A DNA stretch of 53,791 nucleotides from Polyangiaceae bacterium (GTDB taxonomy: Bacteria; Myxococcota_A; Polyangia; Polyangiales; Polyangiaceae). A program made the translations under genes and the position numbers. This document shows positions 1-53,791 of this stretch, one piece after another (position 1 is the stretch's first letter; every line of letters starts with the position of its first letter). The stretch spans positions 1-53,791 of the forward strand of contig JADLFU010000053.1 in assembly GCA_020849655.1 (NCBI GenBank), in the 5' to 3' direction. A model generated the notes under the pieces. It was not told the DNA's origin, did no database searches, and worked only from the letters and a program-made list of their open reading frames with translations.

Positions 1-253
1 CGGCGTCGCGCGCCACCAGCACCTTGTCGGCGCGCAGCTCGACGGGCGTGAGCGCCGAGTCTCCGAGCTCGAGCGAGCCGTCGTCGGGGACGATGAGGCC
101 ACCCTGCGCGCAGAGCGTCCACGCCCCGGGCACGGCGTCGAAGAGCGCCGCGACCGCCTCGTGCTCCGTGCTCGGCATGCGGCGCGCCAAAGCACGCGGA
201 GTGCCAGCGCGACGGAAGGGAAATTCAGCTGTGGCGGGGTCGCGAGTGGACAT
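1..253 (-). CDS. Partial gene of unknown function (3' end outside window)
   Basis: An open minus-strand frame runs from an ATG at 253 to the window edge without a stop (84 complete codons). A GGTGG ribosome-binding-like stretch lies about six bases before the ATG. The visible part begins with about 25 variable residues and continues as an acidic, Leu/Val-rich segment that looks like a folded domain; a second ATG at 178 is an alternative start. It follows the histidine kinase in the same direction after 63 bases and could be the last gene of that operon. I do not recognise the family. The protein-like composition and consistent third-position G/C support a real gene. Confidence 0.55.
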   Translation of the reverse strand, partial: MSTRDPATAEFPFRRAGTPRALARRMPSTEHEAVAALFDAVPGAWTLCAQGGLIVPDDGSLELGDSALTPVELRADKVLVARDA

Positions 254-316
254 GTGCGTCCACCCAGGGAGGACCGGAGGGCGATGTCGTGCGCGGCCCG
301 CCACGCGCCCGCCAGC

Positions 317-1753
317 TCAGCCGGCGGCATCGTCAGGCGCCGCGGCGGCGCGGCTCGAGTCGGGCGGGGTCTCCGAGGCCATCGGCAGCTCGACCACGAA
401 CCTCGCACCACCTCTCGACCAGGCGCGATCGAGCCAGACGTCTCCCCCGTGCGCGCGGGCGATCTCGCGCGCGATCGGCAGGCCGAGCCCCGCGCCCGTG
501 GCGTCGCTCGAGCGATCTTTGGCGCCGCGATAGAACGCCGCGAACACCTCGTCCGCGTCCTCCGCCGCGACGCCCGCGCCTGCGTCGACCACCGCCACCG
601 AGACGCGCTGCCCCACCATCGTCGCCGAGAGCTCCACGCGCGCGCCCGGCGGGCTGTGCGCCACGGCGTTGTCGAGCAGGTTGCGGAACAGCCGCGCGAG
701 GTCGGCCCGCGGGCCGCGCACGCGCGCGTCGGGCGTCGCCGGCGTCGAGAGCTCCACGCCGCGGGCCTCCGCGGGGCCACGCGCGAGCCTGACGGCGTCC
801 GAGAGCACCTCGTCGAGGCGGCTCTCCGTCGAGGCGGCCGTCGGCGCGCGCTGCGCGCGGGCGAGGACGAGCAGATCCTGGGCGAGCGTGATGAGCGCCT
901 CGGTCTCCGCGAGCGCCTCCTCGATCGAGCCCTTGTACTCCTCGGCGCTCCGGGGCCGGCGCAGCGCGAGCTGCAGCTCTCCGCGGAGCGTCGCGAGCGG
1001 TGATCTCAGCTCGTGGGCCGCGTGCGACACGAACGTGCGCTGGATGGTGATCAGCCGCTCGAGCTCCGCGATCATGTGGTCGAGATCCCGCCCGAGCGAG
1101 GCCGTCTCCGAGCTGCCCCGCAGCGTGCCCCCGACGCGCGCCGTCAGCTGGCCCTCCGCGACGCTGCGCGCGACGCTCGCGATGGCGTCGACGTCGGAGG
1201 CGAGGCGCGTGCCGAGCCACCGCGCGAGCACGCCGGTGAGCGTCGTCGCGCCGAGGAAGAGGAGCGCGAAGACCCGCTCCAGGTATGCGAGGTCCTCGTC
1301 GACCGTCCCCTGCGAGACGGCGTAGAGCAGGATCTCGGTGCGATCCCTGGCGAGCGGCATCACGACCGCGCGCAGCGTCCGCCCGGAGATGGTGAGCGTC
1401 TGCGTGCTGCCGTCCTCGTCGCCGGGCTCGAGGTCGCCGAGCGCGGAGAGCGGCGGCGGAGGTGACAGCTTGCTCGTCGAGGCGAGCACGTCGCCGTTCG
1501 CGGCGTACACGACGACGTGCCGCGGCACGCGCTTCGGCCGCTCGGGATCCTCGACGCGCGCGTCCTCGACCCGCGGCGGGCCCGCGGACTTGCTGAGCAC
1601 GAACGCGGTCGCCTTTGCCTCCGCGCGGATGGACTCGTCGAGGTGGCGCGTCTCCTCGCGCGCGACGACGAGGTACGCGGTGACGAAGGAGACGCCGAGC
1701 ACGCTCGCCGCGACGAGCGTCAGCGACAGCGACAGCCGGTGCTTCAGCCTCAC
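317..1753 (-). CDS. Two-component sensor histidine kinase (HAMP, HisKA, HATPase_c)
   Basis: Membrane sensor kinase of 478 residues that should autophosphorylate and pass phosphate to the regulator encoded just upstream. One membrane helix lies near residues 8-30, a periplasmic sensor region follows to about 160, and a second helix spans about 161-180. A HAMP linker covers about 181-235. The H-box HAAHELRSPL has the phosphoacceptor His at 247. The N-box includes DNAVAHS near 361-367, the G1 motif is DAGAGV near 390, and the G2 motif is GAGLGLPIA near 420. The GTG start overlaps the stop of the regulator gene (GTGA), so translation is probably coupled. A Ser/Ala/Pro-rich tail follows the ATPase domain. 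The signal sensed is unknown. Confidence 0.93.
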   Translation of the reverse strand: MRLKHRLSLSLTLVAASVLGVSFVTAYLVVAREETRHLDESIRAEAKATAFVLSKSAGPPRVEDARVEDPERPKRVPRHVVVYAANGDVLASTSKLSPPPPLSALGDLEPGDEDGSTQTLTISGRTLRAVVMPLARDRTEILLYAVSQGTVDEDLAYLERVFALLFLGATTLTGVLARWLGTRLASDVDAIASVARSVAEGQLTARVGGTLRGSSETASLGRDLDHMIAELERLITIQRTFVSHAAHELRSPLATLRGELQLALRRPRSAEEYKGSIEEALAETEALITLAQDLLVLARAQRAPTAASTESRLDEVLSDAVRLARGPAEARGVELSTPATPDARVRGPRADLARLFRNLLDNAVAHSPPGARVELSATMVGQRVSVAVVDAGAGVAAEDADEVFAAFYRGAKDRSSDATGAGLGLPIAREIARAHGGDVWLDRAWSRGGARFVVELPMASETPPDSSRAAAAPDDAAG

Positions 1754-2424
1754 GGCGCGGCGGGTTCGGGCGCGATCCGGTAGCCGACGCCCCGCACCGT
1801 CTCGATCATGTGCGCGTGGTCGCCGAGCTTCTCCCGGAGGTTCTTCACGTGCACCTCGATGACGTTCGAGCCGGGGTCGAAGCTCATCTCCCACACCTTC
1901 GCGAGGATCTCCATGCGCGGCACGACGCGCCCCGCCTCCTTCGCGAGGTGCGCGAGCAGCGCGAACTCGCGCGGCGTCAGATCCAGGCGCTGGCCCGAGA
2001 GCGTCGCCTTGCGCTCGGCGCGATCGAGGTGCAGCGCGCCGATCCTCAGCGGCACCTCGCCGGGCGCGCCGCGCCGGCCGAGCGCGCGCACGCGGGCCAG
2101 CAGCTCCGCGAGATCGAAGGGCTTGGGGAGGTAGTCGTCGGCGCCCGCGTCGAGCCCCGCGATGCGCTCGGCGACCTCGGCGCGCGCCGTCAGCATCAGG
2201 ATGGGCACGCGCGCGCCGCGCTCGCGCACCTCGCGCAGCACCGAGAGACCGTCGAGCTCGGGGAGCATCCAGTCGAGGATCACGAGATCGTACTTCAGCT
2301 CGCGGATCTGGTTCACCGCCTGGCGGCCGTCGCCGACGAGATCGACCGTGTGGCCGTCCTCGGTCAGCGCGCGCATCAAGAACCGCGCGAGCTTCTTGTT
2401 GTCCTCGACGACGAGCACCTTCAT
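1750..2424 (-). CDS. OmpR/PhoB-family response regulator
   Basis: DNA-binding response regulator of 224 residues. The receiver domain covers residues 1-115, with the acidic pair E7-D8, the phosphoacceptor D51 in VILDWMLPELDG, T79, and K101 in YLPKPFD. A winged-helix OmpR-type DNA-binding domain covers about 125-220 and ends in the usual RGVGYR motif. The start was set at MKVLVVED because the longer upstream open frame has no regulator-like sequence. It is the first gene of a two-gene operon with the histidine kinase. It is divergent from the MOSC gene with only 33 bases between the starts, so the two promoters must overlap. Confidence 0.95.
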   Translation of the reverse strand: MKVLVVEDNKKLARFLMRALTEDGHTVDLVGDGRQAVNQIRELKYDLVILDWMLPELDGLSVLREVRERGARVPILMLTARAEVAERIAGLDAGADDYLPKPFDLAELLARVRALGRRGAPGEVPLRIGALHLDRAERKATLSGQRLDLTPREFALLAHLAKEAGRVVPRMEILAKVWEMSFDPGSNVIEVHVKNLREKLGDHAHMIETVRGVGYRIAPEPAAP

Positions 2425-2457
2425 CGGCCGGTCCTCCGGGCGTTGTAGAGTCGCGAC

Positions 2458-3279
2458 ATGCTGGGCCTGTCCAGGTTGTTCTTCTACCCCATCAAGGGCG
2501 CGCGGGGCGTCGAGGTCTCCTCCGCGCGCGTCACGCCCCTCGGGCTCGAGCACGATCGCAGGTTCATGTTCGTCGACGAGGCGGGGGTGTTCGTCTCCCA
2601 GCGAGAGCACCCGGCGCTCGCGCGGATGGTCGTCACCGTCGAGGACGAGCGGCTCCTCGTCCACGTCGACGGGCTCGGCGCGGCGACCGCCCCGCTCGTG
2701 CCCGAGGGCGCCCCGCTCGAGGTCGAGATCTGGCGCGACCGCGTGGACGCGCTGCGCGTGGAGGGCGAGGTCGAGGCGCTCGCGCGCGAGCTGCTCGGCG
2801 CTCCGGTGCGCCTCGCGTACTTCCCCGCCACCTCGCGCCGCCAGGTCGATCTCGCCTACGCGGAGCCGGGCGACTCGACGCACTTCGCCGACGGGTTCCC
2901 GCTGCTGGTCGTCGGCGCCGAGTCGGCGCGTGAGGTGGCGCGGCAGGTCGGCCACGAGGTGCCCATCGAGCGGTTTCGCCCCAGCCTCGTCGTCGAGGGC
3001 GCGCCCGCCTTCGACGAGGACACCTGGCGCGAGATCACGGTCGCGGGGCGCCGGGTGCGCCTGCCGAAGCCGTGCGCGCGCTGCGCGGTCACGACCGTCG
3101 ATCACCTGACGGGCGAGCGCGGGCGCGAGCCCCTCGCGACCCTCGCGCGGACCCGCAAGGTGGGGCAGAAGGTGATGTTCGGGATGAACGCGCTCATCGA
3201 CGGCGACGGGACGCTGCGCGTCGGAGACGCCGTCGCGATCACCCGCCGCGCGCCAGCGGCACCGCCTGAACTGTCGTGA
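2458..3279 (+). CDS. MOSC domain-containing protein (YcbX/mARC type)
   Basis: A 273-residue protein with an N-terminal MOSC beta-barrel domain (starting [14 protein letters not shown]) followed by a MOSC domain. The motif [13 protein letters not shown] (Cys 206 and 209) corresponds to the molybdenum-ligand cysteine region of mARC and YcbX proteins. These reduce N-hydroxylated compounds using molybdenum cofactor and an electron-transfer partner. No 2Fe-2S ferredoxin domain is fused at the C-terminus, unlike E. coli YcbX, so a separate electron donor would be needed. The size matches single-polypeptide mARC-like proteins. The substrate is not predictable from sequence. Confidence 0.88.
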
Positions 3280-3286
3280 AACCCGG

Positions 3287-3359
<73 letters not shown>

Positions 3360-3374
3360 GGGGAAGGGCCGCGG

Positions 3375-3402
3375 TAAGTACTCTCTCCAGCGGCCCCGTC
3401 AA
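3375..3402 (-). promoter_or_regulatory. Probable sigma-70 promoter of tRNA-Ala
   Basis: On the minus strand a TTGACG -35 box (3402-3397) is followed after 16 bases by TACTTA (3380-3375) and then a GC-rich discriminator, about 15 bases before the tRNA 5' end. The -35 match is 5 of 6; the -10 match is weak. The -35 box overlaps the stop codon of the upstream lamin-tail lipoprotein gene. Confidence 0.5.
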
Positions 3403-4163
3403 GCAAAAAGCGATAAGGGCTGGTTCGCCGCGCCGGGGGTGCGCGAGCCCTCCTTCAGATCGGTCGCGTTGTCGTCGGTGTCGGCGCCGTCGGGGAGGCG
3501 CGAGTACGACGAGCCGTCCGCGTGCGGGGCCGTGAGCGCCGCGCCCTCCACCAGGTTGTTGCCGGAGTTCCACGCGACCGAGTCGACCCGCTTGCTGCCG
3601 TCGAACAGGCCCACGCCGCCGCCGTCCTTGCCCATCGCGAAGCTCAGGGTGCCGTCGGACGAGCCGCCGAACTTCGAGCCGGCCACGACGAAGTACCCGC
3701 CGGCCGAGATGGAGTCGCCGGAGCCGCCCTTCCACGTGGATTGCGGGTTTCCAGACATCCCCGCGTACTTCAGCTCCCAGCCGTCGAGCGAGACGGACTT
3801 CGACGTCGGGTTGAACAGCTCGACGTACTCGTCGTCGGCCGAGGCGCCCGTCGTCGCGACCTCGTTGACCACGAGGTGATCGGTGGCCGAGGCGCCGCCC
3901 GCCGCGCTCCCCGCCGCGCCCGCGCTCGCGCCCGCCGCGCCAGCGCTCGAGCCCGCGGCCCCCGCCGCGCCGGCGCTCGAGCCCGCCGCGCCGCCGCCCG
4001 CGCCACCCTTGCCGGCGGTCGCCGTCGCGCCGGCTGCCCCCGCGCCGCCCGCCGCGCCTGCCGCGCCGGCCGCGCCCGAATCATCCTCGACGACGGCCTC
4101 GGCGTGCGAGCACGCGGCGACGACGACGAGCAGGAGCGACGAGAAGGCGAGGCGTGACATCAT
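3399..4163 (-). CDS. Secreted lipoprotein with lamin-tail (LTD) domain
   Basis: A 254-residue predicted lipoprotein. A hydrophobic signal peptide ends in the lipobox-like VAAC (Cys 18), followed by an acidic patch and a Gly/Ala linker of about 50 residues. A lamin-tail domain occupies roughly residues 85-245, with VVNEVATTG, DEYVELFNPTS, WELKYAG and the terminal TPGAAN motif typical of the family. LTD domains in bacteria are surface or secreted modules whose ligand is usually unknown. Two adjacent ATGs (4163 and 4160) could both start the protein; no good ribosome site is visible. The gene ends inside the tRNA promoter. Confidence 0.85.
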   Translation of the reverse strand: MMSRLAFSSLLLVVVAACSHAEAVVEDDSGAAGAAGAAGGAGAAGATATAGKGGAGGGAAGSSAGAAGAAGSSAGAAGASAGAAGSAAGGASATDHLVVNEVATTGASADDEYVELFNPTSKSVSLDGWELKYAGMSGNPQSTWKGGSGDSISAGGYFVVAGSKFGGSSDGTLSFAMGKDGGGVGLFDGSKRVDSVAWNSGNNLVEGAALTAPHADGSSYSRLPDGADTDDNATDLKEGSRTPGAANQPLSLFA

Positions 4164-4216
4164 GATGGAGAGCGCGCCTATGTCACCACGCGGCGCCCTT
4201 GGCAAGCCCGAGGCCG

Positions 4217-5734
4217 TCAGTTGCCGCCGCACGCGTCGAACGACGCCGGCACGCACGGCCCCGCCGCCGCGCGGACCTTCAGCGTGTACGCCTCGCAGGT
4301 CTTCGCCTTGGCCATCGGGTTGCGCTTCACGCCGATGCGGTACGCCGACGAGTTGTCGTTGCAGTGGGGCATGCCGTCGGCGGCGCCGCAGGGCGCCTCG
4401 CCGCGCACGATGCCGTCCTTGAAGTTGACGCAGAAGTCGTAGCTCGTCAGCGCGGGCGAGGTCGCCTCCTTCGCGCAGTCGCCGCCGCGGAGCACCACGA
4501 ACACGAACTCGTCGCCGGGGTTCTTGTCGAAGATCACCTGCGGGTGGTACGAGTTCTTGCCGGCCTCGCCTGCGTCCTTGATGTTGATGAGGTACCAGTC
4601 GACGTCGGCGTCGGACGACAGCGTGCCGGTGAGGGTGGCCTCGGCCATGCCGCCGAAGTCGACGACGTCGGGCAGGCTCTTCGCCGTCTTGCAGGCGTCG
4701 TTGGTCGGCTCGTCCGCGTCGGCCTTGCACGGGCAGCCCGCCGCGTCGGGGAGCGTCGGCGGGTAGTGCGAGTAGCCGTCCTGGCAGATGATGGTGCACG
4801 AGGTGCCGTTGCAGCTGCACGCGGCGCCCGCGAGGTCGTCCACCTTGCCGTTGCAGTCGTTGTCCTTGCCGTCACACTTCTCGGCCTCCGGCGTCGCCGC
4901 GGTGCACATCCCGTAGGCGCCGGTCTTGGCGTCGCAGGTCTCGATGCCCTTGCAGGTCAGCATCCCCACCGCCTTCGAGCAGTCGCGCTCGTCGCCGTCG
5001 CGGTTGGCGGCGCAGGGGCACGACGCGGCGCTCGCCGGCACGCACGCGCGCTCGCCGGGCATGCCGCCGGACACCGGCTTGCACTCCATCCCGGCGCCGC
5101 ACAGCGTGTCGAAGCCGCAGTCCTGGGCGCAGAACTTCTCGCCCTTCGGCCCCACGAGGCAGCGGTCGCTCTTCGTCTTGCAGTCACTGTCCGACTTGCA
5201 GAGCGCGCACTGGCTGTCGTTGTCGGGGACGCACACGTCCGCGCCGTCGACCTTGCCGCAGTGGAACCCAGCGCCGCACGGCGCGCCGACCTTGCAGTCG
5301 GAGACACAGACTTTGTTTGGTTTGTTGGCGCTGCCGACGTCGACGCACTTGCCGCTCTTGCAGTCCCCGCCCGTCGCGCACGGCTTGCCGAGGTCGCCGG
5401 AGCCGACCGGCCCTCCCCCGCTGCCGCCTCCCGACGCCCCGCCGGACGCCCCGCTCGCGCCCGCCTTGCCCGCGGTCGCGCCGCCCGCGCCCGCCGCGCT
5501 CTTGCCGCCCGCGGTCGCGCCGCCCGCGCCCGCCGCGCTCTTGCCGCCCGCCGCCGCGCCTGCCGCGCCCCCCGATGCGCCTGCGCTCCCGCCCTGCGCG
5601 GCGCCCGCGGCGCCGGGATCCTCGGCGGGAGGATCGTTGGTGCTGGGCTCGCCGCCGGAGGCGCACGCCCAGGCGAGGGTCACGGCGGAGGAGAGAGAGA
5701 GGAAGCGAAGCAGGCCACGCGCGACGGGCGACAT
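4217..5734 (-). CDS. Cys-rich lipoprotein with MopE-like motif
   Basis: A 505-residue exported protein. It has an N-terminal signal with a probable lipobox (AWAC), a Gly/Ala-rich linker to about residue 115 containing an exact tandem repeat, and then a long Cys-rich region. CDGKDNDCNGKVDD, about two thirds along, is the metal-binding motif seen in MopE-like proteins and many myxobacterial surface proteins. The C-terminal part, after about residue 340, resembles a beta-sandwich of the bacterial pre-peptidase type (DADVDWYLINI). It is likely a surface-exposed structural or calcium/copper-binding protein; no enzyme motif is visible. It lies upstream of and co-directional with the LTD lipoprotein after 53 bases, so the two may be co-transcribed. 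Confidence 0.82.
   Translation of the reverse strand: MSPVARGLLRFLSLSSAVTLAWACASGGEPSTNDPPAEDPGAAGAAQGGSAGASGGAAGAAAGGKSAAGAGGATAGGKSAAGAGGATAGKAGASGASGGASGGGSGGGPVGSGDLGKPCATGGDCKSGKCVDVGSANKPNKVCVSDCKVGAPCGAGFHCGKVDGADVCVPDNDSQCALCKSDSDCKTKSDRCLVGPKGEKFCAQDCGFDTLCGAGMECKPVSGGMPGERACVPASAASCPCAANRDGDERDCSKAVGMLTCKGIETCDAKTGAYGMCTAATPEAEKCDGKDNDCNGKVDDLAGAACSCNGTSCTIICQDGYSHYPPTLPDAAGCPCKADADEPTNDACKTAKSLPDVVDFGGMAEATLTGTLSSDADVDWYLINIKDAGEAGKNSYHPQVIFDKNPGDEFVFVVLRGGDCAKEATSPALTSYDFCVNFKDGIVRGEAPCGAADGMPHCNDNSSAYRIGVKRNPMAKAKTCEAYTLKVRAAAGPCVPASFDACGGN
5472..5549. repeat. Two exact 39-bp tandem repeats in lipoprotein linker
   Basis: Two adjacent copies of a 39-base unit encode GGKSAAGAGGATA twice in the linker of the Cys-rich lipoprotein. 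The unit length is a multiple of three, so gain or loss of copies keeps the frame. This is a likely length-variable linker. Confidence 0.7.
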
Positions 5735-5795
5735 CGCCGCGAAGCCTACGAAGTCTCGCAGGCGCGGTCAAACCGGCCGCTGGCGCGCGCGGTCG

Positions 5796-6644
5796 ATGTC
5801 AGTAGAATCCTGCGGCTTGCCTCCGCGCTCCCCGGCCCTCGCGCTGCTCGTGCTGCTCGCCGCCTGCACGCCGCCGGAGAAGCGGTTCGAGGCGGGGCCG
5901 GGCGCCTGCGAGGGAGACTGCCCGGGCGCGGCGGTGGACGGCGGCACGACGAAGAGCGACGGAGGGTTCCAGCCGGACGCGCAGGCCGAGGGCGGCGTGC
6001 GGAGCGAGCTGTGCGCGAAGGGCTGCAACCCGGATCCCGACGCGGCGCTCTCGAGCTGCGATCCGAAGCCGTCGCCGGGTGAGCCCGGCGTGACGGGGCT
6101 GTCGTGCCGCATCCAGCGCGCGGAGGACGGCGAGCCGATCGCCGCGTGCGACTTCCCCGGCGAGGGCGCGGAGGGGGCGCTCTGCCAGGGCGGCGAGGCG
6201 TGCCGGCCCGGGCTCGCCTGCGCGGTGCACCCGGAGGACAAGGGCCTCGGCGCCGGCCGGTGCCGCCGCTACTGTTGCGACGGCGAGGGCTGCGCGACGG
6301 GGACGTACTGCGGGTTGCTGCCGGTGTTCGAGCCCACGAAGCCGTTCCCCGATCCGCTGCTCATCCCTGCGTGCGCGCCCGCGACGGGGTGTCAGCTGCT
6401 CGATCCCTCGTCCTGCAGCGCGGGCCAGACGTGCACGCTCGTCAACGATCAGACGACGACCTGCGTGACGCCGGGCGCGGGCCTCGACGGCGATCCGTGC
6501 CCGTGCGGCGCGGGGATGGTGTGCTCACCCGCGAAGGTGTGTCGCACGCTCTGCAGGCTCGGCGCGACGGCGGGCTGCGGCGGGGGCGCCTGCGTGGTCG
6601 GCGGCTCGGGGTTCCCCGCCGGGTTCGGCGTCTGCGCGGGGTGA
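5796..6644 (+). CDS. Cys-rich secreted lipoprotein of unknown function
   Basis: A predicted lipoprotein of 282 residues. A short hydrophobic signal ends in the lipobox LAAC, followed by an acidic Gly/Ala linker and a Cys-rich domain with many closely spaced cysteines (for example CCDGEGCATGTYC). Such domains are common in myxobacterial surface proteins and are probably disulfide-stabilised. An ATG at 5796 is the first in-frame start; a TTG at 5817 would give a signal peptide with a shorter n-region. It is divergent from the Cys-rich lipoprotein gene at 4217-5734 and converges on ddl with only six bases between the stops. No specific function can be assigned. Confidence 0.78.
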   Translation: MSVESCGLPPRSPALALLVLLAACTPPEKRFEAGPGACEGDCPGAAVDGGTTKSDGGFQPDAQAEGGVRSELCAKGCNPDPDAALSSCDPKPSPGEPGVTGLSCRIQRAEDGEPIAACDFPGEGAEGALCQGGEACRPGLACAVHPEDKGLGAGRCRRYCCDGEGCATGTYCGLLPVFEPTKPFPDPLLIPACAPATGCQLLDPSSCSAGQTCTLVNDQTTTCVTPGAGLDGDPCPCGAGMVCSPAKVCRTLCRLGATAGCGGGACVVGGSGFPAGFGVCAG

Positions 6645-6650
6645 GCGCGG

Positions 6651-7628
6651 CTAGCGCGGCAGCTCGGGCACGGGCACGCGACGCCGCGCGCCTCCACGGA
6701 GCTCGGCCGCGCGCACGAGCGCGTCGCACATCGCGGGGAACGCGACGCCCGCGCGGGCCATCGCCTCGGGGAACAGGCTCGTCGCTGTCATCCCCGGGAG
6801 CGTGTTGACCTCGAGCAAGACGACGCGGTCGGGCGTGTCGCCGACGATGAAATCGGCGCGAGAGAGATCGCGGCAGCCGAGCGCCCGGTGGGCCGCCAGC
6901 GCGAGCTCCTGGACACGCGCCGCGCACCCAGCTGGCAGCTCGGCCGGGCACACGTGCTCGCTGCCCGAGGGGGCGTACTTGGATGAAAAATCATAGAAAT
7001 CGCCGCGTTTCGCGAGAATTTCGGTGGGCGGCAGCGCGCGCGGCCCCGCGAACAGCGTCGTCGCGTCGGTGACCCCGCAGGTGACCTCTCTGCCGACGAC
7101 GAGCTCCTCGCACAGGGCGACGTCGTCGTAGCGGAGGGCCTCGGCGATCGCGTCCTCGAGGGCGCTCGTCGGCGCGCCCGGACGCACGAGCCGCACGCCG
7201 ATCGCGGAGCCGGCCGCGCTCGGCTTGACCGCGACCGCCGGCCCGAGCGCCGCGCGCACCTGGCTCGCCGCGCCGACGTCACCGCGGCGGACGATGTTCT
7301 CGCGCGCGACCGGCAGCCCGGCGCCGCGGAACGCGACCTTCGCCGCGATCTTGTCCATCGCGAGCGCGCTCGCGAGCACGCCCGAGCCGACGTACGGCAG
7401 CTCCAGGATCTCGCAGAGCCCCTGCAGGCAGCCGTCCTCGCCGAGCGCGCCGTGCACGAGCGGGAACCCGACGTCGTGCCCCAGGAGGCGCGAGGGGAGC
7501 GCCGCGTCGAGCTCGAGGAGCGACGGCGCGTGGCCCGCCTCCTCGAGCGCGCCCGCGACCGCGGCGGCCGACGCGCGGCTCACCGAAGCCTCGGACGAGG
7601 GCCCCCCCTGGACGACCGCGACCCTCAC
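6651..7628 (-). CDS. ddl: D-alanine--D-alanine ligase
   Basis: Cytoplasmic ATP-grasp enzyme of 325 residues that joins two D-alanines for peptidoglycan synthesis. Family motifs are in order: SSEASVSRASA near the N-terminus, VHGALGEDG, MDKIAAK, VKPSAAGSAIGV (ATP-binding loop), FYDFSSKYAPSG (omega loop), and RADFIVGD followed by LEVNTLPGMTATS with the Mg-binding Glu and Asn. The length matches the family. The GTG start overlaps the stop of the upstream small gene (GTGA), so the two are probably translationally coupled. It is not inside a mur/fts cluster, so this may be a stand-alone copy. Confidence 0.93.
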   Translation of the reverse strand: MRVAVVQGGPSSEASVSRASAAAVAGALEEAGHAPSLLELDAALPSRLLGHDVGFPLVHGALGEDGCLQGLCEILELPYVGSGVLASALAMDKIAAKVAFRGAGLPVARENIVRRGDVGAASQVRAALGPAVAVKPSAAGSAIGVRLVRPGAPTSALEDAIAEALRYDDVALCEELVVGREVTCGVTDATTLFAGPRALPPTEILAKRGDFYDFSSKYAPSGSEHVCPAELPAGCAARVQELALAAHRALGCRDLSRADFIVGDTPDRVVLLEVNTLPGMTATSLFPEAMARAGVAFPAMCDALVRAAELRGGARRRVPVPELPR

Positions 7629-7834
7629 GCCTCGAGCTTCGAGAGCTCGACGATCGCGCGGGCCCACGCGGCCTGCTTCCACGCGCCGAGATCGCCGATC
7701 GTCTTCACGCCGAGCGCGGCGAGGGCGGCGGCGTGCGCCTCGGTGACGCCCTCGAGCGCCGAGACCGGCGCGTCGCACAGCTCACGGAGGGACTTCTGCT
7801 CGAACGACTTGTCGACGGCGCTCTTGAGGTTCAT
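7625..7834 (-). CDS. Small helix-hairpin-helix-like protein
   Basis: A 69-residue protein encoded directly upstream of and overlapping ddl. The middle contains PVSALEGVTEAHAAALAALG followed by VKTIGDLG, a pattern typical of helix-hairpin-helix motifs that bind DNA backbone or serve as protein docking modules. The C-terminus is a short amphipathic helix with two Trp. It is divergent from glmS with 72 bases between starts. The role is unknown; its coupling to a cell-wall gene is the main clue. Confidence 0.72.
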   Translation of the reverse strand: MNLKSAVDKSFEQKSLRELCDAPVSALEGVTEAHAAALAALGVKTIGDLGAWKQAAWARAIVELSKLEA

Positions 7835-7906
7835 CGCGGCACGAGGAGTAGCACGCGCCCGCGGGCGTCGAGAAGAGGCGCCGCGGGGTGCTAGAGTCCG
7901 CGCCCC

Positions 7907-9732
<1,826 letters not shown>

Positions 9733-9736
<4 letters not shown>

Positions 9737-10992
9737 GCGTCGTCGAAGATCTTCTGGCGTTCCTGGCCGCGTCACCCACGCCCTTCCACGCGGTCGAGGC
9801 CGCGACGGCGAGGCTCACGGCGGCCGGGTTCACGGAGCTCGTGGAGCACGAGCCGTTCGCGCTCGAGGCAGGCGACAGGCGCTTCGTCCGGCGAGGCGGC
9901 GGCGCGCTCGCGGCGTTCGTCGTGCCCGAGCGCGTCGACGGGTTTCGCATCGTCGGCGCCCACACCGACAGCCCCAACCTGCGCCTGAAGCCGCGCGCGG
10001 CCTACGAGCGCCACGGGTACCTGCAGCTCGGCGTCGAGGTGTACGGCGGCGCGCTGCTGAACTCGTGGCTCGACCGCGATCTCGGGCTCGCGGGGCGCGT
10101 GCACCTCGAGGGCGGCGAGACCCGGCTCGTGCGCATCGATCGCCCGATGTGTCGCGTCGCGCAGCTCGCGATCCACCTCGACCGCGACGTCAACGACAAG
10201 GGCCTCGTTCTCAACAGGCAGGAGCACCTGCCGCCGATCGTCGGGCTCTCGCCGGGGTACGACGCGGGGGCGTTCGACGCCGACGTCGCGCGCGCGGCAG
10301 GGGTCGAGCCGTCCGCGATCGTCGCGCGGGAGCTGATGCTCTTCGACGTCGCGCGCCCGACGCTCGGCGGCGCGCGCGAGGAGCTCGTGTTCGCCGCGCG
10401 GCTCGACGATCTCGCGATGTGCCACGCGGCCCTGGCGGCGCTGCTCGACGCCAGGATCGGCGAGGCGCTGTGCCCGGTCGCGGCGCTGTTCGATCACGAG
10501 GAGGTCGGCAGCGGCAGCGCGACGGGCGCGGGGGCGCCGCTCCTGCCCGCGCTGCTCGAGCGCATCGTGCTCGCGCGAGGAGGCGGTCGCGACGCGTTCC
10601 ACGCCGCCCTGTCGCGCTCGATGTGCGTCTCGGCCGACATGGCCCACGCGGTGCATCCCAACTATCCTGACAGGCACGAGGCGCGCCATCGCCCGGCGCT
10701 GAACGGCGGCCCCGTCATCAAGTGGAACAGCCAGCAGCGCTACGCGACCTCGGGCGAGACGGCGGCCCACTTCGCGACGCTGGCGAGGAGGCTCGACGTG
10801 CCGACGCAGGACTACGCGCACCGCACCGATCTGCCCTGCGGCACCACGATCGGGCCCATCACCGCGACGCTGCTCGGCGTGCGCACGGTCGACGTCGGCA
10901 ACCCGATGCTGTCGATGCACTCGGCGCGGGAGTGTGGGGGGGCGCGAGACCCGGAGCTGATGGTGCGCGCGCTCGCGGGGTTCTACGGCTGA
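9733..10992 (+). CDS. M18-family aminopeptidase
   Basis: Zinc metallopeptidase of 419 residues that removes N-terminal, often acidic, residues from peptides. Metal ligands of the M18 fold are visible: His in GAHTDSPNLR (near 77), Asp in ARLDDLAMC, the Glu pair in DHEEVGSGS, Asp in SADMAHAVHPNYPD, and the late His in MHSARECGG. The stretch LNGGPVIKWNSQQRYAT is characteristic of the family. The GTG start overlaps the glmS stop (GTGA), so the two are translated together, although no direct pathway link is known. The length is close to the usual 420-430. Confidence 0.94.
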
Positions 10993-11010
10993 CGGATCGA
11001 GAGCCGTCGA

Positions 11011-11316
11011 TCACTCGCCGTCGACGAGCGGGCGGTGCCGGCCCGCGTTCACGATCTCGCGCAGCTCCGTGCCCGCCCGGAAGACCGGCAAGCTCTTGGC
11101 CGACACCTCGACCGGCACGCCGGTCTTCGGGTTGCGCCCGCGGTAGGGCTGGTACGGCCGGACGGTGAAGGTCCCGAAGCCCCGCACCTCGATGCTCTCG
11201 CCGCGGGACAGCGCCTCGGACATCCAGTCGAAGATCGTCTCGACGACCTCCTCGGCCCGCTGACGCTTCATCCCCGCGCGGGCCGCCACCGCGTCGATCA
11301 GCTCGCTCTTCGTCAT
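11011..11316 (-). CDS. HU/IHF-family DNA-binding protein
   Basis: A 101-residue nucleoid protein that bends DNA. It begins MTKSELIDAVA, as in IHF beta-like proteins. The core GFGTFTVRPYQPYRGRNPKTG contains the conserved beta-arm with the Arg-Asn-Pro tip that intercalates into the minor groove. It is slightly longer than the typical 90-95 residues because of a basic/His tail. It converges on the M18 gene, with 18 bases between the stops containing a small inverted repeat (GACGG/CCGTC). Confidence 0.93.
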   Translation of the reverse strand: MTKSELIDAVAARAGMKRQRAEEVVETIFDWMSEALSRGESIEVRGFGTFTVRPYQPYRGRNPKTGVPVEVSAKSLPVFRAGTELREIVNAGRHRPLVDGE

Positions 11317-11383
11317 CGTCCCCTCGTCGCGAAATCTCCGCGACGCGGGCGGGCTCCGTCAAGGGCCCCGCGTCCGGCGCGTG

Positions 11384-11695
11384 TCACCCGAGGCCCGCGA
11401 GCAGCGTCTCCAGCTCGTGGAGCGCGTGCGAGTCGCCCTTGTCCCGCGCGGCGACGAGGCCCGCCTCGCCGATCACGCGCGCCGCGGCGTGGTCGCCGAG
11501 CTCCACCTCGAGCTGGGCCGCCATCAGGTACTGCGGCACGTAGCCCGGCGCCTGCGCGCGCAGCTCGCCGAACGTCGCCCGCGCGGCCTCACGGTCGCCG
11601 AGCGAGCGCTGCTCCATCGCGAGGCCGTACCGCGCGAAGGGATCGGTCGAGCCGCTGGCGACGAGCCGCTGGAGCATCTCGAGGCGCTTCGACAT
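11384..11695 (-). CDS. TPR-like small protein
   Basis: A 103-residue protein made mostly of helical pairs resembling tetratricopeptide repeats: FARYGLAMEQRSLGDREAA and YLMAAQLEVELGDHAAA. The start ATG overlaps the hpt stop (ATGA), which points to translational coupling. TPR proteins act as protein-binding scaffolds; the partner here is unknown. Its last 65 residues show acidic/Ala-Leu composition and no enzyme motif. Confidence 0.78.
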   Translation of the reverse strand: MSKRLEMLQRLVASGSTDPFARYGLAMEQRSLGDREAARATFGELRAQAPGYVPQYLMAAQLEVELGDHAAARVIGEAGLVAARDKGDSHALHELETLLAGLG

Positions 11696-12222
11696 CAGCC
11701 GCGCTCCACGACGCCGATGAACGGCAGGTTGCGGAACCGCTCGGCCCAGTCGAGCCCGTAGCCGATGACGAACCTGTCCTCGATGGTGAACCCCACGTAG
11801 TCGACCTGCACCTCGACCTTCTTGCGCGCGGGCTTGTGCAGGAGCGCGCACACCTTCACCGACGCGGGCCGCCGGGTCTTCATCAGCTCGAGCAGGTGCG
11901 CGATGGTGAGGCCGGTGTCGACGATGTCCTCGACGATGATCACGTCCTCGCCCTCGACCGGGCGGCTGAGATCCTGCGTGATCTGCACGACGCCGCTCGA
12001 GTCGGTGCCCTCGCCGTACGAGCGGGTGCCGAGGAAATCGACGCGGCAGCGCGGGTGATCGATCGCGCGCGCGAGATCGGCGCCGAACACGAAGCTGCCC
12101 TTCAGCACGAGCACGAGCACCACGTTCTTGTCGCGGTACTCGTCGGCGATCTGCTGGCCAAGCTCGCGGACGCGGGCGGCGATGGTCTCGGCGGAGAGCA
12201 AGGGGACGACGCGCTCGGACAT
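11695..12222 (-). CDS. hpt: Hypoxanthine phosphoribosyltransferase
   Basis: Purine salvage enzyme that makes IMP or GMP from hypoxanthine or guanine and PRPP. At 175 residues it matches the family. The PRPP-binding signature [13 protein letters not shown] lies in the middle, preceded by [16 protein letters not shown] and [11 protein letters not shown] (flexible loop), and followed by [19 protein letters not shown] with the base-contacting residues. An ATG at 12258 would add 12 basic residues not seen in the family, so 12222 is preferred. It is first in a two-gene operon with the TPR-like gene. Confidence 0.95.
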
Positions 12223-12381
12223 GGCGCGAGGCTTCTTCCGGCTCGCGCGGCCCGTCAAGGCGACCCGCCGTCGCGAAGGGAAGGATCGCCCGCGTGATCG
12301 GATCGATCACCCGAGCGCGGGCGTCGAGGGCTGCAAATCAAGCGAGATCACGCGGGCACGGGCCGTGCTCTCTCGCTCGAC

Positions 12382-13662
12382 ATGCCCCCCATCTCTCGCC
12401 GCTCGCTGTCGCTCGGCCTCGGCGCCGCGCTGCTCGCCTCGCCCTTCGTCGACCTCCTGTCGGGCGGGGGGCGCGCGCGCGCCGACGCGAAGAAGACGGC
12501 CCGCAGGCTCGTCGTGTTCTTCACGCCGAACGGCACGGTCCCGAGCCGCTGGCGGCCCGTCGGCGGGGAGTCGTCGCTGTCGTTCCCCGCGGGGTCGATC
12601 CTCGAGCCGCTCACCCCCGTGAAGGGCGATCTCATCGTCTGCGACGGCGTCGACTTCGTCGGCGTGTCCAACCACGAGGGCGGGATGGCCGCGATGCTCA
12701 CCGGGGGCGGCGACGCGGGATCGCTCTCGCGCGGCATGTCCGTCGATCAGTTCGTCGCGTCGAAGATCGGCGGGGGCGACAGGTTCGCGTCGCTCGAGCT
12801 CGGGGTGCAGACGAGCGCGTGGGGCGGGAACGTCCAGACGCGCATGTGCTACTCGGCGCCCGGCGCCTTCGTGCCGCCGGACGACGATCCGGCGAGCGTG
12901 CACGCGCGGCTGTTCGCGGGGCTCGCGCCCGCCGGCGCGCCGGCCGATCCTCGCGTCGCCCGGCGCAGGCGCGCGCTCGACGTCGCGCGAGAGGAGCTCG
13001 CGGCGCTCTCGGCGCGGCTCGGCAAGGAGGAGCGCGACAAGCTCGGCGTCCACCTGGCGTCGCTCGACAAGCTCGACGCGTCCTGGGGCGTGGGCGCCGC
13101 GGCCGCCGGGTGTCAGCCCGCGCCGATGCCGGTCGCGAAGCCCTCGTTCGCCGATCAGGGCGCGCAGCAGCTCGATCTGTTGGTCGCGGCGCTGGCGTGC
13201 GGCATGACGCGCGTCGCGTCCCTCCAGTGGTCCCACACCGTCGGCCCGCAGGTGTTCGATTGGTTGGGTTTGACGGAGGGCCACCACGCGCTGTCCCACA
13301 TCGACGACTCGAACCCGAGCGGCGTCGAGCAGTTCGTCAAGGCCGAGCGCTGGTACGCGTCGCAGTTCGCGGGGCTGATCGACCGGCTGCGCGCGGCGCC
13401 CGATCCGGCCGGCGGGACGCTGCTCGACTCGACGCTGGTCGTGTGGGCGAAGGAGCTCGGCGACGGGCGCCTGCACGAGTGCAAGTCCGTGCCCTTCGTG
13501 ATGGCGGGCGGCGGCGTGTGGCGGACGGGGCGCCTGCTGCAGCTCAACGGCACCCCGCACCAGCGGCTGCTGGTGTCGATCTGCCAGGCGATGGGGCTGA
13601 CGAACCAGACGTTCGGCGACGCGAGCAAGGGTCAGGGGCCGGTCGAGGCGCTGTGGAGCTGA
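12382..13662 (+). CDS. DUF1552 family secreted protein
   Basis: A 426-residue protein with a Tat-like signal (SRRSLSLGLG followed by a hydrophobic stretch), then the DUF1552 domain: LVVFFTPNGTVPSRW, HEGGMAAMLTG, SVDQFVASKIG, LELGVQT, DSTLVVWAKELGDG and the terminal GEDG-like region replaced by QTFGDASKGQG. The family has alkaline-phosphatase/sulfatase-like features and is found almost always beside DUF1592-type cytochrome proteins in Planctomycetes and Myxococcota; its reaction is not established. The next gene is such a partner, 27 bases downstream, so the pair is probably an operon. Confidence 0.9.
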   Translation: MPPISRRSLSLGLGAALLASPFVDLLSGGGRARADAKKTARRLVVFFTPNGTVPSRWRPVGGESSLSFPAGSILEPLTPVKGDLIVCDGVDFVGVSNHEGGMAAMLTGGGDAGSLSRGMSVDQFVASKIGGGDRFASLELGVQTSAWGGNVQTRMCYSAPGAFVPPDDDPASVHARLFAGLAPAGAPADPRVARRRRALDVAREELAALSARLGKEERDKLGVHLASLDKLDASWGVGAAAAGCQPAPMPVAKPSFADQGAQQLDLLVAALACGMTRVASLQWSHTVGPQVFDWLGLTEGHHALSHIDDSNPSGVEQFVKAERWYASQFAGLIDRLRAAPDPAGGTLLDSTLVVWAKELGDGRLHECKSVPFVMAGGGVWRTGRLLQLNGTPHQRLLVSICQAMGLTNQTFGDASKGQGPVEALWS

Positions 13663-13689
13663 GCTGAAGGAGCGCGAGGAGCACGAGCC

Positions 13690-15996
13690 ATGAAGCGAAC
13701 GATGATGATGACCATGGGCTGGCTGCTGGCCGCGGGCTGCGCGGCGGGGGGCCCGGGCGACGGCGCGGACGGCGAGTCGGAGCGCGGCGCGGACGTCTCG
13801 ACGCCCTGCCCCGACGACCGCGCGTTCTTCGTGAGCGAGGTGCGCGCGCCCCTGCTCGCGAAGCGCTGCGTCGGCTGTCACCGCGAGGGCGGGCTCGCCG
13901 GCGCGTCGCGGCTCGTGCTCTCGGAGACCGACGAGCGCGCGGGCTTCGCCGGGGCCGTCGCGCTCGCGAGGGAGAGCGCCGGGGGCGTGCCCGCGCTGCT
14001 CGCGCGGCCCGCGGGCCTGCACCCGGACGGACACCCTGGCGGGACGCTCACGCCGCCTGGCACGGCCGGCTACGCGCGGCTCCAGGCGTTCGTGGCGCGC
14101 GTCGCGGGCGGCGACTGCGCGGCGCAGGCGGGGCAGACCTGTGACGCTTCGACGCCGGGCAAGCGGCGGCTCCGCAGGCTGACCCGCCGCGAGCTCGACC
14201 GCACGCTGCGGGATCTGTTCGCGCTGCCGGAGGGGTTCTCCGCGGGGCTCGCCGCCGACACCGTGGTCGCGGGGTTCGACAACCGCGCGGACGTCGGCCT
14301 GGTCACGCCGCTCGTGGCCTCGCAGGTGGCGACGATGGCCGAGCAGCTGTCGGCGAAGATCGTCGCGGGCTGGGCCCCGTGCGCGGGCGCGGGCTCGGCG
14401 TGCGTCGACGCGGTGCTCGACGGCGTCGGCAGGCGGCTGTTCCGGCGGCCGCTGTCGAGCGGCGAGCGAGCGCGCTACCGCGCGCTGTACGCCGCCGCCG
14501 AGGAGGATCAGGCCGGCGTCGGGCGCGAGGCGGTGCTGGGCGCGCTCCTGCAGTCGCCGAGCTTCCTCTACCGCGCGGAGCTCGGCGGCGCGGCGGCGGG
14601 CGGCGTGGTCACGCTCGACGGCTACGAGCGGGCGACCGCGCTCTCGTACCTCGCGTGGGGCACGACGCCGGACGACGCCTTGCTCGACGCCGCGGCGACC
14701 GGCGCGCTCGACACGCCGGCGGGGCTCTCGGCCCAGCTCGAGCGGCTGCTCGCCGATCCTCGCGCGTCGGGCGCGACCGAAGCGTTCGTCTCGCAGTGGC
14801 TCGACGTCGGCCGCCTGGACTCCGCGCCCAAGGACGCGGCCGTGTACCCGGCCTTCGACGCGGGGCTGCGCGCGGCGATGCGCGAGGAGACGCGCCGCTT
14901 CGTGGATCACGTGGTGCGCGAGCGCCACGGCACGCTCGGTGATCTCTTGACCTCGCGCGAGACGTTCGTCGGAGGCGCGCTCGGTGACCTGTACGGCGCG
15001 CCGGCGGGCGCGGTGCAGCCCTGGACCCAGGACGCCGTCCGCGCGGGGCTGCTCACGCAGGCCTCCGTGCTCGCGGTGCACGGCGGGCCCGCGGGCTCGT
15101 CACCCATCCAGCGCGGCAAGCTCGTGCGCGAGCGGCTGCTCTGTCAGCCGCTGCCCCCGCCGCCCGCCAACGTGAGCGTCAAGCCGCCGCCGGTCGACCC
15201 GACGAAGTCGACACGCGAGCGGTTCGCGGCGCACGGCGCGGTCGAGCCCTGCCTCAGCTGCCACCGGCTGATGGACCCGATCGGGTTCGCGTTCGAGGGG
15301 TTCGACGGGATAGGGCGGGCGCGGGCGACCGAGGCGGGCCACCCCGTCGACACCCGCGGCTCGATCCTCGACGCGGGCTCCGCGAGCGGCGACGTGACGG
15401 GCGCCGCAGAGGTCGCCGCGCGCCTCGCCGCGAGCCCCGAGGTGCGCGCCTGCTTCGCGTCGCAGTGGGTGCGGTTCGGGTTCGGCGTCGACGAGGAGGA
15501 GGAGCTGCCCTGCCTCACCGACGGCCTGCGCATGAGCTTCCAGGAGGGCGACGGATCGGTCGAGGGGCTGCTCCGCGCGCTGGTCGCGACGCCGCACTTC
15601 ACGACCCGCCGCGCGGACCCGGAGCAGCAGCCGGCGCCGATGGCACCTGACGCACCCAGCATGGGCGCGGCGGGCGCGGCGGGCGCGGCGGGCGCAGGCG
15701 GTGCGGCGGGCGCGAGCGGCGCCGCCGGCGCGACGAGCGGCGACTCCGTGACCGTCACCACGACGACCGACACGTCGTGGCCCGGCGGCAGCTGCAGCAC
15801 CGCGAAGATCGTCAACGCCGGCGCGGCGGCGGCCACCTGGCAGGTCTCCCTGGAGATCGGCGGCGAGCTCACCGACGTGTGGAACGCGGTCGATCTCGGC
15901 GCGAAGGGCCCGACGCGAGCGTTCCGTGGCGTCGAGTGGAACGCGTCGCTCCCGCCCGGAGGCTCGACGAGCTTCGGGTTCTGCGTGGCGAAATGA
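13690..15996 (+). CDS. DUF1592/DUF1588-type lipoprotein with cytochrome motif and C-terminal CBM2-like domain
   Basis: A 768-residue exported lipoprotein (lipobox LAAGC, Cys 17). A cytochrome-type heme motif CVGCH sits at 60-64. Then come DUF1587 (RRLTRRELDRTLRDLF), DUF1595 (RRLFRRPLSSGERARY), DUF1592 (YERATALSYLAWGTTPDD), DUF1588 (GLLTQASVLAVHGG to CLSCHRLMDPIGFAFEGFD, containing a second CxxCH) and DUF1585. After a Gly/Ala linker the last 85 residues resemble a family 2 carbohydrate-binding module, with conserved Trp-Asn-Ala, W-N-x-x-L-x-PG and SFGF motifs and a flanking Cys pair. The core is expected to be a periplasmic or surface heme-binding protein working with the DUF1552 partner; the CBM2-like tail suggests polysaccharide binding. 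Confidence 0.88.
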   Translation: MKRTMMMTMGWLLAAGCAAGGPGDGADGESERGADVSTPCPDDRAFFVSEVRAPLLAKRCVGCHREGGLAGASRLVLSETDERAGFAGAVALARESAGGVPALLARPAGLHPDGHPGGTLTPPGTAGYARLQAFVARVAGGDCAAQAGQTCDASTPGKRRLRRLTRRELDRTLRDLFALPEGFSAGLAADTVVAGFDNRADVGLVTPLVASQVATMAEQLSAKIVAGWAPCAGAGSACVDAVLDGVGRRLFRRPLSSGERARYRALYAAAEEDQAGVGREAVLGALLQSPSFLYRAELGGAAAGGVVTLDGYERATALSYLAWGTTPDDALLDAAATGALDTPAGLSAQLERLLADPRASGATEAFVSQWLDVGRLDSAPKDAAVYPAFDAGLRAAMREETRRFVDHVVRERHGTLGDLLTSRETFVGGALGDLYGAPAGAVQPWTQDAVRAGLLTQASVLAVHGGPAGSSPIQRGKLVRERLLCQPLPPPPANVSVKPPPVDPTKSTRERFAAHGAVEPCLSCHRLMDPIGFAFEGFDGIGRARATEAGHPVDTRGSILDAGSASGDVTGAAEVAARLAASPEVRACFASQWVRFGFGVDEEEELPCLTDGLRMSFQEGDGSVEGLLRALVATPHFTTRRADPEQQPAPMAPDAPSMGAAGAAGAAGAGGAAGASGAAGATSGDSVTVTTTTDTSWPGGSCSTAKIVNAGAAAATWQVSLEIGGELTDVWNAVDLGAKGPTRAFRGVEWNASLPPGGSTSFGFCVAK

Positions 15997-16011
15997 AGGA
16001 CCGGAGATCGC

Positions 16012-16046
16012 TTGACGTCATGAAACCTACTGGTATTAGAAACCAC
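16012..16046 (+). promoter_or_regulatory. Probable promoter of the arsR-type gene
   Basis: TTGACG (16012-16017), 16 bases, then TATTAG (16034-16039), in an unusually AT-rich stretch for this genome. Transcription would begin at about 16046, right at the ATG at 16047, so the message may be leaderless. TGGT-N7-ACCA (16031-16045) overlaps the -10 and could be an operator half-site pair for autoregulation. Confidence 0.5.
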
Positions 16047-16394
16047 ATGGTATCGGATGCCGCGGAGCTGGACGCCGTGTTCCACGCGCTCGCGCACCCC
16101 GCGCGGCGGGCGATGCTGCGGCAGCTCGCGGAGGGGGAGCGCAACCTGACCGAGCTCGCGGCCCCGCTGTCGATGACGTTCCCCGCCGCCAGCAAGCACG
16201 TGCGCGTCCTCGAGGCGGCGAGCCTCGTGCGCCGGCGCGTCGCGGGGCGCCAGCACCTCTGCAGCCTTCACGCGCCGCCGCTGCGCGAGGCGTCGCGGTG
16301 GACGGCGCAGTTTCGACGCCACTGGGAGGCGCGGTTCCGCGCGCTCGACGCGCTGCTCGACGAGCTGCAGGGCGATCCCCCGCCCGAGGGCTGA
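16047..16394 (+). CDS. ArsR-family transcriptional regulator
   Basis: Winged-helix repressor of 115 residues. HALAHPARRAMLRQLAEGE leads into the helix-turn-helix LTELAAPLSMTFPAASKHVRVLE, then the wing LVRRRVAGRQHLC. No metal-binding Cys pair is present in the recognition helix, so it is probably one of the ArsR regulators paired with an AHSA1 gene rather than a metal sensor. The ATG at 16047 was chosen over 16020 because the likely promoter -10 lies between them. The partner AHSA1/SRPBCC gene follows after 83 bases. Confidence 0.92.
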   Translation: MVSDAAELDAVFHALAHPARRAMLRQLAEGERNLTELAAPLSMTFPAASKHVRVLEAASLVRRRVAGRQHLCSLHAPPLREASRWTAQFRRHWEARFRALDALLDELQGDPPPEG

Positions 16395-16477
16395 CCGCGC
16401 CGTCGCCGCGTCCTCCGCGTCCTCCCGTCCTCCTCGTCGTCACTCATCCCGACCCACGACCCAACTGGACCCCAACG

Positions 16478-16966
16478 ATGACCCCCAAGTCGCTGCAGAT
16501 CTCCACGCCCACCGACACCACGATCGTCCTCACGCGCGGGTTCCGCGCGCCCAGGCGCCTGGTCTGGGAGGCCATGTTCACGCCCGACAAGATGCGCCGG
16601 TGGATGGTCCCCCCGCCGGGCTGGACGCTCGCGGACTGTGACGTGTCGCCCTGCCTCGCCGGGGGGCTCCGGCTCACGTGGAGGAGCGCGGACGCGGATC
16701 CGGCGATGACGATGTTCGGAGTGTTCACCGAGGTCGCGGCGCACGAGGCGATCGTCCACACCGAGACGATGGTGCTCCCCGGCGGCCAGGTGGTCAGCTC
16801 GCTCGTCGAGCGGCATGAGTTCGCAGACGACGGGGGCGCGACGCTGATGCGCATCACGCAGACGTACGAGTCGCGCGCGGCGCGCGACGGCGCGCTCGAG
16901 TCGGGCATGGATCAGGGCATGGAGGCCTGCTACTGCCACCTCGACGCGCTGCTCGCGCCAGGATAG
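16478..16966 (+). CDS. SRPBCC/AHSA1 domain protein
   Basis: A 162-residue protein with a START-like hydrophobic ligand-binding fold: FRAPRRLVWEAMFTPDKMRRWM at the front, a central ADCDVSPCLAGGLRLTWR, and GMDQGMEACYCHLDALL in the C-terminal helix. AHSA1-like proteins often sit next to ArsR regulators, as here, and are thought to bind small ligands or assist in stress responses. It ends 38 bases before the convergent GAF gene; CCGCGCGCGCGG lies between them. Confidence 0.9.
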   Translation: MTPKSLQISTPTDTTIVLTRGFRAPRRLVWEAMFTPDKMRRWMVPPPGWTLADCDVSPCLAGGLRLTWRSADADPAMTMFGVFTEVAAHEAIVHTETMVLPGGQVVSSLVERHEFADDGGATLMRITQTYESRAARDGALESGMDQGMEACYCHLDALLAPG

Positions 16967-17004
16967 CCGCCGGTCCGTCGACGTCCGCGCGCGCGGGCCG
17001 AGGC

Positions 17005-17697
17005 TCAGCTCCCGCGCTGGCTGAACGCGCGATCGACGCGGGCGACGAGCGCGGCGGCGATCTCGCTCACGATCCCGACGTCCGACGCCCGGAACTCTCT
17101 GTCATGGCGGCCGAGCTCGAGCGTCGCGAGGAGCCGGCCGTCCCACACGACGGGCGCCATCAGCACGCCTCGCACCCGGTCGCCGCCGAGCCGCCCGGCG
17201 ACCACCTGGTGCGCGATCGACGCGCGCGGCGCGCCGACGAGCGTGCGGCCCCGCTGCGCGTAGATCATCGACGGATCCCGGCGCGAGAGGCACGCGCCGA
17301 GCACGAGCTCGGCCGGCAGCCCGCGCGTGACGGACGCCATGAAGCCCACGTACGGCTCGCGGTCGCGGTACAGCACCGCCGCGTCCGCGCGCGTCGTCCG
17401 CGCCGCGACGTCGAGCGCGAACAGGCAGGCCTCGCCGAAGTCCCGCGCGTCGTCGATCATCGAGCGCGCGGGCCCGGCCGCGCCCTCGAGCGCGCGGATC
17501 TCGCGGATCTCGTCGAGCGGTCGCCAGTCGCTCCAGCCAGGTTGCGCCACGTAGGCGCCCGCGGGGATCTTCTCGTAGAGGACGCCCCGCAGCAGCTGGG
17601 AGGTCGACACGGGCCCGACGACGAGCCGCCCGCTCGCGACGAGCCATGCAGCGGGGGCCTTCGGGCCGGGACGCGGGGCAGCTTTCACCTGGATCAT
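17005..17697 (-). CDS. GYF_2-like and GAF domain protein
   Basis: A 230-residue cytoplasmic protein. Residues about 15-65 fit a GYF_2-type module (WLVASGRLVVGPVSTSQLL then GWSDWRPLDEI), common in myxobacterial signalling proteins. Residues about 80-225 resemble a GAF domain (VAARTTRADAAVLYRD, VLMAPVVWDGRLLATLELG), which usually binds small molecules or partners. No output domain is attached, so it may act as a sensor or adaptor. A GAGAGG ribosome site precedes the ATG at good spacing. It is divergent from the sigma-like gene, 108 bases apart, which suggests a regulatory link. Confidence 0.8.
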   Translation of the reverse strand: MIQVKAAPRPGPKAPAAWLVASGRLVVGPVSTSQLLRGVLYEKIPAGAYVAQPGWSDWRPLDEIREIRALEGAAGPARSMIDDARDFGEACLFALDVAARTTRADAAVLYRDREPYVGFMASVTRGLPAELVLGACLSRRDPSMIYAQRGRTLVGAPRASIAHQVVAGRLGGDRVRGVLMAPVVWDGRLLATLELGRHDREFRASDVGIVSEIAAALVARVDRAFSQRGS

Positions 17698-17805
17698 CGG
17701 GGCACCTCTCTCGATCGCGATCGTCGCGTGCGCGCGCCGCCGCGGCCAATTTCCGTGCGCGCGCGGCCGTTGACCGGCGACGGGCAAACCTGGGATCGTA
17801 CGCGG

Positions 17806-18693
17806 ATGACCCGTGAGGCCGACGCGGCCCGTGGCGCCGACGACCCGCTGCTCCTCGCCGCGTACCTCGCCGAGTTCGCGCCGCTCCCGACCGAGAAGGA
17901 CGCGGTCGTCCTCGTCGGCGGCGTCGCGCGCCGCGCGGGCGATCTGCGCGCCCTCGCGGTCCACGATCTCGCGGCGCGCGTCGGTGATCACCACCTCCTG
18001 CGGCGGGCCGACGACACCGCGCGGCTGGCCGCGCTCACGTTCGTCGAGCGGCGGCTCGCGGCGGGCGACAAGATCGCGCAGTACGGGCGGGAGGGCGCGT
18101 TCGCGGGGTTCCTGCGCCGCGTGCTGCACAACCTGTTGCTCGACTGGCTACGCTCCCCGGCCGGGCGCGCCGAGCTTCACCGCAAGGAGCACGACCCAGC
18201 CTTCGAGGCGCCCGAAGACGTCGAGGAGCCGCCGCTGCCCGGCGAGCTCGACGAGCGCGCGCGCGCGCTGATGCGGAACCACGCGATCGCCCTCGCCCTC
18301 TTGCGCGCGCTGCCGCCAGGGCGAGGCGCGCCGCTGCGCCTGTCGCTGTGGCCCGCGTACGAGCACGACGCGGAGGACGTGGCCGCGTTCCAGGGGTTCG
18401 CCCGGTGCCACGAGACGGCCACGAGCCAGGCCGACGCGCGCGGCTGCGACTCGGGCCGCCGCTGCGAGCTGCCCGATCAGCCGTGGCGCGAGGCGTACGC
18501 GGCGGAGCTCGACGAGCGCAAGCGCCTCGAGCCCGGCGGGCTGTCGCGGCGCGCCATCGCCGAGGCCCTGCGCATCGGCGTCGGCAAGCCGATCGACAAG
18601 CGCGAGGGCGCCGTCTGCGAGCGGATCAGCAAAGCTCGGCTGATGTTGGTCGAGGAGCTCCGTCGTACGGGGGTGGAGAGCTCGAGGACATGA
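17806..18693 (+). CDS. Atypical sigma-70-like regulator with Cys-containing insertion
   Basis: A 295-residue protein that looks like a divergent ECF-type sigma factor. Residues about 75-118 resemble region 2 (AFAGFLRRVLHNLLLDWLRS, the -10 recognition helix). Residues from about 150 resemble region 4: RALMRNHAIALALLRALPPG, and then LSRRAIAEALRIG and ERISKARLMLVEELRR. Between the two halves of region 4 is an insertion of roughly 60 residues (about 183-243) with Cys 201, 214 and 220 and His 202, which might bind metal or respond to redox. The gene overlaps the next one by ATGA. The family assignment is moderate; DNA recognition and partners are inferred. Confidence 0.65.
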   Translation: MTREADAARGADDPLLLAAYLAEFAPLPTEKDAVVLVGGVARRAGDLRALAVHDLAARVGDHHLLRRADDTARLAALTFVERRLAAGDKIAQYGREGAFAGFLRRVLHNLLLDWLRSPAGRAELHRKEHDPAFEAPEDVEEPPLPGELDERARALMRNHAIALALLRALPPGRGAPLRLSLWPAYEHDAEDVAAFQGFARCHETATSQADARGCDSGRRCELPDQPWREAYAAELDERKRLEPGGLSRRAIAEALRIGVGKPIDKREGAVCERISKARLMLVEELRRTGVESSRT

Positions 18694-19661
18694 CCCGAAA
18701 AGCTGAGATCGTGGCGCGGGCGCGGGCGCTCGCTGCGGGGCGCGGCGCGCTGTCGTCGCCGGACGTCTGGGCGCTCGGACGCCTCTTGCGCGTCGCCGGC
18801 GGTGACGCCGAGACCGACGAGGAGGCGGCGCTCGTCGACGAGGCCGCCGCGCTCGCCGCTGCGCTGCTCCCCCGCGACCGGGTGGCGGACGATCCGCCCG
18901 CCTGCGACGCGGTGCGCGCGCACCTCGCCGCGCCCGGCGCCGCCGTCGACGCGGCCGCCACGGAGATCGATCGGCTCGGCGCGTGGACGGCGGTGCTCGC
19001 GAGCGCGTCGCCGGGATCGCGCGAGGCCGAGCGCGCGAGAGAGACGGGCCGAGAGCTCGCGGCGCTCGTCGCGCGGGCCGACGCGCTCGCGCTGCTCCCG
19101 CTCGCCGAGGCCGTCTCTCGCAGGGTCGCGGAGGAGGGCGTGGTGGCGCACGCCGAGCCGCTGACGCTCGCGCTCACCGACGCGCTCGGCGTGGCGCTCG
19201 GGCGCGCGCTGTCGGGCGAGGCGCTGGACGTGCCCCCGCGCCGCGCGAGCCTGGACGAGGCCGCGCTGCGCGCGCTGTCGGGCGTCCTCGCGCGCGCGCT
19301 CGGGAAGGTGTCGTTCGCGCTGCCGACCGAGCTGCTCGACGTCACGGTGCCCGCCGCGCACCACGAGGCGGCGCTCACGCTGCACGAGGCGAGCGCGCGC
19401 GCGCCCGAGCAGAGGCTGGTCGTGTTCGGCAGCGTCGAGGTCTGCCTGACCGCCGGCGAGGTGACGGTCGCGGTGCCCGCGTCGACCCGCGACGCGCCGC
19501 TGCTCGTGTGCCTCACGCACGGGCAGCCTGGTGAGCCCTGCCCGTCGCGCGGCGGCGCGACCTCGCGCGAGACGGTGTTCACGCTGCCCGCGTCGCGCGA
19601 TGATCTCGACGGGCTCGCGCTCGTGCTCGGCGAGCGGCTCGCGATCCTGCGCCGCCGCTAG
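18690..19661 (+). CDS. Unknown protein coupled to the sigma-like gene
   Basis: A 323-residue protein whose ATG overlaps the stop of the sigma-like gene, so the two are made together. The first two thirds are Ala/Leu/Glu-rich helices without transmembrane segments. The C-terminal 100 residues look like beta-strands (LVVFGSVEVCLTAGEVTVAV) and hold three Cys. I do not recognise a family. By position it might control the sigma-like factor, or be controlled by it, but it has no recognisable anti-sigma domain. Confidence 0.7.
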   Translation: MTRKAEIVARARALAAGRGALSSPDVWALGRLLRVAGGDAETDEEAALVDEAAALAAALLPRDRVADDPPACDAVRAHLAAPGAAVDAAATEIDRLGAWTAVLASASPGSREAERARETGRELAALVARADALALLPLAEAVSRRVAEEGVVAHAEPLTLALTDALGVALGRALSGEALDVPPRRASLDEAALRALSGVLARALGKVSFALPTELLDVTVPAAHHEAALTLHEASARAPEQRLVVFGSVEVCLTAGEVTVAVPASTRDAPLLVCLTHGQPGEPCPSRGGATSRETVFTLPASRDDLDGLALVLGERLAILRRR

Positions 19662-19678
19662 CCCGGCGTCCCCCGGGG

Positions 19679-19891
19679 TCAGCGACAGGCCCCGGCGCAC
19701 GCCTCGCGCCGCTCGCTGCACTTCAGCTTGCAGCCGACCCTGCGGGCAGGATCCTTCGCGTGGCTGGCCTCGCAGCCGTCGACGCACGCCGCGGCGTCGC
19801 GATCGCACTTCGTGTCGCACGTCGAGGCCGCCGGCACGAGCGACGATCCGAGCAACAACCCGACGGCCAGGAGCGCGCGCATGCCCCGCAC
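19679..19891 (-). CDS. Small secreted eight-Cys protein with duplicated CX3C-X6-CX3C
   Basis: A 70-residue protein with a clear signal peptide (about 22 residues, cut near PAAS). The mature part has eight cysteines in two copies of the same spacing, CX3C-X6-CX3C, first in CDTKCDRDAAACVDGC and then in CKLKCSERREACAGAC, joined by about 13 residues. The spacing suits a disulfide-stapled helical hairpin. The start may be 19891 or 19882. It is divergent from the thioredoxin-fold gene (38 bases apart), which could help form or reduce these bonds. The stop is 17 bases from the convergent unknown gene. Confidence 0.72.
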   Translation of the reverse strand: MRGMRALLAVGLLLGSSLVPAASTCDTKCDRDAAACVDGCEASHAKDPARRVGCKLKCSERREACAGACR

Positions 19892-19929
19892 CGTAGCGCA
19901 GTCCGCCTCGGCGATGCTAGCGTCGAGAG

Positions 19930-20262
19930 GTGATCTCCCGCCGCACGGCCGCCCTCGCGCTCCTCGCGCTGCCGTCGCTCGCCGCCCGAGCGGCCCGCGC
20001 GGCGCCGTCGAGCGCCGCCTCCGCGGTCACCGTGTACGGCGCGGAGTGGTGCGGGCCGTGCCACGTGCTGCACGCCGCGCTGCGCGAGCGCGGCGTCCCC
20101 TTCGACACCGTCGACGTCGACCGCTACCCCGATCTCTACGCTCGCGCGAGGCAGGAGGCGGGCTCGAGCGGCATCCCGCTGACGGGCGTCACGCGCGGCG
20201 GCAGGACGGCGTGGATCGTCGGCGCGGACGCCGACGCCGTCGAGCGCGCGTACCGCGGCTGA
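19930..20262 (+). CDS. Exported thioredoxin/glutaredoxin-fold protein
   Basis: A 110-residue protein with an N-terminal signal (SRRTAALALLALPSLAARA) and a short thioredoxin fold: VTVYGAEWCGPCHVL carries the CGPC active site, followed by VPFDTVDVDRYP and the cis-Pro region SSGIPLTG. It is likely a periplasmic thiol oxidoreductase; the fold is nearer glutaredoxin than DsbA in size. It starts with GTG at 19930. It is 12 bases upstream of the rotamase-like gene and divergent from the eight-Cys protein. Confidence 0.85.
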   Translation: MISRRTAALALLALPSLAARAARAAPSSAASAVTVYGAEWCGPCHVLHAALRERGVPFDTVDVDRYPDLYARARQEAGSSGIPLTGVTRGGRTAWIVGADADAVERAYRG

Positions 20263-20274
20263 GCGAGGCCGGTC

Positions 20275-20808
20275 GTGCAGCGCTCGTCGACGGTCGCGAT
20301 CGGGGTCTTGCTGATCGCCGTCGTCGTGCTGCTCGTGTGGCGCACGGGCGCAGGCGCGCGGCCCTCCGCCCCCGTCCCCGTGCCCTCGCTGCACCTGCCC
20401 GCGCCGTCGTTCGCGCCGCCCGCGCTGTCGCTCGCGCTGCCGGACGCCTCGTCCCTCGCCGATCCGGAGCTCGCGCCGCTCCACAAGCCGCTGCCCCGCA
20501 ACGCGCCGAAGAGCGTGAGGCTCGGCGTGCTGTTGTTCCAGTACCGGGGCGCGCAGTTCGCGCCCGCGTCGGCGCGGTCCAAGGCCGAGGCGCTCGTCGC
20601 CGCGAAGGCCGCCGTCGAGCCGGCGCGCAAGTCGTTCAAGGCCGCGGTGAAGTCGGCCGATCCCGGCAGCGTCGAGGACGCGGGCAAGTTCGCGCAGGGC
20701 GTGCTCGAGCCGTCGATCGAGTACGAGGTGTTCTTGCTGCCGCCCGGCGCCGTCAGCGACCCCATCGAGACTCCGCGCGGCTACTGGGTCGTCAAGCGCG
20801 TCGAGTAG
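20275..20808 (+). CDS. Membrane-anchored parvulin-like (PPIC) rotamase domain protein
   Basis: A 177-residue protein starting with GTG. An N-terminal membrane helix (about residues 7-24) is followed by a Pro-rich stretch and then a C-terminal domain resembling PpiC rotamases: VRLGVLLFQYRGAQFA, SKAEALVAAKAAV, and the ending PPGAVSDPIETPRGYWVVKRVE, a strong match to the last strand of the family. It would catalyse prolyl cis-trans isomerisation during folding of exported proteins, next to a thiol oxidoreductase. Some catalytic His may be missing, so activity is uncertain. Confidence 0.75.
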   Translation: MQRSSTVAIGVLLIAVVVLLVWRTGAGARPSAPVPVPSLHLPAPSFAPPALSLALPDASSLADPELAPLHKPLPRNAPKSVRLGVLLFQYRGAQFAPASARSKAEALVAAKAAVEPARKSFKAAVKSADPGSVEDAGKFAQGVLEPSIEYEVFLLPPGAVSDPIETPRGYWVVKRVE

Positions 20809-20879
20809 GGCGTCGCGCCCCGCACGCGCCTTGCATGCTCGAGACGAAGCCTTACCGTCGGAGCTGCCACGAGGGCCAC

Positions 20880-20931
20880 CGCCTCCCGATAGAGGAGGCG
20901 AGATCGCCGGCAGAGCGCCGGTGCCGAGGAG
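20880..20931 (+). promoter_or_regulatory. Structured clpB leader with two hairpins
   Basis: The leader just before clpB can form hairpin 1 (20880-20900, CGCCTCC-CGATAGA-GGAGGCG) and hairpin 2 (20905-20923, stem CGCCGGC/GCCGGTG with one G-U). The GAGGAG ribosome site at 20926-20931 lies directly after hairpin 2. The CCTCC of hairpin 1 could alternatively pair with that site, hiding it. This is an RNA-thermometer-like arrangement, inferred only. Confidence 0.35.
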
Positions 20932-20937
20932 TCTGCC

Positions 20938-23553
20938 ATGCGCATGGATCGTCTCACCACGAAGAGCCAGGAAGCCGTCCGCGAGTCGTTCGACAAGGCG
21001 TCGCGCGCGAGCCACCCCGAGATCGTCCCCGAGCACATGCTCGTCGCCATCCTCGAGCAGGCGGAGGGAGTCGGAGGCCCGCTCGTGCAGAAGGCCGGCG
21101 TCGATCCGAAGGCCGTCGTGCGCGAGCTCGACAAGAAGCTCGCGAGCCTGCCGCGCGTGCAGGGCGGCAGCGAGCCCTCGCTGTCGCGGCGCGCGGTCGC
21201 GCTCGGTCAGAAGGCCGACGACGAGTCGAAGGCGCTGAAGGATGAGTTCGTCTCGGTCGAGCACTTCTTGCTCGCCGGCGCGAAGCACGACGACGACGTG
21301 AAGGCCGCGCTCGGGCGCGTCGGGCTCACGTACGACAAGCTCCTCTCGGCCCTGCGCGACGTGCGCGGCAGCCAGCGCGTCACCGATCAGGCCCCCGAGG
21401 GGAAGTTCCAGGCCCTCGAGAAGTACACCCGCGATCTCACCGAGGCCGCGCGCCGCGGGAAGCTCGACCCGGTCGTCGGCCGCGACGAGGAGGTGCGCCG
21501 CGTGATCCAGGTGCTGTCGCGCCGCACGAAGAACAACCCCGTGCTCATCGGCGCGCCCGGCGTCGGCAAGACGGCGATCGTCGAGGGCATCGCGCACCGC
21601 ATCGTGCAGGGGGACGTGCCCGAGGGCCTGAAGGACAAGCGCCTCGCGTCGCTCGACCTCGCGTCGATGGTCGCCGGCTCGAAGTTCCGCGGTGAGTTCG
21701 AGGACAGGTTGAAGGCCGTCTTGAAGGAGATCGAGGCCGCGAACGGCGCCATCATCCTGTTCATCGACGAGCTGCACACGCTGGTCGGCGCGGGCGCGGC
21801 CGAGGGCGCGATGGACGCCGCCAACATGCTGAAGCCCGCGCTCGCGCGGGGCGAGCTGCGGTGCATCGGCGCGACCACGCTCGACGAGTACAAGAAGCGC
21901 ATCGAGAAGGATCCCGCGCTCGAGCGGCGGTTCCAGCCGGTGCTCGTGTCGGAGCCCACCGTCGAGGACACCATCGCGATCCTGCGCGGGCTGAAGGAGC
22001 GCTACGAGCTGCACCACGGCATCCGCATCCAGGACGCCGCCGTCGTCGCCGCGGCCGTGCTGTCGAACCGCTACGTCTCCGATCGGTTCCTGCCGGACAA
22101 GGCGATCGATCTCGTCGACGAGGCGGCGAGCCGCATCAAGATGGAGATCGACAGCGTGCCGTCGGCCATCGACGACGTCGAGCGCAAGCTCGTGCAGCTG
22201 CGCATCGAGGAGCAGGCGCTCTCGAAGGAGGACGACGCCGGGTCGCGCGCGCGCATCGTCGACGTGAAGAAGGAGATCGCCGAGCTCGGCGAGCGCCGCG
22301 ACCGCATGCGCTCGTCGTGGCTGCGCGAGAAGGATCTGCTCGGCGACATGCGCGCCGCGCAGCGATCGATCGATCAGCTGCGCACCGAGGAGGAGATCGC
22401 GCGCCGCAAGGGCGATCTCGGGCGCGCCGCCGAGATCCAGTACGGCAAGCTCCCGGAGGCCGAGAAGAAGCGCGAGGCCGCGCAGAAGGCCCTCGGCGAC
22501 GCGCGCGAGTCGGGCAGCTCGTACCTGAAGGAGGAGGTGAGCGACGAGGACGTGGCGTTCGTCGTCAGCAAGTGGACGGGCATCCCCGTCTCCAAGATGC
22601 TGGAGAGCGAGCAGCGGCGCCTCCTGCAGCTCGAGGCGCAGCTGCACCAGCGCGTCGTCGGGCAGCACCAGGCGGTCGTCGCGGTCGCGAACGCCGTCCG
22701 TCGATCGCGCGCCGGGCTCGGCGACGAGAAGCGGCCGATCGGGAGCTTCCTCTTCCTCGGGCCGACCGGCGTCGGAAAGACGGAGCTCGCGCGCGCGCTC
22801 GCGGAGCTCTTGTTCAACGACGAGAGGGCGATGATCCGCCTCGACATGAGCGAGTACATGGAGAAGCACGCCGTCTCGCGGCTCATCGGCGCGCCGCCGG
22901 GCTACGTCGGCTACGAGGAGGGCGGCCAGCTCACCGAGCCGGTGCGCCGCAGGCCGTACAGCGTCGTCCTGTTCGACGAGGTCGAGAAGGCGCACCCCGA
23001 CGTGTGGAACACCCTGCTGCAGGTGCTCGACGACGGGCGCCTCACCGACGGCCAGGGCCGCACGGTCGACTTCAAGAACACGATCCTCGTGCTCACGTCG
23101 AACCTCGGCTCCGCCGCCGCGCAGGCCGCGCTCGACCGCGCCGATCTGCCCGAGGACGACCGCGAAGAGCTCGCGAAGCGCGCGGTGCTGGGCGAGGTGC
23201 ACAAGCACTTCCGCCCCGAGCTGCTGAACCGCCTCGACGAGATGGTGGTGTTCCACCGGCTGTCGCGCGGCGATCTCGAGGCGGTCGTCGGCATCCAGCT
23301 CGCGCGCTTCGAGGCCCGCCTCGCGCGGCGCGGGATGGCCCTCGAGCTCTCCGACAAGGCGCGCCGCGCGATCGCGGAGGCCGGGTGGGATCCGCAGTTC
23401 GGCGCGCGCCCGCTGAAGCGCGCGATCCAGCGGCTCGTCGAGGACGAGCTCGCGACGCGCATCCTCGGCGGCGAGCTCGGCACCGGCGACACCGTCGTCG
23501 TCGACGCGACCGACGCAGGCGAGCTCACGTTCCGCAAGAAGGTGCTCAACTGA
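20938..23553 (+). CDS. clpB: ATP-dependent disaggregase ClpB
   Basis: An 871-residue AAA+ chaperone that pulls proteins out of aggregates with DnaK. The N domain covers about 1-145. NBD1 has Walker A GAPGVGKT (about 204-211) and Walker B IILFIDE. The coiled-coil middle domain lies around 400-520. NBD2 has Walker A GPTGVGKT (about 607-614), the pore motif GYVGYEEGG, and arginine fingers in [14 protein letters not shown]. The length is typical of ClpB rather than ClpA or ClpC because of the middle domain. The leader with two hairpins suggests post-transcriptional control. Confidence 0.97.
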
Positions 23554-23697
23554 GCATGGCGGCGTGAAGGAGCGCGCCCCCCCGGGCGCGCGGTGGGCGA
23601 GGCCGCGCGCGGCCTCGCGGGATCCCCCGAGAATTCGCGACGTCCTGGCACACACCCCTCACGACCTCGGGGGCGTGGCAGTAGGCTGCCGGCCGCG

Positions 23698-24384
23698 ATG
23701 GAAGCGTGGGCGTTTTCGTGTCGGACGGCGGAGGAGGTCGGCGCGCTCGTGCGCGCGCTCGGCAAGCACCGGTACCTCGCGGAGGTCGACCACCGGCTGC
23801 ACTGGCTGATCGACGCCGCGCTCTCGGATTTCGCCCCCTTCGACGCTCACGCGCAGGCCTTCCTCGCGCGGCGTCTGCGCGAGCCCGAGCTCGACGCCGC
23901 GTCACGGGACCCGTCGCTGTGGCGAGCCGCGAGCGCCGACGAGGTGGCGGCTGCGCTCGCGGCGCTGTGGTCGCCCGAGCCGGAGGCGGAGGCCCGCCGC
24001 AAGGCCTTGCTCGCGCTCGCGCTCGCCGAGGGGCTCGGAGCGCCCGAGCACGCGCCGTTCGAGGGCGACGTCGAGTACCCGGATCACCCGTCGCTCGTGC
24101 TCCTCTCGTGGACGCTGCACGCCGTGCACGATCTCGACGCCGAGCGCCACGCGGGCGCGCTCGCCGCGATGGCCGAGGCGGGCGAGGAGATCGACGTCTC
24201 GGCGCGCGTCGAGCACGAGGGGCCCGATCTCGGGCTCGCGGAGCTGCTCCACGGCGCGCCGCGCGGGGTGCTGACGTCGGAGCTGCTCGTCTGGGCGGAC
24301 GGCCCGTTCGCCTACAGCGACTACGTGTTCCGCGGGGCGTCGCGCGCGGCGAAGCTGGTCGACCCTCCCGAGGCGCCACGCTGA
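23698..24384 (+). CDS. Unknown acidic protein upstream of the MoxR operon
   Basis: A 228-residue cytoplasmic protein, Ala/Glu-rich, with Trp/His clusters (HRLHWLIDAAL, LLSWTLHAVHDLD). No transmembrane segment or known motif is visible. The ATG at 23698 was preferred to an upstream frame extension to 23593, which is Arg/Pro-rich and unlike protein. It ends 31 bases before the MoxR gene in the same direction and may be the operon's first member. Its function is unknown. Confidence 0.72.
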   Translation: MEAWAFSCRTAEEVGALVRALGKHRYLAEVDHRLHWLIDAALSDFAPFDAHAQAFLARRLREPELDAASRDPSLWRAASADEVAAALAALWSPEPEAEARRKALLALALAEGLGAPEHAPFEGDVEYPDHPSLVLLSWTLHAVHDLDAERHAGALAAMAEAGEEIDVSARVEHEGPDLGLAELLHGAPRGVLTSELLVWADGPFAYSDYVFRGASRAAKLVDPPEAPR

Positions 24385-24414
24385 CGGGGCTTTGTACTAC
24401 GCTCCCGCGTCACC

Positions 24415-25442
<1,028 letters not shown>

Positions 25443-25446
<4 letters not shown>

Positions 25447-27548
25447 GCGCACGCGCAGGCGTCGCACGGGGCGTGGTGGCGGCGCTCGCGCTCTCGGGCG
25501 CGAGCGCGCACGCCGAGGTGCGGATGACGGCGCAGTCCGCGCTCGGCCCCGACATCGCGCCAGGGGGCGGGTGGACCACGCTCGCCGTGCGCATCGAGAA
25601 CTCCGATCCGGTGGTCGCGACGGGCGACGTCGAGCTCACGACCGAGCAGCACAAGTCGCCCGTCGTGCGCGCGCCGTTCTCCGTCGCCGCGGGCGCGACG
25701 GCGGTGCTGCGCATCCCGGTGCACGCGGAGACCGCGTGGCAGTTCACCGCGACGCTGCGCGCGCGCGGCGGCAAGGTGCTCGCCGAGCAGAACCTCCGCG
25801 CCGGCACGCCCACCGAACCGGTGCTCGTCGAGGTGTCCGATCCGCCGCGGCTGCCGTCGGGCCTGCGGGGGGCGAAGGTGCCGGCGCTGTGTCACCCGGC
25901 GTACTCGAGCACCGCGACGCTGCCCCTCGCGCTCGGCGCCGTGCTGCTCGATCCGGCGACGGGCGATCCGGTGCTGCCCGTCCGCGCGGCCGAGTACGGG
26001 CCGACGACGGCGCTGCTGATCCCGTCGGACACGCTGTCGCGCCTCGGCGGGCAGGAGCTCGAGGCGCTCGCGTCATGGGTGCTCGCGGGCGGCACGCTCG
26101 CGGTGGCGGTGAAGCGGCCCGAGGATCTGCGCGCCCCCACGCTCGTCGCGATGCTCGGCGGGGAGGCCCACGACGCGGGCCCCGCGAAGGCGCTCGCCGG
26201 CTCGCGCGCGACGGCGCTCGAGCGAGATCCCGTGAGCGCCGCGCCCCCCGCGGTGACGGCGCCCCTCCCCGCGCCCCCCGAGGACGACGAGGAGGAGATG
26301 CCGCGCCCCGCGCCCACGACGTCGAAGCCCAACCTGAAGCCGCCCGTGACGCCCGGCAAGGAGCTGGGCGACGCGCTCGTCGCGTACGCGGGCGGGAACC
26401 TCGCGCCGTCGGACTTCGGCGCGACGGCCGCGTACGGGCTCGGCGAGGTGCACCTGCTCGCCTTCGATCCGTGGCGCCCCGGCGCGCTCGACGATCCGTG
26501 GGCGCAGTCGCGCCTGGTCGAGCTCACGCGTCACGCGTGGGACAGGCGCGCCGCGCACGTGTTCGATCGCGGCCGCCAGAGCGCGTACGCCGGGCCCGGC
26601 GCCGCCGATCTGCGCCGGCTGCTCGATCCGAACGAGGGCGCGCGGTGGGCCATCGTCGTCGCGGCGCTCCTCCTGTTCGCGTACTCGGTCGTCGCGGGGC
26701 CGGTGAACTTCGCGCTCGCGCGCAACCGCGGGCGCCCGCTCTCCGCGCTGCTCACGCTGCCGGCGCTGTCGTTCGGGACGTTCCTGTTCATCGTGCTGCT
26801 CGGGACGGTGTCGCGCGGCGTGAGCGGCCAGGCGCGGCGGCTGTCGCTCGTCGAGGCGGGCGCGGGCGTCTCGAAGGGCGCGATCCGCCGCTACCGCGGC
26901 TTCTTCACCCCGAGCGCGCGCAGGCTCACCGTGCACGCGAGCGACGCCGGGGCGGTGCTCGACGTGCTGTCGGACTCGTCGTCGAAGCCGACCGGCGCGG
27001 AGCTGCTCGTCGAGCGCGGCGGCCTGCACCTCGCCAACGTGGGGACGCTCCCGTGGCAGACGATCGTCGCGCGCGAGGACGGCGTGACGACGCTCGGGGC
27101 GGGCGTCTCGCTCGTGCGCGACGGCGCCGACGTGCGCGTCGTGAACCGCTCGTCGCACACGCTGCGCGGGGTGCTCGTGCACGTGCCCGGGCGCGGCGTG
27201 TTCCACTTCCCCGCGCTCCGGGACGGCGCGGCCGTGATGGGCACGAGCGGCACGCTCTTGCTCGCAGCGCCGACCACGTCGCACTCGCGCGGCGCGCTCG
27301 TCACGCACCCCCTGTCGTCGTCGACGTTCGCGGCGGCGTGGACGGCGGACGGCGGCGAGCGGCTCGCGCGCGCGTGGGCGACCCTCGAGTCGGTGTCGCG
27401 CCCGCGGCAGACCGACTGGTGGCCCGCGGGCGTCCCGGTGCTGCTCGCGCAGGCCGACGGCGGCGAGGGCGTGGCGCGCGACGCGGGGCTCGCGGTCTCG
27501 GAGGACCGGCTGCTCGTGCGCGTGGTCGGGTGGGGAGGGGCGCCGTGA
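25443..27548 (+). CDS. Large membrane protein of the MoxR-ABC operon
   Basis: A 701-residue protein starting with GTG inside the MoxR stop. A signal peptide lies near 1-24, followed by a beta-rich extracytoplasmic region (about 25-130), then a Rossmann/GATase-like section (ALLIPSDTLSRLGGQELEAL, VLAGGTLAVAV), a Pro/Glu linker near 260-300, two membrane helices near 402-424 and 434-456, and a second exported beta domain to the end. It resembles DUF4350-like or GldG-like accessory proteins that work with ABC systems. The stop overlaps the ABC ATPase start (GTGA). Its exact role is unknown. Confidence 0.82.
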
Positions 27549-28576
27549 GCGCGCGACCGGCGATCCGCGTGCGGCACCTGTGGCACCGCTTCGGCGGCAT
27601 GGACGTCGTGCGCGACGTGACGTTCGACGTCGGCGAGGGCGAGATCTTCGGGTTCATCGGCCCGAACGGCGCCGGCAAGACCACCACCATCCGCGTGATG
27701 TCGACGCTGCTCGAGCCGATGGCCGGGCGCGTCGAGGTCGACGGCCACGACGTCACGCTCGAGCCCGAGGCGGTGCGCAAGATCATCGGCTACATGCCCG
27801 ACCACGCGGGCGTGTACGACCGCATCACCGTGCGCGAGTACCTCGAGTTCTTCTCCGAGGCGTACGGCGTGCCGCCCGACGTGGTCGACGTCGTGCTCGA
27901 GCTGACCGATCTGAAGAAGCTCGAGGAGCGCCTGGTCGCGACGATGTCGAAGGGCATGAAGCAGCGCCTCGGGCTCGCGCGGATCCTGCTGCACGATCCG
28001 AAGATCCTGATCCTCGACGAGCCCGCGAGCGATCTCGATCCGCGCGCGCGCATCGAGATCAGGGATCTGCTGCTCGAGCTGCGCTCGCTCGGCAAGACGA
28101 TCTTCCTCTCGTCGCACATCCTCACCGAGCTCGCCGACGTCTGCACGAGCGTCGCGATCCTCGAGAAGGGCCGGCTCGTCGTGGCGGGCCCTATCAGCGA
28201 GATCGCCGAGCGGATGCGCGCACGCGGGCCCGTCTCGCAGCGGCGACCGGCGAGCGCGGCGGGCGCGGACGCGGCGCCCCCGGTCATCACGGCCGCCGGC
28301 GTGCCGCTGCCAGACCAGGCGGTGCACCGCGTGAAGGTGCGCGTGATAGGCGACGCGCACGGCGTGCTGCGGCTGGTCATCGGCGGGCCGGGCGTGCAGG
28401 GCGCGCAGGTGACGTCGCCGAGCCAGCTGACCGTCTCGTACCAGGGCGACGAGCGCTTCGTCGCCGACATGGTGCGGCACCTGGTCGCGCAGGGCGTGCC
28501 GATCGTCGCCGTCGAGCCCGAGCGCACCGAGCTCGAGCGCATCTTCCTCGAGGCCACGCGCGGAGACCTGCAATGA
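27545..28576 (+). CDS. ABC transporter ATP-binding protein
   Basis: A 343-residue ABC ATPase. Walker A GPNGAGKTT, Q-loop at IGYMPDHAG (Q replaced), signature MSKGMKQRLGLA (a variant of LSGGQ), Walker B ILILDEPASDLD and the switch His in SSHILTE are in order. A C-terminal extension of about 100 residues carries a regulatory domain. Its GTG start sits in the stop of the large membrane protein. The preserved ribosome-like GGAG at 28562, near the end of the gene, once served the next gene. The permease follows after an inserted 176-bp element. Confidence 0.93.
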   Translation: MSARPAIRVRHLWHRFGGMDVVRDVTFDVGEGEIFGFIGPNGAGKTTTIRVMSTLLEPMAGRVEVDGHDVTLEPEAVRKIIGYMPDHAGVYDRITVREYLEFFSEAYGVPPDVVDVVLELTDLKKLEERLVATMSKGMKQRLGLARILLHDPKILILDEPASDLDPRARIEIRDLLLELRSLGKTIFLSSHILTELADVCTSVAILEKGRLVVAGPISEIAERMRARGPVSQRRPASAAGADAAPPVITAAGVPLPDQAVHRVKVRVIGDAHGVLRLVIGGPGVQGAQVTSPSQLTVSYQGDERFVADMVRHLVAQGVPIVAVEPERTELERIFLEATRGDLQ

Positions 28577-28755
28577 GCATGGGTTTCGGGATCCCTTCGT
28601 CGCGCGCGCCGGATTCCTCGCGTCCTTCGGCCGCCTTGGGTGAGTCCGTGCTCGACGTGGCAGGGCCACGCCTGCGCCCGGTTTCAGCCCAATTCATCTC
28701 GAAGTCCGCTTCGGACTCCCCCACTCGCTCCTCGGGCTCCCGAAAGCCATGCTGA
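28573..28755 (+). other. Bridge open frame across the inserted element
   Basis: From the ATG at 28573, which overlaps the ATPase stop and keeps a GGAGA site about six bases upstream, an open frame of 60 codons crosses the whole element and stops at TGA 28753-28755, one base past the new permease ATG (28749-28751). This would let ribosomes reach the new start and keep the genes coupled. Whether it is translated is unknown. It is in a different frame from the ATPase. Confidence 0.35.
28577..28752. mobile_element. 176-bp MITE-like element with 19-bp terminal inverted repeats
   Basis: Left end GCATGGGTTTCGGGATCCC (28577-28595) and right end (28734-28752, read as its complement GCATGGCTTTCGGGAGCCC) match at 17 of 19 positions. 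TGA flanks both ends, as 28574-28576 and 28753-28755, a likely 3-bp target duplication. Two internal hairpins are visible (CGTGGC-AGG-GCCACG and AGTCCG-CTT-CGGACT). It has no transposase and no coding sequence of its own that I recognise. Removing it and one TGA restores an ATGA overlap between the ABC genes. No second copy occurs in this window. Confidence 0.75.
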
Positions 28756-30434
28756 GCGCCGACGAGGCCCCGCCGATGTCGTCGATCCCGCCGCCGCCGC
28801 CTGTCGTCACGGCGCGCCACAACCCCGTGTTCGTCCGGGAGATGCGGCAGTCCGCGCGGCTGCTCCGCACGCCGTTCATCCTGATGACGGTGACGGCGAT
28901 GACGGCCTTCCTGCTGTCGGCGGTCGGCGGCATCATGATGACGAGCAAGGTGAGCCCCGCCGAGGTCGGGCGCGCGCTTCACCACACGTTCTTCTCGATC
29001 GCGTACTTCGTCGTCTCGCTCGCGGGGCCGACGGTGTCGGCGAACAGCATCGCGCAGGAGCGCGAGGGCCGCACCTGGGAGGCGCTCCTGCTGACGGGGC
29101 TGTCGCCGGGCGTGATCGCGCGCGGCAAGTTCACCTCGGCGTACACGTCGGTCGCGATGTTCATCGTGTCGCTCGCGCCGGTCGGCGCGCTGCCGTTCCT
29201 GTTCGGCGGCGTGACGGTCGTCGAGGTCGTGCTGGCGTTCGCGTGCCTGTTCCTCGGCGCGGGCCTGTGGGTGGCGTTCGGGCTCGCGGTCTCGTCGAAG
29301 ATGGAGAACCTCCGCGCCGCGATCGTGGTCACGCTGATCGTCGCGGTCGTCACCTCACCCGCGATCTACGGCGTCGGCGTCTCGCTCAGCTGGGCGGCGC
29401 ACAAGCAGTGGCCCGCGGTGCCGGAGGGCTGGCCGGTGTGGCTGCCGTCGGCGCTCGAGCGCGCGCCCTTCGGGTGGGAGTACCTCGGCTACCTCGTCCT
29501 CGGGCCGCTCGTCGCCTCCGCGCTGCCGGCGTGGTTCTTCTACGAGGTCACCCTCGCGAACCTGACGAGCGTCACCGACGATCGATCGACCGGCATCCGC
29601 CGCTGGTTCATCGTCAGCGCGGCGGTGCTCGCGGTCGGGGGGGCGGCCGTCGTCGTCGGCGCGGGGGGCGCGGGCGCGGGCGCGGCTGCGGCCATGGCGG
29701 CGACCTACTCGTGGCTCCTCGTGCTCGGCACGTTCACGTTCGCGGGCGAGCCCATCGGCCCGTCGCGGCGCGTGCTCGCGCGGTGGGAGCGCGAGGGGGC
29801 GGGGGCCCTCGATCGCGCGCTCGGGCCGGGCGTGATGCGGGCGACGACGACGTCGCTCGCCGCGGGGCTCGGCGGGCTCTCGCTGATCACGGCTGCGGGG
29901 CTCGCGGGCGCGGGGCTGTGGGGCGGGCCGTCGAAGGCGCTGGACAGCCTCGCGCTCTTGATCGTCGCGACCTACACGGCGGGCTTCTTCGTGTTCCTCG
30001 CGGGCGTGACGGCGTGGCTGCGCGCGCGCACGAACTCCGTGATGACCCCGCGCATCCTCCTGCTCGTCACGCTGGGGCTCGCGCTCGTGGGCCCGTGGGT
30101 CGTCGCGGCGATCGGCGGCGCGATGGCCGGCTCGCTGGGGCACGCCCCCGTCGTCGCCGCGCCGTCGCCGATCTACGCGCTCGTCGTCGCGGCCGAGCTC
30201 GGCGGGCGGACGGCCACCCCGGATCTCGGGCCCATCCTCGCGGCGTCGATCGCCGCGGCCGCGTGGGCTCTCCTCGGGCTCACGGCGCTCGTCGCCGCCG
30301 CCCGCCGCAGCGGCGCGATCATCGCGGCGTATGACGCGGCCCTCGCGCGCGGGGACGAGCTGCTCGCGGCCGAGGACGCCCGCGCGGCCGAGGGTGCGCG
30401 CGCGGCCGAGGGTGCGCAGGCCGCGGAGGGCTGA
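28749..30434 (+). CDS. ABC-2 type transporter permease
   Basis: A 561-residue integral membrane protein with about a dozen hydrophobic helices and a soluble N-terminus containing NPVFVREMRQSARLLR, typical of ABC-2 permeases linked to such ATPases. The motif SIAQEREGRTWEALLLTGLS is the usual coupling region. The start ATG lies inside the right end of the inserted element, giving MLSADEAPP; without the element the protein would begin MSADEAPP. No ribosome site precedes the new ATG. The C-terminal tail carries three copies of ARAAEG-like repeats. The transported substrate is unknown. Confidence 0.88.
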   Translation: MLSADEAPPMSSIPPPPPVVTARHNPVFVREMRQSARLLRTPFILMTVTAMTAFLLSAVGGIMMTSKVSPAEVGRALHHTFFSIAYFVVSLAGPTVSANSIAQEREGRTWEALLLTGLSPGVIARGKFTSAYTSVAMFIVSLAPVGALPFLFGGVTVVEVVLAFACLFLGAGLWVAFGLAVSSKMENLRAAIVVTLIVAVVTSPAIYGVGVSLSWAAHKQWPAVPEGWPVWLPSALERAPFGWEYLGYLVLGPLVASALPAWFFYEVTLANLTSVTDDRSTGIRRWFIVSAAVLAVGGAAVVVGAGGAGAGAAAAMAATYSWLLVLGTFTFAGEPIGPSRRVLARWEREGAGALDRALGPGVMRATTTSLAAGLGGLSLITAAGLAGAGLWGGPSKALDSLALLIVATYTAGFFVFLAGVTAWLRARTNSVMTPRILLLVTLGLALVGPWVVAAIGGAMAGSLGHAPVVAAPSPIYALVVAAELGGRTATPDLGPILAASIAAAAWALLGLTALVAAARRSGAIIAAYDAALARGDELLAAEDARAAEGARAAEGAQAAEG

Positions 30435-30487
30435 CCACGCGGCCCCAGCCTTCGCGATCGGAGCGCGGAGAGGCAACGGGAGAAGGC

Positions 30488-30648
30488 ATGGGCGTGACGA
30501 TGCAGTTCAACTTCGTCGTCAGCGCGAACGAACGGGCCGTGAAGCTCTGGCAGGCGCTCGGGTTCGAGATCGTCGGGCGCTTGCCCCTCGCGTTCTTGCA
30601 CCCGACGAGCGCTACGTCGACGCGCTCACGATGTTCAAGGCGCTCTGA
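30488..30648 (+). pseudogene. Decayed GNAT acetyltransferase remnant
   Basis: Only the C-terminal part of a GNAT is left: MQFNFVVSANERAVKLWQ, ALGFEIVGRLPLAFLHP in one frame, then, after loss of one base near 30604, DERYVDALTMFKAL and a stop in another. The acetyl-CoA-binding half is missing. A 5' truncation plus a frameshift point to a non-functional gene. Confidence 0.7.
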
Positions 30649-30728
30649 CGCGTCACCACACGAGCTCGGAGAGCTCGCACGTCAGCGTCACCGACATGGC
30701 GCCGTGCCGATCGCGGCCACGCATCACG

Positions 30729-31328
30729 TCAACGCGACGGCGGGAGCCTGACGTGGGGCGGCGCCGTGCCGACGAGGTCCACGCACGCGGTCAAGGTTCT
30801 CGCAGCCATTTCCGTAGGGTCCGTCCACGCGTAGCGGAGGTACGTCGCCGTTCCGCCACCGGGATTCTCGCGAACCGTCGCCTCGCGCAGGCTCGCGCCG
30901 CGTCGCTCGTAGAACTGGCGCGCCCGCACGTTGGGCTCGAGCACCCAGAGGTACGGCGCGACACCGGGGCTTACGTGGCTCGCCCATCGTGCGACCGCCG
31001 CGAGGAGCGCCGCGCCGACGCCAGCACGCTGGTGCGATGCCGCGACGTGAAGGTTGTCGATGAAGACTCCCCACCCAGGGTCGCCTCGCTCGAACGCATA
31101 GACAAACCCGCGCACGCCCCGCTCATCGGACGCGACGAGGCCCAGCGTCGACGCGCGAGGCGAGGCGAGCCGGGCGCGCCAGACCGCCCTCCGCTCGCGC
31201 TCGAGGTCGCCGAGCAGGAACTCGTCCCGAAAGATGCCACGGTACGTTCGTCGCCAGCTCTCGGCGTGCAGCGCCGCGATCTCCTCGGCGCACGCGAGGG
31301 TCGCGGCCCGATATGCGAGCGACGTCAT
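30729..31328 (-). CDS. GNAT family N-acetyltransferase
   Basis: A 199-residue acetyltransferase. The N-terminal helix EEIAALHAESWRRTYRG, the strand VFIDNLHVAASHQRAGVGAALL with the acetyl-CoA loop (QRAGVG), and the C-terminal PNVRARQFYERRGASLRE are all family features. The start ATG overlaps the stop of the upstream lipoprotein gene (ATGA). The substrate cannot be predicted. A short tail after about 170 is extra. Confidence 0.9.
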   Translation of the reverse strand: MTSLAYRAATLACAEEIAALHAESWRRTYRGIFRDEFLLGDLERERRAVWRARLASPRASTLGLVASDERGVRGFVYAFERGDPGWGVFIDNLHVAASHQRAGVGAALLAAVARWASHVSPGVAPYLWVLEPNVRARQFYERRGASLREATVRENPGGGTATYLRYAWTDPTEMAARTLTACVDLVGTAPPHVRLPPSR

Positions 31329-31531
31329 CGGGCAACGGCCGGATCCGGCGAACGCGTGCTCGCCTGGCTCTCACGACCGCCATCGACCGCTTCGAGTGTC
31401 ACAGTGATGGCCTCGGGTTGTGTGGTTGGTTCGCGCAGCCGGGTCGAGGGTGAGCGGACCGCCGGGACGCGTGCACTGGCGCAACCAGGCAGCGAGCCGG
31501 CGAGGAGCAGGGAAGGAAGCAGCGATGACAT
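31325..31531 (-). CDS. Small lipoprotein
   Basis: A 68-residue lipoprotein. The signal MSSLLPSLLLAGSLPGC has a lipobox-like LPGC, followed by a Pro/Arg/Thr-rich disordered tail. A GGAG site lies five bases before the ATG at 31531, which decides the start. The stop overlaps the GNAT start, so they are probably coupled. No function can be inferred. Confidence 0.62.
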   Translation of the reverse strand: MSSLLPSLLLAGSLPGCASARVPAVRSPSTRLREPTTQPEAITVTLEAVDGGRESQASTRSPDPAVAR

Positions 31532-31606
31532 GGAGACTCCATTTCTCAAGGGAGGAAGCGCCGGGGATGCGGTGGCCGCGAGACCCAGGCGCAGCGCGGC
31601 CTCGCG

Positions 31607-32080
31607 TCAGTAGGGGGTGCCATCGCGACGCGTGAAGACCCACGCGCCCGCGGCATCCTTGTGGCACGCGAGGTCGACCTCGGAGTAGCCGACGACGTCG
31701 TCGGGGTCTCGACTCCCGACCTCGAGGTAGCGCGCGGGCCGTTCGCTTCGGTTGACGAGCTGGTGTCCACTCGTCGTCCCGGCCGGGAAGCCAGCGCACA
31801 TCCCGGCGGCGAGCACCTGCTCGCCCTCGTCGGTGCGGAGCACGACCTCACCCTCGAGCACGAAGATCAGCTCGTCCTCGCGCGCGTGATGATGTCGCAA
31901 TGACGACTCCTTTCCCGGGAACAGCGTCGTCAGATTGACGCCAAAGCGGGTGAGCCCGAGCGCGTCCCCGAGCGCACGCTTCTCTCGCGGCGTCACGCGC
32001 GCGCGAAACTCCGCTGGGTACGCCGATGTGGTGCGAGGGGCCAGGGTGGCCGGATCGAGGGCAGGCAGCTTCAGCGTCAT
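31607..32080 (-). CDS. Cupin domain protein
   Basis: A 157-residue protein with a cupin_2 fold. RHHHAREDELIFVLEGEVVL holds the first metal-binding motif (His-His-x-Glu) and GHQLVNRSERPARYLEVG the second region. Cupins bind a metal and may act on small substrates. The ATG overlaps the stop of the GST gene (ATGA), with AGGAG upstream. It probably belongs with the GST and dienelactone-hydrolase genes. Confidence 0.88.
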   Translation of the reverse strand: MTLKLPALDPATLAPRTTSAYPAEFRARVTPREKRALGDALGLTRFGVNLTTLFPGKESSLRHHHAREDELIFVLEGEVVLRTDEGEQVLAAGMCAGFPAGTTSGHQLVNRSERPARYLEVGSRDPDDVVGYSEVDLACHKDAAGAWVFTRRDGTPY

Positions 32081-32738
32081 GGGGTGTCTCCTTTGTGGGG
32101 CGGATCGAAGCGAAACAGTGTTTGGCGCGCCGAGGCGCGCGCGCCGAACGTCGTGGCGAACTCGCGCAGCCTGGGAAATGGCTCGAGGCTCACCGTCGGG
32201 CGGAAGGCGACGTGCTCGATGAGGCAGAACGACGTGACCTCGAGCAGGCTGAGATCGCGCGGTGCGGGGAGCCGCTCCAGCACGTCGTCGAGGCGCGCCT
32301 CGAGCCACGCGAACGCACCCGTGAGACCCGCAGCCGCCTTGACGAAGAAGACGTTGTTCGCTGGGAGGTTCGCCACCGCGATCCCGACTCGGAGCTGGAC
32401 CTGCGCCAGCATCGCCGACCAGACGAGCTCCTGCGCCGACCGGACGACAGCGTCGGCGAGGTGCTCTGCGAGGACGATACGCCGATCGCCGGACCGACCG
32501 GCGTGCTCGACGAGCGAGCGACAGATGTTCTCGGTGCCGAAGGTGCTCGTCGTGCCGACCTGGAGCGTCGGGACCTTGAGCATCGGATTGCCGCCGAAGG
32601 CGGCGGCGTCCACGCTCGCCAGGTCATGCACCACCTCGAGCGTGAACGGGACGTCCAGCTCGTGAGCGAACATCGCCGCGACTCGCGTGAAGTGTGCGAG
32701 CTGCTGCGACCGATCAGGCGAACCGCGACAGGGCTCAT
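32077..32738 (-). CDS. Glutathione S-transferase family gene with a frameshift near its 5' end
   Basis: The predicted start MSPVAVRLIGRSSSH (32738) fits a GST N-terminus, but the frame then changes: the continuation HFTRVAAMFAHELDVPF is two bases out of register, at a CACAC tract near 32694-32690. Removing one AC restores a single 219-residue GST with NPMLKVPTLQVG (the cis-Pro loop) and a C-terminal helical domain. As the sequence stands, only 198 residues from an internal ATG (32673) could be read, lacking the first strand and catalytic residue. It could be a real mutation or a sequencing error. It starts five bases after the dienelactone-hydrolase-like gene and overlaps the cupin gene. Confidence 0.72.
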
Positions 32739-32742
32739 CGCG

Positions 32743-33567
32743 TCATCCTCGGGCCCTCCCCCGCAGCCGCTGCGCGAAGAAGTCCATGATCTCTTCTCTG
32801 GCGGCGACGGTCGGCTCCCCGGCGCGATCCACCAGGTGTGCGGTGACCACGCTGTGAGGACAGCCGATGACGTCCGCGAAGAACGGCGGCGGCGAGCGGT
32901 TGGCTGCCGAGGAAGGCAGGACCGTCGCAAGGAACCGCTGGCCCAGCGCCTCCGCGTACGCCGCGAAGCGCTGCGCCGTGCAGTGGCGGTCGCCCTCGAA
33001 GCGGTACGCCCGAACCGTCAGGTCCTCACGCTCGAGGCGCTGGCGGACCTGGGCCAGCTCCTCGGGGGAGCTGTTGAGGGCCTCCGGCTGGTGGATGGGC
33101 AGCGACGACTGGCACAGGACCGGCGCAAGCACCGCCGGCTCGAGCATCATGCTCAGCGCGAAGTTCCCCGTGAAGCACATGCCAATGGCGCCCACGCCCG
33201 GCCCTCCACACTCCGCGAACGCGATGCGCGCGAGCCCGCGCAGCCACGCTGTCACCGGGCTCGACTCGTTCGCGGCGAGGGCGCGGAACTCCGCGCTGAC
33301 GCAGGCCCGCTTCAGCACGGCGAGCCCCGGGGCGGCCTCGGGGTACGCGCCGTCGCGTCCAAACAGCGACGGCATGTAGACCGTGAAGCCCGCGGCGACG
33401 ATCCAGCGAGCGAAGCGCGCGACATCGGGGCTGATGCCAGGCATCTCCGCCATCACGATGACAGCCGGGCCTCGCCCCCCGACGTACACGGTGCGCTCGA
33501 CCCCGTCGATGATGGTGGCCCGCCTCTCGAAGTCGTGGAGCGCGTCGTCGTTCATGAGGCGCAGCAT
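32743..33567 (-). CDS. Dienelactone hydrolase family protein
   Basis: An alpha/beta hydrolase of up to 274 residues. The nucleophile Cys is in AIGMCFTGNF. The Glu in VIVMAEMPGIS and the pair in FEGDRHC and CPHSVVTAH supply the expected acid and His. Cys as nucleophile is typical of dienelactone hydrolases, which open lactones in aromatic degradation. The starts at 33567 and 33555 are both possible. It heads an operon with the GST and cupin genes and is divergent from the GlxA-type regulator, 64 bases away. Confidence 0.88.
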   Translation of the reverse strand: MLRLMNDDALHDFERRATIIDGVERTVYVGGRGPAVIVMAEMPGISPDVARFARWIVAAGFTVYMPSLFGRDGAYPEAAPGLAVLKRACVSAEFRALAANESSPVTAWLRGLARIAFAECGGPGVGAIGMCFTGNFALSMMLEPAVLAPVLCQSSLPIHQPEALNSSPEELAQVRQRLEREDLTVRAYRFEGDRHCTAQRFAAYAEALGQRFLATVLPSSAANRSPPPFFADVIGCPHSVVTAHLVDRAGEPTVAAREEIMDFFAQRLRGRARG

Positions 33568-33631
33568 CCGGCACGCGGGCTCGCCCGACGAGTGGCGCGA
33601 ATGACAACGTTCGGTCTATTCTTGCCACGCG

Positions 33632-34621
33632 ATGATCGTTCATCTGGCCATCGACGGAGTCATGGAGGGAGCGCTGGGTCTTGGGCTCGACGTCGTCGAC
33701 ACGGCGGCTCGCCTCGTGCGCGCGGGGATCGTGTCGCACGCGAGGAGCTTGCGCTCCCTCCAGCAGCGGGTCGTCTCGCATGACGGGAAGTCCGTGCCCT
33801 CCGTGCAGCGGCGCGCGATCTCGGTCGACGGCGCCTTCGAGCTGCGCTCGGTGCGAAGCGGCGACGTCGTCGTGATCCCCGGCGTGTTCGCCACGAAGGA
33901 CTCGTCCATCGAGCGGATCCTCGCCCGCTCGGACGTTCATCGCGTCGTCTCCCTGCTGCCCGGGGCCGCGCACAAGGGAGCGCTCATCGCCGCGTCCTGC
34001 TCGGCGACCTTCCTGCTGGCGGCAGCCGGGCTCCTCGACGGCAAGCGCGCGACGACCACCTGGTGGCTGATGCCGTCGTTCCAGCGACGCTACCCGCGGG
34101 TCGATCTGCGCCCCGATCGCATGCTGATCGACGCCGGCGGCGTGATGACGGCCGGCTCGGCGTTCGCGCACGCCGACCTGATGCTCGCGGTCGTGGCGCG
34201 TCTGTCGAGCCCGTCGGTCGCCAACCTCGCGGCCCGCTACCTCCTCCTGGACGCGCGCGCGTCGCAGGCTCGGTACATGGTGATGGATCACCTTCAGAGC
34301 TTCGATCCGCTGCTTCGCACCCTGGAGGATTTCATCACCGCGAACATCGACCGCCAGCTCTCGCTCGCCGAGCTGGCGCGTGCCGTCGGCGCGTCGCCAC
34401 GCACGCTCGCGCGGAGGCTCGACGCCAGCGTCCGGATGACGCCGCATGGCTTCGTTCAGCGCGTGAGGGTGGCGCACGCCGCACATCTCCTCGAGACGAC
34501 GCGGGCGTCTGTCGAAGAGGTCGCCGCGCGCGTCGGATACGCAGACGCGGCCGCGTTCCGCCGAGTGTTTCGCCAGCACGCCGGCATGTCACCCCGTGAC
34601 CACCGCACACCTGCCGGATGA
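33632..34621 (+). CDS. GlxA-type transcriptional regulator (DJ-1/PfpI plus AraC HTH)
   Basis: A 329-residue regulator. Residues about 1-190 form a DJ-1/PfpI-like domain with the nucleophile-elbow-like AASCSATFLLAAAG. Residues about 220-325 are an AraC-type double helix-turn-helix: LSLAELARAVGASPRTLARRL and VEEVAARVGYADAAAFRRVFRQHAG. Such regulators control the neighbouring divergent genes, here the dienelactone hydrolase/GST/cupin set. The inducer is unknown. Confidence 0.92.
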   Translation: MIVHLAIDGVMEGALGLGLDVVDTAARLVRAGIVSHARSLRSLQQRVVSHDGKSVPSVQRRAISVDGAFELRSVRSGDVVVIPGVFATKDSSIERILARSDVHRVVSLLPGAAHKGALIAASCSATFLLAAAGLLDGKRATTTWWLMPSFQRRYPRVDLRPDRMLIDAGGVMTAGSAFAHADLMLAVVARLSSPSVANLAARYLLLDARASQARYMVMDHLQSFDPLLRTLEDFITANIDRQLSLAELARAVGASPRTLARRLDASVRMTPHGFVQRVRVAHAAHLLETTRASVEEVAARVGYADAAAFRRVFRQHAGMSPRDHRTPAG

Positions 34622-34947
34622 CCCTCGGGTGGCTCACCCCAGCACCCGCTCGCCGATCTCCCGTGCGCGGGTCGCTCGCCGGTCGCGCCTTCTGGCGCGT
34701 GAGCGCCACCGCCCAGACCTCATCGGCGTGGCCGCGCGCGTCGCGCTCGGCGTCGAAGCTCACCTCTCCTCTGGGGAGCACGCGCCGCTCGACGCGCGTC
34801 GCCCGCCTGCGCACGGACACACGCGGACGACGAAGCACGCGGAATCCGCGACGGGGCGCCGCGCTCGTTCGCGCGTGGCAAGCCTCGAGCTCTTGCTACG
34901 ATGCGGCTCTCCGCCCGGCTCGGGCCTTCTGTTCGAGGTGAAACACC
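34622..34947. other. Intergenic region without a supported gene
   Basis: About 326 bases between the regulator and the next lipoprotein gene. The open frames here are Arg/Pro-rich or Ser/Arg-rich, typical of non-coding frames in such GC-rich DNA. I see no repeat, tRNA or promoter I can support. A GAGGTGA ribosome site near its end belongs to the next gene. Confidence 0.5.
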
Positions 34948-35919
34948 ATGCGACTCTTGACGGCTGGCTCTCTGGTCCTGATCTGCCTCTCCGCGTACGC
35001 GTGCTCAACGAGCGACGAGGAGCCGGCGGCGAGCAACACCGGAGCGAGCGCCGGGGCCGCAGGCGCCGAGGCTGGCGGGCAGTCGGGCAACGGCGGCGAG
35101 TCCGGGCAGTCGGGCGAGGGCACCGGCGGCACCGGCGGCGGTGGGACGGGCGGACAGGGCGGACAGGGTGGCACGGGAGGCGGCGTGGCCGGGACCGGCG
35201 GCAGCACGGCCGGCGGCGGCACGGGGGGCACGGGGGGCACGGGGGGCAAGGGCGGCACGGGCGCGGCGGGCAACGGCGCCAGCGGCTGCGACGGGCTCTA
35301 CTGCCCCGACGGGAGGTACCGCCTCGGGCCCTGCCCGGGCGAGAAAGTCACGGCGTGCATGACCGCCGTCTCCGGCGTCGAGTGCGTGACGGAGGGGCAG
35401 ACGTGCCCGGTGTTCCCGGCGTGCGACCCCTCCGTGACGGCGGGAGCGACGTGCGTCCCCGGCACGGACGAGGACTGCCTCGTGGCCGAGAGGACGGTCG
35501 CCCAGTGCAGCGCAGGAGGCACGTGGTGGGTCGGGACCATGGCCGGTGCCGAGCCGCCGACGTCCGCGTGCGACGCCCACGGGAAGTGGGGCTTCACGTA
35601 TGCAGAGCCGCTGGATCCGAAGGCCGACTGCGGCAGCGCGCCGCTGACGCTCGAGATCCGCAGCGTGAAGGGCTGGTTCGCGGTGCTCGTGCAGCCGGCG
35701 CCGACCAGCTGGGGGGTGTCGTTCTTCGCGGGCGGATGCGACGCGCGCCTCGAGGCGATGTACCCGGGGTCGGCCGGGGGGCCTCTCGCGGACTCGGTCA
35801 TCACTGTCGCGCAGCTCTCGTTCGCGGACCCTCCCTCCGGGACGTACTCCCGCGCCGGCACCGCCGCGTGCGGGTTCGTGTCGACGAAAGGCACCTTCGC
35901 TTCGTTCGCGAAGCAGTGA
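34948..35919 (+). CDS. Gly-rich lipoprotein with Cys-rich C-terminal domain
   Basis: A 323-residue exported protein. The signal ends in a lipobox-like SAYAC (Cys 19), a Gly/Thr-rich linker runs to about residue 112, and a Cys-rich domain follows (CDGLYCPDGRYRLGPC, CVTEGQTCPVFPAC). A beta-rich end follows, with WGFTYAEPLD and TLEIRSVKGWFAVLV. GAGGTGA precedes the ATG at good spacing. No function can be assigned; it is likely a surface protein. Confidence 0.83.
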   Translation: MRLLTAGSLVLICLSAYACSTSDEEPAASNTGASAGAAGAEAGGQSGNGGESGQSGEGTGGTGGGGTGGQGGQGGTGGGVAGTGGSTAGGGTGGTGGTGGKGGTGAAGNGASGCDGLYCPDGRYRLGPCPGEKVTACMTAVSGVECVTEGQTCPVFPACDPSVTAGATCVPGTDEDCLVAERTVAQCSAGGTWWVGTMAGAEPPTSACDAHGKWGFTYAEPLDPKADCGSAPLTLEIRSVKGWFAVLVQPAPTSWGVSFFAGGCDARLEAMYPGSAGGPLADSVITVAQLSFADPPSGTYSRAGTAACGFVSTKGTFASFAKQ

Positions 35920-36033
35920 GGGCGCCGGTCGGACGGCGAGGACGACGAGCGTCAGGGGACGGCGCATCGCTCCACTCTTCGGTCCCGCGCGAAGTTGCAC
36001 GCGGGGCCGCCTGGGGGGGACCATGTTCGGCCC

Positions 36034-37674
36034 ATGCGCCCGCGACCCTTCGTCTTTGCCCTCGCCGTCGCGGCGGGCTGCGCGCGCTCGGCGTCCATCG
36101 TCGCTCCGGCGCACGAGCCTGGCACGCACCCTCACCCTACCCAAGCCACCCACGCCCCCCTGCCCGCCGCGCCCGCGCCGCTCCGCAGGCTGAGCAACGA
36201 GGAGTACGACAACAGCGTCCGCGATCTCCTCGGCGACACGACGCGCCCGGCGGCGGACTTCCCGCCGGACGAGCTGGCCGGGGGGTTCGAGAGCGGCTCC
36301 GTCTCGCCGGTGACTCAGTCCCTCGTCGAGCGGTACCTCGCGGCGGCCGAGGCGCTCTCCGCGGCCGCCGCTCCGCGGCTGCCGACGCTCGGGGGGTGCG
36401 TCCCGGCGCAGCGGGAGGCGGAGTGCGCGGCGCAGCTCGTCGAGCGCCTCGGGCGCGCCGTGTTTCGTCGCCCGGTCGAGCCGCGCGAGCGCGACGCGCT
36501 CACGTCCCTGTACGCTCGCGCCGCGCCCCGCCGCGGGCACGAGCGGGCGCTCGCGCTGGTGGTGCAGGCGATGCTGCAGTCTCCTGCGTTCCTCTACCGC
36601 GCCGAGCCACAGCGCTCACCCGAAGAAGCGGCGCGCGCGCTGACCGGGTACGAACTCGCGACCCGCCTCTCGTACTTCCTCTGGGCCTCGACCCCCGACG
36701 AGCGGCTGCTGGACGATGCCGGCGCCGGGCGGCTGGCCTGCGCGGAGGGCGTCGAGGCCGCGGCTCGCAGGCTGCTCGCAGACCGGCGCGCGATCGACGG
36801 AGTGCGCAACTTCTATCGACAGTGGCTCGACTTGCGCGAGCTGGGGACCGTGTCGCGAGACGCCCGGGTGCACCCCGAGTTCACGCCCGAGCTGCGCCGC
36901 TCGATGGTCGAAGAGACGCTCCGCTTCGCCGCGGACGCCACGCTGGAGGGACGCGATCTCGTCCGCGCGCTGTACACGAGCCAAGAGTCGTTCGTCGACG
37001 CGGCGCTCGCGCGTCACTACGGCGTGGAGGCGCCGACCCGCGCCGGCTTCTCGCGGGTCTCGCTGCCCGCGGCGCGGCGCGCTGGCGTGCTGACGCACGC
37101 GAGCGTCCTCACCGTGCACGCGAGCGCAGAGGACGCGTCGCCCGTCATGCGCGGCAAGTTCGTGCGCGAGAAGGTGCTCTGTCAGGAGGTGCCGCCTCCG
37201 CCGCCGAACGTGGCGATCGCGCTGCCGAGGGTCGACCCGTCGGTGACGAAGAAGGAGCGCTTCGCCACGCACCGCGTGGCGCCCGCGTGCGGTTCGTGCC
37301 ACCGGCTGATGGACCCTGTCGGCTTCGGCTTCGAGCACTACGACGCGACCGGCGCGTGGCGGGACCGCGAGGGCGGGCGCGACGTCGACGCCACGGGCGT
37401 GCTCGAAGGCGCAGGGGGCCCAGCGGCCGGGTTCGACGGCGCGGTCGCGCTCGGAGAGCTCCTCGCCGAGAGCCCCCGCGCGCGGCGCTGCGTGACGACT
37501 CAGTGGCTCCGTGCGGCGCTCGGGCGAAGAGAGCGCGACGAAGACGAGGCGTCGCTCGAGGCTGCCCACGCCGCCTTCGTCACCTCGGGATTCGACGCCC
37601 GCGCGCTCTTGATCGCCATCGTGAAGACCGACTCGTTTCGCCGCGTGGGCTTCGACCGGGGGGCGCCCCAGTGA
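36034..37674 (+). CDS. DUF1592/DUF1588-type secreted protein
   Basis: A 546-residue exported protein. A short signal ends near AVAAGC (possible lipobox). DUF1587 begins RRLSNEEYDNSVRDLLG; DUF1595 has RAVFRRPVEPRERDAL; DUF1592 has YELATRLSYFLWASTPDE; DUF1588 ends in CGSCHRLMDPVGFGFEHYD, with a CxxCH heme-type motif; DUF1585 ends the protein. Unlike the copy at 13690-15996 it has no N-terminal cytochrome motif and no CBM2-like tail. The start at 36034 was chosen because the signal peptide begins there; the upstream extension is not signal-like. The stop overlaps the DUF1552 gene (GTGA). Confidence 0.9.
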   Translation: MRPRPFVFALAVAAGCARSASIVAPAHEPGTHPHPTQATHAPLPAAPAPLRRLSNEEYDNSVRDLLGDTTRPAADFPPDELAGGFESGSVSPVTQSLVERYLAAAEALSAAAAPRLPTLGGCVPAQREAECAAQLVERLGRAVFRRPVEPRERDALTSLYARAAPRRGHERALALVVQAMLQSPAFLYRAEPQRSPEEAARALTGYELATRLSYFLWASTPDERLLDDAGAGRLACAEGVEAAARRLLADRRAIDGVRNFYRQWLDLRELGTVSRDARVHPEFTPELRRSMVEETLRFAADATLEGRDLVRALYTSQESFVDAALARHYGVEAPTRAGFSRVSLPAARRAGVLTHASVLTVHASAEDASPVMRGKFVREKVLCQEVPPPPPNVAIALPRVDPSVTKKERFATHRVAPACGSCHRLMDPVGFGFEHYDATGAWRDREGGRDVDATGVLEGAGGPAAGFDGAVALGELLAESPRARRCVTTQWLRAALGRRERDEDEASLEAAHAAFVTSGFDARALLIAIVKTDSFRRVGFDRGAPQ

Positions 37675-39062
37675 GCCATCGCATCGGCCGGCGCCAGCTG
37701 CTCGGCGCGCTCGGGGCAGGGCTCGGCGCGTCGACGCTGCCGTTCGTCCCGTGGCTCGACGCTCGCGCCGCCGGCGCCCCACCCCCGAAGCGCATCCTGT
37801 TCTTCTTCTCCTCGAACGGCACCGTCCACGAGAGCTGGGTGCCGGAGGCGCGCGGCGAGCGCCTCCACCGCCTGAGCCCCATCCTGGCGCCGCTCGAGCG
37901 GCACCGCGCGCGCTTGCTCGTGATCGACGGGCTCGCGCACAAAGTCATCATCGAGAAGAGCAGCCGGTCGGGGCACACCGCCGGGATGAACACCGCGCTC
38001 ACGGGGCGCAACAACGAGATCACCGACCCGCGCCAGCCGCTCCACAGCCTGGCGACGGGCGTCTCGCTCGACCAGCACCTCGGCGCGCGGTTGGGCGCGA
38101 ACTCCAAGCTCCGCACGGTCGAGGCGGGCGTGCAGGTCGAGCCCTACAACAAAGATTTCGCCGCGCTCTCGTACGCGGGGCGGCGCGCCCCCATCCTGCC
38201 GGAGAGCAGCCCCTATCGCCTGTTCGACAGGCTGTTCACCGGGGCGTCGCGGCAGGTCGCGCCGAGCGGCGACGCGGCGGACGTCGGCGCGCTCGAGGAC
38301 CGCCGACTGGTGCTCGAGGCCGTGTCGGCCGACCTCGACGCCCTTCGCGCCCGGCTGCCCGCGAGCGACCGGGTCAAGGTGGAGGCACACCTCGACGCCG
38401 TCCGCGCGCTGGGCCACAGCCTGGCGACCGGGGTGGGCGCGGGCGCGAGCGCGGCGTGCGCGGCGCCGACGCTCGCCAGGCACGTCCACCCGTGGAACAA
38501 CGACGACATCCCAGCCCTCGCGCGGCTTCAGACCGAGCTCGTGGTGATGTCGCTCGCCTGTGATCTGACCCGCGTCGCGACGCTGCAGTTCGGGCGCGGC
38601 GGCGCGGCGCACAGGTTCACGTGGCTGGGTCAGGAGTTCGCACGAGACCCGCAGGTCGGCCCCGCGTGCCAGGCGAAGGGCCTGCACGCGCTCGCGCACC
38701 GCGACACCGATCCAGTCTCGCGCGCGAAGCTCGTCCGCATCCATGCGTGGTACGCGGCCGAGCTGGCGCACCTGCTCGATCGCCTGGCCTCGGTGCGCGA
38801 GGGTGGCGGGACGCTCCTCGACAGCACCGTCGTCGTCTGGATGAACGAGCTCGGCACCGGCGGCGACCACAGCCACGAGCGCACGCCGTGGGTGCTGATC
38901 GGGGGCTCGCGCCAGCAGCTCTCGGCGGGGCGCTTGTTGACCTTCCCCGGGGAACCCCACAACCGGTTGTTGTTGTCGCTCTGTCACATGATGGGTGTGG
39001 AGGCGGAGACGTTTGGTGATCCGGACTATTGCGCCAGGGGCCCGCTCACCGGCCTTGCCTAG
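37671..39062 (+). CDS. DUF1552 family secreted protein
   Basis: A 463-residue protein starting with GTG in the stop of the DUF1592 gene. A Tat-like signal (GRRQLLGALGAGLGAS) leads into ILFFFSSNGTVHESW, SGHTAGMNTALTG, SLDQHLGARLG, DSTVVVWMNELGTG and a C-terminal MGVEAETFGDPDY. It is paired with the DUF1592 protein; the reaction is unknown. The gene order is the reverse of the first pair. Confidence 0.9.
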   Translation: MSHRIGRRQLLGALGAGLGASTLPFVPWLDARAAGAPPPKRILFFFSSNGTVHESWVPEARGERLHRLSPILAPLERHRARLLVIDGLAHKVIIEKSSRSGHTAGMNTALTGRNNEITDPRQPLHSLATGVSLDQHLGARLGANSKLRTVEAGVQVEPYNKDFAALSYAGRRAPILPESSPYRLFDRLFTGASRQVAPSGDAADVGALEDRRLVLEAVSADLDALRARLPASDRVKVEAHLDAVRALGHSLATGVGAGASAACAAPTLARHVHPWNNDDIPALARLQTELVVMSLACDLTRVATLQFGRGGAAHRFTWLGQEFARDPQVGPACQAKGLHALAHRDTDPVSRAKLVRIHAWYAAELAHLLDRLASVREGGGTLLDSTVVVWMNELGTGGDHSHERTPWVLIGGSRQQLSAGRLLTFPGEPHNRLLLSLCHMMGVEAETFGDPDYCARGPLTGLA

Positions 39063-39104
39063 CGTGCCGTGGCGCGTTCCTGTGAAGATCGTGGATAGCC
39101 GCGG

Positions 39105-39125
39105 CGGCGGCTGGTTCGGCCGCCG
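39105..39125 (+). terminator. Possible hairpin terminator after the DUF1552 gene
   Basis: CGGCGGC-TGGTTCG-GCCGCCG, a perfect seven-base stem 43 bases after the gene stop. It has no T-tract, so it is at best a weak or Rho-assisted terminator. Confidence 0.25.
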
Positions 39126-39256
39126 AGTTGCGGCGGACCTCGGTCCGCGCGCTCCGCGAGCTCGCTCGACGGCGATCCGACGCGGGCCTGGTCGCGGCCG
39201 CGCCTGCCGCCGTTGGTGCGCGGGCGGCGCGATGATACGGGGCGAGGTGGCGATTC

Positions 39257-40972
39257 ATGCAACGGGCCAAGGTCTTCAGCCTGACGACGGCCGCGCTCGC
39301 GCTCTCGGTCTCGGGGCGCGCGGCCGCGCAGACGCCCGCGCTCGCGCTCGATCGGCTTCAACCCGCGCCCGCCGGCGATCCGATGCTCGCGGTCGAGTCG
39401 CCCGCGACCGCGCCGTCGCGCGTGACGCTCGCGGCGCTCGGATCCTACGCGAAGGCGCCGCTCGCGCTCCGGCGCACGTCGACGGACGATCGCTCGCGCG
39501 TCGTCGACTACCAGCTGGTCGCGCACCTCGGCGCGTCGCTGTCGCTCGCGCGGCGGATCACCGTCGACGTCGACGCGCCCGCCGTCGCGTCGCAGGGCGG
39601 CGCCACCCGCAGCGTCGGCGCGTCGCGCGTGGCCGCGCCCGACGGCGCCACGCTCGGCGACGTCCGCGCCGGCGCGAGGTTCACGCTGCTCTCGCCCGAG
39701 GGCGGCGCGCCGGGCGTCGCGCTCTCCCAGCGCGTGTTCTTCCCGACGGGGCGCGAGGGCGGGTACGCGAGCGCAGGGCACGTGCGCTACGCGCCGGCGA
39801 TCGTCGTCGGCGCCGACGCGGGCGGGTGGCTTTGGTCGCTGTCGCTCGGGCGCACGTTCCGCGGCGCGGCCTCGACGAGCGCGCGCGTCTCCGGCAGCTC
39901 GCTCGACGCCTCCGCGGGCGCGGCCGTGCGCGTGGGCCCGGTGCAGGCGGGCGCGGAGGCCTACGCGAGCACTGTCAGCGACGCCTCGACCGACGCGCTC
40001 TCGAGGTCGACGACGAACGCCGAGGTGCTCGGCGTCGTGCGCTGGTCGGGGCGCGGGCTCTTCGTCACCGGCGCCGCGGGCCCCGGCGTCGGCAAGGGGA
40101 TCGGCACGCCCGCGTTCCGCGCGGTGCTCGCGGTCGGCGGATCGCTCGAGCTCGGAGGCTCGTCACGGGAGCGCCACACGACCGGAGACGCGCGAGGCGA
40201 CGCGCGCGCAGCAGAGCCCGCGTCGACCCGGGCCGCCGTCGCGCCCGAGGGCGCACCCGCAGCGGCCGCGCCCGTCGACACAGACGGCGACGGCGTGCTC
40301 GACGCGGACGACGCGTGCCCGTCGGTCGTCGGCGAGGCGAGCGCGACGCCCGCGCGCAACGGGTGCCCGCGCGACACCGACGCGGACGGCGTCGTCGACG
40401 CGCGCGACGCGTGCCCGACCGCGCCCGGCGTGCCCTCCGACGATCCCGCGAAGCACGGCTGCCCGCCCGACACCGACGGCGACGGCGTCATCGATCCCGA
40501 GGACGCGTGCCCGCGCGAGAAGGGCGCGAAGACGGGCGATCCGAAGACCCACGGCTGCCCGACCTCGGTGCGCGTCGAGGGTCAACAGATCGTCATCATG
40601 CAGCAGGTGCAGTTCGAGACGGGCAAGGACGTCATCAAGGAGGAGAGCTTCGGCCTCCTGTCGCAGGTCGCCGGCGTCCTCGTCGAGCACCCGGACATCG
40701 TGCGCCTCGCCGTCGACGGGCACACCGACGACGTCGGCTCCGAGAAGAACAACCTCGCCCTGTCGCAGCGGCGCGCCGTCTCGGTGCTGCGGTGGCTCGT
40801 CGATCACAAGGTCGACGCGCGGCGGCTCGAGGCGCGCGGGTTCGGCCCGCGCCGGCCCCTCGCCGACAACAAGACCCCGGAGGGCCGCGCGAAGAACCGC
40901 CGCGTCGAGTTCCAGATTCGCCTGCGTGACGCGCGCGGCGAGGCCGCGTGGCGCGACGGGCCGGTCGAGTGA
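39257..40972 (+). CDS. OmpA family outer membrane protein with thrombospondin type 3 repeats
   Basis: A 571-residue envelope protein. A signal peptide (about 1-24) is followed by a beta-barrel-like region to about 320, an acidic linker, three calcium-binding type 3 repeats (DTDGDGVLDADDACP, DTDADGVVDARDACP, DTDGDGVIDPEDACP) near 340-440, and a C-terminal OmpA domain (about 455-560) with VDGHTDDVGSEKNNLALSQRR, which binds peptidoglycan. The stop overlaps the cyclase start (GTGA). Confidence 0.92.
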   Translation: MQRAKVFSLTTAALALSVSGRAAAQTPALALDRLQPAPAGDPMLAVESPATAPSRVTLAALGSYAKAPLALRRTSTDDRSRVVDYQLVAHLGASLSLARRITVDVDAPAVASQGGATRSVGASRVAAPDGATLGDVRAGARFTLLSPEGGAPGVALSQRVFFPTGREGGYASAGHVRYAPAIVVGADAGGWLWSLSLGRTFRGAASTSARVSGSSLDASAGAAVRVGPVQAGAEAYASTVSDASTDALSRSTTNAEVLGVVRWSGRGLFVTGAAGPGVGKGIGTPAFRAVLAVGGSLELGGSSRERHTTGDARGDARAAEPASTRAAVAPEGAPAAAAPVDTDGDGVLDADDACPSVVGEASATPARNGCPRDTDADGVVDARDACPTAPGVPSDDPAKHGCPPDTDGDGVIDPEDACPREKGAKTGDPKTHGCPTSVRVEGQQIVIMQQVQFETGKDVIKEESFGLLSQVAGVLVEHPDIVRLAVDGHTDDVGSEKNNLALSQRRAVSVLRWLVDHKVDARRLEARGFGPRRPLADNKTPEGRAKNRRVEFQIRLRDARGEAAWRDGPVE

Positions 40973-42693
40973 AGCTCCTCCCGAAGACCCTCGCGCTCCT
41001 CTCGCTCGTGGCGGTCGCGCCCGTCGGCGTCGCGGTCGCCGCGCTGCTCGAGGTCAACAAGGACGCCGTGGTGTCGACCGAGCGCACGCTGCAGGTCTCC
41101 ATCGTCTCCGAGGTCGCGGCCGGCAGCGTCGGCGCGGTGCTCGACGCGCGCTCGGACGCGCAGGCGGTCGCGTTCGCGCTCGCGGAGGCCGCGCGAGAGA
41201 AGGGCGACGGCGGCCTCGTCGCGGTGCGCGCGATCCTCGCGACGCGCACGTCCATCGACGCCGCGCGCTTCGAGGTGCCCTCGGCGAAGGTCTCGACGGT
41301 GTTCAAGAAGTCCGACGCCGTGGGCGCGGAGCCCCCGACGTCCACGCCGGCGGCGCGCGAGGAGGCCGACAGGAGCGGCGTCGGGTTCGCGATCGTGGAC
41401 CGCGGGCTCGGCGCGCTCGTCGTGCCCATCCCGAGGGGCGGCGACGGCGCGAGCGGCTACGTCACCGTGCCGGTCGATCTCGCGGCGCTCAACGTCACGC
41501 TCGACGGCCTCGCGGGCAGGTTCCGCGACGGCGGCGCGAAGCTCGTGGTGCTCGACGCCGACCGCAAGATCGTCGCCTCCGACTCCGGCTCCGGCCTCCT
41601 GGTCGGCGGTGACGGCGCCGCGCTGCCCGTCCTCGCGCGGCTCGGCCCCGGCGTGCTCGCGAACCCGGCCGCCGTCGTCTCGGAGCACGCCGTGGGCGGC
41701 GAGAAGATGGTCGGCGTCGTCAAGCCGGTGCCCGAGCTGTCGTGGGCGGTCGCCGTGTGGCGCCCCGAGGCGCGGGCGTACGCGGCGCTCGCGGCGATGA
41801 AGCAGAAGGGCCTGCTGGCGGCGGCGGGCGCGCTCTTGCTCGCCCTGCTCGCGAGCGTGGCGGCGGCGGGCCGCGTGACCAGCCCGGTGCTCGCCCTGTC
41901 GCGGCTCGCGAAGGTGATCGGCGCGCGGCGCTGGCGCGACGTGAAGGTCGAGGGCCTCCCGCGCGACGAGCTCGGCGAGCTGGGGGCCGATCTCGGCAAG
42001 ATGGCGCACGAGCTCGAGGCGAGCGAGGAGAAGATCGCCGAGGAGGCGCGGCTGCGCGGCGATCTGTCGAGGTTCCTCTCGAAGGAGCTCGTCACGCAGA
42101 TCGTCGAGGGCAAGCACTCGCTCGCGCTCGGCGGCGCGCGCGCACAGGTGACGGTGCTGTTCGCCGACGTCGTCAGCTTCACGCCGCTCGCGGAGAGCCG
42201 CCCGCCGGAGGAGGTGGTCGCGCTCTTGAACGAGCTGTTCTCGCTGCTCACCGAGATCGTCTTTCGGCACCAGGGCACGGTCGACAAGTTCATCGGCGAC
42301 TGCCTGATGGCCGTGTGGGGCGCGCCGGTGCCCGCGCCCGATCACGCCGCGCGCGCCGTCGCGGCCGCCGAGGACATGCTGCGGTTCCTCGAGAACGCCG
42401 CCGCGACGTGGGAGCAGAAGTACGGCGTCGTCGTCAAGCTCGCGATCGGCATCAACTCGGGCGAGGCGATCGTCGGCAACGTCGGCTCCGACAAGCGCAT
42501 GGAGTACACGGTGATCGGCGACACGGTGAACATCGCCGCGCGGCTCGAGCAGATCGCCGCGCCCAACCAGGTCCTCGTCGCGGGCGAGACGGCGCGCCTC
42601 GCGGGCGACGCGTTCGAGCTCGTGCCCGTCGGCGCGCGCAAGCTCACCGGGAAGGTCGAGGAGATCGAGGTCTACGCGCTCGATCAGGGCTGA
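40969..42693 (+). CDS. Membrane adenylate/guanylate cyclase
   Basis: A 574-residue class III cyclase. A membrane helix near the N-terminus, an extracytoplasmic sensor domain and a second helix near 280-300 are followed by HAMP and coiled coil, then the cyclase domain (about 385-570). Metal Asp in LFADVVSFTP and in KFIGDCLMAVWG, the adenine-selecting Lys in VDKFIGD and Asp in TVIGDTVNIAARLE, and the transition-state Asn/Arg are present, fitting an adenylate cyclase. It is coupled to the OmpA gene, so it may sense the envelope. Confidence 0.92.
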   Translation: MKLLPKTLALLSLVAVAPVGVAVAALLEVNKDAVVSTERTLQVSIVSEVAAGSVGAVLDARSDAQAVAFALAEAAREKGDGGLVAVRAILATRTSIDAARFEVPSAKVSTVFKKSDAVGAEPPTSTPAAREEADRSGVGFAIVDRGLGALVVPIPRGGDGASGYVTVPVDLAALNVTLDGLAGRFRDGGAKLVVLDADRKIVASDSGSGLLVGGDGAALPVLARLGPGVLANPAAVVSEHAVGGEKMVGVVKPVPELSWAVAVWRPEARAYAALAAMKQKGLLAAAGALLLALLASVAAAGRVTSPVLALSRLAKVIGARRWRDVKVEGLPRDELGELGADLGKMAHELEASEEKIAEEARLRGDLSRFLSKELVTQIVEGKHSLALGGARAQVTVLFADVVSFTPLAESRPPEEVVALLNELFSLLTEIVFRHQGTVDKFIGDCLMAVWGAPVPAPDHAARAVAAAEDMLRFLENAAATWEQKYGVVVKLAIGINSGEAIVGNVGSDKRMEYTVIGDTVNIAARLEQIAAPNQVLVAGETARLAGDAFELVPVGARKLTGKVEEIEVYALDQG

Positions 42694-42784
42694 CCGCGCG
42701 GCGCCGGATCATGCTTTTGCAACAATCCTTACACGGTCTCGCGTGCTCCACGCCGCGCGCCCGGCTCGCGCACGGTCGCCCGCG

Positions 42785-43171
42785 CTACTTGATCAGCTCG
42801 ACCGCGACCTGGAGGATGACCACGACGACGCCGAGCACGAGGCCGACCGCGGCGCCTCCGTAGGTCATCATCTTCGCCTGGGAGAGCGTCTTTTCGGCCT
42901 CGGCGTCGCGTCCCTCCAGCCAGAGCTTCTTGGCCTTCTCCGTCCACAGGACGCCGACGACCCCGGCCGGCATGCAGCAGCTGGTCGCGCAGAGGATGCT
43001 GACGATGAGCACGGTGCTCGCGCCGGGCAGCTCGGGGCGGAGGACGGGCTGGGGGCGCCAGGCGCCGGCGGTGGGCCACGCGGGCGCCGGGGCCGGATCG
43101 CGGTGGCCGCACGCGGGGCAGGCGCCGCCCGCGGGCGCGCCGGACACGTGGCCGCACCGCGCGCAGGTCAT
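42785..43171 (-). CDS. Zinc-ribbon and CD225/dispanin-like membrane protein
   Basis: A 128-residue protein. Residues 1-22 have a zinc-ribbon pattern (CARCGH and CPACGH). A Pro-rich stretch follows, then a CD225-like unit: LIVSILCATSCCMPAGVVG, a loop KAKKLWLEGRDAEAEKTLSQAK, and a second helix to the C-terminus. The start overlaps the upstream lipoprotein stop (ATGA). The role in bacteria is unknown. Confidence 0.82.
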   Translation of the reverse strand: MTCARCGHVSGAPAGGACPACGHRDPAPAPAWPTAGAWRPQPVLRPELPGASTVLIVSILCATSCCMPAGVVGVLWTEKAKKLWLEGRDAEAEKTLSQAKMMTYGGAAVGLVLGVVVVILQVAVELIK

Positions 43172-43479
43172 CGGAGCACGGAGGCGCAGACGACCCACGC
43201 CTTGCAGCCGTTGGTCGGCGCGCCGCGGTCGTCGACGCACTGCACCTGCCAGCCGTTGCCGTGCGGGCGCGAGGCGGTGACGTGCGGAAGCCTGCCCGGC
43301 AAGAGCACGGCCTCGGTGAACTCGTAGCCGCCGCCGACCACGGTCGTGCCGACGGGGCACTGCGCGAAGCCGTCGGCCGAGTTCGACGCCGACCAGACCT
43401 TGGGCTCGGACGCGGGCGGCGGCTGACAGCCCGCGAGCGCGCACACGGCGACCACCGACGCTACGAGCGATCTCGCCAC
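43168..43479 (-). CDS. Small lipoprotein
   Basis: A 103-residue lipoprotein, starting with GTG after AGGAGG. The lipobox is ALAGC (Cys 18). The mature part has WSASNSADGFAQCPVGTTVVGGGYEF and a C-terminal beta-rich segment with four further Cys. It overlaps the end of the exonuclease gene by 19 bases and the CD225 gene by four. No function can be inferred. Confidence 0.72.
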   Translation of the reverse strand: MARSLVASVVAVCALAGCQPPPASEPKVWSASNSADGFAQCPVGTTVVGGGYEFTEAVLLPGRLPHVTASRPHGNGWQVQCVDDRGAPTNGCKAWVVCASVLR

Positions 43480-44210
43480 GCGCGCGCCTCCTCTTCCTGT
43501 TGCCTCGCGAGGCGCCGCTGCTCCTGCACGAGGCTGCCATAGGCGCGCGGCACGCGCGGATCGAGCCCGAACGCGTAGAGCACGCGCAGGGCCGCCTCCG
43601 CGTCGTCGGTCGCGCGGTGCGCGTTGTCGAGCGCGACGCCGAGGCGCGCCGCGACGTCGCCGAGCGCGCGGCTCTTCTCCTCCTTGTGCAGCAGGCGCGC
43701 CCACACCAAGGGATCGATCCAGTCGACCGAGGTGCGCAGCGCGGGCGGCCCCGACGGCCCCACCTCGACGCCGGCGCGGCGCATCTCCTCGTGCAAGAAC
43801 GCCCGGTCGAACCGCGCGTTGTACGCGACCGGCAGCGCGCCCTCGAGCGCAAGGAGCACGGGCTTCACCAGATCGCGGAACGGCGGCTGGTCGCGGACGG
43901 CGTCGTCGGTGATGCCGTGGATCTTGGAGACCTCCTCCGGGATGGCGCGCTCGGGGTTCACGAGCCAGCCGTGCCGCGCGACGATCTCGCCGCCGCGCCC
44001 GACGATCAGGCCGATCTCCACGATCCTGTCGACGGCGGGATCGCGCCCCGTGGTCTCGGTGTCGATGCACACGACGAGCTGATCGGCCCACGCGGCGTCG
44101 GCCGGGACCTCGTCGGCCGCGCCGAGCACGCGCAGGCGGAGCAGGTGCGCGATGCCCGCGTAGTGCCGCCCCGTGGGGAAGCACCCGCAGATCTCGCCGC
44201 GCGCGCTCAA
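43461..44210 (-). CDS. DEDDh 3'-5' exonuclease (DnaQ-like)
   Basis: A 249-residue exonuclease. Exo I is CIDTETTGRDP (Asp 50, Glu 52), Exo II is AYNARFDRAFL, and Exo III is HRATDDAEAA, giving the DEDDh set. A TTG start at 44210 overlaps the stop of the DsbA-like gene; about 45 N-terminal residues precede the domain. It may act in DNA repair or as a proofreading-type nuclease. It ends inside the next lipoprotein gene. Confidence 0.88.
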   Translation of the reverse strand: MSARGEICGCFPTGRHYAGIAHLLRLRVLGAADEVPADAAWADQLVVCIDTETTGRDPAVDRIVEIGLIVGRGGEIVARHGWLVNPERAIPEEVSKIHGITDDAVRDQPPFRDLVKPVLLALEGALPVAYNARFDRAFLHEEMRRAGVEVGPSGPPALRTSVDWIDPLVWARLLHKEEKSRALGDVAARLGVALDNAHRATDDAEAALRVLYAFGLDPRVPRAYGSLVQEQRRLARQQEEEARAWRDRS

Positions 44211-45187
44211 CGCTTGCCTTGCGGGACGCTGAGCGCGGGGGCGGGCGCGCTGGCGCTCGGCGCCGCCTTCGCGGGGATGGGCGTCGTGTCACCCGCGAGC
44301 TCGAGCTCGAGCTTCACCCACTCGTCGAGGTCGCCGTCGAGGTCGCCGCCGCGGAACTCCCGGCCGTTGATGAAGATGGTCGGCGTGTGGTCGAGCCCGA
44401 CGGCGTCGCCCTGCTTCTTGTCGCGCGTGACGCGCGCGGCGGCCGCCTCGCTGCCCATGTCGGCCTTCCACTTGACGAGATCGAGGCCGAGATCCTTCGC
44501 GTACTTCTCGAGATCGGGGACCTCGAGCGCGGGCTGCTTGTCGAAGAGGACGTGGTGCATCTCCCAGAACTTCCCCTGCTGCATCGCCGCGTAGCCGGCG
44601 CGCGCGGCGGGCTCGGCGAGCCGGTGGATGGAGAGCGGGTAGTTCTTGTAGTAGACCTTGATCTTGCCGTTCCAGCGGGCGACGGCCTCGTCGAGCTTCG
44701 GCGCGACGGCCTTGCACGCGGGGCACTCGAAGTCGGCCCACTCGACGATCGTCACGGGGGCGGAGGCGGGGCCCTTCATCGGCGTGTCGGAGACGTCGAT
44801 GCTCTTCGCGCGGTCGGGGTCGAAGCGGGTCTTGAACGAGTCGACGGCCTGCTCGCGGGTGCGGCCGTCGCGCACCTCGCGCATCAGGTACTTCACGCCG
44901 GGGACGCACTTCGGGCACTTGCGCTGCTCCTTCACGCAGACGGCGAGGCTGACGGGCGTGTCGGCGCAGGGGGCCATCACCTCGGAGACGTAGGTCGACC
45001 ACTCGCGGCGCTCGCGGGGCGTCAGCGACGAGGTGTCGACGCCGGGGAGCGAGACGTCGGAGACGGGCACGGCGCTCTTCGCGCCGCCGGCCGCGCCGCC
45101 GCTCTCGGCGGGGCCGCGGCACGTCGAGAAGCCGAGCCCGGCGAAGGCTGCCGTGAGCAGCACCTTGGACAATGTGGAGGCGACCAT
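44207..45187 (-). CDS. DsbA-like thiol-disulfide protein
   Basis: A 326-residue exported protein. A signal region (about 1-22) is followed by an unusual N-terminal domain with extra Cys (PCADTP, CVKEQRKCPKC). The thioredoxin domain begins with VTIVEWADFECPACKA (CPAC at 155-158) and has the cis-Pro LDHTPTIFINGREF. It is likely a periplasmic thiol oxidoreductase. It is first in a chain of four overlapping genes. Confidence 0.9.
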   Translation of the reverse strand: MVASTLSKVLLTAAFAGLGFSTCRGPAESGGAAGGAKSAVPVSDVSLPGVDTSSLTPRERREWSTYVSEVMAPCADTPVSLAVCVKEQRKCPKCVPGVKYLMREVRDGRTREQAVDSFKTRFDPDRAKSIDVSDTPMKGPASAPVTIVEWADFECPACKAVAPKLDEAVARWNGKIKVYYKNYPLSIHRLAEPAARAGYAAMQQGKFWEMHHVLFDKQPALEVPDLEKYAKDLGLDLVKWKADMGSEAAAARVTRDKKQGDAVGLDHTPTIFINGREFRGGDLDGDLDEWVKLELELAGDTTPIPAKAAPSASAPAPALSVPQGKR

Positions 45188-45285
45188 CTCTCGCGCGGAG
45201 CTTAGTCGGGACGGGCTCGAAAGAAAGGTCGTTCACCGCGCGTCGCGCTTTGCAGGCAGGGCCGCTCTTGCTAAGCGACCGCGCG

Positions 45286-46074
45286 ATGCTCCAGAAGCTC
45301 GCGCAGGTGCTCCGCGACCGCAGCCAGAAGCCGCTGATGGCCTCGGCGGACTACTGGGACGACCGCGCGAAGACCCGCAGCGGGTTCGCGCGGTCGGTGT
45401 GGCACTCGCAGAGCTTCAGCGAGGCGTGGGACGAGCGGCAGCAGACGCTGCTGCGGGGCGCGCTCACGGCGCTCGACGGGCCGCTCGCCGGGCGTCGCGT
45501 GGCCGACGTCGGGTGCGGCACCGGGCGCATCACGAGGTTCCTCGCGCGGGAGGGCGCGGTGGCGACGGGGTTCGACTTCTCGCCCGAGACGGTGCGCGTC
45601 GCGGGGGCGGAGACGCGAGAGGCCGGGCTCGAGGCCACGTTCGTGGTCGCCGACGCGACGACCGGCGCGCTGCCGGTGGCCGACGGCTCGTTCGATCTCT
45701 CGCTCGCGGTCGGGTGCCTCGCGGTCGCGTGCCGGGATCTCGACGCGCTCGAGCGCGCGCTCGGCGCGATGCGCGCGGCGACGCGGCCGGGCGGCGCGGT
45801 CGTGCTGCTCGAGCCCATCCACGACGGGCGGTTCTTCGGGCGCGTGCTGCGCGAGCCGGTGGAGGGCTGGGTGTCGTCGGCGCGGCGCGCGGGGCTGCGG
45901 CTCGTCGATCGCCGGGGGATGGGCCTCTTGCCGGTGCGCGCGGCGCTGTCGAGCTTCGACGCGCCGCCGTGGCTCGTGCGGCCGGTGTTCGCCGCCGGCG
46001 AGGGCGTGCTCGACGCGAGCGCGTGGCTCGAGCCGCTCGCCGACTACCGCCTGCTGTCGTTCCGCGTCGCATGA
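45286..46074 (+). CDS. SAM-dependent methyltransferase
   Basis: A 262-residue class I methyltransferase. The SAM motif VADVGCGTGRITRFL lies near 72-86, with FDFSPETV next and VVADATTGALPVADGSFD after. A probable small-molecule or lipid substrate is not predictable. The stop overlaps the flippase-like gene (ATGA), so they may act in one lipid-linked pathway. Confidence 0.88.
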   Translation: MLQKLAQVLRDRSQKPLMASADYWDDRAKTRSGFARSVWHSQSFSEAWDERQQTLLRGALTALDGPLAGRRVADVGCGTGRITRFLAREGAVATGFDFSPETVRVAGAETREAGLEATFVVADATTGALPVADGSFDLSLAVGCLAVACRDLDALERALGAMRAATRPGGAVVLLEPIHDGRFFGRVLREPVEGWVSSARRAGLRLVDRRGMGLLPVRAALSSFDAPPWLVRPVFAAGEGVLDASAWLEPLADYRLLSFRVA

Positions 46075-47009
46075 CCGAGCGCGCGCGCGCGCGGCTCCGG
46101 CGCGCCGCGCGCGCGGCGCTGACCGCGGCCCTCATCGCCGCGCTCGCGTGGCGCGTGCCGCTCGCCGACGTCACCGCGGCGCTCCGGGCGGTGCCTCGCG
46201 CGGGCGTCGCCCTCGCGGCGCTCGCGCTCGTCGCGCAGATCGCGCTGGGCGCCCTCAGGTGGAAGCGGATGCTCGCGCGCGCGGGCGAGCCGCAGCCCCT
46301 CGGCGCGCTCGTCGCCGACACGCTCGTGGGCTCCGCGTACAACCTCGTGCTGCCGTCGACGGTCGGGGGCGACGTCGTGCGCGCGGTCCGCTGCGCGCGG
46401 CGCCTCGGGCGACCGGCCGCGGCGTACTCGACCACGCTGTTCGAGCGGATGATCGGCCTGCCGACGCTCGCGCTCGTCGCGGCCCCGGGCATCCTCGTCG
46501 TGCCGGGCGGCGAGGCGCTCGTCGCGCCGACCCTCGCGCTCGCGGTCGTGAGCCTCACCGTCGTCGTGCTCGCGCGCGCGCCCCTCGCGTGGCTCGCGCG
46601 CATGGCCGCGCGGCGCGCGCCGGCGGTCAGCGGCGTCGCGGAGGGGATGAGCGCCGATCTCGCGGGCCCGCTCGCGACGCGCGGCGCGCGCGCGGAGGCG
46701 GTCGGGTGGACGCTGCTCTACCAGGCCGCGGGCATCTCGATCCTCGCGGCCTTCGTCGCGCCCGCGGGCGACGCCAGGCTGGTCGCCGCCATCTATGCGG
46801 GGCTGCCGCTCATCGTGGTCGCGACGATGCTGCCGGTCACGATCGCGGGCGTGGGGCTGCGCGAGTCGATGTTCGTGCTGGTGCTCGGGCGCCTCGGCGT
46901 CCCCGACGCGACGGCGCTCGCGCTCAGCGTGCTGTGGTTCGCGACGTTCTTCGCCTTCGCGCTGCCCGGCGTCGTCATCGTGCTCCTGGAGGGCCGACGA
47001 ACGCGCTAG
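46071..47009 (+). CDS. Lysylphosphatidylglycerol synthase TM-like (YbhN/UPF0104) membrane protein
   Basis: A 312-residue protein with about eight hydrophobic helices. LGALRWKRML, NLVLPSTVGGDVVRA and PVTIAGVGLRESMFV are the conserved family motifs. Members include flippases and glycolipid-related transporters. It is coupled to the methyltransferase upstream. Confidence 0.88.
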   Translation: MTERARARLRRAARAALTAALIAALAWRVPLADVTAALRAVPRAGVALAALALVAQIALGALRWKRMLARAGEPQPLGALVADTLVGSAYNLVLPSTVGGDVVRAVRCARRLGRPAAAYSTTLFERMIGLPTLALVAAPGILVVPGGEALVAPTLALAVVSLTVVVLARAPLAWLARMAARRAPAVSGVAEGMSADLAGPLATRGARAEAVGWTLLYQAAGISILAAFVAPAGDARLVAAIYAGLPLIVVATMLPVTIAGVGLRESMFVLVLGRLGVPDATALALSVLWFATFFAFALPGVVIVLLEGRRTR

Positions 47010-47010
47010 G

Positions 47011-48180
47011 TCACCGCCGTCGGTGCGCCCTCGTCCACGACCACAGGGCGACCGCCGCGCACAGCGCGCCCGCGGCGCTCGCGAGCAGGCACGCCCTCGG
47101 GCCGACCGCGCCCCACGCCCAGCCGAACAGCAGGTTCGACGGCAGGCTCGCGAGCCCGGTGACCAGGTGGAACCTCCCGAACTCGGTGCCGAGCACCGCC
47201 CGCGGCGCGAGCTCCGCGACGATCGCGCGCTCGGCGCCCTCGCTCAGGCCAAAATATCCGGCGTACAGGCACATCCCGGCGAGGAACGTCGCGACGTCCG
47301 GCGCGAGCGCGAGGACGGCGTAGGCCGCCGCGTACACGATCCACCCCGCGCCGAGGCTGGTCGCCTTGCCGATCCGATCGGCGAGCCTGCCGCCCGTGGT
47401 CGCGGCGAACGCGCGCAGCAACGAGAGCGCCGACCACGCGAGCGCCACCTCGCGCGCCGACGCGCCGAGCTCGCCGAGCCGCCGCAGCAGGAACAGATCG
47501 CTCGTGTTCATGATGGCGAACAATCCCAATACGAGCAGGTACGACCGCAGCGCCGAGGGCGCCGTCGCGCTCGCGGGGGGCTCGCTCGACGGGGCGAGGG
47601 CGGGCGCCTCTGCGCCGCGGTCGCTCGAGGCCGGCACGAGCGCGGCGAGCGTGACGAGGGCGGCGAGCCCGGGCGCGAGGCTCGCGAAGGCCACCACGCG
47701 CGGACCGTGGGCGAGCAGCCAGGCGGCCACGAGCGGCCCGATCGCCGCGCCCGCGTTGTCGAGCGCGCGGTGCAGCCCGAAGGCCTCGGCGGCGCGCGCC
47801 CGCGGGACGCTCGCGGCGAGCAGGGCGTCGCGAGGCGACGATCGCACGCCCTTGCCGACCCGATCGAGGAACCGGAACCCCACGACGTGCGCGGGCGCGC
47901 TCGCGAACCACAGGAGCGGGCGCGCCACCGTCGCCAGCCCGTAGCCCAGCAGCACGAGCGGCTTGCGGCGGCGCGGATCGTCGGCGAGGCGGCCCGAGAC
48001 GAGCTTCGCGACCGCGCTCGTCGCGTCGCCGACGCCCTCGATCGCGCCGAGCGTGACGGCCGTGCCGCCGAGGCTCGCGACGAGCGCGGGCAAGACGGCG
48101 TACACCATCTCGCTCGCGACGTCGGTGAGCAGGCTGACGGCGCCGAGCGCTAGGACCACGCGCGGCAGGCGCCGGGACAT
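47011..48180 (-). CDS. MFS transporter
   Basis: A 389-residue permease with about 12 helices. VSGRLADDPRRRKPL and DRVGKGVRSSPRDALLA fit a major facilitator superfamily subfamily. Its start overlaps the pseudokinase stop (ATGA). The substrate is unknown. It converges on the flippase-like gene, stop to stop with one base between. Confidence 0.9.
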   Translation of the reverse strand: MSRRLPRVVLALGAVSLLTDVASEMVYAVLPALVASLGGTAVTLGAIEGVGDATSAVAKLVSGRLADDPRRRKPLVLLGYGLATVARPLLWFASAPAHVVGFRFLDRVGKGVRSSPRDALLAASVPRARAAEAFGLHRALDNAGAAIGPLVAAWLLAHGPRVVAFASLAPGLAALVTLAALVPASSDRGAEAPALAPSSEPPASATAPSALRSYLLVLGLFAIMNTSDLFLLRRLGELGASAREVALAWSALSLLRAFAATTGGRLADRIGKATSLGAGWIVYAAAYAVLALAPDVATFLAGMCLYAGYFGLSEGAERAIVAELAPRAVLGTEFGRFHLVTGLASLPSNLLFGWAWGAVGPRACLLASAAGALCAAVALWSWTRAHRRR

Positions 48181-50549
48181 CAGCGCCGGCCGCGCTCGAC
48201 GAACGCGCGAAAGAGCGACTCCTCGCCGCCGCTCATGGGCCCCTCGAGCGCGAAGAACGCCGCGTCGCCGGTCTCCGCCATGCACGAGGCCATGCGACGC
48301 AGCTGCCGGATGGGCGCCTCGAGATCGCCGCCGCGGCGCGCGGCCGCCTCGCTGAGCGGCGTGATCGACTCCGTCGCCGACGGGCAGGCGGGCGAGCCCC
48401 GCGGCAGCTCGAGCTTCGCGGGGGACGGGCAGCACGCGTTGCGCAGCGTCAGCAGGACCGGATACTGGAACCACCGGTACCGCGCCCAGTCGCGCATGCC
48501 CTCGGTCACCCGTAGCCCGCGCCCGCCGGCGACGACCGCGCGCTGCATGTCGCGCTGCGCCCGGCGCCCGTCGGTGGCGTCGCAGACCCAGGACAGATCT
48601 GCCGACGTCTCGAACGTCTCGGGAGGGAACCACCGCGCGACGCACGCCCCGAGCGGCTCCTCCGCGCGAGCAGGCGCGCTCGAGGTCGCAGCGGGAGGCG
48701 CGTGGCTCGGCGCCGCGACGGGCGCGGCGCTCGCCTTCGTGACGACCGCCGCGGCGCTCACCGGCGTGTCGGGCCGAGGCGGAGGGCCAGGCGGCGTGCG
48801 CTGCGAGACGTACGCGACCCCGAGCGCCCCCGCGACGGCCACCCCCGCGACGAAGGCGGCGACCGTCCCGGTCTTCGACGGCGCGGCGCTCGACGGCGCC
48901 GCTGGCAACGCGCGCGCGGGCGGATCGGTCGTGCGGGTGGTCGGGTCCGCAGGGATCTCTCTCGTCGGCTGCACCGGAGGAGCGTCCTCGGCCACGACGC
49001 CCTCGGCGGCGGGCCTCGCGGCGGAGAGCGCGGCCTCGGACGCCGGCGACGCCCGCGCGAGCGTCTCGAGATCGAGCAGCTGATCGCGCGAGATGCGCAC
49101 CGTCTCGTCGCTGACGGTCGGGTCGACGCTGGGCGCGCTCGACGGCGTCGGCGCGGGCTCTTCCTCCTGCGACGCGAGGACGCGGCTCCGCGGGATCGCC
49201 GTCAGCGTCGGCTCCGACGGCGACGCGGTGCCGGGCCGCGCTGTCGTCGGCGCGCGCGCCGGGATCCCGGCGGACCTCGGGGTGTCGGGCGGCTCCTCGC
49301 GACGCGCCGGGCCTGGCCACGCGGTCGCCGGGCGCCTCGGATCGACCTCGACGAGCGCCACCGGCGGCGCGGGCTCGCTGTCCTTGCGAGGAGGCGACGA
49401 CGCGCGCGGCGGCTCGCTCCACGGGGCCGTCTGGTTGCGCGGCTCGCGGGGTGTGAGGTTCGGGTAGTCGCTCGCGAGCCGCCCCTCGGCGGCGACGGGA
49501 TCGCTCCTGCGCGACGCGGGGATGGCGCCCTCGGTCGGCCGCTCGTCGGCGGGCGGGCGGGGCACCGTCGGCGGCGGGCGATCGGAGGGGCGGTCGAGCG
49601 GGCGGTTCGCGAGCTTGATGGGCGCGGAGCCGAGCGGCCGATCGGACGGGAGGGCCTTCTTCAGCAGCTCGGCGTCGAGCGACTGGCGCCGCCGCGCGGT
49701 GGTCGTCGCGGGGTTCGGCGGCGGCGCCACCGACACCATCGGCGCGTCGCTGTGCGTGGCGTGGCGCGACAGCCACGCGCGCAGCTCCTCGCGCAGCTCG
49801 TCGGCCGACGCGTAGCGCAGCGCGGCCGTGCGGGAGAACCCGCGGTCGAAGATCTTCTGCAGCGCCGCCGCCCCCGAGGAGCCCTGCGCGAGCGGCATCG
49901 GCCTGCCCCCGAGGATGCGCCGCGCGAGCGCCGCCGGGGACTCGGCGGAGAACGGCGGAGCCCCCGCGACCGCAAAATACAAGCATCCCAACAATCCCCA
50001 CACGTCGTCAGCCTCGCTCGGGCCCTCGCCGCAGAGCCTCGGCGGCGACTCGTACGCGAGCGACAGATCGCTCACGCCGGCGAGCCCGAGGCGCGGGCCG
50101 CCGTCCTCGAGCTCACGCAGCTCGATGGCCTCGGGCACGACGCTGCCGTGGATGGCGCCCTCGGCGTGGATGGCGGCGAGCGCGTTCGAGAGCGCGATCA
50201 CGGTGCGCACGGCGGGCGGCAGCTCGAGCTTGCCCTTGCGCGCGACGCGGCCGGCGAGCGTCTCGGCCTCGGGCAGATCGATGACGACGAACCCGCTCGC
50301 GCGCCCGTGCACGGCCTCGAGCGGCGGCGCGGCGCGATCGACGCCGTGGACGACGTCTCGGACGCGCAAGAGCGCCGGGTGCTCGATCGATCGGCGCGTG
50401 CGCGCGGCGCCGCTCGCGTCGGCCGTCACGAGGCACACGAGCACGGGCTGCCGCTCGATGAGATCGGTGGCGACGTGCGTGCACGGATCCTCTGGCTGGG
50501 CGAGGCCGTCCAGCCGGTACCTCCCCGCGACGACGGTCGATCCTGTCAC
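48180..50549 (-). CDS. Ser/Thr pseudokinase with membrane helix and extracytoplasmic Cys-rich domain
   Basis: A 789-residue protein starting with GTG. The kinase-like N-terminal domain (about 8-265) has lost the usual catalytic residues: HRD is HGSVVPEAI (134-142), DFG is not recognisable at LGLAGVSDL, the Gly-loop and the Lys are absent, but the F-helix DDVWGLLGCLY and the APE-like AYESPP remain. A long Pro/Ser/Ala linker follows to about 560, then a membrane helix near 561-581 and a C-terminal domain (about 633-789) with six Cys. It probably signals or scaffolds rather than phosphorylates. It overlaps the MFS gene and follows the SUMF1-like gene by 40 bases. Confidence 0.82.
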   Translation of the reverse strand: MTGSTVVAGRYRLDGLAQPEDPCTHVATDLIERQPVLVCLVTADASGAARTRRSIEHPALLRVRDVVHGVDRAAPPLEAVHGRASGFVVIDLPEAETLAGRVARKGKLELPPAVRTVIALSNALAAIHAEGAIHGSVVPEAIELRELEDGGPRLGLAGVSDLSLAYESPPRLCGEGPSEADDVWGLLGCLYFAVAGAPPFSAESPAALARRILGGRPMPLAQGSSGAAALQKIFDRGFSRTAALRYASADELREELRAWLSRHATHSDAPMVSVAPPPNPATTTARRRQSLDAELLKKALPSDRPLGSAPIKLANRPLDRPSDRPPPTVPRPPADERPTEGAIPASRRSDPVAAEGRLASDYPNLTPREPRNQTAPWSEPPRASSPPRKDSEPAPPVALVEVDPRRPATAWPGPARREEPPDTPRSAGIPARAPTTARPGTASPSEPTLTAIPRSRVLASQEEEPAPTPSSAPSVDPTVSDETVRISRDQLLDLETLARASPASEAALSAARPAAEGVVAEDAPPVQPTREIPADPTTRTTDPPARALPAAPSSAAPSKTGTVAAFVAGVAVAGALGVAYVSQRTPPGPPPRPDTPVSAAAVVTKASAAPVAAPSHAPPAATSSAPARAEEPLGACVARWFPPETFETSADLSWVCDATDGRRAQRDMQRAVVAGGRGLRVTEGMRDWARYRWFQYPVLLTLRNACCPSPAKLELPRGSPACPSATESITPLSEAAARRGGDLEAPIRQLRRMASCMAETGDAAFFALEGPMSGGEESLFRAFVERGRR

Positions 50550-50589
50550 GCCGGCGCGATGCTACAGCGACGCGCGCGGCCGCCCAAGC

Positions 50590-51597
50590 CTATCGCGCGG
50601 CGTCCATGGCGCAGCGGAAGCCGCTCATCACGAGGTGAAACCTCCCCGGGTGGTGCACGCGGTTCGACGCGCGCAGGCCCTTCGCGTGGTAGTTGAACGC
50701 GCCGCCGCGCAGGACGCGCTCGCACTCGTCGGGGAGGGGGTTGCTGCCGGTGAAGCCCTGCATCTTCGCGCGCTTCAGCTCCGCGAGCGTCGCCAGGATC
50801 TCGTCGCAGGTGCCGGGCTCGCCGCGGGCGGCGCCGGCGCGCCGGTACGCGTACGGATCGTAGGGATCCTCGACCCACTCCCAGACGTTGCCCGCGAGGT
50901 CGAGGTGCCCGAAGGGGCCCGCGCCGGACGGACGCGAGCCGACGTCGGCGGTCGTCGCCTCGCCGAACACCGCGCGCGCCCTCGTCGGGAATTCCTCTCC
51001 CCACGGGTAGGTTCGGCCGTCGTCGCCGCGGGCCGCGCGCTCCCACTCGGCCTCGGTCGGCAGGCGCTTGCCCACGTGCGCGCAGTACGCGCGGGCGTCG
51101 TCGTGCGAGATCGAGCTGACGGGCTGGCGCGGGCGGCGAAACTGCTTGTCGTCGCCGAGCTTGTTCGCGCGCGCGCTCTTCGGGTCGGGCGGGTGGCACG
51201 CGCGGGCGGCGACGCACGCTCCGTACGCCTCGTTGGTGACCTCCGTCTCGTCGAGCCAGAAGGCGCTCAGTGTGACCGCGTGCGCCGGGCGCTCGTCGAG
51301 CTCGCCCTTGTCGTCCTGCCCCATCACGGTCGTGCCGGCCGGCACGAGCCGCATCCCTGGCGGAGCGGCCGCGGAGCTGGACACCGCGGGCGCGCTCGAG
51401 GACGGCGCGGCCGGCGCGCTCGACGGCTCGACCCGCGCGCTCGAGGACGGCGTAACCCGCGCGCTCGAGGACGTCTCGACCCGCGCGCTCGAGGACGGCG
51501 CGGCGTCGTCGAGGCGGCGCGGAGGTTCGCGCGCCGCGCACGCGGCGAGCCCGCCGAGGGCCAGGGCGAGCGCGCGCGGAGAGAGGCGAGGGGCCAT
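50590..51597 (-). CDS. SUMF1/FGE-like lipoprotein
   Basis: A 335-residue lipoprotein (lipobox GGLAAC). A Ser/Ala-rich linker with imperfect SSSARVE repeats spans about 30-78. A formylglycine-generating-enzyme-like fold follows: RLVPAGTTVMGQDD, FWLDETEVTNEAYGAC, RLPTEAEWERAARG, GNVWEWVEDPYDPYAY and RVLRGGAFNY. The catalytic Cys pair of true FGE is not seen near the C-terminus, so it is probably a non-enzymatic binding protein. It is the first gene of the set with the pseudokinase and the MFS gene. Confidence 0.87.
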   Translation of the reverse strand: MAPRLSPRALALALGGLAACAAREPPRRLDDAAPSSSARVETSSSARVTPSSSARVEPSSAPAAPSSSAPAVSSSAAAPPGMRLVPAGTTVMGQDDKGELDERPAHAVTLSAFWLDETEVTNEAYGACVAARACHPPDPKSARANKLGDDKQFRRPRQPVSSISHDDARAYCAHVGKRLPTEAEWERAARGDDGRTYPWGEEFPTRARAVFGEATTADVGSRPSGAGPFGHLDLAGNVWEWVEDPYDPYAYRRAGAARGEPGTCDEILATLAELKRAKMQGFTGSNPLPDECERVLRGGAFNYHAKGLRASNRVHHPGRFHLVMSGFRCAMDAAR

Positions 51598-51615
51598 CCG
51601 GCGCGATGCTAGTCC

Positions 51616-51672
51616 ATGAGTCGGCCGAAAATTGGGCCACGACGGCGCAGGCGACGTACGCCCGGCGCATGA
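51616..51672 (+). other. Arg-rich mini-ORF overlapping the next start
   Basis: An 18-codon frame with six consecutive Arg ends in TGA that overlaps the ATG of the next gene (ATGA). It could be a leader peptide or chance. Confidence 0.2.
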
Positions 51673-53791
51673 TCGGTGACCCGCCGGGTCCGAGGGCGCG
51701 CGGCGTCGCGCGGGTGGTGTCGTGGCTCGCGCTCGCCCTCGTCTCGCTCGTGGCGATGCTCGGCTGTCGCGCGGCGGAGCCGGTGCCGCAGCTGCTCAAC
51801 CTCCTCGACGCCGGGCCTCGGCAGCTCACGCTCGGCGACACGCTCGAGCTGACGGGCACGGGGTTCCCCGCGCAGCGGACGGCGCGCGTGACGTTCGCGG
51901 GCACGCTGCACCGGCCAGGCCGGGGCGAGGTCGACGTGCGGCTCGAGACCGAGGGCACAGCGAGCTCGTCGAACAAGATCGACGTTCCCGTCTCGCAGGC
52001 GCTGCTCGACGCGCTCACGGGCAAGGCGGAGGCCGCGCAGCACGTCACGTTCCGCGGCGCGGTGGAGGTGTCGTTCGCCGCGATCACGGCGGGCGCGATG
52101 CCGATCACGGGCACGCTGGGCGACGTCGTGATCGACGCGCGGCCCCCGCCTGGCCGCCGCGACGCGATGGAGCAGCAGCGCGAGGAGGCGACGCGCGTGC
52201 TCGCGATGCTGGGCGTGACGCCGACCGATCAGCAGAAGGGAGGCGTCACGGTCGCCGAGGTCGCCGACGACTCTCCCGCGCATCAGGCGGGCCTGACGAC
52301 GGGCGACGTGATCGTCGCGCTCGAGGGGTGGAACGTGCTCGAGCTCGGCGACTTCGTCCCGAGCGGGCGCTCGCGCGTCACCACGCTCGGCGTGCTCGTC
52401 GGCGGCGGAGAGCTCGCCGCCCGCCACGTGATGCTGACCGGCTACAAGCCTCGCGCCTCGGGGGATCTGCTGCCGGTCGCGCTCGTGCTCGGCACGGCGG
52501 CGGCCCTCGCGCTGCTCGGCGCGTCCCCGCTCGCGCGGCTCGCGTCGTGGATCGATCGGTGGGTGCGGCGACAGGCGGGGCCGGCGCGGCGCGAACGCGG
52601 CCGCGTGTTCCTGCTCGCGTGCGTGCTCGGGCTGTTGCGCCCGTCGTCGCGCGACGCGACGTCGGACGTGGTGTCGCTGGTCGCGTTCGCGGCCGCCTCG
52701 ACGCTGGTAGCCATGTTTCCCTTCGGCCGCGCGACGGTCGGCGTCGATCTCGACGCGGCCCTGCCGCTCGCGGTCGGCGCGACCTCGGCCCTGCTCGCCT
52801 CGCTGTCGTCGGGGCGCGACGCGCGCGGCCGGTGGTCGCTGTCGGGGAGCCTGCGCCTGTCCGCGTGGACGCTGGCCTGGTACGCGCCGGCGGTCGTCGC
52901 CGTCGCGTCGGCGCTCGCGGAGGCGGGCTCGTTCTCGCTCGCGGACGTCGTGCGCGCGCAGGGCGGATCGCCGCACCAGTGGCTGCTGTTCCGCTCGCCG
53001 GTGGGCCCCGTCGCGGCGCTGCTCACCCTCGCGCCCACGCTGCTCGACCGTCGCCTCGTCGCGACCGACGACGTCGACCGCGGCGCCGCCGCCGCACTGT
53101 CGCGCGCCTCGGTGTTCGTGACCTCCGGGCTCGTCGCCACACTCTGGCTCGGCGGCTGGTCGCTGCCGTTCGTCGATCGACTCGCGGCCGAGCGCAGCCT
53201 GCCGCTCGTCGCGCTCGGCGCCGTGTGGCTCATCGCGAAGACCTGGTGCGTCGCCGCCCTCGTCGCCGTCGCGGTCGAGGCGGTGCCGCGCCCGAGCCTT
53301 CGCCTCGCGTCGAGGCCGCTCGTCCGGTTCGCGCTGCCAGCGTGCGCGCTCGTCGCGGCGGGCGCCGCGGGCTACTTGACGTGGGATCCGCCGGCCTTCG
53401 TGCGGCGCGCGGTCGCCGCCGTGCTCGCCGCGGTCACGGCCGTCGTCGCGCTCGTGCTCTTGCGGCGCGTCGCGGGCGCGGTGCGCGCGGGCGCCGCCTC
53501 CGACGTCAGCCCCTTCGTCTTACGCGCGGACCGCGCCTTCGCCTTCGGGCGCTCGTCCGCCGCCGCCTCGTCGAACCACGCGGGGTACGTCACGCGCGCC
53601 TCCACGCGGAACCCCTCGATCGACTCCTTGCCGACGCGCCCGCGCGCGCCCTCGGGGGCGGCGGCGCGGCGGGCGGCGAGCGCGTCGAGGAACTCGGCCA
53701 TGCGCGGGGTCGCGATCGCGCCCTCTAGCTCGCGCCGCAGCCGCGAGACGAGCGCCGGCGCGCGCCCGCCCGTCGACAGCGTGATGGTCAG
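51669..53791 (+). CDS. Lipoprotein-PDZ-NuoH-like fusion (open to the edge)
   Basis: The frame is open from the ATG at 51669 to the edge of the window. A signal with lipobox-like AMLGC (Cys 33) is followed by an IPT/TIG-like beta domain (about 38-150), a PDZ domain (about 188-262, GGVTVAEVADDSPAHQAGL and GDVIVALEG), and a membrane part (about 265-605) like NuoH of complex I, including GSLRLSAWTLAWYAPA and AEAGSFSLADVVRAQGG. The acidic residues of the NuoH quinone/proton site (in YEVP and the ETNRAPFDLPEAE loop) are missing. Reliable protein sequence ends near 53500; after that the frame runs antisense to the gene below and looks like shadow. Confidence 0.7.
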   Translation, partial: MIGDPPGPRARGVARVVSWLALALVSLVAMLGCRAAEPVPQLLNLLDAGPRQLTLGDTLELTGTGFPAQRTARVTFAGTLHRPGRGEVDVRLETEGTASSSNKIDVPVSQALLDALTGKAEAAQHVTFRGAVEVSFAAITAGAMPITGTLGDVVIDARPPPGRRDAMEQQREEATRVLAMLGVTPTDQQKGGVTVAEVADDSPAHQAGLTTGDVIVALEGWNVLELGDFVPSGRSRVTTLGVLVGGGELAARHVMLTGYKPRASGDLLPVALVLGTAAALALLGASPLARLASWIDRWVRRQAGPARRERGRVFLLACVLGLLRPSSRDATSDVVSLVAFAAASTLVAMFPFGRATVGVDLDAALPLAVGATSALLASLSSGRDARGRWSLSGSLRLSAWTLAWYAPAVVAVASALAEAGSFSLADVVRAQGGSPHQWLLFRSPVGPVAALLTLAPTLLDRRLVATDDVDRGAAAALSRASVFVTSGLVATLWLGGWSLPFVDRLAAERSLPLVALGAVWLIAKTWCVAALVAVAVEAVPRPSLRLASRPLVRFALPACALVAAGAAGYLTWDPPAFVRRAVAAVLAAVTAVVALVLLRRVAGAVRAGAASDVSPFVLRADRAFAFGRSSAAASSNHAGYVTRASTRNPSIDSLPTRPRAPSGAAARRAASASRNSAMRGVAIAPSSSRRSRETSAGARPPVDSVMV
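53372..53791 (-). CDS. Precorrin-2 dehydrogenase/siroheme synthase (C-terminal part; start beyond edge)
   Basis: The last 139 residues of a CysG N-terminal/Met8-like protein. LTITLSTGGRAPALVSRLRRELE at the edge holds the TSTGG-type motif seen at the end of the NAD-binding domain, and a helical dimerisation domain follows. The last part (after about 53550) is a basic, then low-complexity, tail that runs antisense to the membrane protein and may not be real; an alternative stop (TAA near 53520) lies one frame away. The enzyme oxidises precorrin-2 on the way to siroheme. Confidence 0.7.
   Translation of the reverse strand: MTITLSTGGRAPALVSRLRRELEGAIATPRMAEFLDALAARRAAAPEGARGRVGKESIEGFRVEARVTYPAWFDEAAADERPKAKARSARKTKGLTSEAAPARTAPATRRKSTSATTAVTAASTAATARRTKAGGSHVK

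Follow-up and report, generated by a model that had tools for sequence, protein, structure and literature searches.

A C-terminal CBM2 domain marks one branch of PSD/PSCyt-type heme proteins that is found mostly in Myxococcota

Introduction

The joining of a CBM2 domain to a PSD-type core is already known, and Cbp2D from Cellvibrio japonicus is the precedent. This protein has the architecture CBM2-X158-FN3-X183-X132/DUF1587 (domains including DUF1587 as laid out in a section of PMC8981238) and, as stated in a portion of PMC12542752, is essential together with Cbp2E for growth on insoluble cellulose. The same portion of PMC12542752 puts forward direct cleavage of cellulose by Cbp2D/E, while a passage of PMC8981238 describes the reduction of an LPMO by the isolated X183 heme domain of Cbp2D. 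We infer that X132 of Cbp2D represents the whole DUF1587-1585 core. Similar proteins are mentioned for Teredinibacter in a passage of PMC10916295, and Table 1 of PMC6004670 lists the Cellvibrio DUF1592 protein WP_007644728 with CBM2 from a wheat-straw-degrading metasecretome. According to a section of PMC5615132 some PSCyt proteins of Verrucomicrobia carry CBM-type domains (LamG_3, Bac_rhamnosid_N, NPCBM, CBM6, PA14) and are predicted to be periplasmic or cytoplasmic. DUF1800-DUF1501 pairs, in turn, adjoin bacterial chitin synthase genes (excerpt of PMC5122149), and by analogy PSD-DUF1552 may be a two-gene system parallel to DUF1800-DUF1501. In the library of open-licence papers that was searched we found no paper on CBM2 combined with a PSD core in Myxococcota.

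Results

Two PSD-DUF1552 cassettes of opposite gene order

The window, i.e. the whole stretch of 53,791 nucleotides that was analyzed, stems from a Polyangiaceae bacterium (GCA_020849655.1, contig JADLFU010000053.1). A single reading frame on its plus strand (13690-15996; third-position GC 0.95) encodes 768 amino acids. An earlier note had described this protein as a DUF1592/DUF1588 heme-type protein ending in a CBM2-like domain behind a Gly/Ala linker, and each element of this description was recovered: five PSD/PSCyt3 family domains, DUF1592 and DUF1588 among them, follow each other in order and each exceeds its Pfam cut-off, one of two CxxCH motifs (residues 60-64 and 521-525) lies inside DUF1588, and the span originally singled out (15660-15996) comprises linker, domain and stop codon. 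The features are as follows.

12382-13662, plus strand: DUF1552 (HXXSHH) gene, 426 aa, presumed partner (PF07586, E 1.5e-70)
13690-15996, plus strand: two-heme DUF1587/1595/1592/1588/1585 protein with C-terminal CBM2, class A (Pfam matches, reading frame)
13690-13740, plus strand: lipoprotein-like signal peptide MKRTMMMTMGWLLAAGC with lipobox Cys17 (Cys17 column of the alignment)
13813-14112, plus strand: N-terminal c-type-cytochrome-like domain, CVGCH at 13867-13881 and conserved GHxGG with His115 (CxxCH, alignment)
14173-14364, plus strand: DUF1587 (PSD3; Pfam E 1.3e-14)
14401-14580, plus strand: DUF1595 (PSD5; Pfam E 3e-14)
14614-14997, plus strand: DUF1592 (PSD4; Pfam E 6.7e-39)
15040-15333, plus strand: DUF1588 (PSCyt3; Pfam E 6.6e-31), heme motif CLSCH at 15250-15264
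15394-15600, plus strand: DUF1585 (PSD2; Pfam E 4.1e-8)
15664-15729, plus strand: Gly/Ala linker, residues 659-680 (sequence; pLDDT below 50 over residues 655-683)
15739-15993, plus strand: CBM2 domain, short two-Cys variant, residues ~684-768, with W697, W731, W750 and Cys702/Cys765 (Pfam, model, alignment)
35995-37674, plus strand: second DUF1587/1595/1592/1588/1585 gene, class B, one CxxCH, no CBM tail; serves as internal control
37671-39062, plus strand: DUF1552-like partner of the class B gene, downstream of it (phmmer against the first DUF1552 protein of the window)

The five Pfam domains are the same as in planctomycete-specific proteins made of PSCyt3 and PSD2-5; an NCBIfam search gave no match. 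All 14 class A proteins of the alignment share a cysteine in the Cys17 column, and a strict lipoprotein rule (positive N-region, hydrophobic core and lipobox) holds for 18 of 39 tail-bearing proteins; Cys17 is presumably the lipobox cysteine, as judged from the commonly accepted consensus. Between the end of the upstream DUF1552 gene and the start of the heme protein gene lie 27 bases. The DUF1552 product starts with a sequence, SRRSLSLGL, that by eye resembles a twin-arginine signal and that we take, from the general consensus, to be a Tat motif.

The window contains one class A gene and one class B gene. In the second cassette (35995-39062) the order of the PSD (DUF1587-1585) and DUF1552 genes is reversed, and both the CBM tail and the N-terminal heme domain are missing. 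The protein encoded at 37671-39062 is related to the first DUF1552 protein (phmmer E 3.7e-57 in a two-sequence comparison), and the class B protein also matches DUF1800, just above the cut-off (E 5.8e-6, 26.2 versus 26.1 bits).

The tail is a CBM2 domain

The earlier note had proposed a CBM2 profile search and structure prediction as checks, and the outcome of both agrees with its assignment. Residues 688-765 match PF00553 (CBM_2) with E 1.3e-10 and a score of 42.0 bits, the curated cut-off being 24, and a scan restricted to the last 124 residues raises the score to 46.2 bits (E 6.3e-12). It is the sole CBM_2 match in the host genome at E <= 1; likewise, a profile of the tail finds only this one match in the six frames of the window, and no match in the plasmid collection. 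The motifs named at the outset, Trp-Asn-Ala, W-N-x-x-L-x-PG and SFGF, are present as WNA (731-733), WNASLPPG (750-757) and SFGFC (761-765).

AlphaFold2, run on the whole chain with 38 related sequences (mean pLDDT 84.6), folds the tail into an all-beta sandwich of CBM2 type with pLDDT values of 72-95 (blocks of ten, from residue 681), preceded by a disordered linker. The top PDB matches of the full-length model are CBM2 domains. The best Foldseek hit is CBM2a from C. fimi (E 3.2e-4), and VIA-align superimposes the model on 81 residues each of this domain (Z 10.6, 1.5 A) and of the CBM2 of Bacillus thuringiensis ChiA74 (Z 11.0, 1.7 A), as compared with Z 8.3 for an unrelated beta-sandwich, the AP-4 mu domain, and 6 to 7 for integrins. 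On the basis of profile and model we consider it confirmed that the heme protein ends in a CBM2 domain.

The aromatic binding face of CBM2a domains consists of three tryptophans. W697, W731 and W750 fall on W17, W54 and W72 of C. fimi CBM2a (1EXG), counted along the phmmer alignment, and the latter three we take to be its binding residues. All 38 class A proteins compared keep both W697 and W731; position 750 is occupied by Trp in 25, Tyr in five, Phe in three, His in three, and Glu and Gly in one each, that is by W, Y or F in 33 of 38. In its fold and its three binding-face tryptophans the tail thus resembles C. fimi CBM2a (1EXG, 6QFS), ChiA74 CBM2 (6BT9) and the CBM2 of ScLPMO10C (6F7E).

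It differs from these domains in its length of only ~85 residues, ending at position 81-85 of the 101 positions of the CBM_2 profile, and in its cysteines. A bridge between terminal cysteines is typical of CBM2 and is not required; here, Cys702 and Cys765 take the place of the terminal pair. Both are present in 35 of the 38 class A proteins and both are absent from the other three, a single one occurring in none. This both-or-neither pattern argues for a disulfide between Cys702 and Cys765. The three proteins without the pair (two from Polyangium, one from Byssovorax) belong, however, to one clade, so both cysteines were probably lost just once.

Two proteins (L030, L038) of another Myxococcota family, f19, contain a CBM2 with this Cys pair, flanked by AA10 and GH18 domains. 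In four f19 genomes an AA10 match lies in the open frame of the tail, in three of them together with a GH18 match. The arrangement AA10 LPMO - short CBM2 - GH18 chitinase is seen in L030 and L038 and also in frames of L039 and L042; L038 has a second CBM_2 stretch at its C-terminus. Tandem short CBM2 tails are found at the C-terminus of L004/L025 (G166:C325) and L052.

The claim that the tail directs its protein to cellulose, xylan or chitin can be narrowed. Since the three binding-face tryptophans are kept, the nearest solved folds are CBM2 domains for cellulose or chitin and the same variant is fused to LPMO-GH18 proteins, targeting to cellulose or chitin is predicted as a good inference from sequence and model; xylan is not singled out.

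The heme domain and the core

In the N-terminal heme domain the two cysteines and the histidine of the motif and a second histidine are invariant among 20 aligned domains. The domain of the window protein has no Pfam match up to E 10, and no X183 chain is found among the PDB matches by phmmer; on this basis it is not assigned to X183. The same domain also heads a CBM-free family of ~770-830 aa with two CxxCH motifs that occurs in many Myxococcota; its members include L187:2859-5303 (contig C230 of the host genome) and L188-L192. In line with this, 75 of 89 matches to the N-terminal domain have no listed DUF1587 behind them.

The structure search with the full-length model was dominated by matches to the tail. 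When folded alone the core is predicted with high confidence (pLDDT 92.1, pTM 0.92); against the PDB, this model reaches E 2.0 with Foldseek and Z 5.9 over 80 residues with VIA-align at best, and a sequence search of the PDB with the core profile gives nothing at E <= 1. The predicted core hence has no convincing PDB match and no chemistry is named for it, which is not proof of a new fold. The CxxCH column of the core is conserved in 82 cores of both classes. The heme motif and polar residues, among them R252, Y294, R295, E297, D328, R352, R475 and E536, are present in at least 95% of these cores, and the conserved polar residues by the heme motif could be a candidate active site.

The tail follows one branch of the family

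Loci were compared in a set comprising the best 80 of at least 579 confirmed relatives (genome contigs, full-length alignment query including the tail). Loci with DUF1552 downstream of the DUF1592 gene were designated class B (37) and the remaining 43 class A. DUF1552 lies upstream in 38 of the 43 class A loci; four contigs start too near to tell, and L076 has no DUF1552 within 6 kb. In a tree of 82 cores a single branch (100/97) parts class A from class B. Class A sequences are labelled mostly as Myxococcota, five as proteobacterium or Pseudomonadota and a few simply as bacterium.

Among these best 80 of at least 579 relatives, 39 of the 43 class A loci encode the tail within the open frame of the core, a figure that leans high because loci were ranked by a query that included the tail, and none of the 37 class B loci encodes it at the C-terminus. 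The four class A exceptions are a protein that stops in the linker at a contig edge (L066), one with the tail behind an in-frame stop (L080), one in which no more than the final ~20 residues are still in frame (L067) and one without tail (L105). Three gammaproteobacterial class B proteins (L112, L120, L122) carry a CBM2 domain at the N-terminus, with classical terminal cysteines. The class B protein L108 has a malectin domain.

As a check independent of the tail, 150 listed DUF1587 matches, 89 matches to the N-terminal domain and 26 tail matches were compared in the same 188 genomes. Fourteen of the 150 listed DUF1587 matches are preceded by the N-terminal heme domain. The tail follows in eleven of these; two others run off their contig in genomes that have a piece of the tail on another contig, and one (in G141) lacks it. 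Of the remaining 136 listed matches only three have the tail. The 26 tail matches are distributed over 22 genomes, namely 16 with class A hosts, four of family f19, in which the hosts are of AA10/GH18 type or unassigned, and two with weak matches (G024, G141). A role of the tail as a general sorting tag was discarded, as it is carried by one of the host genome's three DUF1588 genes and by 14 of the 150 listed DUF1587 matches.

Two of the strongest new points of this work, both derived from sequence comparison, are that the tail is a conserved trait of one family branch with its own gene order, and that CBM2 was joined to the core independently, at opposite ends, in two lineages.

LPMOs, other CAZymes and neighbouring genes

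For GH5 and GH18 the host genome gives two matches each, for AA10 none at E <= 1. Across the 188 genomes, which are drafts of 81-97% completeness and were searched for AA10 (among LPMOs), GH5 and GH18, AA10 occurs in ten at E <= 1e-5: in one of 16 tail-bearing class A genomes (G067, partial and weak; the host genome belongs to the 15 without a match) versus nine of 172 others (Fisher p 0.6). GH5 (6/16 versus 79/172, p 0.6) and GH18 (8/16 versus 56/172, p 0.18) are not enriched either. AA10, GH5 and GH18 were therefore rejected as fixed partners, there being no association across the 188 genomes. Within the window no CAZyme is recognized next to the cassette. No neighbour family is common to more than six of the 44 neighbourhoods compared, and the largest shared set (6/44) resembles, by eye, a sigma factor with associated genes. 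Judged from gene order, the fixed partner of the class A gene is the DUF1552 gene.

Discussion

Cbp2D and the window protein share a CBM2 domain and a DUF1587-type core in one exported c-type heme chain, a likeness drawn from the published domain description and from the Cbp2D-like proteins L112, L120 and L122. In the Cbp2D-like proteins CBM2 is N-terminal and classical; in the window protein it is C-terminal, short and equipped with a different Cys pair. Furthermore, the window protein is a single lipoprotein-like chain with DUF1552 upstream and without YceI/X158 or FN3, two YceI matches being located elsewhere in the host genome. With X158 and FN3 absent, the protein was not filed as a Cbp2D; a further difference is that no AA10 was found in the genome. 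It resembles WP_007644728 in the combination of CBM2 and DUF1592, as far as a table entry allows comparison; that protein is from Cellvibrio and not from Myxococcota. CBM2 is not among the CBM types named for the PSCyt proteins of Verrucomicrobia, a different phylum, in the section of PMC5615132 cited above. Further combinations are seen in MAG SZUA-336, where L120:3889-7539 and L112:4321-7551 each unite CBM2, a cytochrome c domain and the PSD core in one chain, supplemented in L120 by a domain of the di-heme peroxidase type (CCP_MauG) and in L112 by two DUF4399 stretches.

We propose, with a probability of roughly 0.55, that the class A protein is an exported, lipid-anchored heme redox protein that docks on cellulose or chitin and acts with its DUF1552 partner without the need for AA10. 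A c-type heme protein consisting of an N-terminal one-heme domain and a one-heme PSD core would be exported and probably lipid-anchored, the C-terminal CBM2 on its flexible linker would hold the redox core against insoluble beta-1,4-linked cellulose or chitin, and core and Tat-exported DUF1552 protein would together perform electron transfer or oxidation at the polysaccharide. The mode of action would be most like that of Cellvibrio Cbp2D, with no AA10 LPMO required. Polysaccharide binding, surface exposure, partnership with the DUF1552 protein and redox chemistry are each suggested by domain content, signals and gene order; docking has good support, and the redox chemistry is more tentative. 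A third strong new point is that AA10 is missing from most carriers, which makes it more likely that the protein acts on the polysaccharide independently of an LPMO. Several results speak against the proposal: GH5, GH18 and AA10 are not enriched in the carriers, no CAZyme adjoins the cassette in the window, no neighbour family is widely shared, position 750 is not aromatic or is His in five of 38 proteins, the strict lipoprotein rule holds for fewer than half of the tail-bearing proteins, the core matches no PDB entry that would name a chemistry, and PSCyt proteins of Verrucomicrobia are predicted to be periplasmic or cytoplasmic (section of PMC5615132). The earlier suggestion of oxidative polysaccharide work thus has a precedent in Cbp2D; it stays a suggestion, the core having no solved relative and AA10 not having been found in the host genome.

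The CBM2 domain might instead anchor the lipoprotein to the extracellular matrix or a surface glycan of the cell itself, with the core serving respiration, peroxide handling or attachment. The lipoprotein-like signal and the lack of any correlation with GH5, GH18 or AA10 would fit such a function, as would the possible parallel pair DUF1800-DUF1501, which according to the excerpt of PMC5122149 adjoins chitin synthase, that is synthesis and not breakdown. On the other hand, the same CBM2 variant is fused to AA10 and GH18 in another Myxococcota family, and the other known fusions of CBM2 with the core come from cellulose degraders (portions of PMC12542752 and PMC6004670), so that we regard this explanation as unlikely.

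A bolder proposal is that class A proteins and DUF1552 together carry out heme-based, LPMO-independent direct oxidation of cellulose or chitin and form a new polysaccharide-oxidizing fold, the cellulose activity of Cbp2D then being the gammaproteobacterial version with an independent CBM2 fusion. It builds on the attachment of CBM2 to opposite ends of the core in two lineages, on the absence of AA10 from 15 of 16 carriers, on a confident core model without PDB match, on the near-invariant polar residues in 82 cores and on the proposal of direct cellulose cutting by Cbp2D/E made in a portion of PMC12542752. We hold it to be speculative and quite unlikely in this full form.

More doubtful still is the idea of a tail that is derived from CBM2 but has lost sugar binding and now plays a structural role or contacts other proteins, for example in docking of DUF1552. 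The relocated Cys pair, the loss of the C-terminal profile segment and the replacement of the third aromatic residue in five of 38 proteins could be read in this way. The two other tryptophans are, however, retained in 38 of 38 proteins, and in all 37 class B loci a core lacking the C-terminal tail is paired with DUF1552, so that the tail is not required for the partnership. Finally, a function as electron donor to AA10 LPMOs, as proposed for Cbp2D, is improbable and the weakest of the explanations, since it fits badly with the lack of AA10 in the host genome at E <= 1 and in 15 of 16 tail-bearing class A genomes at E <= 1e-5, even though the isolated X183 domain of Cbp2D reduces an LPMO (passage of PMC8981238) and CBM2 and a DUF1587-type core are common to Cbp2D and class A.

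Several phyla are rich in PSD/PSCyt proteins, to which no reaction is assigned in the literature cited here. If class A proteins indeed dock on cellulose or chitin as lipid-anchored redox proteins, the tail-bearing branch, which has a fixed partner gene and in most cases no AA10 LPMO, would indicate where PSD/PSCyt proteins act, and it would allow a role as LPMO electron donor to be separated from action on the polysaccharide itself. This mostly myxococcal family resembles proteins that Cellvibrio needs for growth on insoluble cellulose, and its occurrence in Archangium and Polyangium, genera that can be cultured, opens the question to tests outside Cellvibrio.
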